Assembly (NCBI RefSeq): GCF_000421465.1
Contig: NZ_ATXB01000002.1
Location: 486,690 to 550,689, forward strand
Length of the DNA stretch: 64,000 bases
DNA from: Methylohalobius crimeensis 10Ki
GTDB taxonomy: Bacteria; Pseudomonadota; Gammaproteobacteria; Methylococcales; Methylothermaceae
Reading direction: 5' to 3'
In this document: positions 1-64,000 of the stretch, piece by piece
How the letters are laid out: each line of letters starts with the position of its first letter
Position numbering within the stretch: position 1 is the stretch's first letter
The notes under the pieces: generated by a model
What the model was told of the DNA's origin: nothing
Database searches by the model: none
The model's input: the letters and a program-made list of their open reading frames with translations, nothing else
Program-made: the position numbers and the translations under genes

Positions 1-1
1 T

Positions 2-262
2 GACGCGCTGGCCGAGAACGAAAGCGCCGTTGCAGTCATGGGTGATGAGAAGCTGCGTGTCATTGCCCATGAGCTGCTTGCGAACGTAAAGGGAAACGTA
101 TCGGTCGACTGGGCGCATCGGGACTCTGCGCGCGCCCGCATGCGTGTATTGGTCAAGCGCATTCTGCGCAAATACGGCTATCCGCCGGATCTGCAAGAGG
201 CGGCGGTGCAGACTGTACTACAGCAAGCCGAGGTGCTCTCGGAAATGTGGGCGGCAGCTTGA
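2..262 (+). CDS. hsdR: Type I restriction endonuclease subunit R, C-terminal fragment
   Basis: Only the last 86 codons are inside the window; the frame is open from base 2 and ends at TGA 260-262. The motif [17 protein letters not shown] followed by [16 protein letters not shown] is typical of the C-terminal helical domain of HsdR motor subunits, which contacts the methylase-specificity core. HsdR is the ATP-driven translocase and nuclease of type I restriction. The rest of the gene, and probably hsdM and hsdS, lie upstream outside the window. It opens a defence island. Whether the full gene is intact cannot be told from here. Confidence 0.85.
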
Positions 263-308
263 TGTGGTAACTGTTGGGAAATATGGATCATAACCAAGTG
301 AGGCCGTA

Positions 309-455
309 ATGGATTTTTCAAAACTAGGAGCTCTAAAGGCAACTGAAAAGCCTACGGACCCGATCAGAATATTCGAGCGTCTTCCTAATCTGCCAGGGAC
401 TCCGAATGACCTATGGCGGGGGCAGGCAGAAGCACTGGGAGATCGAAGGGGTTAG
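309..455 (+). pseudogene. DEAD/DEAH-box helicase, N-terminal remnant (48 codons)
   Basis: ATG 309 opens a 48-codon frame ending at TAG 453-455. It encodes MDFSKLGALKATEKPTDPIR, then IFERLPNLPGTPNDLWRGQAEAL. From memory this matches the extreme N-terminus of large DEAD/DEAH helicases found beside type I restriction genes, where a KPTDPIxIFExL segment precedes the Q-motif and Walker A. Everything after the first ~45 residues, including every helicase motif, is missing. The next gene starts 3 bases later, so an upstream deletion probably placed the Argonaute operon here. It could alternatively be translated as a leader peptide. Confidence 0.5.
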
Positions 456-458
456 GGA

Positions 459-1901
459 GTGAAGCACGCAGAACTCATCAATCAGTTTCGGGAGGAACTT
501 AGCGCGCTTTCACGCGAAGTCGAGTTGTCGGTGGCTATGAGTCACTTCGACATCAACAAGATTTGCGAAGATGTTGTCTGCGGCATCTTCAAAGAGCTTT
601 ACGGCCTGGCAGCTTTAAGAAACCTGAATGAAGAGGAGCGGCAAAACTTCCCCGGCATAGACCTTGCCGATGATGACGCGCGTGTCGCCATTCAGGTGAC
701 CTCGGACAAGTCATTAGACAAGATCAAAGATGGACTTCAAAAAATCATCAAGCACGGGCTGCATGAGAAGTATGACCGGGTCATCTTCTACGTCTTGACG
801 CGCAAGCAGGGCAGCTACTCAGCAGACAGCCTTCGGAAGGTTTGCGGCGAGAACATCGCATTTAATGCATCCTTGGACGTTCTGGATTTTACCGATCTCG
901 CGACCAAGTCTGCCACCGCTTCGCCGCAGAGTCTGAGGAAGGCTGTCGATATCCTCGGGTCTTACATGCGCGGGTGTGGGGTCGGGCTTGCTGTGCAGGA
1001 TTTCGATCCGCCGTCGGAGCCTCCGGAAACCCTCACCGCGAATCTTCTGGAATTGTACTTCCCGCAGACGCTTTATATCGCAGAGCTTCTTCCGGAGGTC
1101 TTTGATGGCAAGAAGGTAAGGAACCAGAGAAAAGCAGTTGGAGGGTATGTCAGAAACATCGAACGAAGTGTTCCCTCCGATTATGAGGTCAGTGGCGGTA
1201 GGCTCATAACTTTCCACAATCTCGAAGAACGCGATAACCCCTTCGCGTTTCTTGTGGATGAGGGGACGGTCGAGCCATTCTCTCCAAGCGATTTTTACAA
1301 TATCGATGCAGACCACGAGCGCATATTCAAGTCGCTGCTGAGGTTTGGCTTGCAACAAAAGCTCTACAAGCACCGCGTTCTTTGGAAACACAAGGAAGGC
1401 TTGTTTATCTTCTTGCCCATTCGGGATTCTGATGACCTTCGGACCGAGACATGGATCGGGCAGAAGAAAGCGAGTAGAACCGTCTTTCATCGGAAGTACA
1501 AAGACAGGGAGCCGGATAAGGTTCTCTCAACGCGGCATTTCGCCTTTTCGGCCGGATTTCTGGTCGTCGACGACCAGTGGTATGTCTCCATCACGCCGGA
1601 TTGGTTTTTCAGCTATGGCGATGATTATCGGCGATCCGCATTCGGTGACGTTCCACTAAGCGGATTGAAACGCATGGAAAAGAACCGGTCAGTATTTGAT
1701 CAGTTCCGCTTTCTCTGTTCATGGTTGAACGATCTGGACTCAGAAGACCTTTTTTCGCTCGATGCTGCGACTACGCCGATGCTGACCTTCGGAAGCGTCC
1801 TGGAACTCGGTGGTGCACCCCATCTCAACGAAGAGTTTTGGGAGCCGCTCGTTGTCGCCGATGACGATGATAGCGACCAAGGAAGGCTGGGGCTACGATG
1901 A
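459..1901 (+). CDS. Short-Argonaute partner: SMEK/DREN-like nuclease domain fused to APAZ
   Basis: This is a 480-residue effector with a GTG start at 459 preceded by a GGGA stretch. Residues ~5-160 form an SMEK-type domain (DINKICED, then FPGIDL and AIQVTS). E37, D68 and Q79 fit the acidic and QxK-like positions of a PD-(D/E)xK fold, as proposed for DREN nucleases, although the usual lysine reads as T81. Residues ~200-440 look like APAZ, the module that replaces the Argonaute N and PAZ-side lobes; the HFAFSAGFLVVDDQWYVSI and GLKRMEKNRSVFDQF segments support this. The gene overlaps the pAgo gene by 4 bases (ATGA), so the two are probably co-translated into a heterodimer. In SPARDA-type systems the effector degrades nucleic acid collaterally after guide-directed invader detection. 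The family assignment rests on motif reading; the nuclease subtype is inference. Confidence 0.82.
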   Translation: MKHAELINQFREELSALSREVELSVAMSHFDINKICEDVVCGIFKELYGLAALRNLNEEERQNFPGIDLADDDARVAIQVTSDKSLDKIKDGLQKIIKHGLHEKYDRVIFYVLTRKQGSYSADSLRKVCGENIAFNASLDVLDFTDLATKSATASPQSLRKAVDILGSYMRGCGVGLAVQDFDPPSEPPETLTANLLELYFPQTLYIAELLPEVFDGKKVRNQRKAVGGYVRNIERSVPSDYEVSGGRLITFHNLEERDNPFAFLVDEGTVEPFSPSDFYNIDADHERIFKSLLRFGLQQKLYKHRVLWKHKEGLFIFLPIRDSDDLRTETWIGQKKASRTVFHRKYKDREPDKVLSTRHFAFSAGFLVVDDQWYVSITPDWFFSYGDDYRRSAFGDVPLSGLKRMEKNRSVFDQFRFLCSWLNDLDSEDLFSLDAATTPMLTFGSVLELGGAPHLNEEFWEPLVVADDDDSDQGRLGLR

Positions 1902-3319
1902 GACTGGAGCACCTACCAGAGCCGAGACTTCTGTTTGCTGATGGAACGCACATATGCCCGAGGCGGGGCATTGCTGAATATGGCGTGTTCGACCTTACAC
2001 AGGAAACCCGCCGGGATGCCGTTCTTGTCGGTGGCATCGGAACCGCAAACTGCATTGAATTGTTGAGCAAATGGATTGAGCGATGTCGGGGCGTTATTGA
2101 CGCCCCGGCAGACGTCAAGCAGGAAAATCTGAGATTGCCGTTTTGTGGTTTCAGCGCGGCGACCGGGTTTGGAGCAGATATCAAGTTTTCTTCTGATCTC
2201 TCACGAACCCTGAAAAATTCCGAACTCAAGGAAATCCTGGCCATCAAGAACAGGACTGAACGCGTCCAGATGGCGATCTCGTATTATTACAAGCATATCA
2301 AGTTTCTTGCGCAGAACCGTCACGTCGATGTGATTGTCTGCGTAATTCCCGAGCCGTTGTTCAAGGTTATTGCGACTGACGAGCGGCCAGGCGAGGAAAC
2401 GCTTGAGGCAGACGAGCCAAGACATGAAGAGCTCAATTTCAGGCGTGCGCTGAAGGCCAAATCGATGCCGCTTGGCAAACCTTTGCAACTGGTACGGCAA
2501 GTCTCACTCGATAAAACGAAAACAGCCGGGCAGCAGGATGATGCGACCAAGGCATGGAATTTTTGCACCGCCTTGTATTACAAGTCCGGCCCGACCATTC
2601 CCTGGAAGCTGGAACAGGACAGTTCAAGGGCGTCATCCTGCGCCGTTGGCATCTCCTTTTACCGGAGCAGGGACCGCCAAACACTGAATACGAGCCTTGC
2701 ACAAATCTTCGATGAGCTAGGGAACGGTCTTATTCTCAGGGGTACGCCGGTAGAGTTCGACAAGAATGACCGCGTGCCTCACCTTTCGGCTCAGCAGGCG
2801 CATGACCTGTTGACCGCCGCGTTGAATGAGTACCGCGTTGCCCTGAGGACATTCCCGGCGCGCGTGGTCATCCACAAGTCCTCGAATTTTAATGAGGAAG
2901 AGATCGATGGGCTTGAAACTGCGGCCCGCAAAATGAATATCGACGCCGTGGATTTTGTCACCATCATGGATTCAAAGTTCCGCCTCTTCCGGGACGGCAA
3001 CTATCCACCTTACAGGGGCACTTTCGCTTCGTTCGACGATCATAGACACCTGCTGTATACGCGGGGCTCAGTGTGGTATTACCAAACTTACCCTGGGCTT
3101 TATATTCCCCAGCCGATTGAGCTGCGCATTGTCCAGTCCGAAGAATCGCCTGCGTTCATCGCGAAAGAAATTCTTGGTCTTACGAAGATGAATTGGAACA
3201 ACACCCAGTTCGACGGCAAATATCCTGTTACGCTTGGGTGTTCTCGCAAGGTCGGAGAAATCATGAAGTATTTGACCGAAGCTGATACGCCGCAGATTCG
3301 TTACAGCTACTACATGTAG
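1898..3319 (+). CDS. Short prokaryotic Argonaute (MID-PIWI, catalytically inactive)
   Basis: 473 residues, the usual length of short pAgos, which have only MID and PIWI domains. The MID half contains DATKAWNFCTALYYK, typical of the guide 5'-end pocket region. The PIWI half begins near residue 249 with VGISFYRS, where active Argonautes have an aspartate (GxD); here the position is Ser253, so the slicer DEDX tetrad is broken. The C-terminus LGLTKMNWNNTQ, PVTLGCSRKVGEI and terminal RYSYYM is characteristic of PIWI. The start ATG overlaps the TGA of the APAZ partner, giving stoichiometric coupling. Its expected role is to bind a nucleic-acid guide, recognise invader DNA or RNA and switch on the partner nuclease. 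Confidence in the Argonaute call is high; the guide and target type are unknown. Confidence 0.9.
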   Translation: MRLEHLPEPRLLFADGTHICPRRGIAEYGVFDLTQETRRDAVLVGGIGTANCIELLSKWIERCRGVIDAPADVKQENLRLPFCGFSAATGFGADIKFSSDLSRTLKNSELKEILAIKNRTERVQMAISYYYKHIKFLAQNRHVDVIVCVIPEPLFKVIATDERPGEETLEADEPRHEELNFRRALKAKSMPLGKPLQLVRQVSLDKTKTAGQQDDATKAWNFCTALYYKSGPTIPWKLEQDSSRASSCAVGISFYRSRDRQTLNTSLAQIFDELGNGLILRGTPVEFDKNDRVPHLSAQQAHDLLTAALNEYRVALRTFPARVVIHKSSNFNEEEIDGLETAARKMNIDAVDFVTIMDSKFRLFRDGNYPPYRGTFASFDDHRHLLYTRGSVWYYQTYPGLYIPQPIELRIVQSEESPAFIAKEILGLTKMNWNNTQFDGKYPVTLGCSRKVGEIMKYLTEADTPQIRYSYYM

Positions 3320-3372
3320 GTTTTTGTGGCCGCTTTGTGTGCAGGAATAGATAACAATAGGGAATTAAAGAT

Positions 3373-4103
3373 ATGTGGCCTGACAATGAGACAGAACAGG
3401 ATTTCCTGAATTTTTCCGGTGTCGCAGATACGGTCGCGGAAATCGTTGTCCAGGCGAACGGACGACCGACCTCAATAGGCGTATCCGGTGCTTGGGGAAG
3501 TGGAAAATCTTCGATGATCAAGCTTGTTCGGCGCTCTCTTGAACAGAGGGCCGAAGGGCGCTCATCGGCATTTGTGTTTGTTGAGTTCAATGCGTGGCTT
3601 TACCAAGGATACGATGACGCGCGAGCTGCGCTGCTCGAAGTCATCGCGGACAAAGGCACGCCAAACCGGCATCGATAAAGCCCAGAGTCTCCTTAAACGC
3701 GTCAATTGGCTCAGAGCGGCAAAGCTTGGTGCCGGGTCAGCGCTTGCTCTGGCGCTTGGGCTACCGCCCACGGGCGTCTTTGGTGAGGTTTACCGGGCGG
3801 GCAAGGAAGTCATTTCAGACCAGGCAACCGAAGCAGATGTCTCGACCCTGGAAGACGGCGCAACTAATCTTGGGGAGTCGTTAACCGGCCTCCTCAATGC
3901 CAAGCCCGAGCGGTCTCCGCCTCGTGAAATCCATGCTATCAGGGAAGATTTCGAGCAGGCACTCGCGGAAATGGGTGTGACACTCGTCGTCCTGATTGAT
4001 GATCTCGACCGTTGTCTACCGCCGACGACAATATCGACTTTAGAGGCTATTCGACGCTTCCTGTTCCTGCAGAACACGGCGTTCGTGATCGCGGCGGACG
4101 CAC
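3373..4103 (+). pseudogene. KAP-family P-loop NTPase, frameshifted and truncated by IS66
   Basis: Starts 53 bases after the pAgo gene. The first frame gives Walker A GAWGSGKS at residues 39-46 and VEFNAWLYQGYDDARAALL, typical of KAP NTPases. Near base 3655 one extra base moves the reading into the next frame (stop TAA at 3676-3678 if uncorrected). There the protein continues with ARQTGIDKAQSLLKRVNWLR, a hydrophobic LGAGSALALALGLPPTG segment and Walker B VVLIDDLDRC. Similarity stops after NTAFVIAAD at about 4100, where IS66 sequence begins, so the C-terminal half is gone. KAP NTPases are common in defence islands and often membrane-associated. The position suggests it belonged to the Argonaute transcript; this is inference. 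Confidence 0.8.
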
Positions 4104-4503
4104 CCGAATTTTGGCCGGGACGATCTCGAGCTGTTCGCTGATATCCTCGCCGATGGGACTGAGCGGACCGCCGCAGTCACAAACTTTCTCGGCTTCACTC
4201 ATATCGTGCTCGATGCGCACCCGCGGCAGCTCGGCCGGCAGCGGCTTGCGCCCGGCTTCTTGGGCGAGTAGGTAAGGGGCTCGGGGGCGCCTCGGCCGAG
4301 GCGGCATCAGCCGCCTCATCGATTTCCGCTTCGTTGAACAACTCGCCTTGCCGGTCGCTCTTCTCGCTGCGGTGGCCAAAACGCTGGTGCTTGAGCAGGC
4401 GAAGCTGCTCTTCGAGCAGGTGGATGCGCTGCTCCTTCTCGAGAAGCAGCGCCTTCAACGCGTCGATATCGTCAGGCAGGGATGGGGTAGGCAGCGCCGT
4501 CAT
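4104..4503 (-). pseudogene. tnpC: IS66 transposase TnpC, N-terminal fragment with frameshift
   Basis: The ATG complement at 4501-4503 begins MTALPTPSLPDDIDALKALL, a leucine-rich coiled coil followed by HQRFGHRSEKSD, as in IS66 TnpC N-termini. Between about 4265 and 4290 the reading shifts frame and resumes with GRKPLPAELPRVRIEHD and the zinc-finger half CDCGGPLSPIGEDISEQLEI, ending at IVPAKIRV. The DDE catalytic domain (about 370 further residues) is absent. The coding sequence runs directly into the disrupted KAP gene near 4103. Confidence 0.85.
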
Positions 4504-4528
4504 GGCGCATGATTATACCGAAATCGGC

Positions 4529-4885
4529 TCAGCTTACCGAGTTGAAATGGAGGGTTTGATGCGGTGATTGATGCCAGATGTCGAAGCCATCGAGCAGATA
4601 GTTCAACTCACGACCGTCGCGCACCTCATAGTTGAACGCAGCGTGGCGTGGCCAGCGGAAGCGCTGTTTCTCCAGGCGTTTGTACCAGACCACGAAGCCG
4701 TTGCGCTCCCAGTACAGCAGTTTGATTTTGTCGCGGCCCCGGTTGCAGAACACGAACACAGCTTCCCTCATCGGTGAAAGTTCGAGTTCGTTTTCCACCA
4801 GCGCCGCCAGCCCGTCGATGGACTTGCGCATGTCCACCGGCTCCATGTAAAAATAAGTCTGGACGCTTGGTGAGGGACGCAGCAT
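4529..4885 (-). CDS. tnpB: IS66-family accessory protein TnpB (Orf2)
   Basis: 118 residues, full family length. It contains the hallmark VDMRKSIDGLAALV near the N-terminus, then FCNRGRDKIKLLYWERNGF and KRLEKQRFRWPR. TnpB is needed with TnpA and TnpC for IS66 transposition; its exact biochemical role is unclear. The start overlaps the tnpA stop by one base and the gene lies 25 bases upstream of the tnpC fragment. It is the only intact gene of this element and probably non-functional in isolation. Confidence 0.92.
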   Translation of the reverse strand: MLRPSPSVQTYFYMEPVDMRKSIDGLAALVENELELSPMREAVFVFCNRGRDKIKLLYWERNGFVVWYKRLEKQRFRWPRHAAFNYEVRDGRELNYLLDGFDIWHQSPHQTLHFNSVS

Positions 4886-5180
4886 TACGATGCCTCCCGG
4901 AGCGAACGCAACACCGTGGGCAGTACCTCTCCCAGCGCTTGCGCGGGCAGCTCCAGGCGGATACCGTAAGGCAGATCGAGGACAAGCCGGTCAGGCGCAG
5001 ATGCCGGCGGCACCCACAGGGGCACGAGCTTGCGCCGCTGCTTGTTGTTGCGGGTGCGCCAGTAGGCGAAATGGCTGAACTTGAGGCCGTGCTGCTTGCA
5101 ATACTCCGCTGCGACAGGCCGCTCACCCGCCAGGCGTCAAAGTGTTTTTGCCAGAATTGCTCTTTCTCGGTGGGGGGCAT
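4885..5180 (-). pseudogene. tnpA: IS66 TnpA (Orf1), one-base frameshift
   Basis: ATG at 5180 gives MPPTEKEQFWQKHFDAWRVS, an IS66 TnpA helix-turn-helix N-terminus. After GLSQR (about 5110) one base is missing, and the family sequence resumes in another frame as YCKQHGLKFSHFAYWRTRNN, then LVLDLPYGIRLELPAQALGE. The corrected product would end at TAA 4887-4885, immediately before tnpB. The annotated span is 296 bases, not a multiple of three, in line with a single-base deletion or a sequencing error. Confidence 0.82.
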
Positions 5181-5239
5181 GGCTACCTCTTGATTGGAAA
5201 AAACGAGAGCGTAGCGCAAACGGAGGGTAAATTTTAGAT

Positions 5240-5259
5240 GGGGTTTGCTGATCGCTTAC
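5240..5259. repeat. IS66 left terminal inverted repeat
   Basis: The outer 20 bases of the element read GTAAGCGATCAGCAAACCCC on the minus strand. The matching right copy is not present in the window because that end of the element was lost in the junction with the KAP gene. It fixes the left boundary at 5259. Confidence 0.7.
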
Positions 5260-5373
5260 TTATAGCCTATGTCTACATCAGTGCTCTCACCCTTGTTGTT
5301 CCCACATAGAGGTTTGGATAGAATTACCATCATATATTAGTTAACGTTGACAATCCTATCCTACAGGTATGGC

Positions 5374-5997
5374 ATGAATGCGCAGCAATCCGGCAAAAAT
5401 AAGGCCTTGGAGTCGGCAAAACAGGCGTTTCACCACCATGGCGGCGTCCTCCGTACGAGCGAGGCGATCCGGCTGGGCATTCATCCGCGCACGCTATACG
5501 CAATGCGAGATAGTGGCGTGCTGGAATGCCTGAGCCGGGGACTGTACCGGCTGGCTGAGCTGCCGCCGCTCAGCAATCCCGATCTGGCGACAGTGGCGCT
5601 GAGGGTACCCAATGGCGTGATTTGCCTGATCTCGGCGCTGGCGTACCACGAACTCACCACGCAAATTCCCCATGAGATTTATCTAGCTGTGCCACGCGGT
5701 GCGGAACCACCGCGGTTGGATGCGCCGCCGGTACGGGTTTTCTGGTTTACCGGCAAAGCCTTCTCCGAGGGTATTGAGGTGCACGAAGTGGATGGCACGC
5801 AAGTGCGCATCTACAGTGTGGAAAAGACCCTGGCCGATTGCTTCAAGTACCGCAACAAGATTGGGCTTGATACGGCGATCGAGGCACTGAAGCTTTATGT
5901 CAACCGCCGTCGCATTCAGCTCGACAAACTCATGGCGTATGCGTGCATATGCCGGGTGGAAAAAGTCATGCGCCCGTATCTGGAAGCGCTGCTGTGA
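5374..5997 (+). CDS. abiEi: AbiEi-type antitoxin / transcriptional regulator of a type IV toxin-antitoxin system
   Basis: 207 residues from ATG 5374 (an in-frame TTG at 5347 is a weaker alternative; AGG at 5365-5367 supports the ATG). The N-terminal winged helix contains FHHHGGVLRTSEAIRLGIHPRTLYAM and RGLYRLAE, followed by the AbiEi C-terminal domain with CLISALAYHELTTQIPHEIY and YSVEKTLADCFKYRNKIGLD. AbiEi represses its own operon and counteracts AbiEii, a nucleotidyltransferase toxin used in abortive phage immunity. The stop overlaps the GTG of the neighbouring abiEii remnant (GTGA). Since the toxin has lost its core, this antitoxin is probably left without a target here. Confidence 0.88.
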   Translation: MNAQQSGKNKALESAKQAFHHHGGVLRTSEAIRLGIHPRTLYAMRDSGVLECLSRGLYRLAELPPLSNPDLATVALRVPNGVICLISALAYHELTTQIPHEIYLAVPRGAEPPRLDAPPVRVFWFTGKAFSEGIEVHEVDGTQVRIYSVEKTLADCFKYRNKIGLDTAIEALKLYVNRRRIQLDKLMAYACICRVEKVMRPYLEALL

Positions 5998-6227
5998 CGC
6001 AGGAGTCCGGCCCGAACATCGCCGCGTTGACCGATGCCCTGTCCAATGACGCGACGAAGCAAAGCCAGTGGCGAGGTTTTGTACGCAAGAACCGCTTGCA
6101 GAATGTACCGCAAGAGTTTGCTGAAGTCGTGACGTCCATACGGGATTTTTTGGGTCCGGTGGCTGGTAGCCTTACCAATAAAGAACAATTCCTGAAGATA
6201 TGGAAAGCGCCGGGTCCTTGGCGTTAG
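5994..6227 (+). pseudogene. abiEii: AbiEii toxin, internally deleted (start and C-terminus only)
   Basis: A GTG at 5994 overlaps the abiEi stop in the usual GTGA arrangement. It is followed within about five codons by what looks like the AbiEii C-terminal tail: ALSNDATKQSQWRGFVRKNR, then FAEVVTSIRDFLGPV. The frame is 77 codons, whereas AbiEii proteins are about 300. The nucleotidyltransferase core with its GS...D-x-D motifs is absent. This looks like an in-frame or near-frame deletion that removed the toxic domain while keeping the operon junction. A peptide could still be made. Confidence 0.75.
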
Positions 6228-6250
6228 CGTTTTCATAGAGGGATTCAAAG

Positions 6251-6838
6251 ATGAATTTCCGGATCGCCGCGCAGATTGTGGAGATACGCGAAACCGTCCA
6301 GGAGATCACCGTGCCGAGCTATGTTCCCGGCGAGCAATCCGCGCCGACCAAGCCGCGCTTGTTCGAGGGCGTGGCCGAAGAGGCGCTGCTCGGCTACGGC
6401 GTTCCGATGGAATGGGTGGACGATGTGCGCAAGGCCGATGAAGACCGCCTGCTTCAGTTGGCCGACCACCTGCCGTCCGAGGCGGCCGAAGCCTTGCTCG
6501 AATTGGCCACCGGCGGACAGCCTCGGATGCCCGCGGCAGCATCCACCGGCGTCGATCCGTTCGACCACCCGGATGCACAGCGACGCTTCCGCTTGATGAC
6601 GGACGCCGACGAGTTGGCGCGTGCGCTCGACTATCCGTGGGAAAAGTGGACGGTCTTCCTGCACCCGGCCCAGCAGGCGTTGGTCGAAAAAGATTTTAAC
6701 GGACCGGCGCGGGTTTCCGGTTCCGCGGGAACGGGTAAACTATCCATCGGCACTAGGCATCTGGCAAAGGGCTTGGAATTTCGGGCGGTGGCGGTGATGG
6801 CCTGTGACGACGAATTCCTAGAGGCGAGCGGCTGCTAG
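6251..6838 (+). pseudogene. UvrD/REP-family helicase with large internal deletion
   Basis: 195 codons that join two distant parts of a UvrD-type helicase. Residues 1-155 match the N-terminal region that precedes the helicase core (LFEGVAEEALLGYGVPMEWV, LATGG, RALDYPWEKWTVFLHPAQQ), ending in the Walker A start VSGSAGTGK. The next residues, IGTRHLAKGLEFRAVAVMAC, belong to a motif near the C-terminal end of such helicases. Several hundred residues are missing between them and the tail ends abruptly with FLEASGC. The N-terminus also looks shortened. The gene overlaps the convergent exoD stop by a few bases and marks the end of the island. Confidence 0.75.
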
Positions 6839-7425
6839 AGGGCGGTCAGCAGGATATAGACTGTGACGCCGGCAAGGGTGTAGCCGACCAGCACGAGCAA
6901 CCCGTCGCGTGCCATCAAGCCCAAACCGAGCATGACGATGCCGAGCGACGGAGCCGTGGTGCCATAGGGGATGAAGCCCAAGGGGAAGAAGCTCAGAGCC
7001 AGCAGCGCCGCGGCGAGCGAGATAATCAGCCGGTTGGTCCAACCGGCCGAAAGCAGGGTCAGGCGCCGGTTGACAACGGTATCGATCCGCCCGAGCCAGG
7101 GTCGGGCCGCCTCGATGCCACGCTCCAGCTTGTCACGGCCGATCTTCCGGTTCCGCAGAAAGCGCGGCATCCAGAGCGAGCCCTTGCCCACGAGCGACTG
7201 GACCACGGAGATCACAATCAGCGCCGCGAGCACCGCCGGCGCACCGGGGATGCCGCCGATCACCGGCACCGCGGCCAGCACACCGAAGGTGGTCAGCAGC
7301 ACGCCCAGCGAGCGGTGCTGGAAGGCATCCAGCACTTCGCCGAGCGAGACCGTGTCTTCACCGCCGCTGCGCTTGATCTCGTCGAGCACGCTGTTGAGAG
7401 GAGCCTCTTCCTCCGAAGCCGTCAT
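6835..7425 (-). CDS. exoD: ExoD-family membrane protein
   Basis: 196 residues starting MTASEEEAPLNSVLDEIKRS. The N-terminal cytoplasmic helix (GEVLDAFQHRSLGVLLTTFG) leads into the small-residue-rich VIGGIPGAPAVLAALIVIS and several further membrane helices, as in ExoD proteins linked to exopolysaccharide production and alkaline tolerance. The frame extends far upstream without a stop, but Met7425 is the natural start for this family. The 3' end converges on the helicase remnant with a 4-base overlap. First core gene after the defence island. Confidence 0.85.
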   Translation of the reverse strand: MTASEEEAPLNSVLDEIKRSGGEDTVSLGEVLDAFQHRSLGVLLTTFGVLAAVPVIGGIPGAPAVLAALIVISVVQSLVGKGSLWMPRFLRNRKIGRDKLERGIEAARPWLGRIDTVVNRRLTLLSAGWTNRLIISLAAALLALSFFPLGFIPYGTTAPSLGIVMLGLGLMARDGLLVLVGYTLAGVTVYILLTAL

Positions 7426-7631
7426 AATCGCATTTCCGCTTTCGGATAAATAATGAATGGAAAATTCAACTGCGTTTTCCAACCTATCGTCGGGTAAACA
7501 GTATTCCAAAGCTGATCTTCGTGGCAAGACTGTTTGGTCCTTTCGAAGGGAAAAGAAGACAGACCACGGTTTTCTTTGCCGGTATGATGGTGCCATCCGG
7601 TCCGGCCGTGAAGATTGGAAGAGGAATCCCC

Positions 7632-9122
7632 ATGCGCTACATCCTGGCATTGGATCAAGGCACCACCAGTTCCCGGGCCATCGTCTGCGACCGGGGCGGC
7701 GGGATTCGCGCGCTGGCGCAAAAGGAGTTTCCGCAATACTTTCCTCGCTCGGGCTGGGTGGAGCACGATCCCGAGGAGATTTGGTCCTCGCAACGCCAGG
7801 TGGCCCGGGAGGCGCTGGCAAAGGCCGGACTCCGCGCCGAAGACATCGCCGCCGTGGGCATCGCCAACCAGCGGGAAACCACACTGATTTGGGATCGAGC
7901 GACTGGCGAACCCATCCACAACGCCATCGTCTGGCAGGACCGGCGTACTGCCGGATTGTGCGACCGGCTCCGCAAGGACGGGGTCGAACCCGTGTTCCAG
8001 CGCAAGACGGGGCTGATACTGGACCCTTACTTTGCCGGCAGCAAAATCAGATGGCTGCTGGATCATGTGCCCGGCGCCCGTCGGCGGGCCGAGGCCGGCG
8101 AGCTGGCCTTCGGCACGGTGGACAGCTGGCTGGTTTGGAAATTCACCCAGGGCCGCAGCCACTGCACCGACGTGACCAACGCCAGCCGAACCTTGCTCTA
8201 CAACATCCACACGGGCGATTGGGACGAGGAATTGCTCCGTCTATTGGAGGTTCCCCGGGAGTTGTTGCCCGAAGTGCGCGCCAGCAGCGAGGTGTATGCC
8301 GAAACCTCCAGGGAAATATTCTCCCGCTCCCTGCCCATCGCCGGGATCGCCGGCGACCAGCAGGCGGCCCTGTTCGGACAAATTTGCACCGAACCGGGCC
8401 TGGCCAAGAACACCTACGGCACGGGCTGCTTCGTACTGCTCCACACCGGCGACCGGCCGGTGGTTTCCAAGCAAAATCTTCTGACCACGGTGGCCTGGAA
8501 AATCGGGGACCGCACCGACTACGCCCTGGAAGGCAGCGTGTTTATCGCCGGGGCGGTAGTGCATTGGCTGCGCGATCAACTGGGTTTCATCCGCCGTTCG
8601 GAGGACGTGGAAAGCCTGGCCGACCGGGTGGCAGACAGCGGCGGGGTCTACCTGGTGCCGGCCTTCGCCGGTTTGGGCGCGCCGCACTGGGACCCCTATG
8701 CCCGGGGGGCGCTGGTGGGGATCTCGCGCGGCACCGGTGCCGCCCACATCGCCCGGGCGGCGCTGGAGAGCATCGCCCATCAATCGGTCGATGTGATCCG
8801 AGCCATGGAGGCCGATGCCGGCCTGGGGCTGTCCGAACTGCGGGTGGACGGCGGCGCGGCGCGAAACGATCTGCTCATGCAGCTTCAAGCCGATCTTTTG
8901 GGGGTGCCGGTGGTGCGCCCCCGGCTACTGGAAACCACCGCGCTGGGAGCGGCCTATCTGGCCGGTCTCGCGGTGAACTATTGGAAGGACACCCGGGAAA
9001 TCGCCGCTCATTGGGAACAAGAGCGTGTTTTCATGCCTCGATTGGACAGCGAACGAGTCGCCGAATTAAGGGCGGGATGGAACAAGGCGCTGCAGCGCGC
9101 CAAGGCTTGGACCGACACTTAG
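7632..9122 (+). CDS. glpK: Glycerol kinase
   Basis: 496 residues; ATG 7632 is preceded by a clear GAAGAGGAAT ribosome site. The FGGY family signatures are present: DQGTTSSR at residues 8-15, [41 protein letters not shown] and VDGGAARND. It phosphorylates glycerol to sn-glycerol-3-phosphate using ATP in the cytoplasm. glpD follows after 39 bases, so the two steps from glycerol to dihydroxyacetone phosphate are probably co-expressed. No glpF facilitator or GlpR is present nearby. Confidence 0.97.
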
Positions 9123-9161
9123 CAATTGGAAAGGCGTTAAACAGGAAAATAGAAGAAGATC

Positions 9162-10745
9162 ATGAATCGATCGGCCACTTTGGAGCGACTGCGCAGCGAA
9201 ACCGCCCCCTGGGACGTGGTGGTGATCGGCGGCGGCGCCACCGGATTGGGGGTGGCGGTGGATGCGGCTTCAAGAGGCTATCGCACCGCTCTTTTGGAGC
9301 AACACGATTTCGCCAAGGGCACGTCCAGCCGCAGTACCAAGCTGATCCACGGCGGCGTGCGCTATCTGCGCCAGGGCGATCTCCAACTGGTCCGCGAGTC
9401 GTTGCACGAGCGCGCCGTGTTGCTGGCCAATGCCCCTCACCTGGTGACGCCGCTCGGCTTCGTGATGCCCGCTTACCGTTGGTGGCAACAAGCGTATTAC
9501 GCGGCGGGACTCAAGCTCTACGATCTGCTGGCGGGTCGACGCAATATCGCTCCGTCGGGTCGGTTGTCGAGGTCGGAGACGCTCGATTACCTGCCCACGC
9601 TGCAATCCTCCCACTTGCGCGGCGGCGTGCTGTATTTCGACGCCCAGTTCGACGACGCGCGCCTGGCGGTGACGCTGGCGCGCACCGCGGCCGATCGCGG
9701 TGCGGCGGTGGCGAATTACACGAGGGTGACGGGCCTTCGCAAAGCCAACGGCCGGATCAAGGGGGTGGATGCCGTGGACGAGGAAACGGGGGAGACGTTC
9801 GCCATCCCGGCCAAGACCGTGGTCAACGCCACCGGCGTATTCTCCGATACGGTGCGCCGCTTGGACGATCCCCGAGCTCGTCCGATGATCGCCCCCAGCC
9901 GAGGGGTGCATCTGGTATTGCCGAAGCGGTTTCTGCCCGGTGAAAACGCCCTATTGATCCCGCGCACCGACGATGGTCGCGTCCTCTTCGCCATTCCCTG
10001 GCAAGACCGGGTGGTGGTGGGCACCACCGACGTGCCCGTAAAGCGACCTTCCCTGGAACCGCCCTCTTCCCGGCAAGAATGGGAGTATTTGCTGACCCAC
10101 GCCCGGCGCTACCTCACGAATCCGCCCACCGAATCGGACGTATTGAGCACCTTCGCCGGCCTGCGTCCGCTGGTCAAGGCGGACGGAAACACAAGCACCG
10201 CCGCCTTGTCGCGCGATCACACCCTGCTGGCGTCCCCCTCGGGCCTGGTGACCATCGCCGGCGGCAAATGGACCACCTATCGCAAAATGGCCCGGGACAC
10301 GGTGGATCGTTTGATTGAACTGGGACCGCTGCCGCCGGCCCATTGCGTCACCGAGAAACTGCGCCTGCACGGCTGGACGGACCGGCCTTTGCCCGAAGGG
10401 CATCGGCGCGAGTATGGGGCGGACGCCGATGCCATACGGCAATTGATCGAGACGCCCGATAAGGAAACCTTGCTCCATCCCCACCTCCCCTATCGACTTG
10501 CGGAAGTCCGCTGGGCGGTACGCTTAGAAATGGCCCGCACCGTCGAGGACGTCCTCGCCCGCCGCACGCGCGCCCTGCTGCTCGACGCCCGGGCCAGCGC
10601 AGAGGCCGCTCCTATGGTAGCTCGGGTGATGGCTGAGGAACTGAGTCGCGATGCCGCTTGGATCCAAGCGCAAATCCAAGTGTTTCAGCGCTTGGCGAAA
10701 AGCTATCTGATTGTGCCGAACCGCTCCCGCCCAAAAACCGACTAA
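9162..10745 (+). CDS. glpD: Aerobic glycerol-3-phosphate dehydrogenase
   Basis: 527 residues. The N-terminal FAD-binding motif VVVIGGGATGLGVAVDAASR and the family signature KGTSSRSTKLIHGGVRYL are intact, followed by FAIPWQDRVVVGTTD, GLRPLV and IAGGKWTTYRKMA. The enzyme oxidises glycerol-3-phosphate to dihydroxyacetone phosphate at the inner membrane and passes electrons to quinone. The length fits GlpD (about 500 residues). It is downstream of glpK in the same probable operon; the C-terminal helical domain (VRWAVRLEMARTVEDVLARR) is complete. Confidence 0.96.
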   Translation: MNRSATLERLRSETAPWDVVVIGGGATGLGVAVDAASRGYRTALLEQHDFAKGTSSRSTKLIHGGVRYLRQGDLQLVRESLHERAVLLANAPHLVTPLGFVMPAYRWWQQAYYAAGLKLYDLLAGRRNIAPSGRLSRSETLDYLPTLQSSHLRGGVLYFDAQFDDARLAVTLARTAADRGAAVANYTRVTGLRKANGRIKGVDAVDEETGETFAIPAKTVVNATGVFSDTVRRLDDPRARPMIAPSRGVHLVLPKRFLPGENALLIPRTDDGRVLFAIPWQDRVVVGTTDVPVKRPSLEPPSSRQEWEYLLTHARRYLTNPPTESDVLSTFAGLRPLVKADGNTSTAALSRDHTLLASPSGLVTIAGGKWTTYRKMARDTVDRLIELGPLPPAHCVTEKLRLHGWTDRPLPEGHRREYGADADAIRQLIETPDKETLLHPHLPYRLAEVRWAVRLEMARTVEDVLARRTRALLLDARASAEAAPMVARVMAEELSRDAAWIQAQIQVFQRLAKSYLIVPNRSRPKTD

Positions 10746-10846
10746 CCTCCAATTCGTAATACGTCTGCAAGATTCCCTATTTATGCTGACTGGCTGCGGG
10801 CATTGCTCGCCCATCGATAACAATCAGCCAATTTAGGGAGTCTACC

Positions 10847-12439
10847 GTGAAAGCCATCAAGCTCGCCCTGGCCGGGATTTTGTTCTCTTCGGCCACCGCC
10901 CCTTTCGCCCAGCCCGATCATCCGAGGCCTTTGGAACGTTCCGTCAGTCTGGAGGTTCTGGGCACCTATGCTTCCGGAATCTTCGACGAGGGCGCCGCCG
11001 AGATCGTCGCCCACGACCCGCGCAGACAACGATTGTTCGTGGTCAACGCCAACGATGCCACCGTAGACGTATTGGACATGCGCGATCCGGCCAATCCCCT
11101 CAAGATCGGCGCGATCGACGCCAAGGACATCGGCGCGTCCGCCAACAGCGTCGCGGTTAAAGGTGACTTGGTGGCGGTCGCCATCGAAAACAACGACAAA
11201 CAAGCCAATGGGTTCGTCGCCTTTTATCGCGCCGGCAATCTCGAATTATTGAATGTCGTCGAAGTCGGCGCTCTCCCCGACATGGTTACCTTCACGCCCA
11301 ACGGGCGGCATGTTTTGGTGGCCAATGAAGGCGAGCCCAATGATGATTACACGATCGATCCCGAAGGCTCGGTGAGCATCATCGATATCACTCGAGGCGT
11401 CCACCGGGCGACCGTTCAAACCGCCGGATTCGATGCCTTCGATAAAGCCTTCCTGACCGCCGCCGGGGTTCGTGTCTTCGGCCCCGGCGCGAGCGCGGCT
11501 CAGGACCTGGAACCCGAGTACATCACCGTTTCCCGCAATTCGCGCACGGCTTGGGTGACGCTGCAGGAAAACAACGCCGTGGCGGTGGTGGACATCAAAA
11601 ACGCCGAAGTCACCGACATTATGCCGCTGGGCACCAAGGACCACAGTTTGCCCGGCAATGAACTGGACGCCAGCAACGAAGACGACGGCATCCACATCGC
11701 CAACTGGCCGGTACGTGGTTTGTATCTGCCCGACGCCATCGCCAGCTATCAAAGCCGCGGCCGCACCTATCTGGTCACCGCCAACGAGGGGGACGCCCGC
11801 GACTATGATGGCTTCAGCGAAGAGACGCGCGTCGAGGATCTGAATCTCGACGCTGGCGCATTTCCCGATGCGGCCGAGCTGCAAAAGGAGGAGAACCTCG
11901 GCCGGCTGAAGACCACCACGACCCTGGGCGATACCGACGGCGACGGTGACATCGACGAAATATATGCCTATGGCGCCCGCTCCTTCTCGATCTGGGACAG
12001 CCAAGGGCATCTCGTGTATGACAGCGGCGCCGATTTCGAACGGATCATCGCCGATCGCCTGCCCGATTCTTTCAACAGCAACAATGACGACAACGACTCG
12101 TTCGACTCGCGCAGCGACGACAAGGGGCCGGAGCCGGAGGGCGTCACCATCGGCAAAATTCTCGGCCGCACCTATGCCTTCGTCGGCCTGGAGCGGGTGG
12201 GCGGCATCATGGTTTACGACATTACCGACCCGGAAAACGCCCGGTTCCAGGATTACCTCAATCACCGCGACTTTTTAAGTCTCGCCGACGCTCCCAATGC
12301 CGGCGATCTCGGCCCCGAAGGGCTGCATTTCATTCCCTGGTATGCCAGCCCCAACCGGCGCCCGCTGCTGGTGGTCGGCAACGAAGTGAGCGGCACCACG
12401 ACCATTTATCAAATCAACCTGTCGTTTCAAACCCGTTGA
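10847..12439 (+). CDS. Secreted choice-of-anchor I family beta-propeller protein
   Basis: 530 residues from GTG 10847 (AGGGAG 8 bases upstream), with a signal peptide ending near TAPFAQ. Repeated blades such as RRQRLFVVNANDATVDVLDM and NGRHVLVANEGEPNDDYTID, the Asp-rich GDTDGDGDIDEI and NSNNDDNDSFDSRSDDKGPE segments, and LGPEGLHFI are typical of choice-of-anchor I proteins, sometimes annotated as alkaline-phosphatase-like or mesenchyme-specific glycoprotein domains. The Asp runs probably bind calcium. Substrate unknown. A strong terminator lies 26 bases after the stop. Confidence 0.82.
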   Translation: MKAIKLALAGILFSSATAPFAQPDHPRPLERSVSLEVLGTYASGIFDEGAAEIVAHDPRRQRLFVVNANDATVDVLDMRDPANPLKIGAIDAKDIGASANSVAVKGDLVAVAIENNDKQANGFVAFYRAGNLELLNVVEVGALPDMVTFTPNGRHVLVANEGEPNDDYTIDPEGSVSIIDITRGVHRATVQTAGFDAFDKAFLTAAGVRVFGPGASAAQDLEPEYITVSRNSRTAWVTLQENNAVAVVDIKNAEVTDIMPLGTKDHSLPGNELDASNEDDGIHIANWPVRGLYLPDAIASYQSRGRTYLVTANEGDARDYDGFSEETRVEDLNLDAGAFPDAAELQKEENLGRLKTTTTLGDTDGDGDIDEIYAYGARSFSIWDSQGHLVYDSGADFERIIADRLPDSFNSNNDDNDSFDSRSDDKGPEPEGVTIGKILGRTYAFVGLERVGGIMVYDITDPENARFQDYLNHRDFLSLADAPNAGDLGPEGLHFIPWYASPNRRPLLVVGNEVSGTTTIYQINLSFQTR

Positions 12440-12464
12440 TAGCTAGCCCATACCGCGCTAACTT

Positions 12465-12490
12465 GGCCGGCATGATGCCGGCCTTTTTTT
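12465..12490 (+). terminator. Rho-independent terminator
   Basis: GGCCGGCAT/ATGCCGGCC forms a short-loop hairpin (12465-12483) followed by seven T (12484-12490). It lies 26 bases after the beta-propeller gene and before the sulfite dehydrogenase promoter region. Confidence 0.9.
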
Positions 12491-12496
12491 ATTCGG

Positions 12497-12526
12497 TTGG
12501 AATCGCCCGGCAACCTTCGGTACACT
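12497..12526 (+). promoter_or_regulatory. Candidate sigma-70 promoter for the sulfite dehydrogenase operon
   Basis: TTGGAA at 12497-12502 and TACACT at 12521-12526 are 18 bases apart, directly after the preceding terminator and 48 bases before the start codon of the molybdenum subunit. A motif reading only. Confidence 0.45.
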
Positions 12527-12573
12527 GCCGTCTAACGTCTAGACTGTCTCTGACAAATAAGGAGGAGACGCCC

Positions 12574-13896
12574 ATGAGCAAAGCACGTCGCACCGAACGA
12601 GGCATCCACGCCCTCTACGCCGAAGACCCGCAGCGCGCCGACCGCCTGCTTTGGGGCAGGGAATCCGATCCGGTCAGCCGCCGCGGGTTTCTCCGAAAAA
12701 GCGCTTTGCTGGCCATGGGGAGCGCGCTGGGCGCCTCCATTCCCTTCGCGAAGTTCATGCCTTCTGGACTGATTCCGGCCGCGCTCGCCGACCGTACCGA
12801 TCCCTTCAAGATCCCCGGCAAACATCCCGATTTGATCGTTCTCAACGACCGTCCGATCAACGCCGAAACCCCGCCCCATCTGCTCGACGATGCCGTCACC
12901 CCCGCCGATAAACTGTTCGTCCGCAACAACGGCATCCCGCCGAGCAGCGTGGACCTGGAGCAATGGCGCCTGGTCATCGACGGTGAATCGGCGCGGCAAT
13001 CGGTGGAATTTTCGATCGCCGATTTAAAACGAAAGTTTCAGCATCATACCTATCAACTGGTCATCGAATGCGGCGGCAACGGCCGCAGTGAATTCAACCC
13101 ACCGGTGGGCGGCAACCAATGGACCACCGGCGCGATAGGCTGCCCCGAATGGACCGGGGTGCGGCTGCGCGACGTGCTGGAAGCGGCCGGGATCGAAGAC
13201 GACGCAGTCTACATCGGCTATTACGGAAAAGACCATCACCTCAGCGGCGATCCGTCCAGAAATCCCATTTCCCGCGGCGTGCCCATGTCCAAGGCGCTGG
13301 AAGACGAGACCCTGATCGCCTGGGCCATGAACGGAGAGGATATCCCCGCCCTCCACGGCCATCCCTTGCGGCTGGTCTGCGGCGGCTGGCCGGCCTCCAC
13401 CAGCGGCAAATGGCTGAGCAAAATCGTGATCCGAAATAAAATCCACGACGGCGCCAAAATGGGCGGCAAATCCTATCGGGTTCCCTGCCAGCCGGTGGCA
13501 CCGGGCGCCAAAGTGGCCGACGAGGATATGTGCATCATCGAATCCATGCCGGTGAAATCGCTGATCACCTATCCCCGAACCGGCGCCATGCTGAAACAGG
13601 GACAGTCCTTGCCCGTGCGAGGCCACGCCTGGGCCGGCGACCTCAAGGTGGAAAAGGTCGAGATCTCCCTCGATTTCGGCGTCCATTGGCGCCCTTGCAA
13701 TCTTGAAGCGCCGAAGAACCGGCTGGCCTGGCAGCATTGGCAAACCCGCGTCGACTTTCCCGGCCCCGGCTATTACGAAGTCTGGGCGCGGGCCACCGAC
13801 AGCGAAGGGAACGCCCAACCCATGGTGGTCCCCGGTTGGAATCCCAAGGGCTACCTCAACAACGCCTGCCACCGAATTGCGGTAAAGGTCCTCTAA
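12574..13896 (+). CDS. Sulfite dehydrogenase, molybdopterin catalytic subunit (SorA/SoxC-like)
   Basis: 440 residues starting at ATG 12574 behind a strong GGAGGAG. A twin-arginine signal (SRRGFLRKSALL, residues 35-46) sends the folded cofactor-containing protein to the periplasm. The sulfite-oxidase fold is shown by the molybdenum-ligand Cys166 in VIECGGNGR, TTGAIGCPEWTGVRLRDVL, HPLRLVCGGWPASTSGKWL, and a C-terminal dimerisation domain (VEISLDFGVHW, GYYEVWARATDSEG). The following gene encodes a small c-type cytochrome, the natural electron acceptor, so this is a two-subunit sulfite dehydrogenase rather than a cytoplasmic reductase. SoxC as part of a thiosulfate-oxidising Sox complex is the alternative, but no other sox genes are seen. 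Confidence 0.88.
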   Translation: MSKARRTERGIHALYAEDPQRADRLLWGRESDPVSRRGFLRKSALLAMGSALGASIPFAKFMPSGLIPAALADRTDPFKIPGKHPDLIVLNDRPINAETPPHLLDDAVTPADKLFVRNNGIPPSSVDLEQWRLVIDGESARQSVEFSIADLKRKFQHHTYQLVIECGGNGRSEFNPPVGGNQWTTGAIGCPEWTGVRLRDVLEAAGIEDDAVYIGYYGKDHHLSGDPSRNPISRGVPMSKALEDETLIAWAMNGEDIPALHGHPLRLVCGGWPASTSGKWLSKIVIRNKIHDGAKMGGKSYRVPCQPVAPGAKVADEDMCIIESMPVKSLITYPRTGAMLKQGQSLPVRGHAWAGDLKVEKVEISLDFGVHWRPCNLEAPKNRLAWQHWQTRVDFPGPGYYEVWARATDSEGNAQPMVVPGWNPKGYLNNACHRIAVKVL

Positions 13897-13909
13897 ATCC
13901 ACCCGGTTT

Positions 13910-14290
13910 ATGACAATGCACACTCATCCCCGTTTTCGCTCGCTTCTCGCCCTGAGCTTGCTGCTTGCCAGCGGTTTTGCTTCGATCGAATCGGCCTCGG
14001 CCGAAAGGGGACTGGCCCCCGGCAAAGGCTCCGATCTCGTCCAACGGCATTGCATCCGCTGCCATTCGGAACGCATCATCATTCAACAACGCGCCAGCCG
14101 GGAGAACTGGCGGGAAACCATCGAAAGCATGCAGTCCCAAGGGCTGGAACCATTGGATCAGGCAACGGAAAAAGCCATTTTGGATTATCTGGCCCGGCAC
14201 TATGGCCCGGAAAGCACCACGAGCCGGCGCGCGCCGCTCCAGGTCGAACAATGGTATTTTCTGGAGGAAGAAGGAAGTCGGGAGCAATAA
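13910..14290 (+). CDS. Monohaem cytochrome c, probable electron acceptor of the sulfite dehydrogenase
   Basis: 126 residues with a Sec signal peptide (SLLALSLLLASGFAS) and one haem-binding CIRCH motif (Cys48, Cys51, His52). The likely distal ligand is Met in ESMQSQGLEPL. It begins 13 bases after the molybdenum subunit and is probably its SorB or SoxD-like partner, passing electrons from sulfite to the respiratory chain in the periplasm. ATG 13916 is an alternative start two codons in. No hairpin separates it from the convergent deaminase. Confidence 0.88.
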   Translation: MTMHTHPRFRSLLALSLLLASGFASIESASAERGLAPGKGSDLVQRHCIRCHSERIIIQQRASRENWRETIESMQSQGLEPLDQATEKAILDYLARHYGPESTTSRRAPLQVEQWYFLEEEGSREQ

Positions 14291-14304
14291 GATGATAAGC
14301 AATG

Positions 14305-14745
14305 CTATTCGGAGCCGATATCCTCCTTCCATAATTCCGGAGAAACCTGAATAAACCGGGACATCAAGTCGATGCATTGCGCCTCCTGCCGCACTTCGAC
14401 CTGGACGCCCCTCGAGCGCAGCAACTCCTCGTCTCCCAGAAAGGTGGCGTTCTCTCCGATGACGACTTTGGGAATGCCGTAAAGCAGGATCGCCCCCGTG
14501 CACATGGAGCAAGGCGACAAGGTCGTGTACAGGGTGCACTCCCGATACACCCTCGCCGGTTGTCGTCCCGCGTTTTCCAGCGCGTCCATTTCGGCGTGTA
14601 GCACCGTGCTGCCCTTCTGGACGCGCCGATTGTGCCCACGCCCGATCATCTTGTTCCGATAAACCAAAACGGAGCCGATGGGGATTCCGCCCTCTTCAAA
14701 ACCCTGTTCCGCCTCTTCGATCGCAGCTTGCATGAATGGATCCAT
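14305..14745 (-). CDS. Cytosine deaminase, yeast FCY1-like
   Basis: 146 residues. The zinc site is complete: HAE at 50-52 with the catalytic Glu52, and PCSMC at 78-82. The surrounding text (LENAGR, LYTTLSPCSMCTGAILLYG, IPKVVIGENATF, C-terminal WKEDIGSE) resembles the fungal cytosine deaminase FCY1 more than TadA or the amidohydrolase CodA of enterobacteria. It should deaminate cytosine to uracil in pyrimidine salvage. It stands alone, with no permease next to it, and converges on the cytochrome c gene with 14 bases between. Confidence 0.85.
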   Translation of the reverse strand: MDPFMQAAIEEAEQGFEEGGIPIGSVLVYRNKMIGRGHNRRVQKGSTVLHAEMDALENAGRQPARVYRECTLYTTLSPCSMCTGAILLYGIPKVVIGENATFLGDEELLRSRGVQVEVRQEAQCIDLMSRFIQVSPELWKEDIGSE

Positions 14746-14808
14746 TGAAGTACTCCCCGCTGGCGATGGAATTCGAGTATCCGGCGCAATCCGCGAATGT
14801 GCGCCCCA

Positions 14809-15150
14809 TCAGGCTTTCTTCACGAACTCCGATTTCAGACTCATTTTCCCGATTCCGGGAATTTTGCAGTCGATGTCATGGTCGCCTTCGACGAGCCGGA
14901 TACCTTTGACCTTGGTCCCCACTTTCACCACCGACGAAGAACCTTTGACCTTCAAATCCTTGATGACCGTGACGGTGTCGCCGTCCTGAAGCCAATTTCC
15001 ATGGGCGTCACGCACCCCGCCCGCTTGCTCTTCGCTTTCCGCCGCCGCATCGATCGCCCATTCATGGGCGCATTCCGGACACACATAGGTGGTACCGTCT
15101 TCATAGACATATTCCGAACCGCATTTCGGGCATTTAGGCAAACGACTCAT
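14809..15150 (-). CDS. yjdM: PhnA/YjdM-family zinc-ribbon protein
   Basis: 113 residues from Met15150 (GGAGCAGC just upstream). The N-terminal zinc ribbon CPKC...CPEC is followed by a small beta-barrel domain with [20 protein letters not shown] and [19 protein letters not shown], as in E. coli YjdM. Formerly linked to phosphonate use by genome position; the real function is not established. It is monocistronic here. Confidence 0.9.
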
Positions 15151-15392
15151 GCTGCTCCTTGTTGCTGATTGGATCACAGTAAGCCAACCGGACGAGGACC
15201 GGCCAGCTAATTATAAAAATTCATTATAACCCCACCCGGAATAAATGCTCTGCTGAATCGATGGCGAATCCGCCCTCGCTCCGCTACCACGATGGGATTG
15301 AGACGGAATTAGCGGATGAACCCATGCCCCGGGTCGCGCTAAACTAGAATTTGACAGAAGAACGACCAAGGTGTTTGTGGAAACACAATTCC

Positions 15393-17291
15393 ATGGCCAA
15401 ATTGATTCCCTCACTCAATAGTTGCGTAAGCCGCATGCAGGCGGGAGAAAGGCGCTTCGCCCGGCGCTTGGAATCCCTGCTGGAAGACGACTACCTCTGT
15501 TGGTACGAATTGCCGGTGGGTAAACGGCAGCGTTACACCGATTTCATTATTCTCCATCCCTTGCGCGGACTGTTGCTGCTGGAGGTCAAGGACTGGAAGT
15601 TGGATACGATCCGGAAGATCGACAAAGCCGCCGTCACGCTGATGACGGCTCAAGGGCTTAAAACCGTCAGCAACCCGCTGGAGCAGGCCCGCCAATGCAC
15701 CTACCAACTGCTCAAACAATTGGAGAAAGACCCGCAACTGGTGACCCAATCGGGCCGTTATCAAGGCCGCTTGGTTTTTCCCTATGGCTACGGCGTGGTG
15801 CTGACCCAAATCACCCGCAAGCAATTCGATTCCACCGACTTGGGCGAGGTGCTGCCGGAGCATTACACCCTCTGCAAGGATGACATGGTGGAAAACATGG
15901 ATCCGGAGGCTTTCCAGGAGCGCCTGTGGAACATGTTCAACGTTCAGTTTCCCCGGTCCTTGACCCTGCCGCAAATCGACCGCATCCGCTGGCACCTGTA
16001 TCCCGAGGTGCGCATCCGGTCGGCCGAGCAGGACGATCTGTTTGCCCCTGAAGCCGAAGAAAAACCCCTCGACGCGTTGGTGCCGGTTATCGTCAAAGTC
16101 ATGGATCTGCAGCAGGAGCAGCTGGCCCGCAGCTTGGGGGAAGGCCACCGGGTCATCCACGGTGTGGCCGGCTCGGGCAAGACGCTGATCCTGGGCTATC
16201 GCTGCCTCTACCTGGCCAAGCTATTGAACAAGCCGATTCTGGTACTCTGCTACAACATCACTTTGGCCGCCAGGCTGCGCGAAATGATGGCGGAGCGGGG
16301 AATCGACGACAGGGTCAATGTCTATCATTTTCACGATTGGTGCGGCGAACAGCTGCGCACCTATCGCATCGATCGCCCCGCCTCAGGACCGGGCTACTTG
16401 GAGCAACTGGTGGAACGGGTGATCGCCGCCGTCGAGCAAGGCAAGATTCCCCAGGCCCAATACGGCGCGGTGATGATCGACGAGGGACACGACTTCGATC
16501 CGGAATGGTTGAAATTGGTGGTCGGCATGGTCGATCCGGGGACGAACTCCCTCCTGCTGCTGTACGACGACGCCCAATCCATCTACAGCAAGAAAAACAC
16601 CCTCGACTTCAGCCTCTCCAGCGTGGGCGTTCAAGCGCGGGGCCGAACCACCATCCTCAAACTCAACTACCGGAATACCGAGGAGATCCTCGATTTCGCC
16701 TATCGCTTCGCCAGTCGCTACTTCAGCCCCGACGAGCCGGACGAGGATCACGTTCCCGTGGTGGAACCGCAATCGGCGGGGCGCCACGGACCGCCTCCGG
16801 TCATCAAAACCTTTAAAAATTACGCTCAGGAAGCGCACTATATCGCCCGAATCCTGCATAAATTGCGCGCCGAACAAAATATACCCTGGCAGGATATGTG
16901 CGTGACCTACCGCAGTCATTGGATGGGTGAAAAATTGCAGCAAGCTTTTCAGGCGGAAGGCGTTCCCTGCCATTGGCTGGGAAACGGCAAGGCCAAAAAG
17001 CAATTCAAAACGGCCACCGACAGCGTCAAGCTGATGACGATGCACAGCAGCAAGGGGCTGGAGTTTCCCGTCGTCGCCATCTCCGGCATCGGCTTTATGC
17101 CTGCGGAGGGAGCCGACCCCATCGCGGAAGCCAAGCTCCTCTACGTAGCCATGACCCGTTCCACCGAAAAGCTGCTATTGACCAGTCACCGGGAGACGGA
17201 GTTTCTCCGTCAGTTGAGAGAAACAACCTCGTCCTTTCCCGGTAACGAATCAGCTGATAGGCTGGCTTCCAAACCATCGGGCACGAATTAA
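15393..17291 (+). CDS. NERD nuclease domain fused to UvrD-family helicase
   Basis: 632 residues from ATG 15393 (TTG 15351 would add 14 residues). Residues 10-110 are a NERD domain with D50 and E64-V-K66, the PD-(D/E)xK nuclease triad. Walker A GVAGSGKT is at 257-264, Walker B is VMIDEGHDFDP, and late helicase motifs TILKLNYRNTEEI, KLMTMHSSKGLEFPVVAI and LLYVAMTRS are complete. It probably unwinds and cleaves DNA in repair or in defence, where NERD-helicases are also found. It ends 3 bases before an AbrB-type gene, suggesting one transcript. Confidence 0.88.
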   Translation: MAKLIPSLNSCVSRMQAGERRFARRLESLLEDDYLCWYELPVGKRQRYTDFIILHPLRGLLLLEVKDWKLDTIRKIDKAAVTLMTAQGLKTVSNPLEQARQCTYQLLKQLEKDPQLVTQSGRYQGRLVFPYGYGVVLTQITRKQFDSTDLGEVLPEHYTLCKDDMVENMDPEAFQERLWNMFNVQFPRSLTLPQIDRIRWHLYPEVRIRSAEQDDLFAPEAEEKPLDALVPVIVKVMDLQQEQLARSLGEGHRVIHGVAGSGKTLILGYRCLYLAKLLNKPILVLCYNITLAARLREMMAERGIDDRVNVYHFHDWCGEQLRTYRIDRPASGPGYLEQLVERVIAAVEQGKIPQAQYGAVMIDEGHDFDPEWLKLVVGMVDPGTNSLLLLYDDAQSIYSKKNTLDFSLSSVGVQARGRTTILKLNYRNTEEILDFAYRFASRYFSPDEPDEDHVPVVEPQSAGRHGPPPVIKTFKNYAQEAHYIARILHKLRAEQNIPWQDMCVTYRSHWMGEKLQQAFQAEGVPCHWLGNGKAKKQFKTATDSVKLMTMHSSKGLEFPVVAISGIGFMPAEGADPIAEAKLLYVAMTRSTEKLLLTSHRETEFLRQLRETTSSFPGNESADRLASKPSGTN

Positions 17292-17294
17292 AAC

Positions 17295-17561
17295 ATGACG
17301 ACCGACGAATCACGCAGCGAAGTCCATATAGACATCGAGGGAAGGGTGGTAGTCCCGACACACTTGCTTCGGGCATTGAACCTGAAACCGGGTGACCGAT
17401 TGATGGTTCGCAAGGTAGGCGACAGCTTCATGTTCGAGCGGCGCGAGACCATCGAGAATCGACTGTGGAAGATGTTTTCTCAAATTCCCAAAGGGATTAG
17501 CATGGTGGACGAGCTGATAGCCGAACGGCGCGCCGAAGCTTGGCATGAGGTTGCGGAATGA
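17295..17561 (+). CDS. AbrB/MazE/SpoVT-type DNA-binding protein, orphan antitoxin
   Basis: 88 residues. The swapped-hairpin AbrB domain is visible as IDIEGRVVVPTHLLRALNLK and KPGDRLMVRKVGDSFMFER, followed by a helical tail SMVDELIAERRAEAWHEVAE of the type that neutralises a PIN or similar toxin. It starts 3 bases after the NERD helicase stop. No toxin gene follows; the next gene encodes a secreted protein. An ATGA overlap at the stop resembles a lost toxin junction. It may act as a plain regulator. Confidence 0.75.
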   Translation: MTTDESRSEVHIDIEGRVVVPTHLLRALNLKPGDRLMVRKVGDSFMFERRETIENRLWKMFSQIPKGISMVDELIAERRAEAWHEVAE

Positions 17562-17599
17562 AGCAAATGCCGAAACTTTCAAACAAGGAAAACAAACCC

Positions 17600-17980
17600 A
17601 TGAAAAAACTCATTTCTTTCTTGCTCCTCTGTTTTCCCGTCGGGATTTATGCGCAACCGGGCATGAGCCAAGCCGACATGCAGCAGATGATGCAGCAGGC
17701 GCAGAAGATGCAGGCTTGCATGGCCGAGATCGACCAAGCCGCTCTGGATCGGTTTGCCGACGAGGCCCGGGCCGTGGAGCGGGAAATCAAGACCCTGTGC
17801 CGGGCCGGCCGGCGGGAACAGGCGCAAGATCGCGCCCTGGAATTCGGCCGTTCGGTCGAAAGCAACGCGGAGATGAAAAAGATGCGCCAATGCAGCGCCA
17901 CGATGGCGAACATGATGCCAAAATTCGACTTCCCTACCCCCGAGGAAATGAAGCAGCGCCACGTCTGCGATCAATATTGA
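17600..17980 (+). CDS. Methionine-rich secreted protein of unknown function
   Basis: 126 residues from ATG 17600, with AAGGAAAAC upstream and a clear Sec signal MKKLISFLLLCFPVGIYAQ. The mature part starts with MSQADMQQMMQQAQKMQACM, then a charged helical stretch with KTLCRAGRREQAQDRALEF and a second Met-rich part KMRQCSATMANMMPKF, ending HVCDQY. Four cysteines in the mature part could make two disulfides. The longer frame from ATG 17558 overlaps the AbrB stop but would bury the signal. I do not recognise the family; a metal-related or chaperone-like periplasmic role is only a guess. Confidence 0.7.
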   Translation: MKKLISFLLLCFPVGIYAQPGMSQADMQQMMQQAQKMQACMAEIDQAALDRFADEARAVEREIKTLCRAGRREQAQDRALEFGRSVESNAEMKKMRQCSATMANMMPKFDFPTPEEMKQRHVCDQY

Positions 17981-18024
17981 TGCCGTAACCCTTAGCGGAG
18001 GCCGGCGGCATCGCGCTCTCAGTC

Positions 18025-19065
18025 ATGGCGTCTCTGAAATCCTTCGCCTTCAGCCTGGTGGTGGCCGCAAGCGTATGGATCGGCTGGTACCGCTTGGGAG
18101 GCGGCGCCCCCCTTTTCGCGAATTTGCTGGAACATTGGCAAATCGCCCTCACCATGGTGTTCGGCTCCTTCATCGCCGGCGCCACCAGCGAAGGGGGCGG
18201 CGCGGTCGCCTTTCCGGTGCTGACCAAGGTATTGAGCGTTTCCCCCGTGGACGCCAGGGTGTTTTCCCTGGCCATCCAAAGCGTCGGAATGACCGCCGCC
18301 GCGCTGGTGATTCTGGCGATGAAAATTCGGCTGGAATGGCGCGTCATCCGCTGGGCTAGCGCGGGGGGCGCGGGGGGAATCGCCATGGGCAGCGCCCTCA
18401 TCGCCCCCCAGTTGCCGCCGGCGGTGACCAAAATCATCTTTACGGTGATGGTCGCCAGTTTCGCCTTCGTTCTATGGGCATTGAATCGGCATTTCCCCGC
18501 TCGCCACCAGAAGCTTCCGGTGTTCGGGCACAAGGAAAAAGGCATCCTCCTGACGACCGGTTTTCTCGGCGGAGTCATGAGCGGACTGGTGGGCAATGGC
18601 ATCGATATCGTCGTATTTTCCCTGATCGTCCTCTTGTTCAGGGTCTGCGAGAAAGTGGCCACCCCCACCTCGGTGGTGTTGATGGCGATCAATGCTCTGG
18701 TAGGGTTCGCGTTCCAACTGACCTTTCTCGGCGGACTTTCCCAGGAAGTGAAAGCCTATTGGCTGGCGGCGATTCCGGTCGTGGTGGTGGGCGCGCCGGC
18801 GGGAGCGATGCTGTGCTCTCTTTTGAATCGCACGATCATCGTCCGGGTGCTTTTGGCGCTGATCGCCGTGGAGGGGGTCAGCACGCTGCTATTGATTCCC
18901 ATGAACCTGCCGGTCATTGCCGGCGGTTCGGTTTCCCTGGCCGGATTTCTCGCCCTATACGTCCTGATGTATCGCTGCCAAACCTACCTGCCCCCGGATA
19001 TACGCACGCCGGCGACCGCTGGACACTTCCGCGCCGGCCGCGCTATGCTCGGGGCCGAAGAATAA
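18025..19065 (+). CDS. TauE/SafE-family membrane transporter (probable sulfite or anion exporter)
   Basis: 346 residues, about eight to nine membrane helices in two similar halves. The family repeats GATSEGGGAVAFPVLTKVL (near residue 52) and GVMSGLVGNGIDIVVFSLIV (near residue 180) are present. TauE/SafE proteins export sulfite, sulfoacetate or other small organosulfur anions across the inner membrane. A periplasmic sulfite dehydrogenase gene pair lies about 4 kb upstream, which would fit sulfite export and oxidation, but the two are not in one operon. Confidence 0.88.
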   Translation: MASLKSFAFSLVVAASVWIGWYRLGGGAPLFANLLEHWQIALTMVFGSFIAGATSEGGGAVAFPVLTKVLSVSPVDARVFSLAIQSVGMTAAALVILAMKIRLEWRVIRWASAGGAGGIAMGSALIAPQLPPAVTKIIFTVMVASFAFVLWALNRHFPARHQKLPVFGHKEKGILLTTGFLGGVMSGLVGNGIDIVVFSLIVLLFRVCEKVATPTSVVLMAINALVGFAFQLTFLGGLSQEVKAYWLAAIPVVVVGAPAGAMLCSLLNRTIIVRVLLALIAVEGVSTLLLIPMNLPVIAGGSVSLAGFLALYVLMYRCQTYLPPDIRTPATAGHFRAGRAMLGAEE

Positions 19066-19084
19066 CTACGACAAGGAGTGCCCC

Positions 19085-19744
19085 ATGCCTTTGACGCCCG
19101 CCATTCTGCCGGATCTGATTCGAGCCGCCGCCGAGGCCATCGACGCCCACGCCGAGGAAGTCACCGCCCTCGACCAGACGCTCGGGGACGGCGATCACGT
19201 CACCAACCTGCAGCGCGGCCTCAAAGCCCTGACCGCCAAAAGCGACGAACTGACGCAGATAAGCGATTGGAGCAATGCCTTTCAAACAATCGGCATGACG
19301 GTGATGTCCAGCGTCGGCGGCGCTTCCGGTTCCTTGTACGGGACGCTGTTCGTCGCCCTGGCCAAAGCCTATAGGGGCGACCGGCCGGTCGCCCCTACTC
19401 CCTTGACGCTGGCAGCGTTCGCCGGCGCGTTCAACGAAGCGGTGGCGGCGGTGCAAAAGCGCGGCAAGACGGAGGTGGGGGAAAAAACCATGGTGGATAC
19501 CTTGGTGCCGGTAGCCAATGCGCTGACCGCCGGGGCGCAGGGAGGCGAACCCTCGACGGACGCGGCGGAAAAGGTCAAACAAGCGGCGGTGGCGGGCATG
19601 GAATCGACCCGCGACCTCCTCGCCACCAAGGGCCGAGCTTCTTATTTGGGGGAACGCACCCGTGGCATCGTGGATGCCGGCGCCCGCACCAGTCAGCTGA
19701 TGATCTGCGCCATCACCGACGCCCTAACCGGCCAAACGACCTAA
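19085..19744 (+). CDS. dhaL: Dihydroxyacetone kinase, ADP/ATP-binding subunit DhaL
   Basis: 219 residues. The nucleotide-binding aspartates D30, D35 and D37 in the ALDQTLGDGDH segment sit at the E. coli DhaL positions, and VGGASGSLYGTLF and KTMVDTLVP are conserved. DhaL carries the nucleotide that phosphorylates dihydroxyacetone bound to DhaK. Residues 96-105 (YRGDRPVAPT) are encoded by a perfect palindrome and look like an insertion relative to the family. The gene converges on dhaK with a 4-base overlap instead of the usual dhaK-dhaL operon. No dhaM phosphotransferase is seen, so ATP may be used directly. Confidence 0.92.
   Translation: MPLTPAILPDLIRAAAEAIDAHAEEVTALDQTLGDGDHVTNLQRGLKALTAKSDELTQISDWSNAFQTIGMTVMSSVGGASGSLYGTLFVALAKAYRGDRPVAPTPLTLAAFAGAFNEAVAAVQKRGKTEVGEKTMVDTLVPVANALTAGAQGGEPSTDAAEKVKQAAVAGMESTRDLLATKGRASYLGERTRGIVDAGARTSQLMICAITDALTGQTT
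19372..19397. repeat. 26-bp perfect palindrome inside dhaL, REP-like
   Basis: TAGGGGCGACCGG is followed directly by its exact reverse complement CCGGTCGCCCCTA, with no spacer. It lies in frame in dhaL, adding about eight residues. Similar GTAGGGGCGACC...GGTCGCCCCTAC palindromes are known as small dispersed repeats in several bacterial genomes (from memory). No second copy was noticed in this window. Confidence 0.8.
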
Positions 19745-20730
19745 CACCCCCAACGCAATCCCGGCGTGTGGACCGGCGCGTCCCACAGCCGGGTCAGCTC
19801 GTCCTCGAGCAGGGTCAAGCTGATGGAGCAGCCGGCCATATCCAAGGCGGTGGTGTAGTTGCCCACCAGGGAGCGGCGAATATCCAAGCCGTGCTGTTTC
19901 CAGAAATCGTAGGCCAGCTCGTAGACCAGATAAAGTTCCATCAAGGTGGTCGCGCCCAGGCCGTTGACGTGAAGCAGCACCGGCTGGCCCTTGCTCAAGG
20001 GGAGTTCATCCTCGATCGCCTCGCCCATCCGCTTGACGATTTCGGTGGCGCTGCTGAAATCCATGAGTTCGCGACCGTGCTCGCCGTGGATGCCGACCCC
20101 CAGTTCGACCTTGTCCGCCGGCAAGGTGAAGGTGGGGCCGCCCAGGGCCGGCACGTTGCAACCGGACAAGGCCACGCCGAAGGTGGCGGTCCGCTCGGCC
20201 ACCCGATCCCCCAGGGCTTTCAAGGCGGCCAGATCGGCCCCCTCCTCGGCCGCCGCACCCACGATCTTTTCCACCATCAGGGTTCCCGCCACGCCGCGTC
20301 GACCGATGTCGTGTTCCTTGGGCAAGGAAATATCGTCCTGAACCAACACCGTTTCGACGGGGCATTCGAGCATCTCGGCGGCCATCTCGAAATTCATCAC
20401 GTCGCCGGCATAATTCTTGACGATGAACAGCACGCCCCCGCCATTCTCCACAGCCTGGGCGGCGGCGAGCATCTGATCCGGACCGGGCGAGGTGAAAATC
20501 TGGCCGGGACAGGCGGCATCCAGCATCCCCCGGCCGACGTAACCGCTATGCAAGGGCTCGTGCCCGGAGCCGCCGCCGGAAATCACCGCCACCTTGCCGG
20601 CATTTCCGGGCTGCTTGCGTTTGATGAAGCAGGGTTCGGGGTTGACTTCCACCAGGTCCGCATGGGCCTTGGCAAAGCCGCGCAGGCTTTCGTCGAGCAG
20701 GGAATCAACATGGTTGATGAATTTTTTCAT
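19741..20730 (-). CDS. dhaK: Dihydroxyacetone kinase, substrate-binding subunit DhaK
   Basis: 329 residues starting MKKFINHVDSLLDESLRGFA. The family core SGGGSGHEPLHSGYVGRGML, FIVKNYAGDVMNFEMA, GVALSGCNVPALGG and LGVGIHGEHG are intact. His215 is the residue that covalently binds dihydroxyacetone as a hemiaminal. It works with DhaL to make dihydroxyacetone phosphate, linking to the glpKD product pool. A NagD-like phosphatase gene lies 32 bases upstream on the same strand and is probably co-transcribed. Confidence 0.95.
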   Translation of the reverse strand: MKKFINHVDSLLDESLRGFAKAHADLVEVNPEPCFIKRKQPGNAGKVAVISGGGSGHEPLHSGYVGRGMLDAACPGQIFTSPGPDQMLAAAQAVENGGGVLFIVKNYAGDVMNFEMAAEMLECPVETVLVQDDISLPKEHDIGRRGVAGTLMVEKIVGAAAEEGADLAALKALGDRVAERTATFGVALSGCNVPALGGPTFTLPADKVELGVGIHGEHGRELMDFSSATEIVKRMGEAIEDELPLSKGQPVLLHVNGLGATTLMELYLVYELAYDFWKQHGLDIRRSLVGNYTTALDMAGCSISLTLLEDELTRLWDAPVHTPGLRWGC

Positions 20731-20762
20731 CGGGTTTCTCCTTGCAGCTGATAGCTGCCCAT

Positions 20763-21623
20763 TCAATCCAATTCCATCCGTCCCTGCAACACTTTCGTGA
20801 CCGCCTCGATATCCGCCAATACCCAGTCCGGCCGGTACTCGGCCCGCTTCAGGTCCGCCTCGGTGGATACCCCGGTCAATACCAATAAACTGCGGATGCC
20901 GGCTCGGACCGCGCCCAAGATATCGGTTTCGAGCCGATCCCCGATGGCCACCACCGCATGGGGTTCGACGCCCAATCGGCCCAAGGCCTGGCGATACATG
21001 ATCGGTTCCGGTTTGCCGATGATGCTCGGGGTGAGGCCGGTGGCCGCGATCAAGGCCGCCAGAATGGCGCCGGTGCCGTGGGTGAACCCCAGCTCCATGG
21101 GCAGGGTGGTATCGGCGTTGGTGCCGATGAAGCGGGCGCCGGCGTTGAGATTCAAGGTGGCGGTGGCGAGTTTGTCCCAGGTCAGGGTCTCGTCTTTTCC
21201 CACCACCACGATATCCGCGCGCCAGTCGTCGGTTTCCTTGTGCCATCCGGTCAGGATGAAACCCGCCTCCGCCAGGGGTTGACGAAGCCCCTCCTCGCCC
21301 AGGACACAGACCTTGGTCGCCCCCGGATCGTGGTGCTCGGCCAGATAGCGGGCGGTGGCGATGCCGGAGGTCAAAATTTCCTCCGCGCGCACTTCCACGC
21401 CCATCCGGGCAAGCTTGGCCACGTAATTGCGGGGGGTGGAACTGGCGTTGTTGGTCGCCAGAATGAACGGCATTCCCGCCCCCCGCAGCGTCCGGAAGAA
21501 CTCCCGGATGCCGGGCATCGGCTCGCTGCCTCGCCAAAGCACGCCGTCCATATCGACGATCAGGGCGCGGGCGTTGTGGAGCGGCACGTCGGTGTGGGTT
21601 TGTTTCACGAATAGGGTTCCCAT
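20763..21623 (-). CDS. NagD-like HAD-IIA family phosphatase
   Basis: 286 residues from Met21623. HAD motif I is [12 protein letters not shown] (D24, D26), motif II lies in [15 protein letters not shown], and the C-terminal motifs IGKPEP and [20 protein letters not shown] are complete, with a C2-type cap as in NagD, phosphoglycolate phosphatase and glycerol-phosphate phosphatases. It precedes dhaK on the same strand, so a sugar- or glycerol-phosphate substrate, or repair of kinase side products, is plausible but not shown. Divergent from argH. Confidence 0.88.
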
Positions 21624-21743
21624 GGCAATTCGGATGACCGCGAGTATAAACGTTCCCGCAAGATCTTGTCTAAACCGACCCGAAAGATGGGAAATTAAGC
21701 ACCGATGCCTCTCTCCGTCACCCACCGGACAGAGCATAAGCTA

Positions 21744-21749
21744 TAATAA
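21744..21749 (+). promoter_or_regulatory. Candidate -10 element for argH
   Basis: A perfect TATAAT lies 34 bases before the argH start codon, in the 160-base divergent region with the HAD phosphatase. No convincing -35 was found at the expected distance. Confidence 0.45.
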
Positions 21750-21783
21750 GTTATTTCCTCTGATCCTTTCACCACCCATCGAT

Positions 21784-23217
21784 ATGACAGAAAACGACTC
21801 GAAGAGCTGCGGAGCAGAAAAACCCTGGGGCGGTCGTTTCGAGCAACCCACCGACCGATTCGTCGAAGAATTCACCGCTTCGGTGGACTTCGACAAGCGC
21901 CTGGCCCCCTACGATATCCAAGGCTCCATCGCCCATGCCCGAATGCTCCAAAAGATCGGCGTCCTCACCCAGGCCGAACGGGATGCGATCGTATCCGGCC
22001 TGGAGCAGATTCTGGCAGAGATCCAGCGGGAGGAATTCAGCTGGTCGGTGACCCTGGAAGACGTCCACATGAACATCGAGGCCCGCCTGACCCGGCTCGT
22101 CGGCGAGGCCGGCAAGAAACTTCACACCGGGCGATCCCGCAACGACCAGGTGGCTACCGACATTCGCTTGTGGCTGCGCGATGAAATCGGCCGGCTTCTG
22201 GGCGAGCTCGGTCGGCTTCAGAATGCTTTATTAGACTTGGCCGAACGCGAAGCCGACACCATCATGCCCGGTTTCACTCATCTTCAGGTGGCCCAGCCGA
22301 TTACCTTCGGCCATCACCTCATGGCCTGGTTCGAAATGCTCCAGCGCGACCGCGAGCGACTGCTCGACTGTCGCCGCCGGGTCAACGTCATGCCCCTGGG
22401 AGCCGCGGCGATGGCCGGCACTTCCTTTCCCATCGACCGGGCTTACACCGCCGAACTTTTGGGATTCGAGCGTCCCGCTTCCAATTCCCTCGATGCGGTC
22501 TCGGATCGGGATTTCGCGATTGAATTTTGCGCCTGCGCGGCGTTGATCATGACGCACCTGTCGCGCTTCTCCGAGGAATTGGTGCTGTGGACCTCGGCCC
22601 AGTTCGATTTCCTGGAGCTGCCGGACGCCTTCTGCACCGGCTCGTCGATCATGCCCCAGAAGAAAAATCCGGACGTCCCGGAACTGGTGCGCGGCAAAAC
22701 CGGCCGCGTCAACGGCCACCTGATGGGGCTTTTGACCTTGATGAAAGCCCAACCCCTGGCCTACAACAAGGACAACCAGGAGGACAAGGAACCCCTGTTC
22801 GACACGGTGGACACCCTGTTAAACAGCCTGCGCGCCTTCGCCGACATGGTCCCCCATATTCAAGCCAAGCCCGACCGGATGCGGCAAGCGGCGAGCCAGG
22901 GGTTCGCCACCGCCACCGATCTGGCCGATTACCTGGTCCGCCGCGGGGTCCCCTTTCGCGATGCCCACGAAATCGTCGGTCAAGCGGTCCGCCTGGCCCT
23001 GCAGCAAGGCTGCGACTTGGCCGATCTGCCCTTGGACCGACTCCAAACCCTGTCGGATAAAATCGAGGCGGACGTCTATCGGATTCTGACCTTGGAAGGC
23101 TCGGTCGCTTCCCGCGCCCACCACGGCGGCACCGCCCCCGGGCAGGTCAAAAAAGCGATCGAGGAAGGCCGCGCCCTGCTCCGACCATCGAAAACGCATG
23201 GCGCGGAAACCAAATGA
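21784..23217 (+). CDS. argH: Argininosuccinate lyase
   Basis: 477 residues. The fumarase/ASL signature [11 protein letters not shown] is at 286-296 (catalytic serine loop), HTGRSRND at 114-121 binds substrate, and [11 protein letters not shown]-like text ([13 protein letters not shown]) precedes the core helices. It catalyses the last step of arginine synthesis, splitting argininosuccinate into arginine and fumarate. Full family length; standing alone without argG. The start ATG 21784 was chosen because the frame upstream has no family similarity. Confidence 0.97.
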
Positions 23218-23279
23218 CCAATATTTGTACATTTGTGCCATACTTTCACTGATATCGCATCGGTTCAGGGGATTTGATC

Positions 23280-24059
23280 ATGATCGCAACCTTAGACGAC
23301 CTCTCGGTGGCGCTGGACCAAGCCCCGTGGGGGGTGCTGATTCTTCGGCAAGGACGCATCGCTTGGATCAACGAGACCCTGGCGGCGCTGACCGGACAAG
23401 CCAAATCCGACTTCATCGGCCGGCGGCTGCCGGAAACCGCCCTCGGTCAGGAGCGAAACGCGTTGGTAACCCTCCCCGGCTCCGACGGTCCTCGCCGACT
23501 TCGATCCCATCGGATCGAACCTTATCAGAGCGGGGAAGTCGTCTACTATCAGGACGTGACCGAACACCTCGAGCTCCAGGAAGCCGCCGAAGCGCTGCAC
23601 CGGCGCCTGCAAACCATAGAAACCATCGATCCGGTCACCCGCCTTAAAAACCGGCGTGCGATCCTCCAGGAATTGGACCGGCAGATCAGCCGCAGCCGCC
23701 GTTATCATAACCCCCTTTCCGTGATCCGTCTGACCCTGGAAATGGACGGCGAGGCGGAAGCACGCCGGAAACAAATGGAATCCGTCGGTCAGGCGATCAA
23801 GGACAATCTGCGCTGGGCGGATGACGTGGGTGTCCTCGACGAGCGCACTTTTTTGTTGTTGCTCCCGGAAACTTTGGAGGAGGACGCCAAGGAATTGGCG
23901 GGCAAGTTTTTGGACGACCGTGCCGCTTTCCGACTCGATGAGGGCAAGGGAAAATTCCGCCACGGCGTCACCGCCTGGCAACAGGGCGACGATCTGCGCA
24001 AAATGCTCAAGCGGGTGGAGCAAGACCAAGAAATCAATCTCAGCGCCTTGCTTTCCTGA
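23280..24059 (+). CDS. PAS domain plus degenerate GGDEF protein
   Basis: 259 residues from ATG 23280 (AGGGGA 9 bases upstream). Residues ~10-105 read as a PAS fold (GVLILRQGRIAWINETLAAL, VVYYQDVTEHLELQEAA). Residues ~120-255 have a GGDEF-type framework (IDPVTRLKNRRAILQELDRQ), but the signature is replaced by GVLDERTF, so it cannot make c-di-GMP. It ends in TGA 24057-24059, and the next gene starts 3 bases later in the same frame. It may sense a signal for the adjacent adenylate cyclase. Confidence 0.8.
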   Translation: MIATLDDLSVALDQAPWGVLILRQGRIAWINETLAALTGQAKSDFIGRRLPETALGQERNALVTLPGSDGPRRLRSHRIEPYQSGEVVYYQDVTEHLELQEAAEALHRRLQTIETIDPVTRLKNRRAILQELDRQISRSRRYHNPLSVIRLTLEMDGEAEARRKQMESVGQAIKDNLRWADDVGVLDERTFLLLLPETLEEDAKELAGKFLDDRAAFRLDEGKGKFRHGVTAWQQGDDLRKMLKRVEQDQEINLSALLS

Positions 24060-24062
24060 CCC

Positions 24063-26804
24063 TTGCCTCTTCGCACCCACCGCGCCATCCGCCTGGACCC
24101 TCCCGGCGGCGAAATCAGCCGCAAGGATCTCAACACTCTGATTCGTCGCTTCCTGCACCTCCACCGCCAACGCCTGCAGTATTTGCATGCCTGGCTCACC
24201 CCGCGGCAACGCGACTGCCTGGAAATCCTGCCTCTGCTGCTGCACTGCAACCATCCCGCCCTGCCCGGCTACGGTAGCGGACAGGCACCGGCCGGAGTCA
24301 GCGATTACCGCCCGTCCAGCGCCGCGCGTCAGGCGGCCAGGCGGCTCGCCTCCGGCTTCGACTACCGTCGCCGGGGAACCCTCGACCCGCCGATCCTCGG
24401 CCTCTTTTTGATGGGCAGCATCGGCAGCGTGGCCTACTCGGACGACAGCGACCTGGACATCTGGGTCTGTCACCGCTCCGACCTAGATTCAGCCGAGCTG
24501 GACGAATTGCAGAACAAATGCGGACTCATTGAAAGCTGGGCCGCCGAGCATGGACTGGAGATCCATTTTTTTCCAATCGACCCGGAGCGCTTCCGACAAG
24601 GCCGGCTGGACCCCCTCTCACCCACCAGCTCGGGCACCACCCAACACAATCTACTGCTGGAAGAGTTCTATCGCACCGCGGTATGGCTGGCCGGACGCAA
24701 ATTGCTGTGGTGGCTGGTACCGCCGCAACAGGAACATGATTACCGGGAATACGCCGACTACCTGCTCCATCGGCGCTTCGTCGACGCCGAATCGGTCATC
24801 GACCTGGGCGGACTGGACCGGGTACCCGCGGCTGAATTCATCAGCGCGGGACTCTGGCATTTGTACAAGGCCCTCGACTCTCCCTACAAAGCCCTCCTCA
24901 AGCTCCAGCTTCTACTCGATTACGCCACCGCCTATCCCCGTCCCCGGTGGTTGGCAGCGTCGATCAAGTCGGCCGTCTATGCCGGCCGGCTGGACTCCGA
25001 ACCGATCGATCCCTATCTTTGTCTCTACCGGCAAGTCGAGCAATACCTGCTGACCCAGGATCAACCCACCTTCCTTCCCTTGATCCGCCGCTGTTTTTAT
25101 ATCAAGACCCGCTCGGCATTGCAGCGACCGGCGCACCGCGCTCAATTGACAGCGCTGTTTCAAAGCTGGGGCTGGGATCCCCGCTTTCCACTCAAAGAGG
25201 GCGAAAACCGTCTGCAACGCATCGAGCAGGCGGAAGTCGAATGGCGAACCCTGAACCAAACCTTGGAAAGCAACTATCAACTGATCAGCCGTCTCGCCTC
25301 TCGCCACAATCCTGTTCCAGGACGGGAACAAGAAGAGCTGCGGCTGCTGGGACGCAAACTCCGGGCGGCCCTGGAAAAGCGCCCCGATAAAGTGGACGTG
25401 GTGCAGCTGGTGCCCGAAGGGGGACTGCCGGAAGCGGCGTTCGCCTTAAATCGGGAACAAACCGCGGACGGCGGATGGCAATGGCGGCTGTACCGCGGCC
25501 GCCCTCCGAATTATCATCCCCAACCCCTCCATCAAGCCCGCCATCTGCTCCAGGTGATCGCCTGGGCCCAGGTGAATGGCGTCAGCCCTCCCGCCAGCCA
25601 ATGGACGCCGCTCCCCGGCCCCTTACCTTTGGATACCGCCGAATTGCGCTTTCTCAACCACACCGCGCGCCGCTATCTGGCCCATCGCTGGGAGCCGCCC
25701 CTGGACGCTTATCGCCGGCCGGCGCGCCTTTTAACCGCCGCCCTGTTCGTCAATATCAACGCCCCCGCCCGACCCCGGCGGAGCGGATTCGAAATCGCCA
25801 GCGAGCGCTTCGATCCCTTGGGCTACGGCGCCAAGCGCCATGTCTTGATCCACAACGCGGAAGTTCTCACCCGCAACAGCTGGGGAGAAATCCAGGTCCA
25901 CCGCTATGAAGGCCTGCCAGGGCTGCTCGACTGTTTCTGCCGTCTTTACGAGCAAGGCGGTCCGGAAACCGAGTTCCGAGTTCACTGCTTCGCCTCCCGT
26001 ACCATCGCTCTGCGCGTAGACGGATTGTATCGGGATCTAAAGCATGCCTTGCAGCAAACGCCGAAAAACTGGTTTGTGCTCCACGGAGGCAACCGGTTCT
26101 ATTTGATCCGCTCCCGGGACCATCGACTGAATTGGGTGCAGTGCGACGACGAGGCGTCCTTGCTGGACACTTTGGGACAGCACCGGACCGACTTTTCGTC
26201 GGTTTCGTTCGACGCCCAAACCCTGACTCACTCGCCGCTCCCATTCCTGTATCGCCACAACCGTCAGGGAAAGGTGCAATTGTTTCTCCGGCCGCGCGGC
26301 GGAGGGGTGGAAGTCTGGATACTCGACGAGCGCGGCGCCTTGTATAAGCAGGATTACGCGGCCCCCGCCAAGGTGGTTTGGCAGCGTTACGCCGCCTTGT
26401 TCTCCGCGTTGGACCGACGCTATCCGGGGAGCGGCGATGTGGAATCCGCCTGGCTGGACGGAACGGAAGGAAAATGGCGGTTACGAACCCTGGACCTCCT
26501 ACCGCCCTCGGCGCCCTCGATCGAGGTCCAAGTCTATGCCGAGGAAATCCCCGACGCTTCCCCTCGCTATACCCTGGTCTGCAACGGGCGCGAATTTTCT
26601 TCCCGGGACTTGGGGGAGGCGGTCTTCAGCGAAACGGCGCGTTATATCCGCAAGCTCCGCCTCAGCGGCACCGAATATCCCTGCTACGTAAGCGACATCG
26701 ACGTACCGCTTAGGGTACTCGGCCTCTCCCATCCCGCCCGCTTCCATACCGTCCGCGTGCTTGCCTACAAACGCCAGGTGGAGCATTTGCTCAATCAAGC
26801 GTAG
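24063..26804 (+). CDS. cyaA: Class I adenylate cyclase
   Basis: 913 residues if started at TTG 24063. The nucleotidyltransferase motif LMGSIGSVAYSDDSDLDIWV is intact and matches the GS...SDLDIWV site of enterobacterial CyaA; LLHCNHPALPGY in the N-terminal region also matches. It makes cAMP from ATP in the cytoplasm, and the C-terminal half is the regulatory region. The frame contains no early ATG (the first is near residue 117, inside the catalytic site) and no clear ribosome site, and it follows the PAS protein stop in the same frame, so coupled re-initiation at TTG, or readthrough, is likely. The 3' end overlaps the convergent esterase by 10 bases. Confidence 0.92.
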   Translation: MPLRTHRAIRLDPPGGEISRKDLNTLIRRFLHLHRQRLQYLHAWLTPRQRDCLEILPLLLHCNHPALPGYGSGQAPAGVSDYRPSSAARQAARRLASGFDYRRRGTLDPPILGLFLMGSIGSVAYSDDSDLDIWVCHRSDLDSAELDELQNKCGLIESWAAEHGLEIHFFPIDPERFRQGRLDPLSPTSSGTTQHNLLLEEFYRTAVWLAGRKLLWWLVPPQQEHDYREYADYLLHRRFVDAESVIDLGGLDRVPAAEFISAGLWHLYKALDSPYKALLKLQLLLDYATAYPRPRWLAASIKSAVYAGRLDSEPIDPYLCLYRQVEQYLLTQDQPTFLPLIRRCFYIKTRSALQRPAHRAQLTALFQSWGWDPRFPLKEGENRLQRIEQAEVEWRTLNQTLESNYQLISRLASRHNPVPGREQEELRLLGRKLRAALEKRPDKVDVVQLVPEGGLPEAAFALNREQTADGGWQWRLYRGRPPNYHPQPLHQARHLLQVIAWAQVNGVSPPASQWTPLPGPLPLDTAELRFLNHTARRYLAHRWEPPLDAYRRPARLLTAALFVNINAPARPRRSGFEIASERFDPLGYGAKRHVLIHNAEVLTRNSWGEIQVHRYEGLPGLLDCFCRLYEQGGPETEFRVHCFASRTIALRVDGLYRDLKHALQQTPKNWFVLHGGNRFYLIRSRDHRLNWVQCDDEASLLDTLGQHRTDFSSVSFDAQTLTHSPLPFLYRHNRQGKVQLFLRPRGGGVEVWILDERGALYKQDYAAPAKVVWQRYAALFSALDRRYPGSGDVESAWLDGTEGKWRLRTLDLLPPSAPSIEVQVYAEEIPDASPRYTLVCNGREFSSRDLGEAVFSETARYIRKLRLSGTEYPCYVSDIDVPLRVLGLSHPARFHTVRVLAYKRQVEHLLNQA

Positions 26805-27457
26805 CCTAGCCGTGCCGACAACCAACGGCGCAAAATGGCGATTTCCTCGGCGCAGACCGAATGGGGCATGGAAAACACATGCCATTCCACCGGATAGCCT
26901 TTCCGCACCAATTGCAGCCGACTTCGTTCGGCCACCGGTAGGGGCACCACCGTATCCTGGCTTCCGTGCATCATCAAGATGGGAGGGAACGCGTCGCCAC
27001 CGACTTCCGGCAACGCTCCCGGCAGCGCCACATAGGTGGACAAAGCCACGATGCCGGCGACGGAAGGATGACGGCGGACGCCCGTTTCCAAAGCGATCAC
27101 CCCGCCCTGGGAGAAGCCGGCCAAAACGATTCGCCCCGGATCGATGCCGGCGGCGATCTGATCGTCGATTAAAACGTCGATCAAATCCCGGGAATCATCG
27201 ATGCCGGTCTCATCCACTTGCCCCTGCAAATCCGGTGAAAAGATGTCATACCAGGCCCGCATCTCCATGCCGCCGTTGATGGTGACCGGCCGGGTGGGGG
27301 CATGGGGGAATACGTAACGGATCGCCCCGGGCAGCCGCAGCTCGTAGGCGATCGGCTCGAAATCGTATCCGTCGGCGCCCAAGCCGTGCAGCCAAAGAAT
27401 GCAGGCATCGGGTTCCGGGCCGGTCTCCAGCACCACCGCATCGAGTCGTTCAGTCAC
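26795..27457 (-). CDS. Alpha/beta hydrolase, carboxylesterase/phospholipase family
   Basis: 220 residues. The nucleophile elbow GFSQGG holds Ser116, and the acid and base are Asp168 (MHGSQDTVVP) and His199 (MPHSVCAEE), the classic triad. LHGLGADG near residue 24 forms the oxyanion region. Members hydrolyse short acyl esters or lysophospholipids in the cytoplasm. No signal peptide. Its last codons overlap the end of cyaA on the other strand. Confidence 0.9.
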   Translation of the reverse strand: MTERLDAVVLETGPEPDACILWLHGLGADGYDFEPIAYELRLPGAIRYVFPHAPTRPVTINGGMEMRAWYDIFSPDLQGQVDETGIDDSRDLIDVLIDDQIAAGIDPGRIVLAGFSQGGVIALETGVRRHPSVAGIVALSTYVALPGALPEVGGDAFPPILMMHGSQDTVVPLPVAERSRLQLVRKGYPVEWHVFSMPHSVCAEEIAILRRWLSARLGYA

Positions 27458-27559
27458 ACCCCACTCCTTGCAATCCGGTTGACGCTCCCGAATAGGCGCG
27501 GTAAAACGGTCTGCGACCGGAAAACCCGCGAGAGAAAATAATCACCAAGGAGCATGCCC

Positions 27560-27742
27560 ATGATCCAGCTCGATCTGAACGAGACTGAAAAAACCTACCT
27601 CATCGAGGCGCTGGAAAGTTATCTGTCCGATCTGCGCTATGAAATCGGCGACACCGACTCCCAAGACTTCCGTGATCGCCTCAAAGCAAAAAAAACCGCC
27701 CTGGAAAAAACCCTGACGGCGTTGCAACAAACCGGTTCCTGA
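27560..27742 (+). CDS. Small conserved protein of unknown function
   Basis: 60 residues from ATG 27560; AAGGAG at 27547-27552 favours this over ATG 27554, which would be one base from the ribosome site. The sequence IQLDLNETEKTYLIEALESY, then LSDLRYEIGDTDSQDFRDRL and LKAKKTALEKTLTAL, is acidic and almost entirely helical, with a hairpin-of-helices pattern. I recall similar short proteins in proteobacteria without an assigned function. Stands alone between two minus-strand genes. Confidence 0.75.
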   Translation: MIQLDLNETEKTYLIEALESYLSDLRYEIGDTDSQDFRDRLKAKKTALEKTLTALQQTGS

Positions 27743-27765
27743 GTTTGTAGCTCCTACGAACGGTC

Positions 27766-28845
27766 TCATAGTGTACGTGCCCCCATGAACGCCTGGTCGG
27801 CGCTCGCCGACCAGGTCGAAACCTGCTTGCGGAAGCGATTGAAGGAATCGTAGACCTTGCGCGCGAAAGGATCGCCGTCGGCGATTTCCGCCACCACTTC
27901 CTCCGCCAGCCCCTTGAGCTTCTTCAATACATCGTCCGGCAGCGCTTTGAGCTTTACCTCGTGTTCGTTCACCAAGGTCTCCAGCGCCTGCTGATTGCGC
28001 GCGGTGAGTTCCGACAGCATATCCAGGTTGGCGGCCTTGCAAGCGGTCAACACCACCGTTTGCAGATCCTTGGGAAGTGCCTCGAAAGCCTCTTTGTTGA
28101 TGAAGCATTCGATCACCGAGCCCGGTTCGTGCCAACCGGGATAGTAGTAATTCTTGGCCGCCTTGTAGAGACCGAAGGCCAGGTCGTTATACGGACCCAC
28201 CCACTCGGTGGCGTCGATGGTGCCCGATTGCAAGGCGGTGAACAGTTCGCCGCCGGGGATATTGACCGGTGTGCCGCCGGCGCGCTTGAACACTTCCCCC
28301 CCCAGACCGGGAATCCGCATCTTGAGCCCCTTCAAATCCGCCACCGAATGGATCTCGTTTTTAAACCAACCGGCCATCTGGGTGCCGGTATTGCCGGCGG
28401 CGGTGGGCACCAGGTTGAAGCGGGCGTACAGTTCGCGCCAAAGCGCCATCCCGCCGCCATAGTACAGCCAGGCATTCACTTCCTGGGCGGTGAGACCGAA
28501 CGGCACCGCGGAAAAAAACTGGAACACATCGCCCTTGCCTTTCCAGTAATACGCTCCGGCGTGACCCATCTGGGCGGTACCGCGAGAGACGGCATCGAAG
28601 GCCTCGAACGCCGGCACCAGCTCCTTGGCGCCGTAGACCTTGACCTGAATCCTACCGCCGCTCATGGCGGTAATTTGCTTAGCCAGCCGCTCCGCGCCGG
28701 TCCCCAACCCGGGGAAATTCTTGGGCCAGGCGGTCACCATCTTCCAGCGATATTTCTTTTTCGCCAAGCTCACCGAAGGCACCGTCATGCTAGTGCCTGC
28801 CAGGGCTCCCAGCCCCATACCTTGAATAAATTGGCGTCGTTTCAT
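27766..28845 (-). CDS. TRAP transporter solute-binding protein, DctP family
   Basis: 359 residues with an RR-containing Tat-like signal (MKRRQFIQGMGLGALAG). The DctP fold is shown by WKMVTAWPKNFPGLGTGAERLAKQITAMSGG-type text at 34-64, the ligand-arginine region GLKMRIPGLGGEV and the SGTIDATEWVGPYND segment, which resembles 2-oxoacid-binding TakP-type proteins. It should bind a carboxylate in the periplasm. No DctQ or DctM membrane subunits lie next to it, so it must work with a permease encoded elsewhere or in another role. Confidence 0.9.
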   Translation of the reverse strand: MKRRQFIQGMGLGALAGTSMTVPSVSLAKKKYRWKMVTAWPKNFPGLGTGAERLAKQITAMSGGRIQVKVYGAKELVPAFEAFDAVSRGTAQMGHAGAYYWKGKGDVFQFFSAVPFGLTAQEVNAWLYYGGGMALWRELYARFNLVPTAAGNTGTQMAGWFKNEIHSVADLKGLKMRIPGLGGEVFKRAGGTPVNIPGGELFTALQSGTIDATEWVGPYNDLAFGLYKAAKNYYYPGWHEPGSVIECFINKEAFEALPKDLQTVVLTACKAANLDMLSELTARNQQALETLVNEHEVKLKALPDDVLKKLKGLAEEVVAEIADGDPFARKVYDSFNRFRKQVSTWSASADQAFMGARTL

Positions 28846-28854
28846 TTCTCCCCC

Positions 28855-29310
28855 TTAAACGTCCGCATAAACCGTTTTGGAATGATCATCCACCGCCGCG
28901 AACCGATAGCCGTGATAGAGACAATGGTCGAGCCATTTGTCGAGAAAATAGTTGAGCAGCCATTTGTGTTCCAGCACCTCCCGGTCCACCGGCGTTTTGA
29001 GCGCCTGCCGAGGTCGTTCGCCGTCGCTCAAGACCTCCACCATGCCCGCGTCCAGATAGGCTTTCAGTACCAACTTGGGCTCGAACAGGAGCCGGGGACC
29101 GTGCTGGAAGCAATAACTCAGCTCCAAGGTGACCGTGTAGCGCGCCTTCTCCACCAATCTGAGATGGAGCGTCGGCTTACCCCCGAGTGAAGCCACCGAG
29201 CGCCGCTCGAGACAAGACAAACGGGGAACCAGGCGGAGCAATTTGCGGTAGTTCGATTCGCAGATCTCCTGGAGGCAGCAAAATTTATTGACCGGATTCA
29301 ATTGCGACAT
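28855..29310 (-). CDS. DUF1249 family protein (YqiB-like)
   Basis: 151 residues with CESNYRKLLRLVPRL, a YTVTLELSYCF strand pair, and the conserved C-terminal EVLEHKWLLNYFLDKWLDHC and GYRF. This matches the DUF1249 family, including E. coli YqiB, which lies beside nudF and cpdA; nudF is also present here about 3 kb away. No enzymatic motif is apparent. It sits 9 bases downstream of queD and 9 bases upstream of the TRAP gene on the same strand. Confidence 0.8.
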   Translation of the reverse strand: MSQLNPVNKFCCLQEICESNYRKLLRLVPRLSCLERRSVASLGGKPTLHLRLVEKARYTVTLELSYCFQHGPRLLFEPKLVLKAYLDAGMVEVLSDGERPRQALKTPVDREVLEHKWLLNYFLDKWLDHCLYHGYRFAAVDDHSKTVYADV

Positions 29311-29319
29311 GATCGGGAA

Positions 29320-29727
29320 TTACTCTCGGTAGCGGGCGTAAGCTTCATCGGTTTCCCAAAGTACGACTTCCTCGACCGGATAACCTTGCTCCTTGACATG
29401 ATCATGGACCATCCGCGCCAGGACTTCCGCAGTGGGATGGTCGGACAACCCCCAAAAACGCTCCCCGGCATCGCGCAGCATCGGCACCAAGGGATCGCCC
29501 TCATGGAGCAGCAGGTTGTGGTCGAGGCGTTGATTGACAAAGTCGGCCACGACTTGTTTCAAATCGGAAAAATCGCAAACCATTCCCTGGTCGTTCAATT
29601 GCACGGCACTGACCGTTACCGCCACCTTGACGCTGTGGCCGTGAAGATGACGGCACTTGCCGGGATGGTTCATCAGACGGTGTCCGTAACAAAACCGGAC
29701 TTCCTTGGTGACGGAGTAGATACCCAT
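29320..29727 (-). CDS. queD: 6-carboxy-5,6,7,8-tetrahydropterin synthase
   Basis: 135 residues of the 6-pyruvoyl-tetrahydropterin synthase fold. Zinc ligands His16, His29 and His31 and the QueD-type CxxxHGH motif (Cys25 to His31) are present, along with the catalytic stretch VNQRLDHNLLL and HPTAEVLARMVHDHV, and a C-terminal ETDEA. It makes 6-carboxytetrahydropterin from dihydroneopterin triphosphate, the first committed step to 7-deazaguanine. The next steps (queE, queC) are 11 kb away on the same strand. Confidence 0.92.
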   Translation of the reverse strand: MGIYSVTKEVRFCYGHRLMNHPGKCRHLHGHSVKVAVTVSAVQLNDQGMVCDFSDLKQVVADFVNQRLDHNLLLHEGDPLVPMLRDAGERFWGLSDHPTAEVLARMVHDHVKEQGYPVEEVVLWETDEAYARYRE

Positions 29728-29742
29728 AAAATTCTCTTCTGT

Positions 29743-30039
29743 TTAACCTTTAATGCCTTTGATCTCTGCGGCGATTTCGTACTCCCCGTCCCGTTCCTCG
29801 ACCCTGAGCACCTCCACGAACGCTTCCAAAGGCGGTGTCGCCGACGTCACCGGCGTAATCTTGATCTCCAAAGCGTTGCCTGGCTCGATGGGGCGGGAGG
29901 AGGTAAACATCACCCCGGCGCCGCTGAGGTTGTGGCACGTGGCCTCAAATGTCTCGGGGGACTGGGGAAATCGATAGGTCATTTTACACCGGGCCTGCAT
30001 TCGGATGAACCGGCGGCGTTCGCCTTGACGCTCAAGCAT
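29743..30039 (-). CDS. PilZ-domain protein, predicted c-di-GMP receptor
   Basis: 98 residues from Met30039, placed behind AGAGGTG (Met30054 is the longer option). The c-di-GMP motif is RRRFIR near the N-terminus with the second part NLSGAGVMF (D/NxSxxG), on a single PilZ beta-barrel. It probably transmits c-di-GMP levels to an unknown partner. A complete diguanylate cyclase is encoded at about 51-53 kb. Confidence 0.88.
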   Translation of the reverse strand: MLERQGERRRFIRMQARCKMTYRFPQSPETFEATCHNLSGAGVMFTSSRPIEPGNALEIKITPVTSATPPLEAFVEVLRVEERDGEYEIAAEIKGIKG

Positions 30040-30158
30040 TTTATCACCTCTCATACCGGGTTATTTTTACAGCATAGTCCAGTCGCGTCGGTTAAGCCAT
30101 GCTGCGGATCCGGCCGGGATCTGATATGGTGGCGGCAATCGGCCAGCGAGGACAAGCG

Positions 30159-30836
30159 ATGCGGATTTTGATTGTCGAGGACGAACATTCTTTGGCCCAG
30201 CAGTTACATCAATATTTCAGTCACAAGGGCTTCGCCGTGGATACCGCCGCCACCGCCGAAGAGGGGCGCTATTTCGGCGACGAATTTCCCATCGACGTGG
30301 CGATCGTCGATCTGGGACTGCCGGATTTTTCCGGATTGGAGCTGATCCGGGGCTGGCGCGCCCAGAATCGAACTTTTCCCGTCTTGATTTTGACCGCCCG
30401 CGGCCGCTGGCAGGAAAAGGTGGAAGGCTTGGAAGCGGGCGCCGACGACTATCTGGTCAAGCCGTTCCATTACGAGGAATTGTGGGCCCGCATCAACGCC
30501 CTGATCCGACGGGCGGCGGGCAAGGCGCATCCGGTAATGGAATACGGGCCTTACGCACTGAACACGACCGCCCAGGAAGTCCGCTTCCGCGACCAACCGG
30601 TGGAACTGACCGCATACGAATACAAGGTGCTGGAGTATTTGATGCTCCATCCGGGCAAAGTGCTGTCCAAAACGGAACTGAGCGAGCACCTTTACGACGA
30701 GGACTTCGAGCGCGACAGCAACGTGTTGGAAGTGTTCATCGGCCGCCTGCGCCGCAAGCTCGACCCCGACGGCACCCTCAAACCCATCGAAACCCTGCGT
30801 GGGCGAGGCTACCGCTGGGCGTTCGAAGAAAAATGA
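30159..30836 (+). CDS. OmpR-family response regulator, PhoP-like
   Basis: 225 residues from ATG 30159. Receiver domain MRILIVEDEHSLAQQLHQYF with the phospho-acceptor Asp51 in VDLGLPD, Thr in LTARGR and Lys in YLVKPF; C-terminal winged helix with VELTAYEYKVLEYLMLHPG and ETLRGRGYRW. The stop overlaps the sensor kinase start (ATGA). Resembles PhoP; the signal and regulon cannot be read from the window. Confidence 0.92.
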   Translation: MRILIVEDEHSLAQQLHQYFSHKGFAVDTAATAEEGRYFGDEFPIDVAIVDLGLPDFSGLELIRGWRAQNRTFPVLILTARGRWQEKVEGLEAGADDYLVKPFHYEELWARINALIRRAAGKAHPVMEYGPYALNTTAQEVRFRDQPVELTAYEYKVLEYLMLHPGKVLSKTELSEHLYDEDFERDSNVLEVFIGRLRRKLDPDGTLKPIETLRGRGYRWAFEEK

Positions 30837-32191
30837 AACGCGGCTCCCTGAGCCTGCGTCTGCTGCTCGCCGCGGGCCTCGTGTTGGCCGCCTTCTTCGG
30901 GCTGACCGGCATCGCCCTGGAACGGGCCTTTCGCGATTCCGCCCACAAGGCCATGCAGGACCAACTCCAAGTCCATATCTATGCCCTCCTCTCGGCCATC
31001 GATGTGGACCGGCGGGGCCACCCACGGCTTCCCCAACACCTACCGGACGCCCGCTTTTCCAATCCGGGTTCCGGCTTGTATGGCTTTATCTTCAAGCGAG
31101 GCCGGACGGTGTGGCGCTCTCCTTCGGCCTTGGGCTTGGAGATTCCACCCCGACAACCGGCGAGCGGCGAAGTCGTGTTTCTCCACGGAGGGGAGGAGCG
31201 GGATCTATGGATTTTATATTACGGGGTCACTTGGGAGACCGTCAGTGGTCCGCCTTTTCCCTTGGTGCTGGCGGTCGCCGCGGACGCCGATTCCCTGGCT
31301 CACCAGGTGGACGATTTCCGCCGCACCCTATGGATGTGGTTGGGCGGGTCCGGCATCTTTCTGCTGATCTTCCAGGCGGGTATCTTGCGTTGGAGCTTGC
31401 GCCCCTTGCACACCATCAGCGCAGACCTGGAAGCCATTGAAGCCGGCCGCAAGGAGCGCCTGGAAGGGACCTACCCCAGAGAATTGAACCGCCTGGCGGC
31501 CAATCTCAACGCCTTGCTGCACAGCGGTCGCACCCATTTGGAGCGCTACCGCAATACCCTGGCCGATTTGGCTCACAGTCTCAAGACCCCGCTGGCGGTG
31601 CTGCGCGGCCTGGGCCAAAACGAACCCCTACCCGATTCGTCCCGGACCTTGTTGATCGAACAGGTGGACCGAATGCAGATGCTGGTGGACTATCAACTGC
31701 AGCGGGCCGCGGCCCGCGGCGGCCACGGCACCCTGAGGCCGGTGGCGGTGTGGCCGGTGCTGGAACGGATTCGCGCCGGCCTGGACAAAGTTTACGTGGG
31801 TAAAAACCTCCACTGCTCCCTGGAAGGAGACCGGGAAGCGCAAAGTTTCTTGGAAGAAGGCGATCTCTACGAATTGGCCGGCAATCTGATGGAAAACGCC
31901 TACAAGTGGTGCCGAGGGAAGGTCCGAGTACAGGTTGCCACCGAGCCGGCCGACGCGCAAAATCACCCCGAACTGCACCTGGTGGTCGAGGACGACGGAA
32001 CGGGGATTCCGGAAACCCGGCGTAGCGAGGTGTTGAAACGGGGTATTCGCGCCGATCAGTCCACTCAAGGTCACGGCATCGGCATGGCCGTGGTCCACGA
32101 ACTGGTCCGTCTCCACCAAGGAACCCTGCGCTATCGGGAAAGCCGATGGGGCGGCGCCTGTTGGGAAGTGGTTTTGCCCAGCCCGATCTAG
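30833..32191 (+). CDS. Sensor histidine kinase, PhoQ-like
   Basis: 452 residues. TM1 at about 9-29, a periplasmic sensor region to about 165, TM2 at about 167-185, HAMP-like LRPLHTISADLEAIEAG, then the phosphorylation box LADLAHSLKTPLAVL with His248, N box GNLMENAYKW and G boxes EDDGTGIPE and GHGIGMAVV. The architecture and the HSLKTPLAVL text fit PhoQ. ATG 30833 overlaps the regulator stop. It is followed 26 bases later by nudF. Confidence 0.92.
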   Translation: MKRGSLSLRLLLAAGLVLAAFFGLTGIALERAFRDSAHKAMQDQLQVHIYALLSAIDVDRRGHPRLPQHLPDARFSNPGSGLYGFIFKRGRTVWRSPSALGLEIPPRQPASGEVVFLHGGEERDLWILYYGVTWETVSGPPFPLVLAVAADADSLAHQVDDFRRTLWMWLGGSGIFLLIFQAGILRWSLRPLHTISADLEAIEAGRKERLEGTYPRELNRLAANLNALLHSGRTHLERYRNTLADLAHSLKTPLAVLRGLGQNEPLPDSSRTLLIEQVDRMQMLVDYQLQRAAARGGHGTLRPVAVWPVLERIRAGLDKVYVGKNLHCSLEGDREAQSFLEEGDLYELAGNLMENAYKWCRGKVRVQVATEPADAQNHPELHLVVEDDGTGIPETRRSEVLKRGIRADQSTQGHGIGMAVVHELVRLHQGTLRYRESRWGGACWEVVLPSPI

Positions 32192-32217
32192 CTTGAGCTG
32201 CCATCGAAAGGAGGGAT

Positions 32218-32826
32218 ATGTCTCGGCAAGAATTCGCTTACGAAATCCTGGAAGAAGAAGCCGCCTATCAAGGGTTTTTCAGCCTGTTCAAATTCCGTCT
32301 CCGCCATACCCTGTTCGATGGCGGCTGGAGCCCGGTCCTGACCCGGGAACTGTTTCACCGCGGTAACTGCGTGGCGGTGGTGCCCTACGATCCGATCACC
32401 GATCAAGTGGTATTGATCGAGCAATTCCGGGTCGGCACCGTGAAAAACCAAGACGCCAAATGGATATTGGAAATCGTCGCCGGCGCCATCGAGCCGGGCG
32501 AAACAGCGGAGGAGGTGGCCCACCGGGAAACCTGGGAGGAAGCCGGCTGTACGATTCAAAAGCTGCTTCGGGTGACCGAGTTCTACACCAGCCCCGGCGG
32601 CACGTCGGAGAAGATCACCCTGTTCTGCGCCCGGGTGGACGCCACCCGGGCCGACGGCATCCACGGCCTCGACGCCGAGGACGAGGACATCCGGGTGCAT
32701 GTCTTTAGCTTCGAAGACGCTTTCGCCAAGGTGGAAAGCGGTGAGATCAACTCGGGGATTCCCATCCTCGGACTCCAGTGGCTCGCCCTCAACCGGGAAA
32801 GGCTGCGGCGCGAGTGGACGGATTAG
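32218..32826 (+). CDS. nudF: ADP-ribose pyrophosphatase (Nudix)
   Basis: 202 residues. The Nudix box G-x5-E-x7-RETWEEAGC lies at 89-111, and the ADP-ribose hydrolase features RGNCVAVVPYDP, VLIEQFRVG and EFYTSPGGTSEKITLF are present. It splits ADP-ribose into AMP and ribose-5-phosphate. AAGGAGG immediately upstream supports ATG 32218. A perfect inverted repeat follows 14 bases after the stop. Confidence 0.93.
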   Translation: MSRQEFAYEILEEEAAYQGFFSLFKFRLRHTLFDGGWSPVLTRELFHRGNCVAVVPYDPITDQVVLIEQFRVGTVKNQDAKWILEIVAGAIEPGETAEEVAHRETWEEAGCTIQKLLRVTEFYTSPGGTSEKITLFCARVDATRADGIHGLDAEDEDIRVHVFSFEDAFAKVESGEINSGIPILGLQWLALNRERLRREWTD

Positions 32827-32839
32827 GATTTTGCAGAGA

Positions 32840-32871
32840 GAGGCGGAGAGAGAGCGCTCTCTCTCCGCCTC
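32840..32871. terminator. Perfect 32-bp palindrome between convergent genes, probable bidirectional terminator
   Basis: GAGGCGGAGAGAGAGC at 32840-32855 is followed directly by its exact reverse complement to 32871. It lies in the 62-base gap between nudF (plus) and the secretin-like gene (minus). No T-tract on either side, so the mechanism may be Rho-assisted or mRNA stabilising. Confidence 0.6.
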
Positions 32872-32888
32872 CCGGCAAGCGTTTGATC

Positions 32889-33710
32889 CTAATCACAACC
32901 TTCGGGCGCATCCACCTTGAGGAAAATGCGCATCCGGCGGGTGTCGGTTCGATAGCGATGCCCCAATATCCGCCGGCTGCTCACGTTCTCGTTTAGGCTA
33001 TGAGCGCCCAGCTCGATCCATTCTCCCAGTTCGACTTCCAGCGTGGTCCCCGCCGATTGCACGTCGAGACCGCCGTCACCGACTCCGCTCAGCCGACTCG
33101 ACCAGGGAGCGACGGTTAGGCGGACCCGGCAGCCGATGGTGCGGGGTATCACTTGGAAACCGGTGGTGACCGGCTTGTAATCGATCCCGCCCACGGCCGC
33201 CGGTGGCGATCCGTACAGATGTATAACCGGAATCGGGCGCTCCTGCCCGACCGCGATGAAAGCCGGCTGGCCTTCCAGCGTCTGAAGACGTTGCCGGGTC
33301 CCCGCCGCCCTGTCGGCGCGCGAACCGTACACTTTCGTCTCTGCTTCCAGGGTGCGTCCCGAAGACGGGCCTACGGTGACGTCCACGCCGGCATTCAGTT
33401 CCTCCAAATTGAAGCGATCGGTCTGCCATACTGTCACCAGCAGCGATTTGAGGCGGCGGTCGAGCCGTTCCAGCAAAGTGCGGATCTCTTCGATCCTGCC
33501 CGGGGCGGCCTGTACGAACAAGCCGTCGGGGACCGCGACGAGCTTCTCGCCCTCGGCCAAAAGCGGCCGGATCACTCGGACCAACTCCTGCGGCAAGCGG
33601 TGGCGGACGTCCAGGACGGTCGTTTCCGTTGGTAAGTCCCGGGAATCCCCCCACGCCGCTTGAGCGCCGATCCATAACAAGCCGATTAGAAAAAAACCGA
33701 TGCGCCTCAT
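32889..33710 (-). CDS. Secretin N-domain protein lacking a full secretin barrel
   Basis: 273 residues from Met33710 (AGGGGA upstream), with signal peptide IGFFLIGLLWIGAQAAWG. Residues ~30-95 form an N1-like secretin domain (ELVRVIRPLLAEGEKLVAVP, RIEEIRTLLERLDRRLKSLL). The remainder contains VGQERPIPVI and strands resembling the beginning of a secretin C-domain, but it is far too short for the outer-membrane pore. No type II, type IV pilus or phage genes flank it. It may bind or regulate a secretin elsewhere; function unknown. Confidence 0.65.
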   Translation of the reverse strand: MRRIGFFLIGLLWIGAQAAWGDSRDLPTETTVLDVRHRLPQELVRVIRPLLAEGEKLVAVPDGLFVQAAPGRIEEIRTLLERLDRRLKSLLVTVWQTDRFNLEELNAGVDVTVGPSSGRTLEAETKVYGSRADRAAGTRQRLQTLEGQPAFIAVGQERPIPVIHLYGSPPAAVGGIDYKPVTTGFQVIPRTIGCRVRLTVAPWSSRLSGVGDGGLDVQSAGTTLEVELGEWIELGAHSLNENVSSRRILGHRYRTDTRRMRIFLKVDAPEGCD

Positions 33711-33773
33711 CGCTTTCCCCTGCAAATTGATTTGGATATGATGAATGTTAGTTTCAATCTTAGGAGATCTGTC

Positions 33774-34355
33774 ATGACCCGAACGACCCTAACCGGTATA
33801 TTCACGCTTCCCGCTTGGGGCCTTCTGGCATTGATGGCCGCCACTCGATTCCATCACTTCGGGGATTTTCAGACGCTGCCCGACGCTTCGCTGGCGGTAT
33901 TTTTCCTGGCCGGTCTGCTGATCGCCGACCGCTGCTTGTTCCCCGTCCTGCTGGCGGCGGCGGGGCTGATCGACTACCTCGCCGTCGCCCATGCCGGGGT
34001 CAGCGATTGGTGCGTAACGCCGGCCTATCTGTTTTTGATCCCCACTTACGCCGCCCTGTGGCTGGGCGGACGCTGGAGCCGGTGTTTTACGCTCGACGAG
34101 GCGGCCGGATTGGCTCGCACCCTGGTCGCGCTTGGGGCTTCCACCCTGGTCGCCTTTCTCATCTCCAACGCCAGCTTCTACGCTTTGTCGGGTTATTTCA
34201 ACGGCACCGATTTCGAAAGCTACAGCGTCCGGATGATTCCTTACCTGACGCCCTATGTCGCCGCGCCTTTAGCCTATGCCGCACTGATTCTGGCCGGCCG
34301 CTGGGGCTGGCGGCAACTGGCGAGCGGTCTGCCCCAGGAGCACCCCAAGTCCTGA
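33774..34355 (+). CDS. Predicted integral membrane protein upstream of the B12 riboswitch
   Basis: 193 residues from ATG 33774 with AGGAGA at -12. About five to six hydrophobic helices (WGLLALMAATRFHHFG, SLAVFFLAGLLIADRCLF, VLLAAAGLIDYLAVAHAG, TPAYLFLIPTYAALWLGG, IPYLTPYVAAPLAYAALIL). The substrate-specific component size and its position next to btuB suggest a vitamin or cobalt uptake role, as for ECF S-components, but no signature proves this. It ends before the riboswitch promoter, so it is not under that riboswitch. Confidence 0.65.
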   Translation: MTRTTLTGIFTLPAWGLLALMAATRFHHFGDFQTLPDASLAVFFLAGLLIADRCLFPVLLAAAGLIDYLAVAHAGVSDWCVTPAYLFLIPTYAALWLGGRWSRCFTLDEAAGLARTLVALGASTLVAFLISNASFYALSGYFNGTDFESYSVRMIPYLTPYVAAPLAYAALILAGRWGWRQLASGLPQEHPKS

Positions 34356-34367
34356 CCGGCTGGCTTT

Positions 34368-34376
34368 TGCTATAAT
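34368..34376 (+). promoter_or_regulatory. Extended -10 promoter for the riboswitch-btuB transcript
   Basis: TGCTATAAT is a perfect extended -10 (TGn-TATAAT). Transcription would begin near 34383, directly at the 5' side of the cobalamin riboswitch. No good -35, which extended -10 promoters do not need. Confidence 0.65.
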
Positions 34377-34383
34377 TCGACTC

Positions 34384-34512
34384 CTCTGTCGGGTGTCCTC
34401 CCTCGGGAGGGTGAAACGGGAAGCAGGTCGAAAGCCTGCGCTGCCCCCGCAACGGTAGGTGAGTGAAATAGCGGACCACGAGCCACTGGGCAAGTTGCCC
34501 GGGAAGGCGGTC
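34384..34512 (+). ncRNA. Cobalamin (B12) riboswitch
   Basis: The conserved core is easily read: GGTGAAACGGGAAGCAGG near 34409, CTGCCCCCGCAACGGTAG near 34440 and GAGCCACTGG near 34481, with paired arms in between. These are the hallmark B12-box elements. It binds adenosyl- or methylcobalamin and shuts off the downstream TonB receptor when B12 is plentiful. A terminator hairpin with a T-tract 20 bases downstream is the likely expression platform. Confidence 0.95.
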
Positions 34513-34532
34513 CATGTCTACCTTTTTGCTCG

Positions 34533-34571
34533 AAGGCCGGAAAGCTGAGCTTTCCGGCCTTCGGGTTTTTT
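34533..34571 (+). terminator. Riboswitch expression-platform terminator
   Basis: AAGGCCGGAAAGC and GCTTTCCGGCCTT pair perfectly (13 bp) around a TGA loop, followed four bases later by six T. It is placed between the cobalamin riboswitch and btuB, so the riboswitch probably controls btuB by transcription attenuation. Confidence 0.88.
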
Positions 34572-34698
34572 CGAGATTCTTCTCAAAAGGTCGCTCACGA
34601 GCCCGGAGACCGGCCCGGCAGGCTTCGGTGCGGCCTAAAGGCCGTGGTCTTTCACCTTGTGGGCGCGCGGAGGGCGCGTCCCGACGAGGAGTTTTTCT

Positions 34699-36612
34699 AT
34701 GTCTTCACCCTTGCGTTTATTATTGCCTTTGCTGGGCCTGCCGGCGGTGGCCCTGGCCGCTCAGGATCAGGCCTCGACCAAACGACTCGACACCCTTACC
34801 GTCACCGCTTCTCGAGTCCCGGTTCCCCTGCGCCGGATCGGCAGCAGCGTCACCGTCATTACCGCCGAGGATATCGCTGCGCGCCAAGTCGTCAGTCTCG
34901 CCGACGCGCTGCGTTCCGTGCCGGGCCTGGACGTGGTGCGGGCCGGCGGCCTCGGCCAGCAAACCTCGGTTTTCCTGCGGGGGGCCAATTCCAACCAAAC
35001 CCTGGTGCTGATCGACGGCGTCGAGGCCAACGACCCGTCCAATCCCGGCGGCCTGTTCGATTTCGCCAATTTGACCGTGGACAACATCGAGCGAATCGAA
35101 ATCCTGCGCGGTCCCCAGAGTACTTTGTACGGCGGCGACGCCATCGGCGGGGTGATCAACATCATCACCCAAAGCGGGCAAGCGAAACCCGGCGCCGATT
35201 TCAGCGCCGAGGGCGGGAGCTTCGGAAGCTGGCGGCTGACGGGCAACAGCAGCGGTCGCCTGGACCGTTTCCGCTACAGCGTTGCCGCCTCCCACCTCAG
35301 ATCGCGCGGCTTTTCCGCCGCCAACCGCCGCCTCGACGACAACAGCGAGGACGACGGCTACCTCAACACCACCGTCTCCGCTCGGCTCGGCTGGCGTGCC
35401 CTGGACAATCTGGATCTGGACGGGGTGGTACGCTACAACCGTACCCAAACCGAACTCGACGACTGCGGCGGCCCCCATTGCGACGATCCCAACGAGCGCA
35501 GCTACGCCGATCAAGTGTTCGGCCGCCTCCAGGGCAAATTGGATCTGTTCGACGGTTTCTGGAATCAACAGCTGCGTCTTTCCTATACTCTGCATGATCG
35601 CAACAACCAGGACGATCCCGATCCGATCAGTCCGTTTCCGCCGGCCACCAACCACTTCAAGGGAGAAAAATACAAGGTGGACTGGCAGAATACCTTCCGT
35701 CTGATCGATATGGAGGCGCTAGCCAACGACTCGCTGGTGATCGGCATCACCGATGAAAGGGAAACCGCCAGCGGGGACACCACCCCTCACCGTTCCGCCA
35801 GCACCCTGGCCTACTACGCCGAAAACCGCCTTACCTGGCTGGAGCGTTTCATCACCACCGTCGGCGTTCGGCAGGACGACCCCAACCATACGGGCGACAA
35901 GGTGACCTGGCGGGCGACGCAGGCGATTCTGATTCCGGAAACCGGCACCAAGCTGCGCGGCAGCTACGGCAAGGGATTCAAAGCACCAAGCCTGTTTCAG
36001 CTATTCGCGCCCGCCTCCAGCTTCGGCCCACTCGGCAACCCCAATCTGAAACCCGAAACCAGCCGCGGCTTCGAGGTGGGATTCGATCAGAGCTTTTGGG
36101 ACGAGCGTGTCCTGCTGGGAGCGACCTATTTTCGCAACGATTTCCGCAATCTGATCGATTTCGATTTCAGCGAAGGTTTCTCCAATATCGACGACGCCGA
36201 AAGCGAAGGGGTGGAAACCTATCTGGAATTTCAGCCTTTCGATTTTCTCACTTTGCGCGGTAACTACACCTATACCCGCACCGAAGACGAGACCACCAAC
36301 AAGCGCCTTCTGCGGCGTCCTTCCCACAAAGGCAGCGTGGACGCCGACCTCGAGGTATGGGAAAACGCCCATCTCCACCTCAATGTGCTGGCGGTGGGTA
36401 GCCGCGATGACATGGATTTCAACGTCTTTCCCGCCGAGCGGGTAAACCTTGCCAGCTATGCGGTGGTGAATCTGGCTGCCCGTTATCGAGTAAATCGAAA
36501 CCTGGAGGTTTTCGGCCGGGTGGACAATCTGCTGGACAAGCGGTATCAGGAGGTTTCGGGCTTCGGCGCCAGCAGCGTCGCCGGTTACGGCGGAGTGCAG
36601 CTCTCGTTTTGA
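34699..36612 (+). CDS. btuB: TonB-dependent vitamin B12 receptor
   Basis: 637 residues from ATG 34699 with CGAGGAG upstream. Signal peptide SPLRLLLPLLGLPAVALAA, TonB box near DTLTVTASR, plug domain (SLADALRSVPGLDVVRAGG, LVLIDGVEANDPSNPGG, IERIEILRGPQSTLYGGDAI) and a 22-strand barrel ending in VQLSF with the C-terminal Phe. It imports corrinoids over the outer membrane. The cobalamin riboswitch in its leader supports the substrate. Confidence 0.93.
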   Translation: MSSPLRLLLPLLGLPAVALAAQDQASTKRLDTLTVTASRVPVPLRRIGSSVTVITAEDIAARQVVSLADALRSVPGLDVVRAGGLGQQTSVFLRGANSNQTLVLIDGVEANDPSNPGGLFDFANLTVDNIERIEILRGPQSTLYGGDAIGGVINIITQSGQAKPGADFSAEGGSFGSWRLTGNSSGRLDRFRYSVAASHLRSRGFSAANRRLDDNSEDDGYLNTTVSARLGWRALDNLDLDGVVRYNRTQTELDDCGGPHCDDPNERSYADQVFGRLQGKLDLFDGFWNQQLRLSYTLHDRNNQDDPDPISPFPPATNHFKGEKYKVDWQNTFRLIDMEALANDSLVIGITDERETASGDTTPHRSASTLAYYAENRLTWLERFITTVGVRQDDPNHTGDKVTWRATQAILIPETGTKLRGSYGKGFKAPSLFQLFAPASSFGPLGNPNLKPETSRGFEVGFDQSFWDERVLLGATYFRNDFRNLIDFDFSEGFSNIDDAESEGVETYLEFQPFDFLTLRGNYTYTRTEDETTNKRLLRRPSHKGSVDADLEVWENAHLHLNVLAVGSRDDMDFNVFPAERVNLASYAVVNLAARYRVNRNLEVFGRVDNLLDKRYQEVSGFGASSVAGYGGVQLSF

Positions 36613-36616
36613 TTAA

Positions 36617-36655
36617 TTGCGCCATTTGCCGCAGTGGGTGCGGCAAATGGCGCAA
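36617..36655. terminator. Strong 17-bp hairpin after btuB
   Basis: TTGCGCCATTTGCCGCA at 36617-36633 pairs perfectly with 36639-36655 around a GTGGG loop. It lies 4 bases after the btuB stop. There is no T-tract, so it may be a Rho-dependent end or an mRNA-stabilising stem. It also faces the end of the minus-strand helicase operon. Confidence 0.6.
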
Positions 36656-36762
36656 CCGAATCACCCGCCGATTTATACTTGCTTGATTTTGTTTGATAAA
36701 AATATGGCACGACGCATGCTGAACGTTAGGGGAGACGCAACGATAAATGGAGGATTCGCCCT

Positions 36763-36909
36763 ATGGCCCCCGTCAAACCGAAAACCGTCATCCCCGCCCG
36801 GGAACACAGCAAACCGAATTGCTTCCTCAGCGACTACCGATTTATCTGCCGCAAACCCTGTCCCTTCCGACAGGAATGCCTGAAACTGGTCGCCGAATGG
36901 CTGCGTTGA
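36763..36909 (+). CDS. Small four-cysteine protein, unknown
   Basis: ATG 36763 behind TGGAGG opens a 48-residue frame ending at TGA 36907-36909. The C-terminal half reads NCFLSDYRFICRKPCPF, then RQECLKL: four cysteines in the pattern C-x8-C-x3-C-x5-C, which could hold an Fe-S cluster or zinc. It is rich in Lys and Arg at the N-terminus. It lies between the btuB hairpin and the end of the convergent helicase gene (1 base apart). I do not recognise the family. Confidence 0.6.
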   Translation: MAPVKPKTVIPAREHSKPNCFLSDYRFICRKPCPFRQECLKLVAEWLR

Positions 36910-36910
36910 A

Positions 36911-39900
36911 TCATTGGTGAAGGGAAAATATTTCCTCGAGTTCCGCGTCGGAGAGCTTGCCGATCCATTGCTCGCCCGCCCCGACGGTCAGTTCTGCCAG
37001 GTTTTTTTTGGTTTGGATCATTTCGTTGATCCGTTCTTCGAAGGTGGCCCGGGTAATCAAGCGATGCACCTGGACGTTTTTTTGTTGTCCGATGCGATAG
37101 GCGCGATCGGTGGCCTGGGCCTCCACCGCCGGATTCCACCATAGATCATAGTGAATCACGTTGGAGGCCGCGGTCAGATTCAAGCCGGTACCGCCCGCTT
37201 TCAACGAGAGGATAAAAACCTGGGCCGTGCGGTCGGCTTGGAATTTCTCCACCATTTGATCGCGTTTTTTCCTGCTCACGCCGCCGTGCAGAAATAGCGG
37301 TCGGCATTTGAAACGCTGTCCTATCCATTGTTCCAAAAGCGTCCCCATTTCTCGGAATTGGGTGAATACCAGCACTTTTTCATGACTTTCGTGGATAGTG
37401 GCCAAAAGCTCCAGCAACAACGCCGCCTTGCCCGACAATGCGGGATCGTCCTCGCCCTGCTTGAGGTAGTTGGCCGGGTGGTTGCAAATCTGCTTGAGGG
37501 CCATGATCATCTGCAGCACCAACCCCTGGCGCTTGAAGGCATCGGATTCACCGGCGATGACTTGCAGACTCTCCCGGACTACGGATTCGTAAAACGCCGC
37601 CTGCTCCCGGGTCAGCTCGGAGTACTGATTTTGCTCGATCTTATCGGGCAAGTCGGTAATGATGGTCTTGTCCGACTTCAGCCGGCGCAGCAAGAAAGGT
37701 TGGGTGATTTTCCGAAAACGTTCGACGACGCGGGGATCGCGGTCGTTCTGGATAGGAGCGGCGAACTCGCGATTGAAGCGGGTCAGCGTCCCCAGATAGC
37801 CCCGGTTGGCGAAATCCATGATGCTCCAGTACTCCGCCAGCCGGTTCTCTACGGGCGTGCCGCTCATGGCAATAAAGCCGGAGGCGGGGATCGATTTGAT
37901 CGCCTTGGTCTGGGCTGCGGCGGGATTTTTAATGTTTTGCGCCTCGTCGACCACCACCAGCCGCCACGCCATTTTCTTGAGCGCGGCCGCCTCGGTACGG
38001 GCCACCCCGTAGGTGGTCAGGAGCACATCGGGACGCCGGTCGGAAAGCGTGCGTGCCGTGCCGTGATAAACGTCGCAGGAGAGAGCGGGGGCGAAGCGCT
38101 CGATTTCCTTCCGCCAGTTGGTGAGCAGGCTGGTGGGTACCACGATCAACGCCTTGGATTCCTCGAGGCCGCCTTCTTCCCGAAGCTTGAGGAGCAGCGC
38201 GATCACCTGCAGGGTCTTGCCCAACCCCATGTCGTCGGCGAGAACGCTGCCGAAGCCGGCGCGGTGGTTGCGGTAGAGCCACGCCAAGCCGCGCTGCTGA
38301 TAGGGCCGAAGTCGCGCCCGGATGCCGGCCGGCGGGGAAATCTCGCCTATCTCGGTCATCTCGCGCAAAATTCGGCGCAGGTCGGCGTCGAGCAGGAGGG
38401 GAGCGCCGGCATATTCCTCCGCCAGCGCCGCTCGCAGCAACTCGGTTCCGGAAAGTTTCGCAGGCGCCTCGAGCTGCCGGCGCAATCGTTCGATCTCTTG
38501 GGGATCGAGATAGACGTAGCCGTTGCGAAAGCGGACGATGCCCGTGGCGCCCTCGACCAGCGATTCGAATTCGGCGAGGGTGACCACCTCGCCGCCCACG
38601 GCGACTCGCCAATCGTAAGAAAGCAATCGGTCCAAGGTGAGAAAACTCGGCGAACCTTCCGCTTGGGACGAGATCTTCAGGGAAAGGCGCGGCCTAAGAA
38701 TCCGGTCGAGCGATTTGGGCAAAAGAGTTCGGATCCCGAGCAGACGAACCACCGGCAAAGTCTCGAACAGGAAAGACGGCAACTCGTCCGCGCCGAGCGA
38801 GAGAGACTCCCGGCCTCCGTTTGCCACATAAGCTTGGAGAGGCGGATAGAAATCAGCCAGCAGGGAAATCGTCCGCAACACGCCGTACCGGACACTTTCC
38901 CAGCGTTTCTCCGTCAGCACCTCGGCAAGGGGGCAGGGCGTCTCCGGCGGTGCCTTGCGGCTCTGGACCGCCACCGAAAGGGAAAAATCCTCGTCACTTT
39001 GTCCCTCACTGAGGCAAAGTACCGGTGCGTACTCACGCTGGGCAAGATGCAAGCGCGACAGCCAAATCTGAATGCCGGCGGGGATCTCTCCCTCACCCGG
39101 CCCGCCGAAACGAGCCCGGCCGGAGTCGAAAAACAATCCCACGGTTTTGTCGTCCGGATAGCGGGCCATCGTTCGACCGCTCCCACGACGCACCAACGCA
39201 CCGAGGAAGAGAGAGCACAGAGTCAGCGCCTGGGCCTCGGCGGTCAGCATCGCCGATTTTCCGCCTTGGATGCGGCGAGCGATCCCGGGGGGTAAACCGC
39301 GCGTGAGCGAGGCCATCAGATCACGAATCGACTCGTCCAGGGTGGCCGGCAGCCAGCGCAGCCCCACCGTCGTCTCGTCCAGGGCGAACAATTGCGGTAC
39401 GACGGCGCCCCGAGCGAGCAGATGCAGGGCCGCCAAGCGGATATGATAAAGCGCTGCCACTTCGGATTGAAGATCGGGAAGATCGGCGGGATGAAGCCGT
39501 TCGAGCGCCGCAAGGAGCGGCTCCATGGCATCGCTGCCGGAAACGCCGGTGAGCGAAACTGAATAATTTTTTCCGATCTCGAATCGGGGACGGTCATCGG
39601 CCCGAAAATCGGCTGCTCCCTGCAAGGGAGAAACATCTTTCTGCCGACTTTTATGAATTTTGTTATCCGGCAGGGTATTTAAATTTTGACGAGCCAATTT
39701 AGCGATCTGTTTCAACGCGGCCAGATAGATGCGATGGAAATCGCCGCGAGCATGAAACGCGGGGCGTACCGGTAAAAGCCTGGCCAAGGTTTCCGTCAAC
39801 GGGGGCACCGCCGATAGATCCAATCGTTCCAACTCGGAAAGATCGTGAACCGACTCATCGACCGTGCCTTCTTCAATCGGCAACAGCGAGGAGACCTGCG

Positions 39901-40447
39901 GCAATGCCGTTTCCGTTTCCGATTCGATGACAATGCCGCGCTTTTTCAGAGCCGCGACGAGATCGACACCGCGCAGGGCAAAAACCAGAAAGGGATTCCC
40001 ATCGATCTCCCGGGACAGCAAATAAATCACGGCGGCCAGGTGTTTGCAGGGCACCGCCCAGTCCGGGCAGGAACACTGCATCGACAGACTCTTCCAACTC
40101 TTCGGGAAGACATCGATCCCGAGTTGATTGGCCCGTTCCAGTACGACCGGATCGAGTTCCCGGTTCAGCAGGCGGGCAAGAACACCGGGATCGGAGGTCA
40201 AGGTATCGATCAATGACGCCACCTGATGCGCCGGAATCTTAGGCACGTCGATGGCGATGGCGTAAGGCCGGGAACGCGAACCTTCGACCTGGGCCCGGAC
40301 TCGGCCTCCGTCGATCGCCATTTGCCTGACGGCTCCCTTGCTGGCGTAGGTGCGACCCCGAGGGAGACGGTTGTCATAGTCGATCTGGGTCAAGGCGTTA
40401 AGCCATTGCTTGCCCCACCAAGTTTGACCGAATCTTTGCCGCGCCAT
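36911..40447 (-). CDS. SNF2-family helicase with N-terminal SWIM zinc finger
   Basis: 1178 residues. SWIM motif CSCPDWAVPCKH at about 122-133 (CxCx(n)CxH). The C-terminal 500 residues are the Snf2/Rad54 ATPase: ADDMGLGKTLQVIALLLKL, VVPTSLLTNWRKE, VVVDEAQNIKNP, AMSGTPVENRLAEYW, then VLVFTQFREM, FLHGGVSRKKRD and DRAYRIGQ. Such bacterial proteins remodel DNA or RNA-polymerase complexes (compare RapA), but a precise role is not known. It is the last gene of the long minus-strand train, 26 bases after queC. Confidence 0.93.
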   Translation of the reverse strand: MARQRFGQTWWGKQWLNALTQIDYDNRLPRGRTYASKGAVRQMAIDGGRVRAQVEGSRSRPYAIAIDVPKIPAHQVASLIDTLTSDPGVLARLLNRELDPVVLERANQLGIDVFPKSWKSLSMQCSCPDWAVPCKHLAAVIYLLSREIDGNPFLVFALRGVDLVAALKKRGIVIESETETALPQVSSLLPIEEGTVDESVHDLSELERLDLSAVPPLTETLARLLPVRPAFHARGDFHRIYLAALKQIAKLARQNLNTLPDNKIHKSRQKDVSPLQGAADFRADDRPRFEIGKNYSVSLTGVSGSDAMEPLLAALERLHPADLPDLQSEVAALYHIRLAALHLLARGAVVPQLFALDETTVGLRWLPATLDESIRDLMASLTRGLPPGIARRIQGGKSAMLTAEAQALTLCSLFLGALVRRGSGRTMARYPDDKTVGLFFDSGRARFGGPGEGEIPAGIQIWLSRLHLAQREYAPVLCLSEGQSDEDFSLSVAVQSRKAPPETPCPLAEVLTEKRWESVRYGVLRTISLLADFYPPLQAYVANGGRESLSLGADELPSFLFETLPVVRLLGIRTLLPKSLDRILRPRLSLKISSQAEGSPSFLTLDRLLSYDWRVAVGGEVVTLAEFESLVEGATGIVRFRNGYVYLDPQEIERLRRQLEAPAKLSGTELLRAALAEEYAGAPLLLDADLRRILREMTEIGEISPPAGIRARLRPYQQRGLAWLYRNHRAGFGSVLADDMGLGKTLQVIALLLKLREEGGLEESKALIVVPTSLLTNWRKEIERFAPALSCDVYHGTARTLSDRRPDVLLTTYGVARTEAAALKKMAWRLVVVDEAQNIKNPAAAQTKAIKSIPASGFIAMSGTPVENRLAEYWSIMDFANRGYLGTLTRFNREFAAPIQNDRDPRVVERFRKITQPFLLRRLKSDKTIITDLPDKIEQNQYSELTREQAAFYESVVRESLQVIAGESDAFKRQGLVLQMIMALKQICNHPANYLKQGEDDPALSGKAALLLELLATIHESHEKVLVFTQFREMGTLLEQWIGQRFKCRPLFLHGGVSRKKRDQMVEKFQADRTAQVFILSLKAGGTGLNLTAASNVIHYDLWWNPAVEAQATDRAYRIGQQKNVQVHRLITRATFEERINEMIQTKKNLAELTVGAGEQWIGKLSDAELEEIFSLHQ

Positions 40448-40473
40448 CTGGACGTTTTATGTTCTGGTATCGC

Positions 40474-41160
40474 CTATTCCGAACGGTAGGAAGTTGGATC
40501 GGGCACGCCCGCCGCCGCGAATCCTTCCCGCCGCAGCCGACAAGCATCGCACTTGCCGCAGGCGCGGCCCCGTTCGTCGGCGGCATAGCAGGAGACCGCC
40601 AGGGAATAATCGGCCCCGAGTGCGATCCCGGTGCGAATGATGTCGGATTTCGGGAGGCGAATGAGCGGCGTGTGAATGCGGAAATGCCCGCCTTCCACCC
40701 CGGCCTTGGTGGCCAAATCGGCCAGATGTTGAAACGCTTCGATATATTCCGGACGGCAGTCGGGATAGCCGGAATAATCCACCGCGTTCACACCGATGAA
40801 AATATCGAACGCCTCCATCACTTCCGCGTAACCCAGGGCGAAAGCGAGAAACACCGTGTTGCGCGCCGGCACGTAGGTCACCGGAATCCCTTCCGTGGGG
40901 CTTTCGGGGACATCGATGGTCCGATCGGTGAGGGCCGAACCGCCGATGTCCTCCAAACCGAGGCGGATGATTCGGTGCTCCTTGGCCCCATAAGTACGGG
41001 CAATGGTCTTGGCCGCCGCCAGTTCCGCCCCTTGGCGCTGGCCATAGTTGAAACTGAGGCAATGGCAAATATAGCCTTGTTGGTGGGCGATCAACAGGGT
41101 GGTCATGGAATCCAGGCCGCCCGAGAGCAGCACCACGGCTTTCTTGGCTTGTGTGGTCAT
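40474..41160 (-). CDS. queC: 7-cyano-7-deazaguanine synthase
   Basis: 228 residues. The ATP-pyrophosphatase loop [13 protein letters not shown], the [14 protein letters not shown] stretch and the C-terminal zinc cysteines in [19 protein letters not shown] are complete. It converts 7-carboxy-7-deazaguanine to preQ0. Follows queE by 16 bases. Confidence 0.95.
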
Positions 41161-41176
41161 CGAATGCCCCGTGCGT

Positions 41177-41827
41177 TTAATGTCCCGGCCGATCCCCCCA
41201 CAGCAGTTTGTGGAGTTGAATCTGAAACCGCACCGGCAAGCGGTCTTCCAAAACCCATTCCGCCAGCCGGCGCGGTTCCAGCTCCCCGGCCACCGGAGAG
41301 AACAACACTTCGCACCGATCCGCCAGCCGGTATTGATTCAAGATGTCCCGCGACCAGAGGTAGTCGCCACGGTCGCCGATCACGAATTTCACCTGATCCC
41401 GGGCGGTCAATCGCTCCAGATTGGCGTAGCGGTTACGCGTCGTTTCTCCGGAGCTCGGCGGTTTGAGGTCCATCACTTGAATCACCCGCTCGTCCACCTC
41501 GGCGATATCCATCGCGCCGCTGGTTTCCAGCGAGACCAGGAAGCCGCCGTCGGCCAAACGAGAAAGAAGCGGGAGGCAAGCCGGTTGGGCCAGGGGCTCG
41601 CCGCCGGTGACGGTCACATGGCGGACATCGTAATCGGCGACCCGCCGGACGATTTCGTCCACGCTCAGCCGCTCCCCGTCGTGGAAGGCGTAGGCGGTAT
41701 CGCACCAACGACAACGCAGGGGGCAACCGGTCAAGCGCACGAAAACGGTGGGCCAACCGCTGCTTCTGGACTCGCCCTGCAGGGAGAGGAAAATCTCGTT
41801 GATGCGGAGGGAATCCCGGCTCGTCAT
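41177..41827 (-). CDS. queE: 7-carboxy-7-deazaguanine synthase
   Basis: 216 residues. Radical SAM motif in [17 protein letters not shown] (CxxxCxxC), FLSLQGES at the N-terminus and [12 protein letters not shown] are diagnostic. It uses S-adenosylmethionine and an Fe-S cluster to convert 6-carboxytetrahydropterin, the QueD product, to 7-carboxy-7-deazaguanine. Its start codon immediately follows the cpoB stop with no gap. Confidence 0.95.
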
Positions 41828-42601
41828 CTAACGTCGTTCGCTCTTCATCCGTTTCAATCGATCGGCCGCCAGCGAAGCCGCCCGGCTATCGGGAAACCGG
41901 GCCACCACTTCCTCGAGATGTTGACGCGCCTCCTGCCAGCGCTTTTCTTCGTAAGCCACATAACCCAACTTGAGTAGCGCCGCGGAGGTTTTGGCGCTGT
42001 TCGGATAACGTTCGACCAATCGCCGGAAAGCTTGGCGCGCGGCGTTGAAATCGCGCTTGACGTAATACGCCTCGCCCAGCCAGTACCAGGCGTTGTCGCT
42101 CAACTCGCCTTGGGGATAACGTTGGAGAAAGGCGGAGAAAGCGTCAACGGCCGCATCGTAATGTCCCGCCTGGAGCGTTTCATACGCCTCCCGGTAAGCT
42201 TGGCTGGCTTGCTGGGAAGCAGGCGTCGCCGGCTTTTGGGTAGATTGGACGGGCGCCGGCGGGGGAAGTTCCGCGGCAGGCTCGGGGGCCTGTTGGGCAG
42301 ACGCTTGGGGCGATTCGGTTTGCGACTCCTCACCTGTCAGCCGGCGCAAACGGGCATCGATATCCAGATACTGCGTCCGCTGGGTTTTCTCCATGCGCGT
42401 CAAGCGATGCTGAATCGACTCCAATTGGCCGCGCAACTCTTGCACCTCGTGCTGGAGTTGATCGGTCTGGCGCATCATATCCCGCATGGCGCTGCTGGAA
42501 AGCCGCTGCTCCAAAAGCTGGACCCGAGCCTCCAAGTTCTCGCTTTCGGCGTGGACGGTAAGCGCGAACCCCAGTCCTAAAAGCCCTGCCAAACAACGCA
42601 T
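41828..42601 (-). CDS. cpoB: Cell division coordinator CpoB (YbgF)
   Basis: 257 residues from ATG 42601, 2 bases after pal, with GGAGAG upstream. Signal peptide (LAGLLGLGFALTVHA), an N-terminal coiled coil (RVQLLEQRL, DQLQHEVQELRGQLESIQHR), a Pro/Gln-rich linker and three TPR repeats (YREAYETLQAGHYDAAVDAF onwards). CpoB coordinates septal peptidoglycan synthesis with Tol-Pal outer-membrane constriction. Confidence 0.93.
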   Translation of the reverse strand: MRCLAGLLGLGFALTVHAESENLEARVQLLEQRLSSSAMRDMMRQTDQLQHEVQELRGQLESIQHRLTRMEKTQRTQYLDIDARLRRLTGEESQTESPQASAQQAPEPAAELPPPAPVQSTQKPATPASQQASQAYREAYETLQAGHYDAAVDAFSAFLQRYPQGELSDNAWYWLGEAYYVKRDFNAARQAFRRLVERYPNSAKTSAALLKLGYVAYEEKRWQEARQHLEEVVARFPDSRAASLAADRLKRMKSERR

Positions 42602-42603
42602 GC

Positions 42604-43173
42604 TCACTCTCCGCGATAGACGATTTCCACCCGCCGGTTCTGCCGCCAGGCTTCCTCGTCGTGTCCCATGGCCACCGGTTTTTCCTCGCCATAGGAGACG
42701 ATGCGCATCCGGTCATCCGCCACCCCTTGCAGCCCCAGCAACTTGGATACCGCCTTGGCGCGGGCCTCGGCCAGGGCGATATTGTATTCCCGCGAGCCCC
42801 GCTCGTCGGTATGCCCCTCCAACACCACGCCGGCCTGGGGATGGGCCAAGAGATAAGCGGCGTGGGCCTCGATCACCGGAATGTCCTCGGCTTGGACCTG
42901 GGCGCTGTCGAAGGCGAAGTAAATCGTCCGTTTGGCCAACAATCCGCCCGCATCGGCGCCGGGTCCGGCACCGGCACCGTCTTCGGCGATCCCGCCGGTT
43001 TCCACTTCATAGAGGACTTCCCCCTCCTCTCCCCGCAAACCCTGAGTGGTTGCGCCTTCGGCGTCGGCCATCCCGGCCCGGGCCGCCTCCTCCCCCGCCT
43101 CCGACGGTTTTTCCCCCAAATTCTTGCAACCCGCCAAGGCTACCAGTAAACCGATCAGCACCCATTTTTTCAT
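42604..43173 (-). CDS. pal: Peptidoglycan-associated lipoprotein
   Basis: 189 residues. Lipobox LAGC at 13-16, an Ala/Gly/Glu-rich linker and an OmpA-like domain with VLEGHTDERGSREYNIALAE and RRVEIVYRGE, which binds peptidoglycan. It anchors the outer membrane and interacts with TolB. 23 bases after tolB. Confidence 0.95.
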   Translation of the reverse strand: MKKWVLIGLLVALAGCKNLGEKPSEAGEEAARAGMADAEGATTQGLRGEEGEVLYEVETGGIAEDGAGAGPGADAGGLLAKRTIYFAFDSAQVQAEDIPVIEAHAAYLLAHPQAGVVLEGHTDERGSREYNIALAEARAKAVSKLLGLQGVADDRMRIVSYGEEKPVAMGHDEEAWRQNRRVEIVYRGE

Positions 43174-43196
43174 GGTTCATCCTCCAAAAGATTGAC

Positions 43197-44519
43197 TCAA
43201 AACGGTGACCAGGCCGGCTCGCGCACGTCCCCTTCCTCGGTTTTGAGACGCTGGCGCACCCGACCGTCCACGGAAACCGCCGCCAGTTGCCCGCGCCCCC
43301 CGGCCTGAGTGGCATATAAAATCATACGACCGTTGGGAGCAAAAGAGGGAGACTCGTCCAGCGGTCCCGGCGTCAACACGCTCATGCCCCCTTCCTCGAG
43401 ATCCAACACGGCGATTCGGTAGCCGTTTCCGCCGTGGACCAGCGCCAGTCGGCGGCCATCGGGGGAAAACGTCGCCCGGGCATTGTAATTGCCTTCGAAG
43501 GTCAAGCGGCGAGGATTGCCGCCGGCGGCGGAAATGGTATAGATCTGGGGACTGCCGCCGCGATCGGAAGTAAACACCAGGCTTTTGCCGTCCGGCGACC
43601 AGGCCGGCTCGGTGTCGATGGCGAAACTCCGGGTCAGACGCGTGAGCCGGCGAGAAGTCAGGTCGGCAACATAAATGTCCGGACTGCCGTCCTTGGACAG
43701 GGTGAGCGCCAACCGACCGCCGTCGGGCGACCAGGTGGGCGCGCCGTTGATTCCGGAAAATTCAGCCACTTTCTCGCGTTCCCCGGTGGCCAGGGTTTGA
43801 ATGTAAACCGCCGAGCTCCGACGCTCGAAAGAAACATAGGCGAGCCGCTTGCCGTCCGGCGACCAGGCCGGCGACATCAGCGGCTCCGGCGAAACCACCA
43901 CGGTCCGGGGACGATAGCCGTCGGCGTCGGCGATCTGGAGTTTATAGATCCGGCGGCCGTTTTGTTCCGCCACCGTAATATAAGCGATGCGGGTGGCGAA
44001 TGCACCCGGCTCACCGGTGATCTTCTCGTAAATGAGATCGCTGATGCGGTGAACGGTGCGGCGCAGATCCCGCGTCCGCGCCGGCAGGCGGTAGGCGGCG
44101 AGCGCCTTGCCCCGATACACGTCGAACAGGTGGAACTGCACTTCGAACTGATCGGCGCCGCTTTGCCGCAGTCCGCCGATGACCAAATAATCCTGTCCCA
44201 ACGCCCGCCACGCGGGCCATTGAATATTCTCGGGCCGGCTGGGGCGGGTGAGCATGTCGTCTTCGGGCAGGGGTTCGAAGCGACCGCTGCGAGCCAGATC
44301 GGCCTGAATGATTCCGGCCGCGTCCAAGGGCCGCCGCTCCGGCCCGCTCCAACCGAAAGGCACCACGGCAATGGGAAGGGCCCCCTCCACGCCCCGGGTG
44401 ATTTCGATGGTCAACTCGGCGCGAGCGCCGGATAACCAGCCGACCCAAAGCATCGGAATCAATAGGATGGGGAGCGTGAGGCGATAAATCCGCGGGACAG
44501 AAAACATGACCATCATCAT
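43197..44519 (-). CDS. tolB: Tol-Pal system translocation protein TolB
   Basis: 440 residues. Signal peptide IYRLTLPILLIPMLWVGWLSG, N-terminal alpha/beta domain and six propeller blades with the repeated PAWSPDGKxLAY / FSPDGRRLALV pattern. Periplasmic partner of Pal and TolA. Several ATG codons cluster at 44519-44507 right behind AAGG, so the exact start is uncertain by up to four codons. The first overlaps the tolA stop. Confidence 0.95.
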   Translation of the reverse strand: MMMVMFSVPRIYRLTLPILLIPMLWVGWLSGARAELTIEITRGVEGALPIAVVPFGWSGPERRPLDAAGIIQADLARSGRFEPLPEDDMLTRPSRPENIQWPAWRALGQDYLVIGGLRQSGADQFEVQFHLFDVYRGKALAAYRLPARTRDLRRTVHRISDLIYEKITGEPGAFATRIAYITVAEQNGRRIYKLQIADADGYRPRTVVVSPEPLMSPAWSPDGKRLAYVSFERRSSAVYIQTLATGEREKVAEFSGINGAPTWSPDGGRLALTLSKDGSPDIYVADLTSRRLTRLTRSFAIDTEPAWSPDGKSLVFTSDRGGSPQIYTISAAGGNPRRLTFEGNYNARATFSPDGRRLALVHGGNGYRIAVLDLEEGGMSVLTPGPLDESPSFAPNGRMILYATQAGGRGQLAAVSVDGRVRQRLKTEEGDVREPAWSPF

Positions 44520-45421
44520 CCTTCGGGATCAAACTTGAAATTGAACTCTCGAAACGTTTCGAACACTGCCGGATCGTCCGAAACCGGCAAGGGAGAGGCC
44601 TTTCGCACAGCCACCTCGGCGCTGCGATCGAAAGCGGCGTTGCCGCTGGATCGAACCACCCGGGCCTCGACCACCTCGCCGCCGGGAATCAGCCGCACGT
44701 GGATTGTACAAGATAAGCCGGTGTGGTACGACGCCGGCCGGAGCCAGTAACTTTCCACTCTTTGCTGGATTCGGTAGCTAGCTTCGTTCACCGCCGCCTG
44801 TATCTCTTGCTGCTTTCTCGCCGCTTCCGCCTTCTTTCGGGCTGCTTCGGCCTTGCGGCGGGCGGCCTCCTCGGCCTTGCGGCGAGCGGCTTCTTCCGCC
44901 TTCCGTTTGCGTTCGGCTTCGCGACGCTTTTTTTCTTCTTCCAAGCGTTTGCGCTCCGCCTCTTGGCGCTCCCGTTCCAACTTGGCCAGACGCGCCTTTT
45001 CCGCCTGCTCGCGCTTTTTCCTCTCCGCTTGGCGCCGGGCTTCTTCTTCGGCCTTTTGGCGACGCGCCTCGGCCAGGGTCTGGAGTCGCTTTTTCTCTTC
45101 CTGTTGTTGGCGCTTCAACGCCGCCAGGCGACGTTCCTCGGCCCGGCGTTGGCGTTCGAGTTTTTCCCGCGCCGCCTGAGCCGCCCGGCGCTCGGCCGCT
45201 TCCCGGGCTTCGAGGCGTTGCATTTCCGCCTCCACCTGGGCTTGGTCCACGGCCGTGGCGTGAATGATTTCCCGGGGTTGGGGGGGTGTCGGGGACGGTG
45301 TGGATGAAGCGTCCCAGCGGAAAAGCAACAAGCCCAGCAGGACAAGATGCATCGCCAGTGAAGCAAAAAAGGGAACCCCCCAGAGCGAAGGGCGATTTGG
45401 CGCCGAGATTCGATCGGTCAT
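44516..45421 (-). CDS. tolA: Cell envelope integrity protein TolA
   Basis: 301 residues. A single N-terminal membrane anchor (FASLAMHLVLLGLLLFRW), a long Lys/Ala/Glu-rich helix of roughly 130 residues (repeats such as AEEAARRKAEEAARRKAEAA) and a C-terminal TonB/TolA globular domain (YRIQQRVESYWLRP, GGEVVEARVVRSSGNAAFD). It links the inner-membrane TolQR motor to TolB and Pal. Overlaps tolR by 4 bases. Confidence 0.95.
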   Translation of the reverse strand: MTDRISAPNRPSLWGVPFFASLAMHLVLLGLLLFRWDASSTPSPTPPQPREIIHATAVDQAQVEAEMQRLEAREAAERRAAQAAREKLERQRRAEERRLAALKRQQQEEKKRLQTLAEARRQKAEEEARRQAERKKREQAEKARLAKLERERQEAERKRLEEEKKRREAERKRKAEEAARRKAEEAARRKAEAARKKAEAARKQQEIQAAVNEASYRIQQRVESYWLRPASYHTGLSCTIHVRLIPGGEVVEARVVRSSGNAAFDRSAEVAVRKASPLPVSDDPAVFETFREFNFKFDPEG

Positions 45422-45840
45422 GGCTGCATCGGCCGGGTCAGCAGTCCCACTTGTTCCACGCCCGCCTCCTGCAGCGCCGCCATTACCCGAACCACGCGCC
45501 CGTAAGGCACCTGGTCGTCGCCGGCCACCAACACTCGGGTCTCCGGTTTAAGACGCAATTCAGCGGCGACCCTGGCCAATAGGGTCTTATATTCCACCGC
45601 TTCGCGATCGCGCCCCGAGGCCACGTAAAACTGGCCGTCACCGGCGACGGTGACGATCAAAGGCGGCGTATCCTCGGTCGCCACGGGTTTGGCCTCGGCT
45701 TGCGGCAGGTTCACGTCCACCCCGCTTTGCAGCAAGGGGGCGGTGACCATGAAAATGATCAACAGCACCAAGGTGACGTCGATGTAAGGCACCACGTTGA
45801 TCTCGGCCATGGGCCGTCGACGGGGTCTCTCTCTTGTCAT
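45418..45840 (-). CDS. tolR: TolR, inner-membrane motor subunit
   Basis: 140 residues of the ExbD/TolR family. The transmembrane helix NVVPYIDVTLVLLIIFMVTA carries the conserved proton-channel aspartate, followed by a periplasmic domain (ETRVLVAGDDQVPYGRVVRV). It works with TolQ to energise TolA by the proton gradient. Starts 53 bases after tolQ, the largest gap inside the tol cluster, perhaps holding a secondary promoter. Confidence 0.95.
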   Translation of the reverse strand: MTRERPRRRPMAEINVVPYIDVTLVLLIIFMVTAPLLQSGVDVNLPQAEAKPVATEDTPPLIVTVAGDGQFYVASGRDREAVEYKTLLARVAAELRLKPETRVLVAGDDQVPYGRVVRVMAALQEAGVEQVGLLTRPMQP

Positions 45841-45893
45841 CGGGAGCTTCTTAATCCTTTATATTCGTCCACGGTTAAACGCGCCTTTGCGAG

Positions 45894-46556
45894 TCACTTT
45901 TCCAAAGCCCGCTGCTGCAGCAGGCACAAAAATTCCTCGGCGAAATGCTCGTAGCGCCGTCCCAGTCGATCGATGCGATTGGTATAGCGGTTATAGGCGA
46001 TCACCGCCGGAATGGCGGCGAACAGCCCCATGGCGGTGGCGATCAGGGCTTCGGCGATACCCGGCGCCACCAGGGACAAGGTGGCTTGTTGGACATTCGC
46101 CAAGGCACGGAAGGAATTCATGATCCCCCACACGGTGCCGAACAGGCCCACGTAAGGACTGGTGGAGCCCACCGTGGCCAGAAACGGCAAGCGTTCATCC
46201 AGCGCTTCCAGAGCCCGTCCAACGCCCACCCGCATGGCCCGTTCGACGTTTTCGGACAACAAGGCGGGAGGCGCCTCACGCTTGAACAGGCGGACGAACT
46301 CCCGGTAACCGCTGAGGAACACCGTCTCCAGTCCGCGGGGTTCGGCTTTGACCAGCTGTTTGTACAACTCGGCCAAATCGATGCCCGACCAGAAGCGGCC
46401 TTCGAACACTTCGGCCTCGGTCTCGGCGCGTTTGAGCTCGCGGGATTTTTGAAAAATCACCGCCCAGGAAAATACGGAGGCGGCGAGCAGCAAAGTCATC
46501 ACCGCTTGCACCAGCAGACTGGCGTTGAGGATCAAATCGAGCAGGGATTCATTCAT
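45894..46556 (-). CDS. tolQ: TolQ, inner-membrane motor subunit
   Basis: 220 residues of the MotA/TolQ/ExbB family: TM1 SLLVQAVMTLLLAASVFSWA, a cytoplasmic loop, and TM2-TM3 with LPFLATVGSTSPYVGLFGTV and PGIAEALIATAMGLFAAIPA. Forms the proton channel with TolR. Its start lies inside the end of ybgC (8-base overlap). Confidence 0.96.
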   Translation of the reverse strand: MNESLLDLILNASLLVQAVMTLLLAASVFSWAVIFQKSRELKRAETEAEVFEGRFWSGIDLAELYKQLVKAEPRGLETVFLSGYREFVRLFKREAPPALLSENVERAMRVGVGRALEALDERLPFLATVGSTSPYVGLFGTVWGIMNSFRALANVQQATLSLVAPGIAEALIATAMGLFAAIPAVIAYNRYTNRIDRLGRRYEHFAEEFLCLLQQRALEK

Positions 46557-46953
46557 GGCAAGGCAATGCTTTCCTTAAATTTTCAGGCATGGGCCGCGGC
46601 CGGAAGGCTCCGGCATCCAAGCAGGCGATGCGCACCCGGCCCTCGCACAACACCGCCTCGTCATTGCGCACCGTCTGGAAAAAATCCAGGCTGGCGCGCC
46701 GATAATCGGTCAATTTACAGCTCACCTCGAGCAGGTCGTTGAAGCGGGCCGGACGCAGATACTCGGCCTCGATGGATCGAACCGCGAACAGCACGCCTTC
46801 CCGCGCTCTGAGCTCATCCTGCTCGAAGCCCAGGGCGCGCAGGAATTCGGTCCGCGCCCGTTCGAAAAACTTCAGATAATTGGCGTAATAGACCACGCCG
46901 CCGGCGTCGGTGTCCTCGTAATAAACCCGTACCGGCCAGGTAAACGGCTTCAT
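46549..46953 (-). CDS. ybgC: YbgC-type acyl-CoA thioesterase of the Tol-Pal cluster
   Basis: 134 residues from Met46953. Hotdog fold with the catalytic-region motif VYYEDTDAGGVVYYANYLKF, FERARTEFLRALG and the CEGRVRIACLD strand. Hydrolyses short acyl-CoA or acyl-ACP and is almost always first in tol-pal operons. The start overlaps the epimerase stop by 4 bases. Confidence 0.95.
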   Translation of the reverse strand: MKPFTWPVRVYYEDTDAGGVVYYANYLKFFERARTEFLRALGFEQDELRAREGVLFAVRSIEAEYLRPARFNDLLEVSCKLTDYRRASLDFFQTVRNDEAVLCEGRVRIACLDAGAFRPRPMPENLRKALPCHE

Positions 46954-47684
46954 GACCCTTCGCGTTTTCGCAATTGCAATCCTTTCGCCACGGCGCAATG
47001 CATGGTGGCTAAATTTTCCTCCAAGGAACCGTCCCGATGAAACAAGCTCTGAGTACCGGCCACCAACACGTCCGCGCCGGCGCCCACCAAGTCCGGAATG
47101 TTGGCGAACGATACCCGCCCGTCGATCTCGATGGCCACCTCGTCGAAACCGCGCTCGTCCAGGAACTTGCGGCATTCGGCCACCCGCTGCCGGGCGTAGG
47201 GAACCTGGGTCACCCCCGGATGACCGGCGAAACCCGGATTGATCAACATCAACAGCACGTAATCGATGCGATCCAGGCAATACTCCAACACCCTGAGCGG
47301 CGTGGCCGGCTTGAGCGCGATGCCGGAACAAATACCGCTCCCGTGCAGCTTTTCCAGGAGGCGGTCCACATGTCCGGCCGATTCGTAATGGAAACACAGC
47401 CGTTCCACCCCGATATCGATCATTTCATCAATGAAAAAGTCGTGTTCGGTCACCATCAAGTGGACGTCGAACGGCAGATCCGTGCGGGGCTTGAGTTGAC
47501 GCACCGCCTCGATCCCCAAGGGCATACTGGGACTGAAATGGCCGTCGATCAGATCCACATGGAGAAAGTCCACGTTGAGCGTATCCAAGGCCTTCACCTC
47601 CCGCGCCAGCCGGCATTGATCGACGCAAATGAGAGAAGGTGCGAGGGCGACGGCGGTATCTTGCTCAGTCAAACAAATTTTCAT
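46950..47684 (-). CDS. Ribulose-phosphate 3-epimerase family protein
   Basis: 244 residues from ATG 47684 (GTG 47693 adds three). TIM-barrel epimerase with APSLICVD, metal ligands in [17 protein letters not shown] and EIDGRVSF, and the [13 protein letters not shown] loop, where standard Rpe has VNPGFGGQ. These differences place it apart from housekeeping Rpe, perhaps as a ketose- or allulose-6-phosphate epimerase. It starts inside the 3' end of ruvB (20-base overlap), an unusual position between ruvB and ybgC. Confidence 0.8.
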
Positions 47685-48690
47685 TGGCGCCACCGGGAGG
47701 GTTGAGTCCGAAGTGGAGATAGGCTTGCGGAGTTGCCGTCCGACCGCGCGGCGTCCGCATCATGAATCCTTGCTGGATGAGATAAGGCTCGAGCACGTCC
47801 TCGATGGTGCCGCGCTCTTCGCCGATCGCGGCGGCCAGGCTGTCCAATCCCACCGGTCCGCCGCCGAATTTCTCGATCAAGGTGATGAGCAGCTGCCGAT
47901 CGAGCTGGTCGAAGCCGTTGGGGTCCACCTTGAGCATCTCCAACGCGCCGGCGGCGATGGGCTGAGTCACCCGCCCGTTGCCCTTGACCTGGGCGTAGTC
48001 GCGTACCCGCCGGAGCAGGCGATTGGCGATTCGGGGCGTGCCGCGCGCGCGGCGGGCGATCTCCCGAGCGCCGTCGGACTCGATCTCCAGGCCCAAGATC
48101 CGCGCCGAGCGGGTGACGATGCGGGCCAAATCGCCCGCCGAATAAAACTCCAGCCGGTGAACGATGCCGAAACGGTCGCGCAGGGGGGAAGTCAAAAGAC
48201 CGGCGCGGGTGGTGGCCCCCACCAGGGTGAAAGACGGCAAATCCAGTTTGATGGAACGGGCCGCCGGCCCCTCGCCGATGACGATGTCGAGCTGGAAATC
48301 CTCCATCGCCGGATACAGCACTTCCTCCACCACCGGACTCAAGCGGTGGATCTCGTCGATGAACAATACGTCGTGACGTTCCAGGTTGGTCAGAATCGCG
48401 GCCAGATCCCCGGGCTTTTCCAGCACCGGCCCGGAGGTCTGGCGCAGATTGACCCCCATCTCGTGGGCGATGATATGGGCCAGGGTCGTCTTCCCCAATC
48501 CGGGCGGGCCGAAAATCAGCACGTGATCGAGGGATTCCCCCCGCCCCCGGGCCGCCTCGATGAAGATGGAGAATTGTTCCTTGAGCTGCGGCTGGCCGAT
48601 GTAGTCGGCCAGGCTGCGAGGACGGATCGCCCGGTCCAGGGCCTCCTCTTCGCTGAGCTGGACGGGGCCGACGACGCGGTCTTCGATCAT
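47665..48690 (-). CDS. ruvB: Holliday junction branch-migration ATPase RuvB
   Basis: 341 residues. [14 protein letters not shown]-like N-terminus ([12 protein letters not shown]), Walker [13 protein letters not shown], Walker B DEIHRLSP, sensor I in [20 protein letters not shown] and a C-terminal winged helix. Drives branch migration with RuvA. Overlaps ruvA by 4 bases. Confidence 0.97.
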
Positions 48691-49274
48691 TGCGCCCCCG
48701 CGCTTTGCAGGGCCAGGCGGATCAATTCCTCCACCGAATCGGCGCGATCCGCGACCCGTTTAAGCAACCGCTGGGCTTCCTGCGGCTTGTAGCCGAGCGC
48801 GGTCAAGGCATCGAACGCCTCGCGCGCCGGATCGGCGGCCGCCCCCACCGGCAGCGCTGCAGCGGAGGTGGACTGCGGCAGACGATCGCGCAACTCGACG
48901 ATCAAACGTTCGGCGGTCTTTTTGCCGATCCCCGGCAAGCGTTGAAGACTCAAGGCATCGCCTTGGCTAACGCAGCGCTGGAACTCATCGGTGCTGAGAC
49001 CGGAAAGGATCGCCAGCGCCAAGCGCGCCCCTACTCCGTTGACTCGGATCAACGAGCGAAACAGGACCCGCTCGGATTCGGTGGCGAAACCGAACAAAAC
49101 GTGGGCATCCTCGCGCACCGCTAGATGGGTGAAGAGGGTCACTTCTCCGCCCGTTTCGGGCAATTGGTAGAAGGTGGACATGGGCGCGTCCACCTCGTAT
49201 CCCACACCATTCACATCGATCAACAGCGACGGCGGTTGTTTGGCAGCCAGGGTACCGCGCAGAAAGCCGATCAT
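48687..49274 (-). CDS. ruvA: Holliday junction binding protein RuvA
   Basis: 195 residues from Met49274. N-terminal OB fold ([29 protein letters not shown]), helix-hairpin-helix motif [20 protein letters not shown] and a C-terminal RuvB-contact domain. Forms the tetrameric platform for RuvB on four-way junctions. Overlaps ruvC by 4 bases. Confidence 0.96.
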
Positions 49275-49771
49275 GCCACGCTCACGGCATAGCGTTGCCG
49301 GGTTTGCTGGTAATGGGCATGGCACATGGCCACCGCCAGGGCGTCGCTGGCGTCCAAAGGAAGCTCGGCGTGAAAATTGAGAAGCATTTTAACCATATGC
49401 TGCACCTGCAACTTGTCGGCCCCTCCCTTGCCCACCAACGCCTGTTTGACTTGGCGGGTGGCGTACTCGTAAATCGAGAGGTCCCGTGCCAATCCGGCGC
49501 AAATGGCCGCGCCCCGCGCCTGCCCCAGTTTAAGGGCGGAATCGGCGTTTTTGTGCACGAACACCTGTTCGATCGCCATCGCTTCGGGCCGGTACTCGCC
49601 GACCACTTCCAGCACACCGTCGTAGACGATTTTAAGGCGACTGGGAAAGTCGTCGGCCACACTTCGGACGCATCCTGCCGCCACCAGCCGCATTCGCGAT
49701 CCTTCCACATCCACCACCCCGAAACCGGTAATCCGCGAGCCGGGGTCAATCCCTAAGATTCTGGGCACCAT
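49271..49771 (-). CDS. ruvC: Crossover junction endodeoxyribonuclease RuvC
   Basis: 166 residues from ATG 49771 (TTG 49777 adds two). The catalytic carboxylates are in ILGIDPGSR (Asp9), AIEQVFVHKN and DASDALAVAMCH. It resolves Holliday junctions as a dimer. 18 bases after yebC. Confidence 0.96.
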   Translation of the reverse strand: MVPRILGIDPGSRITGFGVVDVEGSRMRLVAAGCVRSVADDFPSRLKIVYDGVLEVVGEYRPEAMAIEQVFVHKNADSALKLGQARGAAICAGLARDLSIYEYATRQVKQALVGKGGADKLQVQHMVKMLLNFHAELPLDASDALAVAMCHAHYQQTRQRYAVSVA

Positions 49772-49789
49772 TCCCAACCATTGGGCTCG

Positions 49790-50536
49790 TTATTCGATCG
49801 CCGCCAGCACTTCTTCGCTGATGTCGGCGTTGGAGTATACCTGCTGGACGTCGTCCAGATCCTCCAACCGCTCCAGCAAGCGTACCATTTTCTCCGCCTC
49901 GCGGGCTTCCAACGCCACCGACGTGCTGGCGCGCATGGTGACCTCGGCCGTTTCCGGCGCCTGGCCGGCATCGATCAATACCTGCTTGGCGGTCTCGAAA
50001 TTTTCCGGCGGAGTCAGCACCTCGATGCTACCGTCCTCGCCCGTAATCACGTCGTCGGCACCGGCTTCCAAGGCCGCCTCGGTGATCGCATCCTCGTCGC
50101 TGCCGGGCGGATACGTGAACATGGCCGTATGAGTGAACAGATAGGCCACCGAGCCATCGGTGCCGAGATTGCCGCCGGCCTTGCTGAACGCATGCCGAAC
50201 CTCGGCGACGGTACGATTGCGGTTATCGGTGAGGCAATCCACCATCACCGCTATCCCGCCGGGACCGTAACCCTCGTAACGGACCGCCTCGAAATCGTTC
50301 CCGTCCTGGCCGCCGGAACCCTTGGTGATGGCCCGCTGAACGGTGTCCTTGGGCATGTTTTGGGAAAGCGCTTTGTCAATCGCCGCTCGCAGACGCGGGT
50401 TGGTGGAAGGGTCGTCTCCTCCCAACCGGGTCGCGACGGTGATTTCCCGAATCAGTTTGGTGAAGATCTTACCGCGCTTGGCATCCTGCGCGTTTTTACG
50501 ATGACGAATGTTCGCCCATTTACTGTGTCCTGCCAT
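49790..50536 (-). CDS. yebC: YebC/TACO1-family translational or transcriptional regulator
   Basis: 248 residues from Met50536. [20 protein letters not shown] and [11 protein letters not shown] are diagnostic, with [20 protein letters not shown] in the central domain. Members help ribosomes pass proline stretches or act on DNA. Conserved neighbour of ruvC in proteobacteria. Probably the first gene of the operon; a TATAAT lies 41 bases upstream. Confidence 0.95.
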
Positions 50537-50576
50537 AGCCTCTTTTAAATCAATAACAACGAATCTGGGTTTTTCT

Positions 50577-50582
50577 ATTATA
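50577..50582 (-). promoter_or_regulatory. Candidate -10 element of the yebC-ruv-tol-que operon
   Basis: On the minus strand TATAAT lies 41 bases before the yebC start, giving a leader of roughly 30 bases. The -35 region at a 17-base spacing is weak (GTGATG). The preceding gene, which ends at 50669 on the same strand, leaves only 132 bases. Confidence 0.45.
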
Positions 50583-50668
50583 CAGGTGGGAACCCCCCTC
50601 ATCACGCCGGCAAATAGTGCGATATTCGCCCGGGATTTAGCCTGCCCGACCCAATAGCGCGGTATCGG

Positions 50669-53326
50669 TTAACCTTTTTTCTGTCCGATAGCCATCGGAA
50701 TATCCATTTCCTCCCAAGGTCGCGGAATCTTAACGGCATCACCCTGAGCATAATCCACTCCGAGCTCTTGTAACACTTCAAGAATCGATTCACTGTCCGC
50801 GCACTGCCCCACCGTCTGAATACCCATCGCATGAGCGGCTTGGTTGATCGCTTCGGCGACGGCCTGTTTGGTCGGGTCTTCAGCCAGGTTTTGGATAAAA
50901 CTGCCATCCAATTTCAAAAAATCCACCGTCAACGTTTTCAGATGGTCGAAGGAGGCGATGACACTGTTGAAATTCTTGATGATGAATAAGCAACCAAGCG
51001 CTTTGAGCTCCTGGATGGATTGCCGGGCTTGATTCAGATGGGTGAGTGTGGCGGATTCGACGATTTCGAAACACAACGCAGGGGCGGGGGCTCCGTGCAC
51101 AGTGAGCAATTGCCGAACAAATTCAATGAAGTGGTCTTCGGTCAACGACGCAATGGATAGATTGACCGCATAGACGGGCAAACTGTCCGGCGCGGTCTGG
51201 CGATGCTTTTCCGCGATGTGGGCGACGACTTTGCGCAGCACCCAACGGTCGATGGCCGGCACCAGATGATAGCGCTCCGCCACCGGCATAAATGCCCCGG
51301 GATCGACCAGGCTGCCGTCTTTCTCCACTAAGCGAAGCAGAATTTCATAGTGCGGTCGACCAGTCGCCCGAGCAAGGCGGCTGACGGGTTGATAATAAAG
51401 GCGGAAGCGATCTTCATCCATGGTCCGGGTAAGACGCGCCACCCACTCTCTCTGGGCTCGCTGCTCGGCAATTCCGGCATCATGCGGTTTGAACACATGC
51501 ACGCGGCTGCGCCCTTTTTCCTTGGCCATATAGCAAGCTGCATCGGCGGCGCTGAGAATGGAAGCAATATCGCCGTTTCTCAGCGCCGCCACCCCGATGC
51601 TTACACCTACCGGAAAGGTCTTGTCTTCCCAGGTGAAATGGAAGTTCCGCACGATTTCGCAAAGCTCGATGGCAAGACTCCGGGCTTGGTCGAGCGAACA
51701 GTGTTCGAGCAGCAAGGCAAACTCGTCCCCTCCCAATCGTGCCAACGTATCACGCTGACGCAGCTTGGACTGAAGTAGGGCACTGAGCGAGCGCAGCAAC
51801 TCATCGCCGGCGGCATGACCGCAGGCATCGTTGACGTACTTGAATTGATCCAGATCGAGATAGCACAGCGCATGCTCGGAGGGGGCTTCACGCGTACTAT
51901 CCAGCACTCTGGCCATGCGCCGCTCGAGCTCCGTGCGGTTGACGAGGCCGGTAAGAGGATCATGGGAAGCCTGATAGGAAAGCTGTTGAGTTAAAGCCTG
52001 AAACTCGGTCGCGTCCCGGAGCAGGAGCACCGCCCCGGTGATCCTCCCTTCCACCAGGACCGGATAGGAGGAACATTCGGCATGAAAAGAACTACCGTCC
52101 TTGCGCTGGAGCCGGTGCGTGGATCGATGCCCCCTCTGGGAGAAGAAGTCATAGCCCGCCCCCGCCTCCGCGGGGCACGTCTCCTTGTTGGCGTCACGAT
52201 AAATTTTTTGGGCGATGTCCTGCCCCAAAAACTCTTCCCGTGTATAGCCCAGCATGTCGAGAGCAGCCTCATTGATGAAGGTACAAGCACCTTCGGTATC
52301 GAGCCCCAAAATACCTTCTCCGACTGAATCCAACAATAAGCGGAAGCGGGCTTCACTCTGGCGCAACGCGGTTTCCACCCGCCTGCGCTCGTAAAGTTCA
52401 CGATCCAGGTTGGTATTGGCGGCTTTTAGAATTTCACTCTGTTTTTCCAACTGGGTCGTGCGCTGGGCCACCAAATCCTCGAGGCGCCGGCGGTAATATT
52501 CCAACTCTTGTTCGGTTTCCTTGTCTTCCGTGATATCCACGAGAACGCCTTGTAAAAAAAGCGGCAGGTCCGCTTCGTCGCACACCACATTCCCTTCGTC
52601 CAGAAACCAGCGCGCCCGTCCATCCCGCGTCAAGAGCCGGTATTCGCGGCGCAGCGCAACATGCTGCTCACAGGTTTTGGCGTAGGCTTCGATCACGCGC
52701 TCGCGGTCGTCCGGATGAATCCGATTGAGCAGCCCGTCCGGCTCGTCGAACCATTTTTCAAAGGGGAATCCCAACTGTTGAATCTGGGGATTGATGTACA
52801 GTAGTTTTCCCGGCGTCTCGAGCGAAGCGATATAAGTGATGGCCGGAATTTGCTCCACCAAAGTACGATACTTGGCTTCGGCCTCGCGTAGCCGTTTCTC
52901 GGCCGCCACCTTTTCCTGGATAATTCGCTGTTCGCGCAGCATCCGAATGACAGCGGCCGGAAGCCACTGCAGGAACGCCTGCTCCGCATCCTTGACCAAA
53001 TAATCGCGCGCGCCGCGCTTCAGTGCTTCCACCGCGACCTGGGCACTGTCCGTACCGGTCAACATCACCACGGGTATCGGCAGCTCACCGTTTTCCTCGA
53101 CAAGCTCGGCGAGAAATTCCACGCCGCTAAAATCCGGCAAACGGTGGTCGAGCACGATGCAATCGAGCCGCTCGTTACGGGCGAGTTCGAGCCCCTGCCT
53201 GCCGGTTTCGGCCTCCAGAATCACATACTGGTTAGTTGCGTCTTGTGCCAGAGCTCGCCGGCAGGCCAGGCGGTCGACTCGATCGTCGTCCACCAGCAGC
53301 AAGCGGATGATCGGAATGTTGGACAT
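50669..53326 (-). CDS. REC-PAS-PAS-GGDEF-EAL signalling protein with degenerate EAL
   Basis: 885 residues from ATG 53326 (GGAG 8 bases upstream; GTG 53335 overlaps the previous stop). Receiver domain with VLDHRLPDFSG and YLVKDAE, two PAS domains (YRTLVEQIPAITYIASLETP; RFRLLLDSVGEGILGLDTEG), an intact diguanylate cyclase (RLGGDEFALLL) and an EAL fold. In the EAL half the signature reads EIL, the metal-binding DDFGTG motif reads KNFNSV near residue 785, and the later Glu-containing AEGVE reads TVGQC, so phosphodiesterase activity is unlikely. Probably makes c-di-GMP when its receiver is phosphorylated and uses the EAL as a binding module. Last gene of the BLUF operon. Confidence 0.9.
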   Translation of the reverse strand: MSNIPIIRLLLVDDDRVDRLACRRALAQDATNQYVILEAETGRQGLELARNERLDCIVLDHRLPDFSGVEFLAELVEENGELPIPVVMLTGTDSAQVAVEALKRGARDYLVKDAEQAFLQWLPAAVIRMLREQRIIQEKVAAEKRLREAEAKYRTLVEQIPAITYIASLETPGKLLYINPQIQQLGFPFEKWFDEPDGLLNRIHPDDRERVIEAYAKTCEQHVALRREYRLLTRDGRARWFLDEGNVVCDEADLPLFLQGVLVDITEDKETEQELEYYRRRLEDLVAQRTTQLEKQSEILKAANTNLDRELYERRRVETALRQSEARFRLLLDSVGEGILGLDTEGACTFINEAALDMLGYTREEFLGQDIAQKIYRDANKETCPAEAGAGYDFFSQRGHRSTHRLQRKDGSSFHAECSSYPVLVEGRITGAVLLLRDATEFQALTQQLSYQASHDPLTGLVNRTELERRMARVLDSTREAPSEHALCYLDLDQFKYVNDACGHAAGDELLRSLSALLQSKLRQRDTLARLGGDEFALLLEHCSLDQARSLAIELCEIVRNFHFTWEDKTFPVGVSIGVAALRNGDIASILSAADAACYMAKEKGRSRVHVFKPHDAGIAEQRAQREWVARLTRTMDEDRFRLYYQPVSRLARATGRPHYEILLRLVEKDGSLVDPGAFMPVAERYHLVPAIDRWVLRKVVAHIAEKHRQTAPDSLPVYAVNLSIASLTEDHFIEFVRQLLTVHGAPAPALCFEIVESATLTHLNQARQSIQELKALGCLFIIKNFNSVIASFDHLKTLTVDFLKLDGSFIQNLAEDPTKQAVAEAINQAAHAMGIQTVGQCADSESILEVLQELGVDYAQGDAVKIPRPWEEMDIPMAIGQKKG

Positions 53327-53331
53327 GGCGT

Positions 53332-53748
53332 TCACTCCGGTAATTCACTGAGGGTCCAGTAAACATCGATGGTGCGTATCGTCTCGACAAATTGTCCATA
53401 GTCCACGGGCTTGCGCATATAGCCGGCCACCCCGAGATCAAAACTTTCTACTTTGTCTTCCTGCTCCTCGGATGTGGTGAGCACAACGACCGGAAGATAC
53501 CTTAACTCCGGGTCCGCTTTGATCGCGCGCAAAAATTCGATGCCATTCATGATGGGCATGTTGAGATCGAGCAAGAGAATACAGGGTCGCTCCTTGCTTG
53601 GATCGCTTAGATAAACGAGCGCCTCCTCACCGTGCTCCACATGCGCCAGGGGATTGCCCACGTGCAATTCCTTGAGAGCGCGCCGGACAGTCATGGCATC
53701 CACTTGATCGTCTTCGATTAACAGAATGGGTTTGGTTTTCAATCGCAT
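53332..53748 (-). CDS. Single-domain response regulator
   Basis: 138 residues from Met53748, Rcp1-like receiver only: acidic pair ILLIEDDQVD, phospho-acceptor Asp in ILLLDLNMPIMNGIEFL, VVLTTS and MRKPVDYGQF. No output domain. Between the kinase (2 bases away) and the GGDEF-EAL protein, so a phosphorelay or shuttle from the kinase to partners is likely. Confidence 0.92.
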   Translation of the reverse strand: MRLKTKPILLIEDDQVDAMTVRRALKELHVGNPLAHVEHGEEALVYLSDPSKERPCILLLDLNMPIMNGIEFLRAIKADPELRYLPVVVLTTSEEQEDKVESFDLGVAGYMRKPVDYGQFVETIRTIDVYWTLSELPE

Positions 53749-53750
53749 GA

Positions 53751-54854
53751 TCACTTTTGTTTTGGGAGTGTTTCGGGGATTCTTTTCGGCAAGGTAAAGA
53801 AAAAGGTGGTGCCTTGACCGACAGCGGATTCGACCCAAACACGGCCTTCGAATTGTTCGGCGATCTTCTTGACAATCGCAAGCCCCACACCTGTACTCTC
53901 CACCCGATCTCGCGGATTCAAGGTCTGGAATAGATGGAAAATGCGGTCGAAATGACGCGACTCGATCCCCGGGCCGTTGTCCGCCACGCTGAACCGCCAA
54001 CTTTCGCCTTGGTCGGCCCAATCAATTCGAATCCGTCCCCGGGGCTTGTCCATGAAGCGGAGCGCATTGGCGATGAGGTTCTGGAACAACTGTTGGATTC
54101 GGATCTTTTCCGCCCGGATCGTCGGCATATCGGCGGCGACGGTGACAGTGACGTGGGCGGGCGGCGCCAGCGAATCGATCACTTCGTGCACCAATTCGTT
54201 GAGATCGACCGCGACCTGCGCTTCATGGATTCGTCCGATGCGAGAATACCGCAATACGCCGTCGATCAGGGCATCCATGCGCCGTACCCTTTGGATGAGC
54301 AAACGCAGATGCTCCTGCCCTTCGGCGTCGAGACGTTCTTTCTGATCGGTAGCGATCCAGTCGGCCAGCGAGCCGATGGCGCGCAAGGGTGCCTTGAGAT
54401 CATGGGAAACCACATGAGCGAAGTTCTTGAGCTCTTCGTTGGCGATTTCCAAATCGTGGATCAAGTGTGCCTGCTCGCGTGCCTTTTCCGCCTCCAACCG
54501 TTTGCGCTCAGTGACATCATACACCGTCGCCAGTACCAAACCGCTATCCATGGGGCTGAGACTCACGTCCGCAGCGAACTCGTTTCCGTCTTTGCGCAAG
54601 CCATAAATATCGAGCCCGGCGCCCATGGTGCGGCTTTTGGGTCGCACGGCGAATTCGGCACGCCTTGCGCTATGGGTTGCGCGAAATCGCCGGGGAATCA
54701 TGTCTTCGAGCGTGAGCTCCAAGAATTCATCCAAGGTATAACCGAACAATCGTTCGGCGGCGGGATTGGCAAACAGAAGTCTACCGTCGGGAGCGACGAG
54801 AAGCATCGCATCCGCGGCGATTTCCAGTAACTCGCGGAGACTTTTCTTCTCCAA
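53751..54854 (-). CDS. PAS-domain sensor histidine kinase
   Basis: 367 residues if TTG 54854 is the start; no ATG is suitable. One PAS domain (ELLEIAADAMLLVAPDGRLL, FGYTLDEFLELTLEDMIPRR, ATVYDVTERKRLEAEKAREQ), phosphorylation box NFAHVVSHDLKAPLRAIGSL, N box LFQNLIANALRFMD and G boxes VADNGPGIE and STGVGLAIVKKI. Cytoplasmic with no membrane helix, similar to phytochrome-like kinases. 32 bases after the BLUF gene, from which its signal may come. Confidence 0.9.
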   Translation of the reverse strand: MEKKSLRELLEIAADAMLLVAPDGRLLFANPAAERLFGYTLDEFLELTLEDMIPRRFRATHSARRAEFAVRPKSRTMGAGLDIYGLRKDGNEFAADVSLSPMDSGLVLATVYDVTERKRLEAEKAREQAHLIHDLEIANEELKNFAHVVSHDLKAPLRAIGSLADWIATDQKERLDAEGQEHLRLLIQRVRRMDALIDGVLRYSRIGRIHEAQVAVDLNELVHEVIDSLAPPAHVTVTVAADMPTIRAEKIRIQQLFQNLIANALRFMDKPRGRIRIDWADQGESWRFSVADNGPGIESRHFDRIFHLFQTLNPRDRVESTGVGLAIVKKIAEQFEGRVWVESAVGQGTTFFFTLPKRIPETLPKQK

Positions 54855-54886
54855 GATAGCCAGTGCGGCTCGTCGTGACGGCAGTT

Positions 54887-55759
54887 TTATTCCTCCATTT
54901 CCTCGGTATTTTCATCGACCCTTCCAAGGAGCCAATAAGTGATCCCGAGCGCCAACACCACTACCCCGGTCGCGGCCACGAATGGCCAATCGATGATTTT
55001 GAAATCCAGCACGATCACTTTCCGGGAAACGGCCATCAACGCGGTCGCCACCACCAAGCGAACCGGGATCACATCGGTGCGCAAATAAAGCGTAATGTTG
55101 ATAAAAATCTCGATCGCGATCAATACCGCAAGAAAAGCGCCGAACACGGCAAAAATATCACTGACCTCAAGCAGAAAAAGCGGCGGCTTCGACAATCTTT
55201 GATAAAGGGTCCAAAGCACATCGAAAACACTCAGGATAATCAACCCGGTCATCAATATCGCCAGTACTCGAACCGCCCCCAGAATCGTCTTGTGCAGCAC
55301 TCGAATCAATGGATCTTCGTGCTCGGTGGGCAATTCCTCGTACCGACGCCGTTTCGTCCATTCCTGTTGAAAATGGCGGGACATGGTATCGAGAATCTGC
55401 TGCTGGCCACGCACGGTCTCCTCTTCGGTCGCCGGCTTTCCTTCAACCAAAGAAGCAAACTCCCGATCGGACAGCCTCTTGAATGCCATACCGAAATCCT
55501 CGAACTCGCGCGTGTCGATGGGAACTTTTTCGATTACCCGAACGCCGACGTGGCGGGAATCCTTTTTGATCCGCTTGAAGGTCTCTTCCACCGCTTCTCT
55601 GGAACCTTCCAAGGTCTGCAAGAACATCTTATTGCCGTAGAATAAAATGCCGGTCACGCCGCAAGCGCCATTGTTGGCGCGACTGACCGTCAGCAACCCA
55701 TCCAACTCCTGATCACTGAAGGATTGCCGCGCCTGGCTGATGTAACTGAGCCTTATCAT
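54887..55759 (-). CDS. BLUF blue-light sensor domain fused to a PsiE-type membrane domain
   Basis: 290 residues, ATG 55759 behind AGGAGGGGAATA. Residues 1-95 are a BLUF domain: Tyr6, Asn30 and Gln48 have exactly the spacing of Tyr21, Asn45 and Gln63 in AppA, and Met91 matches Met106; the semi-conserved Trp104 position is Phe89. FAD binding and photocycle residues are thus complete. A soluble linker (96-155) leads to four hydrophobic helices (VRVLAILMTGLIILSVFDVL; VFGAFLAVLIAIEIFINITL; VRLVVATALMAVSRKVIVLD; VAATGVVVLALGITYWLLGR), like the phosphate-starvation-inducible PsiE family. First gene of an operon with a kinase, a regulator and a diguanylate cyclase. The domain pairing is unusual. Confidence 0.85.
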   Translation of the reverse strand: MIRLSYISQARQSFSDQELDGLLTVSRANNGACGVTGILFYGNKMFLQTLEGSREAVEETFKRIKKDSRHVGVRVIEKVPIDTREFEDFGMAFKRLSDREFASLVEGKPATEEETVRGQQQILDTMSRHFQQEWTKRRRYEELPTEHEDPLIRVLHKTILGAVRVLAILMTGLIILSVFDVLWTLYQRLSKPPLFLLEVSDIFAVFGAFLAVLIAIEIFINITLYLRTDVIPVRLVVATALMAVSRKVIVLDFKIIDWPFVAATGVVVLALGITYWLLGRVDENTEEMEE

Positions 55760-55865
55760 TATTCCCCTCCTCCGAGCGGATCACCTCAACCCTTGACCCC
55801 GTTTCTCGGCAGTATACCATCCAGCCAATCGACAAGAGCAGGAAGCACAAACGTGAGGCACAGTG

Positions 55866-56243
55866 CTAGTCGCGTTGATGACGGCGCCCGCGTCCGGCTG
55901 ATTTACGCGATCGCCCCGAGCGTAATCGAGAATCCCGCCGACCGTTATTTTTCAGCTTATGATGTTTTCCCGCCTGCTGAGCCCGGGCGACCGAGGCGGC
56001 GGCGTGGGCATCCTCCCGAGCCGCCTCCCGTTCGAGCAATTCGAGTTCGGCGAGCACCGCCGCCGGCGCCACATCCAATAGCCGCTCTCCATCCAGACCG
56101 AGGATATCGATCCGATCTCTGAGCTCGGGACCCAAAGGCAAACTCAAGTCGGTCCCCACGCCGTCATTCGGCAGGCAACCCCACCTTGCTCGCACATAGG
56201 ACTGAATCAAGGCGCCAATCTGCTCCGCCTTTCGTTTCGACAT
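55866..56243 (-). CDS. Hypothetical protein with basic C-terminal tail
   Basis: 125 residues from Met56243 (Met56258 is an alternative). MSKRKAEQIGALIQSYVRAR and the LGPELRDRIDILGLDGERL region look like a real folded N-terminus; ALA/GLU-rich helix AAVLAELELLEREAAREDAH follows, and the last 30 residues are Arg/Lys/His-rich (RRDSRLRSGRSRKSAGRGRR), suggesting nucleic-acid or ribosome binding. No family recognised and the ribosome site is weak. It ends 107 bases before the BLUF gene start. Confidence 0.5.
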   Translation of the reverse strand: MSKRKAEQIGALIQSYVRARWGCLPNDGVGTDLSLPLGPELRDRIDILGLDGERLLDVAPAAVLAELELLEREAAREDAHAAASVARAQQAGKHHKLKNNGRRDSRLRSGRSRKSAGRGRRHQRD

Positions 56244-56462
56244 ATCTTGAATCAACATTTACCAGGATTTTGCACGCCCGAGGTGTATCTCCCTGCGAAG
56301 CGGGTGCCCCTTTTCGCATCGAACAAGAACAGGGAGCAACTCACGAATATATGGTTGGGGCCCAAACTCGCGTCGATGATAGTATGAGACAAGGACTAAC
56401 GTATAAAATTGAACGTATCAATTTGAGCTTACGCGGATACTCTCCCCATCGGAGGATTTGCC

Positions 56463-57215
56463 ATGTTACAGCGATTTTATTCACTCGCCGTCTTGACTCT
56501 GTCGCTTCTGATTGCGCTTCCCTTATCGGCGGCCGACCTGACCCGCAATCAGGTGGTGGCGCTTTTAGAGAAAGCCACCCCGGACCGACCCGCCGATCTC
56601 AGGCGCAAGGATCTCAAGCGCGTGGACTTGTCCGGATTGGACCTTCGCCACGCTGATTTATGGGGCGCCGACTTGCGCTACGCCAATCTCAGCCGCGCCA
56701 ACCTCGCCGGGCAAAATCTGGATCTGACCATTATGCGCGGCACCGACTTGTCTCACGCCAATTTGGAAAACGCGAGTATTTTCGGCGTAACCATGATCGG
56801 CGCCAATCTTACCGGCGTCAACCTTAGAAACAGCCGGGTCATGGCCACTTTGGACCGGGCCAAGCTGGTGGGCGCCGACATCGAAGGTTCGTTTTGGGGC
56901 GCCGACATGAAAAACCAGAGCATGGGGCTGATGCGCGCCAGCTGCAACAACGCCGATTTCACCGATGCCAATCTGAAAAACGCCGACTTCAATCGGGTCC
57001 TGCTGCGTTTCGCCAGGCTGAAAAACGCAAATATGGAGGGCATCGACCTGTTCCGTGCCGATTTGTCGGGCGCCAACCTCGCGGGAGCCAAGCTGAACAA
57101 CGCCGATCTGCGCAAGGCCAAGCTGAAACAGGCCGATTTCACCGGCGCCGAGGTAGAAGGGGCGAAATTCGAAGAAGCTGAAGGCCTTTCCTCCACCCGG
57201 GGGCTTGAACATTAA
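56463..57215 (+). CDS. Secreted pentapeptide-repeat protein
   Basis: 250 residues with a signal peptide (FYSLAVLTLSLLIALPLSAA). From residue ~48 almost every five residues fit A(D/N)LxX (DLSGLDLRHADLWGADLRYA; ANLENASIFG; ADLSGANLAGAKLNNADLRK), forming a right-handed quadrilateral beta helix of about nine coils. A periplasmic location separates it from DNA-gyrase-protecting Qnr-like members. Role unknown. 20 bases upstream of the HDOD gene, so possibly co-transcribed. Confidence 0.9.
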   Translation: MLQRFYSLAVLTLSLLIALPLSAADLTRNQVVALLEKATPDRPADLRRKDLKRVDLSGLDLRHADLWGADLRYANLSRANLAGQNLDLTIMRGTDLSHANLENASIFGVTMIGANLTGVNLRNSRVMATLDRAKLVGADIEGSFWGADMKNQSMGLMRASCNNADFTDANLKNADFNRVLLRFARLKNANMEGIDLFRADLSGANLAGAKLNNADLRKAKLKQADFTGAEVEGAKFEEAEGLSSTRGLEH

Positions 57216-57235
57216 ACGAAGATGGCGTTTCACCC

Positions 57236-58669
57236 ATGTCAGAGCTGAAAAAATGGGCCGGTATTATCTGTCAACAAGATCTCCCCATTTTCCGTTACAC
57301 CATTAACGCCATCAATAATATCGTATCCAACGAAGATGCATCGACGACCGAACTCGCCCAGGTCATCTTGCAAGATGCCACCCTCACCGCTCGCATTCTG
57401 AGAATCGCCAACAGCGCGACTTACAATCCTACTGCGTCGTCGATCAACACCATCAGCCGGGCGATTGTCATTCTCGGTTTCAATATGGTGCGCGATCTCA
57501 GTCTTTCGCTGGCGATCATCGACGCGCTCTTGAACCTCAAAGGCAGACAGCACGCATTTCGCTTAATGGCACGCTCGTTCCATGCCGCGGTGCAGGCCAA
57601 ATCCATCGCCGAGGAACGGGGGGACGACGCCCCCGAAGAGATTTTCATCGCCGCCTTGCTCTATTATATCGGCGAAATGGCTTTCTGGTGCGTTGCCGGG
57701 CAAGAAGGCGAAAGAATACTCCACTTGACCGACGATAAAGGTTATCCGCCGGAAATGGCGCAACGGCAAGTCTTGGGATTCACCTTCAATCAACTGACCA
57801 TCGCCCTGACTCAGGATTGGCACCTGAGCGATTTGCTGCACAGCGCCATCAACCAACCGCACCTCAAAAATCCGCGCATCAAGGACATCATCTACGGCCA
57901 CAAATTGGCCGTATCCGCGGAAAAAGGCTGGAACGCCAAAACCACACACGAATTGATCCGAACCATCGCCCCCTACCTGGGACTCGAACCCGAGAAAACC
58001 CAGGCGCATCTCTGTCATAACGCCGTCAAGGCGATGGATGTGGCAAAGCTGTTCGGCGCCTCATCCATTATCGAGTATCTGCCCATCCCTGAAAATAGCA
58101 GCGCGGAGGGAACCTCGGCCGATTGTCAGGAAGCGGAAAAATATCCATCCCCCGACCCAATCCTTCAGTTAAATATTTTGCACGACCTGTCCCGCATTCT
58201 GGAGAAACAGCCCAACATCAATCTTACCCTGGAGACGGTTCTCGAAGGCATTTATCGCGGCGTCGGCATGGATCGTACGCTGTTTGCGTTACTCACTCCG
58301 GATAAAAAGCGCATTCATGGAAAATACGCCCTCGGAGAAGACAACCAACTTTTCACCCAAAAGTTTCAGTTCGAACTCGGGCAAGTCCCATTTTTCGACT
58401 GGCTCTTCAAGCACAAAGACGCGATATGGATAAAAAACACCCAAGATCCGGAAAACCAGCCCCTTATCGTCAATCAATTACTGGAGATAATCGCCGCGCC
58501 GGCATTTTTTGCTTTTCCGTTGATTCTCAACACGACGCCCATCGGCATCGTTTACGCGGATCGGCAACCCAGTATGCGCAAACTCGACGCGGACAGTTTC
58601 GAAAGCTTCCGCCATTTTTGCATTCAGGCGAAAATGGCGATCGAATACACCTCCCTGAAAAAACGCTGA
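57236..58669 (+). CDS. HDOD-GAF domain signalling protein
   Basis: 477 residues. HDOD domain at ~10-210 (LAQVILQDATLTARILRIAN, ISRAIVILGFNMVRDLSLSL, FIAALLYYIGEMAFW), in which the catalytic HD residues are absent as is usual for HDOD. A C-terminal GAF-like domain lies at ~320-470 (ETVLEGIYRGVGMDRTLFAL, FPLILNTTPIGIVYAD). Such proteins are regulators of c-di-GMP, motility or competence networks; the partner is unknown. Confidence 0.87.
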   Translation: MSELKKWAGIICQQDLPIFRYTINAINNIVSNEDASTTELAQVILQDATLTARILRIANSATYNPTASSINTISRAIVILGFNMVRDLSLSLAIIDALLNLKGRQHAFRLMARSFHAAVQAKSIAEERGDDAPEEIFIAALLYYIGEMAFWCVAGQEGERILHLTDDKGYPPEMAQRQVLGFTFNQLTIALTQDWHLSDLLHSAINQPHLKNPRIKDIIYGHKLAVSAEKGWNAKTTHELIRTIAPYLGLEPEKTQAHLCHNAVKAMDVAKLFGASSIIEYLPIPENSSAEGTSADCQEAEKYPSPDPILQLNILHDLSRILEKQPNINLTLETVLEGIYRGVGMDRTLFALLTPDKKRIHGKYALGEDNQLFTQKFQFELGQVPFFDWLFKHKDAIWIKNTQDPENQPLIVNQLLEIIAAPAFFAFPLILNTTPIGIVYADRQPSMRKLDADSFESFRHFCIQAKMAIEYTSLKKR

Positions 58670-58814
58670 GACTCGGTCATGCCTGTCATCAAACGAACGC
58701 GGAAATCATCCAATTTCCGTTAAAGTAACAGAATTTTCACCCAATCCACCCGATTCTGTAACAACGATCCGCCACAATTTCCCCTCGATTCAATGGCACC
58801 GTGGGGAAAGATTC

Positions 58815-59624
58815 ATGAAATTGCATTGCCGCACCGTCTGCCTCTCCGACATTCACCTCGGCACCCGCAACTGCAAGGCGGAAGAATTGGTCGACTTTCT
58901 CCGCCGCCTCCACTGCGACACCCTATATCTGGTGGGGGATGTCATCGATTTTTGGCGTTTGAAACAAGCCGGCTGGTACTGGCCCGCCGCCCACAACGAG
59001 GTCGTTCGTCAACTGCTGACCTTGGCGCAGAACGGCACTCGGGTGGTCTATATTCCCGGCAACCACGACGAGTTGCTGCGCGGTTACGTGGGAACCGAGT
59101 TCAACGGCATCGAGATCGCCTCGCGTTGCGTTCACGAAAGCGCCGATGGCCGCCGGCTGATGATTCTTCACGGCGACGAATTCGACGCGGTGATTTGCTC
59201 CAGCCCCTGGCTCAGCACCTTCGGCAGCCGCAGCTACGACGCCCTGCTGGGGCTGAATCATTGGGTCAATCTCGGGCGGCGCAAACTCGGCCTGCCCTAT
59301 TGGTCGTTCGCGTCTTTTCTCAAATCCCGGGTCAAAAACGCGGTCGATTACATTGCCACCTTCGAGCAAGCGCTCATTCACAGCGCCCATCGTCAGCAAG
59401 TGGACGGGATCTTTTGCGGCCACATTCATCATCCCGCCCTGCGTCAAGCGGGAGGCATCCTCTACGGCAATTGCGGCGACTGGGTGGAACACTGCACGGC
59501 ACTGATGGAGGACGCAACCGGTCAGTGGTCACAGCTCTTTTGGATGGAAGACCGTGCCCGCCTGCTCACCGATATCCGGCAGGCCGGTGCGCTGCCAACA
59601 ACTCGCCAAAGAAGGGCGGCCTAG
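58815..59624 (+). CDS. UDP-2,3-diacylglucosamine diphosphatase-like metallophosphoesterase
   Basis: 269 residues. The calcineurin-type metal motifs are all present: CLSDIHLG, GDVIDFW, GNHDELL, LHGDEFDAV and CGHIHHP. The length and the extra helical segment resemble LpxH-family hydrolases (including LpxH2-like proteins) acting on lipid A precursors, but no lpx genes flank it, so the exact substrate is uncertain. The plus-strand region between 58670 and 58814 shows no gene. Confidence 0.85.
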   Translation: MKLHCRTVCLSDIHLGTRNCKAEELVDFLRRLHCDTLYLVGDVIDFWRLKQAGWYWPAAHNEVVRQLLTLAQNGTRVVYIPGNHDELLRGYVGTEFNGIEIASRCVHESADGRRLMILHGDEFDAVICSSPWLSTFGSRSYDALLGLNHWVNLGRRKLGLPYWSFASFLKSRVKNAVDYIATFEQALIHSAHRQQVDGIFCGHIHHPALRQAGGILYGNCGDWVEHCTALMEDATGQWSQLFWMEDRARLLTDIRQAGALPTTRQRRAA

Positions 59625-59679
59625 AACGCATCCCGATGGCGCGGCGTGTCGACATTGGTGAATGTTTCGGAGGCCGCAA

Positions 59680-60195
59680 TCAACGCTTATTGTGTTGCCT
59701 GATCGTCGAGGCTATTTGCCGGGCAAGACGGGCCACGCCTTTGCCGGTGACTTTTTCGGGAGGGCCTTTGACCTCCACGATGAATTCCTCTACCAGCTCG
59801 CCGGTTTGCGCGGAGACCAAGCGGGCGAACAAATAAACGAACAAAAAGCTCGCTTTATGGACCCGGCCCACCACGACCCACTCGGCACCGACATCGCGTC
59901 CCAGTCGGGCGGCCACATCGGAATGCTCGAACAGATAACCGAACCCCTTGTTTGCCGCCTGCTGAGCGGCGGGATCCAATACAACAATGCGATACTTCCA
60001 TCGATTCCTCAAGATTTCTTGCAAGGACGGCTTGATGGAGGCGGTCCGATCCATTTCTTCCTGGGTGCGGGGCTTAAGCGTCAAATCCTTGAGTTCGAAA
60101 TCGAGAATCGCGATCGATGCATTTTCCGCAAAGGCCGGACTGCACGACAAAATCAACCAGGCGACAATGATCGAATACTTTAGCACCGAATGCAT
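59680..60195 (-). CDS. Secreted DUF2380/DUF3280-like protein
   Basis: 171 residues from Met60195 (GAGGAGAG just upstream), signal peptide VLKYSIIVAWLILSCSPAFA. The mature part reads IAILDFELKDLT, then KYRIVVLDPAAQQAA, RLGRDVGAEWVVVGRVHKAS and FVYLFARLVSAQTGELV, the TolB-N-like fold of DUF2380/DUF3280 proteins. Relatives are often near quinoprotein alcohol dehydrogenase genes in methylotrophs (from memory), but none is here. Function unknown. Divergent from cspA. Confidence 0.75.
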   Translation of the reverse strand: MHSVLKYSIIVAWLILSCSPAFAENASIAILDFELKDLTLKPRTQEEMDRTASIKPSLQEILRNRWKYRIVVLDPAAQQAANKGFGYLFEHSDVAARLGRDVGAEWVVVGRVHKASFLFVYLFARLVSAQTGELVEEFIVEVKGPPEKVTGKGVARLARQIASTIRQHNKR

Positions 60196-60329
60196 GGGAC
60201 TCTCCTCGCACCATTTTGTCCGAATGATCGAAGTAAATATGGCCGAATCCGATCGGTTGAAAAATAATTGTGGCATAAATTCAGTGATTGGCCTATAGTA
60301 GTTTTGGATTTTGTTTAGGTAAGGTATTC

Positions 60330-60533
60330 ATGGCTACAGGTACTGTTAAATGGTTTAACGAAGCCAAGGGCTTCGGTTTCATCGCTCAGGACGATGGTGG
60401 TGCAGACGTGTTCGTTCACTTCAGCGCGATTCAAGGCTCCGGTTTCAGAACCCTGACCGAAGGTCAATCCGTCCAATTCGACGTCGAAAACGGGCCCAAG
60501 GGTCCTCAAGCAAGCAACGTCGTTCCTCAATAA
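60330..60533 (+). CDS. Cold-shock protein (CspA family)
   Basis: 67 residues from ATG 60330 with AAGG upstream. RNP1 KGFGFI and RNP2 VFVHFSAI on the single OB-fold ([20 protein letters not shown]). Binds single-stranded RNA and DNA as an RNA chaperone. The ~130-base leader shared with the divergent DUF gene could carry a thermosensing UTR, but none was resolved. Confidence 0.96.
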
Positions 60534-60552
60534 ACGCTTGCACTGATTGAGC

Positions 60553-60580
60553 TGAAACGCGCTTGCATGGGCGCGTTTCA
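60553..60580 (+). terminator. Hairpin after the cold-shock gene
   Basis: TGAAACGCGC pairs perfectly with GCGCGTTTCA around an 8-base loop, 19 bases after the stop. No T-tract directly follows; a run of seven T at 60649-60655 further down may belong to a second, less perfect terminator. Confidence 0.55.
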
Positions 60581-60740
60581 CGCCCGCCTCAGGAAACTCG
60601 CACCGGCAATCCCCATCTCCCCATCGGAGAGGCGGGAGCGTCGGTGGGTTTTTTTCCATTTCTCGTCGTATCCGGTTCGCGACGAGCCCCCCGGTGACCG
60701 CCCCGGTCGCTATCAATCCATACAATTCGAGAAATAGCGT

Positions 60741-61010
60741 ATGAAAACACTCTTTGTCGGAAATATCGCACCGCAAGCAACGGAAAACGATATCAAGGAA
60801 CTTTTCTCCGAATATGGCACGGTGCGCAAGCTGGAACTACCGCGAGACATCTTCACCGGCAAATGCAGGGGGTTTGCTTTTGTCGACATGGAAGGCCATG
60901 AAGCCCGCGCCGCCAAAGCCGCCTTGGACGGGAAAACCTTCATGGACAGCCACCTGAAAGTGCGCGACGAGAAACCGCGGCTTAAAAAAGGCCGTCGTCG
61001 CCGTCGCTAA
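60741..61010 (+). CDS. RRM-domain RNA-binding protein
   Basis: 89 residues. RNP2 LFVGNI and RNP1 CRGFAFVDM are canonical on one RRM (ENDIKELFSEYGTVRKLELP), followed by a basic tail PRLKKGRRRRR. Bacterial single-RRM proteins of this kind are often cold-induced; the cold-shock gene just upstream fits that. Own translation start behind a spacer of 207 bases, so it may have a separate promoter. Confidence 0.94.
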   Translation: MKTLFVGNIAPQATENDIKELFSEYGTVRKLELPRDIFTGKCRGFAFVDMEGHEARAAKAALDGKTFMDSHLKVRDEKPRLKKGRRRRR

Positions 61011-61329
61011 TCCTCGCCTCAAGGAATACGAAAAACAGAGTTTCGCTCGCCCCGAAGAAAACATACGAAGGTGAGACAAAACGGCTGTCAGGATTTTTGA
61101 CACTTCCGGTTCGCTCATTGAACACCGCACTGTCGCCTTTTAGCAACTAGCGGATTTTATTGAGAATTTATTTCTGGCTCCAATCTTGCTTAAAAGCTCT
61201 ACGGCTAACGTTAGCTTAATTAGCTAATTTCGTCCGGACTTCTCGAGGTCGACCGAGACACCTCTAGACCTCAAGCAGTCACGGAAACCAAATAGCCCGG
61301 AACGTATAATCAAGAGGAGCTTGTAAATA
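61011..61329. other. Non-coding gap with small palindromes
   Basis: No credible gene in 319 bases. GCTAACGTTAGC at 61204-61215 is a perfect 12-bp palindrome, and ATTAGCTAAT follows at 61219-61228, so TTAGC/GCTAA units recur in a 25-base stretch. It may be an operator or promoter of the secreted-protein gene that starts at 61330; AAGAGGAG at 61311-61318 is its ribosome site. Confidence 0.45.
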
Positions 61330-61860
61330 ATGAAGTTGTTATCGAAATTCGCCGTTTCGATTCTTGCTGCCGCCCCTTTCATCTCGGCATGGGCGGATAC
61401 TCCCCCTGAAGGTTGCTATAATCCGGTACGCGGTTTTGCCGCATCGATCTGCGCAAACACCGATTGCACCACTCAACTCGGCATCTACCAAATCGAATTG
61501 AAGCGCCAGTCTCCCGGCGGCAACCCTTGGCTCAGAATGAGTGGAACCTTCCGGGGCACGATCACAGAGCAACCCAATGAATGTGGCGGCATCACTTTAA
61601 ATCATATTTTCATGGACAAGGACATGGAAGGGACTATTTCCACGAACAATGACGTGGGTTGTCCGATAGGCGGCGACGGGGTCAATACGTTGGAAATCGA
61701 AGAAACATTACACGTCGCCCAAGGCACTGGGATCTATGAAGGGCTCGTTCCCGGGGGAACGATCACGCTCACCGGCACGTTGGGTTTGGCGACGGGAATC
61801 AATACTTTCGAAGTCACCCCCAGCCCCGACGACGAAATCTGCTTTGACCCCCTACCTTAA
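61330..61860 (+). CDS. Secreted protein of unknown function
   Basis: 176 residues with signal peptide LLSKFAVSILAAAPFISAWA. The mature part has six to seven cysteines (EGCYNPVRG, ICANTDCTTQLG, PNECGG, VGCPIGG, EICFDPLP) and alternating beta-type stretches rich in Gly/Thr (GTITLTGTLGLATG), suggesting a small disulfide-bonded beta-sandwich. No family recognised. Long leader with palindromes upstream and a strong hairpin downstream, so it is a stand-alone transcription unit. Confidence 0.72.
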   Translation: MKLLSKFAVSILAAAPFISAWADTPPEGCYNPVRGFAASICANTDCTTQLGIYQIELKRQSPGGNPWLRMSGTFRGTITEQPNECGGITLNHIFMDKDMEGTISTNNDVGCPIGGDGVNTLEIEETLHVAQGTGIYEGLVPGGTITLTGTLGLATGINTFEVTPSPDDEICFDPLP

Positions 61861-61900
61861 ATCGGGAACGATTACAGCGACATCCATCAGGATCACACTG

Positions 61901-61931
61901 ACAAAGCCCCGCTTAGATGGCGGGGCTTTGT
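61901..61931. terminator. Hairpin after the secreted-protein gene
   Basis: ACAAAGCCCCGC pairs perfectly with GCGGGGCTTTGT around TTAGATG. No T-tract, but the stem is 12 bp and GC-rich. It lies 40 bases after the stop. Confidence 0.65.
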
Positions 61932-62053
61932 CGCAATATAAGAACACCCACCGTTGTTCCTCATCGGTCTTAGTCCCGGCGAGGACTGATCCGGGCTTTC
62001 GACGCGCTTCGTACAATCGGCCGCATTCTTGCGTGCGGCGTTTTTTGAGCCCG

Positions 62054-62557
62054 CTAGCCCTCTTCGCCAATGTAGATCGCCATTTCCCTTTCATGTCGAT
62101 CCGGCTGAGGATCCGAGATGGATTCAACAAGACCGATTCGCGCTACATAACTTTCGGCAAGTCCGTATTCCCTTGCCCCTGTCAGCACATGGTGTTTGTA
62201 CCAATGATAGGGAAATAACGTCGAATCGATGCTGACAGCATAGTAAGTAAAGGCCTCAAGGGTTTCACCGGAAGGCGTTGCCACTTCGACCGTTTTCTCT
62301 TCGTAGCTGTGACCCAGCCCTTCCACGCTATCCAAATGGGGTTTTTCCGTTTCGAAAATATCGAATACCACGCCCATCACGGCATGTGCTTCATTTCCGG
62401 TTTCGTGGGCATCACATTTGCTGGAGCCGTCCTTACCTTTTTTATGGAACCTCAAATCATGTCGATCGAGGGTCGCGATCGTGACAAAATTTGCCGATGG
62501 CACCCGAGCTTTGAGCCGCTTACTCGACATATTGGAACCATAGGAGAAATAAAGCAT
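62054..62557 (-). CDS. Gamma-glutamylcyclotransferase family protein
   Basis: 167 residues. The N-terminal YFSYGSNM binds the gamma-glutamyl group, and the catalytic Glu is in LDSVEGLGHSY. AVMGVVFDI and FTYYAV complete the fold. It releases 5-oxoproline from gamma-glutamyl amino acids or peptides. Stands alone. Confidence 0.88.
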   Translation of the reverse strand: MLYFSYGSNMSSKRLKARVPSANFVTIATLDRHDLRFHKKGKDGSSKCDAHETGNEAHAVMGVVFDIFETEKPHLDSVEGLGHSYEEKTVEVATPSGETLEAFTYYAVSIDSTLFPYHWYKHHVLTGAREYGLAESYVARIGLVESISDPQPDRHEREMAIYIGEEG

Positions 62558-62610
62558 ATCAATATAGACCTCTCATTGCGGTAAGGTTGAACGCTACCGT
62601 GGCCGGCCAC

Positions 62611-64000
62611 TCAATCCAAACGGTCAGCCAATAGCTGAGCCTGCGCCGAGAACGGCGTTTTATGACCGGGCTCGATTCGGGTGTAGCTGCCGTCCGGCTG
62701 GAGTTCCCAGCTGCCGGTGGTGTCGCGCAGGGAATAGCGCAGGGTCTCACGAATCACTTGACGTTGGAGGCTGCGCGATTGGATGGGGAAAGCCGCTTCC
62801 ACCCGGCGGTGTAGATTGCGGATCAGCCAGTCGGCGCTGGCGGCGTAAACTTCCGGCTTACCGTCGTTGCCAAAGTAATAGACCCGACTGTGCTCCAAAA
62901 ACCGCCCCAATATCGAGCGCACTCGGATGTTGTCCGACATCCCCTTCACGCCCGGCCTCAGGCAGCAGATTCCACGCACGATCAAATCGATCTTGACGCC
63001 GGCCCGGGAAGCGGCATAGAGCGCTTCGATAATCTCCGGGTCTTCCAGGCCGTTCATCCGGGCAATGATGCGCCCGCGCTTCCCCTGCCTCGCCAAATCC
63101 GCTTCGCGGTGGATTTTGTCGAGGAAGAAACGGTGCAGATCGAACGGCGCTTGCACCAATTTTTGGAGTTTGAAGGCGTGACCCAGCCCGGTGAGCTGAT
63201 GAAACAAGCGCTGCACATCCTCTCCCAGAATCGGTTCGGCGCTGAGCAAGCCGATATCGGTATAGAATCCGGTGGTGATCTCATGGTAGTTGCCGGTGCT
63301 CAAATGCACATAGCGGCGCAGACCTTCCTTCTCCTGGCGTACGATCAACAACATCTTGGCGTGCGTCTTGTAGCCGACCACTCCGTACACCACATGCACC
63401 CCCGCCTCGTACAGACGCTCGGCCAGGCGGATGTTGTCGGCTTCGTCGAAGCGGGCGCGGAGCTCGATCACCGCGCTCACCTCCTTGCCGTTCTGGGCCG
63501 CCCTAACCAGGGCGTCGGCGATGGAAGATCGGGAGGCGGTCCGGTAAAGGGTTTGGCGAATGGCCAAGACTTTTTCGTCGTCGGTGGCCTGCTCCAGCAA
63601 GGCCACCACCGGCGAGAAGGCGTCGTAGGGATGATGGAGCAGCACCTCGCCGCGCCGCAAGACGCCGAAATAATCCTCCTGAGCGACACAACGCTTGGGG
63701 ATGGCCGGTTTGAACGACGAATACTTGAAATCCGGGCGCTCCACGTCGTCGTATACCGAAGCCAGCCGGTGCAGATTGACCGGACCGTTGACCTGATACA
63801 GATCATCTTCCATCACCCCCAGGCAATCGCCCAAATAGCGCGCCACTTCCGGCGGACAGTTATCGGCCACTTCCAGCCGCACCGCCTGCCCGAAACGGCG
63901 CTCCTGCTCCAATCGGCCTTGGAGTTCGCGCTTGAGGTCTTCCATTTCCTCTTCGTCGATATACAGCTCGGTATCGCGCGTCACCCGGAATTGATAGCAC
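62611..64000 (-). CDS. ppk: Polyphosphate kinase 1, 5'-truncated by the window edge
   Basis: The frame is open through the right edge, so only the C-terminal 463 residues are seen. Kinase-domain text is clear: LLHHPYDAFSPVVALLEQAT, LYRTASRSSIADALVRAAQN, AVIELRARFDEADN, the autophosphorylated-His segment YKTHAKMLLIVRQE, LSTGNYHEITTGFYTDIGLL, IDLIVRGICCLRPG and EHSRVYYFGNDG. It makes polyphosphate from ATP reversibly. The start lies beyond base 64000. Confidence 0.95.
   Translation of the reverse strand, partial: CYQFRVTRDTELYIDEEEMEDLKRELQGRLEQERRFGQAVRLEVADNCPPEVARYLGDCLGVMEDDLYQVNGPVNLHRLASVYDDVERPDFKYSSFKPAIPKRCVAQEDYFGVLRRGEVLLHHPYDAFSPVVALLEQATDDEKVLAIRQTLYRTASRSSIADALVRAAQNGKEVSAVIELRARFDEADNIRLAERLYEAGVHVVYGVVGYKTHAKMLLIVRQEKEGLRRYVHLSTGNYHEITTGFYTDIGLLSAEPILGEDVQRLFHQLTGLGHAFKLQKLVQAPFDLHRFFLDKIHREADLARQGKRGRIIARMNGLEDPEIIEALYAASRAGVKIDLIVRGICCLRPGVKGMSDNIRVRSILGRFLEHSRVYYFGNDGKPEVYAASADWLIRNLHRRVEAAFPIQSRSLQRQVIRETLRYSLRDTTGSWELQPDGSYTRIEPGHKTPFSAQAQLLADRLD

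Follow-up and report, generated by a model that had tools for sequence, protein, structure and literature searches.

The open reading frame at positions 54887–55759 (minus strand, stop codon included) of the window, the whole 64,000-nt stretch of Methylohalobius crimeensis DNA that was analysed, encodes a BLUF photoreceptor domain joined to a PsiE membrane domain. The ATG lies at 55759 and the stop at 54887, giving a product of 290 aa. We propose that this protein is a membrane-bound blue-light receptor that switches a photo-oxidative-stress programme, with PsiE as its effector. The proposal has, in our judgement, about an even chance of being right. No experiment supports it, and the photoactivity and the action of PsiE are unproven.

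The domain assignment rests on the reading frame, on Pfam and on 55 distinct full-length homologues. BLUF (PF04940) matched residues 1–91 of the 290 (55487–55759, minus strand), over profile positions 1–91 of 92, with E=4.3e-29 and 100.9 bits against a cut-off of 25. PsiE (PF06146) matched residues 163–280 (54920–55273, minus strand), over profile positions 3–119 of 122, with E=2.4e-35 and 121.8 bits against a cut-off of 23.9. The earlier note had likened four membrane helices in this half to PsiE, and the near full-length profile match bore this out and excluded an unrelated family. Residues 92–162 (55274–55486, minus strand) form a linker, as delimited by the alignment, AlphaFold2 and pairwise identity. 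The AlphaFold2 model of the full protein (mean pLDDT 69.5) contained a BLUF fold, a helix at residues 116–139 and then four long helices. The structure models were of only moderate confidence (pLDDT 69.5 and 78.8).

A strong Shine-Dalgarno sequence, GGAGGAGGGG, was read directly at 55764–55780 (minus strand), immediately 5' of the ATG. A scan for sigma-70 promoters gave matches no commoner than in shuffled sequences. Recurrence of the fusion across dozens of independent genomes rules out both an assembly artefact and a chance join. The fusion gene is the sole BLUF gene of the M. crimeensis genome. A second PsiE protein, distantly related and lacking BLUF, is encoded at C1:2557433. The genome also carries two pmoA/AMO genes with identical scores, and the host is therefore a methane oxidiser.

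Tyr6, Asn30, Gln48 and Met91 lie at the spacing of the AppA photocycle residues, as had been claimed before, and none of the four varied among the 55 distinct full-length fusions. The residues invariant across this set were Y6, S8, N30, G37, F46, Q48, E51, G52 and M91, followed by N221, R246 and K247 further along the protein. The position of AppA W104, the semi-conserved tryptophan of strand 5, is Phe89 in the window protein and is also phenylalanine in its relative from Methylohalobius sp. SKW56 (locus L004); it is tryptophan in the other 53 of 55. This tryptophan is found in many, not all, BLUF domains, and it is neither essential in all of them nor strictly defining.

A sequence search of the PDB matched 22 distinct BLUF sequences, the best being TePixD/Tll0078 (1x0p, E=2e-17). 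The best solved sequence relatives were TePixD, Slr1694 and AppA, and the same three were the best Foldseek matches of the predicted N-terminal fold. The sensor half of the protein is well supported by sequence; flavin binding and a photocycle are inferred.

The nearest BLUF domains, by both sequence and fold, belong to the short proteins PixD (Tll0078, Slr1694), BlrB, BlsA and PapB. Unlike the fusion, these have no membrane domain and act with soluble partners. BluF/YcgF of E. coli and BlrP1 of Klebsiella also carry BLUF at the N-terminus, with the same four residues (Tyr, Asn, Gln and Met), and are fused to a further domain at the C-terminus. That domain is a soluble EAL output, whereas the output of BLUF-PsiE is a four-helix membrane domain.

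A survey of the architecture, which the earlier note had called for, yielded the 55 distinct full-length fusions and revealed a wide but phylogenetically patchy distribution. Carriers were found in Methylococcales, Nitrospirota, Nitrospinota, Ca. Nitrotoga, one purple sulfur bacterium and one more family of non-gamma Pseudomonadota. In evenly drawn samples, full-length fusions were present in 49 of 301 genomes of the window's order, 2 of 369 Gammaproteobacteria (both of that order), 3 of 296 Nitrospirota and 3 of 77 Nitrospinota. Among 398 Pseudomonadota sampled, the non-gamma fusions came from five genomes of a single family. Scanning a single genome from each species yielded 23 fusion loci, in Methylococcales, Nitrospirales, Nitrospinota and Candidatus Nitrotoga. 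The E-value limits in these surveys were strict, and diverged fusions may have escaped.

The closest relative, that of Methylohalobius sp. SKW56, was 61% identical. The purple sulfur bacterium, Ca. Thiodictyon syntrophicum, carries its fusion on a plasmid, where it is annotated merely as 'PsiE family protein'. Two paralogous fusion genes lie near each other at locus L010 (1019–1888 and 4733–5602), and another such pair lies close together in a second genome (L150; G926:C1:4433227 and 4434377). At L015, a truncated BLUF-like frame (9068–9454) directly follows a full fusion gene and is perhaps a decayed duplicate. A BLUF protein of about 350 aa on the Curtobacterium plasmid p1 (L089) matched residues 1–184 of the window protein.

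In a tree of PsiE domains, the fusions clustered, requiring 4 changes compared with 35 when the labels were shuffled; the well-supported branches force 2. The tree was built on 148 columns and contained many weak forks and long branches. The Nitrotoga copies were nested within those of Methylococcaceae with a support of 99. This nesting points to horizontal transfer.

The four membrane helices of the PsiE half are predicted by AlphaFold2 and hydropathy only. Residues of note within it are D180, E217, N221, R246 and K247. The last three were kept in 55 of 55 fusions, and position 217 was acidic in 54 of 55. Mean pairwise identity among the fusions was 53% for BLUF, 38% for the linker, 62% for PsiE and 78% for its TM2–TM3 core. 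The linker contained the predicted helix 116–139 (AlphaFold2) and, in the alignment, a conserved H129 and a EELPTEHEDPLI motif running into TM1. Stand-alone PsiE proteins of the same sub-family showed the same invariants as the PsiE half of the fusions (alignment of 63 sequences).

We consider the PsiE half to be a working module and not a mere anchor, because it is more conserved than BLUF and retains the intramembrane invariants of free PsiE. The other possibility, that PsiE is a passive anchor, or else a further sensor responding to lipid, redox or ion state, while BLUF works through unknown soluble partners, appears improbable. Many BLUF proteins without an enzymatic output, such as BlsA and PixD, do use partners. 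However, the buried charged residues kept in 55 of 55 fusions are not needed in an anchor, and buried polar residues kept better than the sensor's own sequence are not expected of a domain that only anchors BLUF. PsiE, moreover, stands alone in many genomes and elsewhere follows a globin sensor.

The latter arrangement was found in one frame, L172 (G1044:C96:13500–16300), in which Pfam recognized a protoglobin (E=1e-28) and PsiE (E=4e-19). The globin was closest to a Geobacter globin, 2w31 (E=6e-38), which we take to be the sensor domain of the membrane-coupled globin sensor of Geobacter sulfurreducens. Like BLUF-PsiE, L172 joins a cofactor sensor to PsiE; a haem sensor replaces BLUF, and its PsiE is of another sub-family. 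PsiE thus follows two unrelated cofactor sensors and is, by inference, an output of more than one sensor type. The window protein is no member of the globin-coupled sensors with membrane output, having BLUF and no N-terminal globin, and may work alike.

L172 came from the PsiE matches of the 398 Pseudomonadota, of which eight long frames were fetched, six of them brought out by the profile. The remaining long frames were considered as sensor fusions and looked, by eye and without a Pfam scan, like read-through of upstream sequence. Only L172 looked genuine.

PsiE also occurs as a stand-alone protein in many genomes, and in the control genomes its range extended from E. coli to Bacillus and archaea. 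E. coli PsiE (b4030), the PsiE-GI protein of the tLST/LHR island, the second PsiE of the M. crimeensis genome and the globin-PsiE protein share with the fusion its Pfam family, a TM2 acid and a TM3 arginine, and little else. The first two lack a sensor domain, and PsiE-GI is only about 33% identical to the fusion's sub-family. The window protein fell below the cut-off of the NCBI equivalog model for E. coli-type PsiE (NF002763; 14.3 bits against 138), so it contains a PsiE-family domain and is not an orthologue of E. coli PsiE.

A profile search of the PDB for relatives of PsiE found none, and a Foldseek comparison of the PsiE domain with the PDB gave nothing under E=0.001 (best 0.86). The lack of a solved structure resembling PsiE in that comparison, together with the moderate confidence of the models, weakens the proposal of a light-switched effector. 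The function of PsiE is unknown in every organism, and its role as an effector is inferred from conservation and the globin parallel.

In the transmissible stress-tolerance locus (tLST), psiE-GI starts 2 bp past kefB-GI. The oxidative-stress module of tLST is needed for chlorine resistance, and its PsiE gene (orf14) is uncharacterised (PMC8290217). Genes for Kef-type K+/H+ antiporters were also seen near five stand-alone PsiE loci (L048, L052, L067, L069 and L073), which are probably related to one another; the kefB-GI/psiE-GI pair may be compared. At another locus, in Nitrosomonas nitrosa, two different PsiE-like genes are adjacent (L053:7815–8294 and 8470–8970).

The genes beside the fusions in relatives gave the link to light damage. 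A photolyase, RudS or LitR/CarH-like MerR gene was observed within about 8 kb at 26 of 44 fusion loci, but not at any of 57 similarly sized stand-alone PsiE loci. Removal of three doubly fetched loci left 25 of 41 against 0 of 57 (P=8e-13), and dropping two weak RudS matches as well left 23 of 41 (P=1e-11). Relatedness is not taken into account in these P-values, and the linkage rests on a limited set of clades, without phylogenetic correction; the clades include at least Methylothermaceae, Methylococcaceae, Nitrospirota, Nitrospinota and family f212.

The recurrent neighbours were DNA photolyase, RudS, LitR/CarH-like MerR, a Blc-type lipocalin and FAD enzymes. The RudS neighbour consists of a 2-thiouracil desulfurase domain and DUF1722. 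RudS is a tRNA s4U desulfidase, s4U is sensitive to near UV, and the enzyme has been reported from light-responsive operons (PMC11417400). At L148 (3297–9998), MerR, an unassigned gene, photolyase, RudS, a second unassigned gene, lipocalin, BLUF-PsiE and ferrochelatase follow one another on a single strand, and as far as BLUF-PsiE the genes overlap or lie only a short distance apart. L147 contains a compact light-stress run like this one. The two unassigned genes of these runs (95 and 199 aa) matched no Pfam family. In Methylohalobius sp. SKW56, the photolyase stop codon lies 27 bp upstream of BLUF-PsiE. At two methanotroph loci, genes resembling those of cytochrome bd-type oxidase were noticed by eye directly downstream of BLUF-PsiE (L010:5721–8135 and L017:9025–11411).

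A photo-oxidative-stress context is well supported by these gene sequences in the relatives, and not at the window locus, where no photolyase, RudS or LitR/CarH-type MerR gene lies beside the fusion. The neighbours seen in the relatives (MerR/LitR, photolyase and RudS) are also the gene company of the short LOV and class II LitR systems of Pseudomonas (PMC9758184) and of the LitR/RudS/photolyase light operons (PMC11417400). In the LOV/LitR systems the flavin receptor is a soluble LOV protein, whereas here it would be a BLUF domain held in the membrane.

Many fusions have a MerR regulator nearby, some with a B12 domain and others lacking one, and this raises the chief rival to our proposal. The protein may be a membrane-tethered anti-repressor, in which the lit BLUF domain or the linker sequesters a MerR/LitR-type repressor and PsiE serves as a tether or second sensor. 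There are precedents for such action, as BluF directly antagonises BluR in E. coli (PMC3509220) and a short LOV protein acts on class II LitR (PMC9758184). The fit is best at L147 and L148, where no B12 domain could be recognised in the neighbouring MerR, which would depend on a different light receptor. The neighbouring MerR proteins of Nitrospirota, Nitrospinota and Methylococcales, however, have B12 domains and could sense light alone. No MerR was found near many fusions, the window included, and this reading leaves the strong conservation of the PsiE membrane residues unexplained. We consider it unlikely.

In the window, the fusion gene heads a run of four co-directional genes on the minus strand. 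A histidine kinase with PAS, HisKA and HATPase_c domains by Pfam (53751–54854) lies 32 bp downstream and is a putative operon partner in this genome only. It is followed, after about 2 bp, by a single-domain response regulator (53332–53748; Response_reg 1.1e-18), whose ATG at about 53748 is inferred. The start of a REC-PAS-PAS-GGDEF-EAL protein (50669–53335, domains by Pfam) overlaps the regulator stop by 4 bp. On the other side, genes for a pentapeptide-repeat protein (56463–57215) and an HDOD-GAF protein (57236–58669) lie on the plus strand and point away from BLUF-PsiE.

Such close spacing would suit a circuit in which BLUF-PsiE feeds the adjoining kinase, regulator and GGDEF-EAL protein in this organism, with blue light thereby controlling c-di-GMP and lifestyle. 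The BLUF-EAL proteins indicate that BLUF can act on c-di-GMP. We give this little credence, as the kinase carries a PAS input itself, there is no evidence that the proteins touch one another and the neighbourhood is absent beside every other BLUF-PsiE gene examined. For the last reason the three genes were also rejected as a conserved partner set. Their presence in place of a photolyase weakens the reading of the fusion as a switch of the light-stress programme. The photolyase of this genome lies elsewhere, at C1:1285134, close to two genes for FAD enzymes; on visual comparison these look like the ones next to the photolyase of strain SKW56. The BLUF-PsiE gene thus seems to have moved or been inserted separately in this genome, since its photolyase and these FAD-enzyme genes sit elsewhere.

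The proposed light-switched effector would operate as follows. FAD in the N-terminal, cytoplasmic BLUF domain would absorb blue light, which would rearrange the hydrogen-bond network of Tyr6, Gln48 and the flavin. Met91 might relay the change to the helix after the domain (about residues 116–139), probably within a dimer, and the four-helix PsiE domain, seated in the inner membrane, would thereby change its activity. PsiE may then protect the inner membrane or tune the ion or proton balance when light makes reactive oxygen. It would act through the buried acid-arginine pair E217/R246, common to all PsiE types examined. The domains, the residues, their conservation and, in relatives, the linkage to light-damage genes were observed. 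The rest of the scheme is inferred, namely the binding of flavin, the photocycle, the topology, the dimer, which way the switch works and the action of PsiE.

A wider and more tentative possibility is that PsiE is a general membrane effector, switched by BLUF in response to blue light or by protoglobin in response to O2 or NO. BLUF-PsiE would be its natural light-gated form, perhaps acting on proton or potassium balance with Kef-type antiporters.

The earlier note was aware of no characterised BLUF protein whose output is of this kind, and the open-licence literature searched agreed. Papers containing both BLUF and PsiE were chance co-occurrences, none relevant by title or abstract. Searches of the same literature for BLUF in methanotrophs or nitrite oxidisers likewise gave nothing relevant by title or abstract. 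Both domain families are known. We came across no description of the two joined in the open papers searched, although proteins of this build are already present in public annotation, named after only one of their domains.

Those papers describe BLUF outputs that are soluble, whereas that of BLUF-PsiE is membrane-borne; it recurs in different phyla, chiefly among methane oxidisers and nitrite-oxidiser lineages. Whether light inhibits methane oxidation, as has been suggested, is debated (PMC7474682). Light sensing by non-phototrophic methanotrophs has been little studied. With PsiE under a natural light switch, the function of this family, including its member in a mobile stress-resistance island, could be probed with a clean on/off handle, and the protein is possibly a new membrane actuator for optogenetics.
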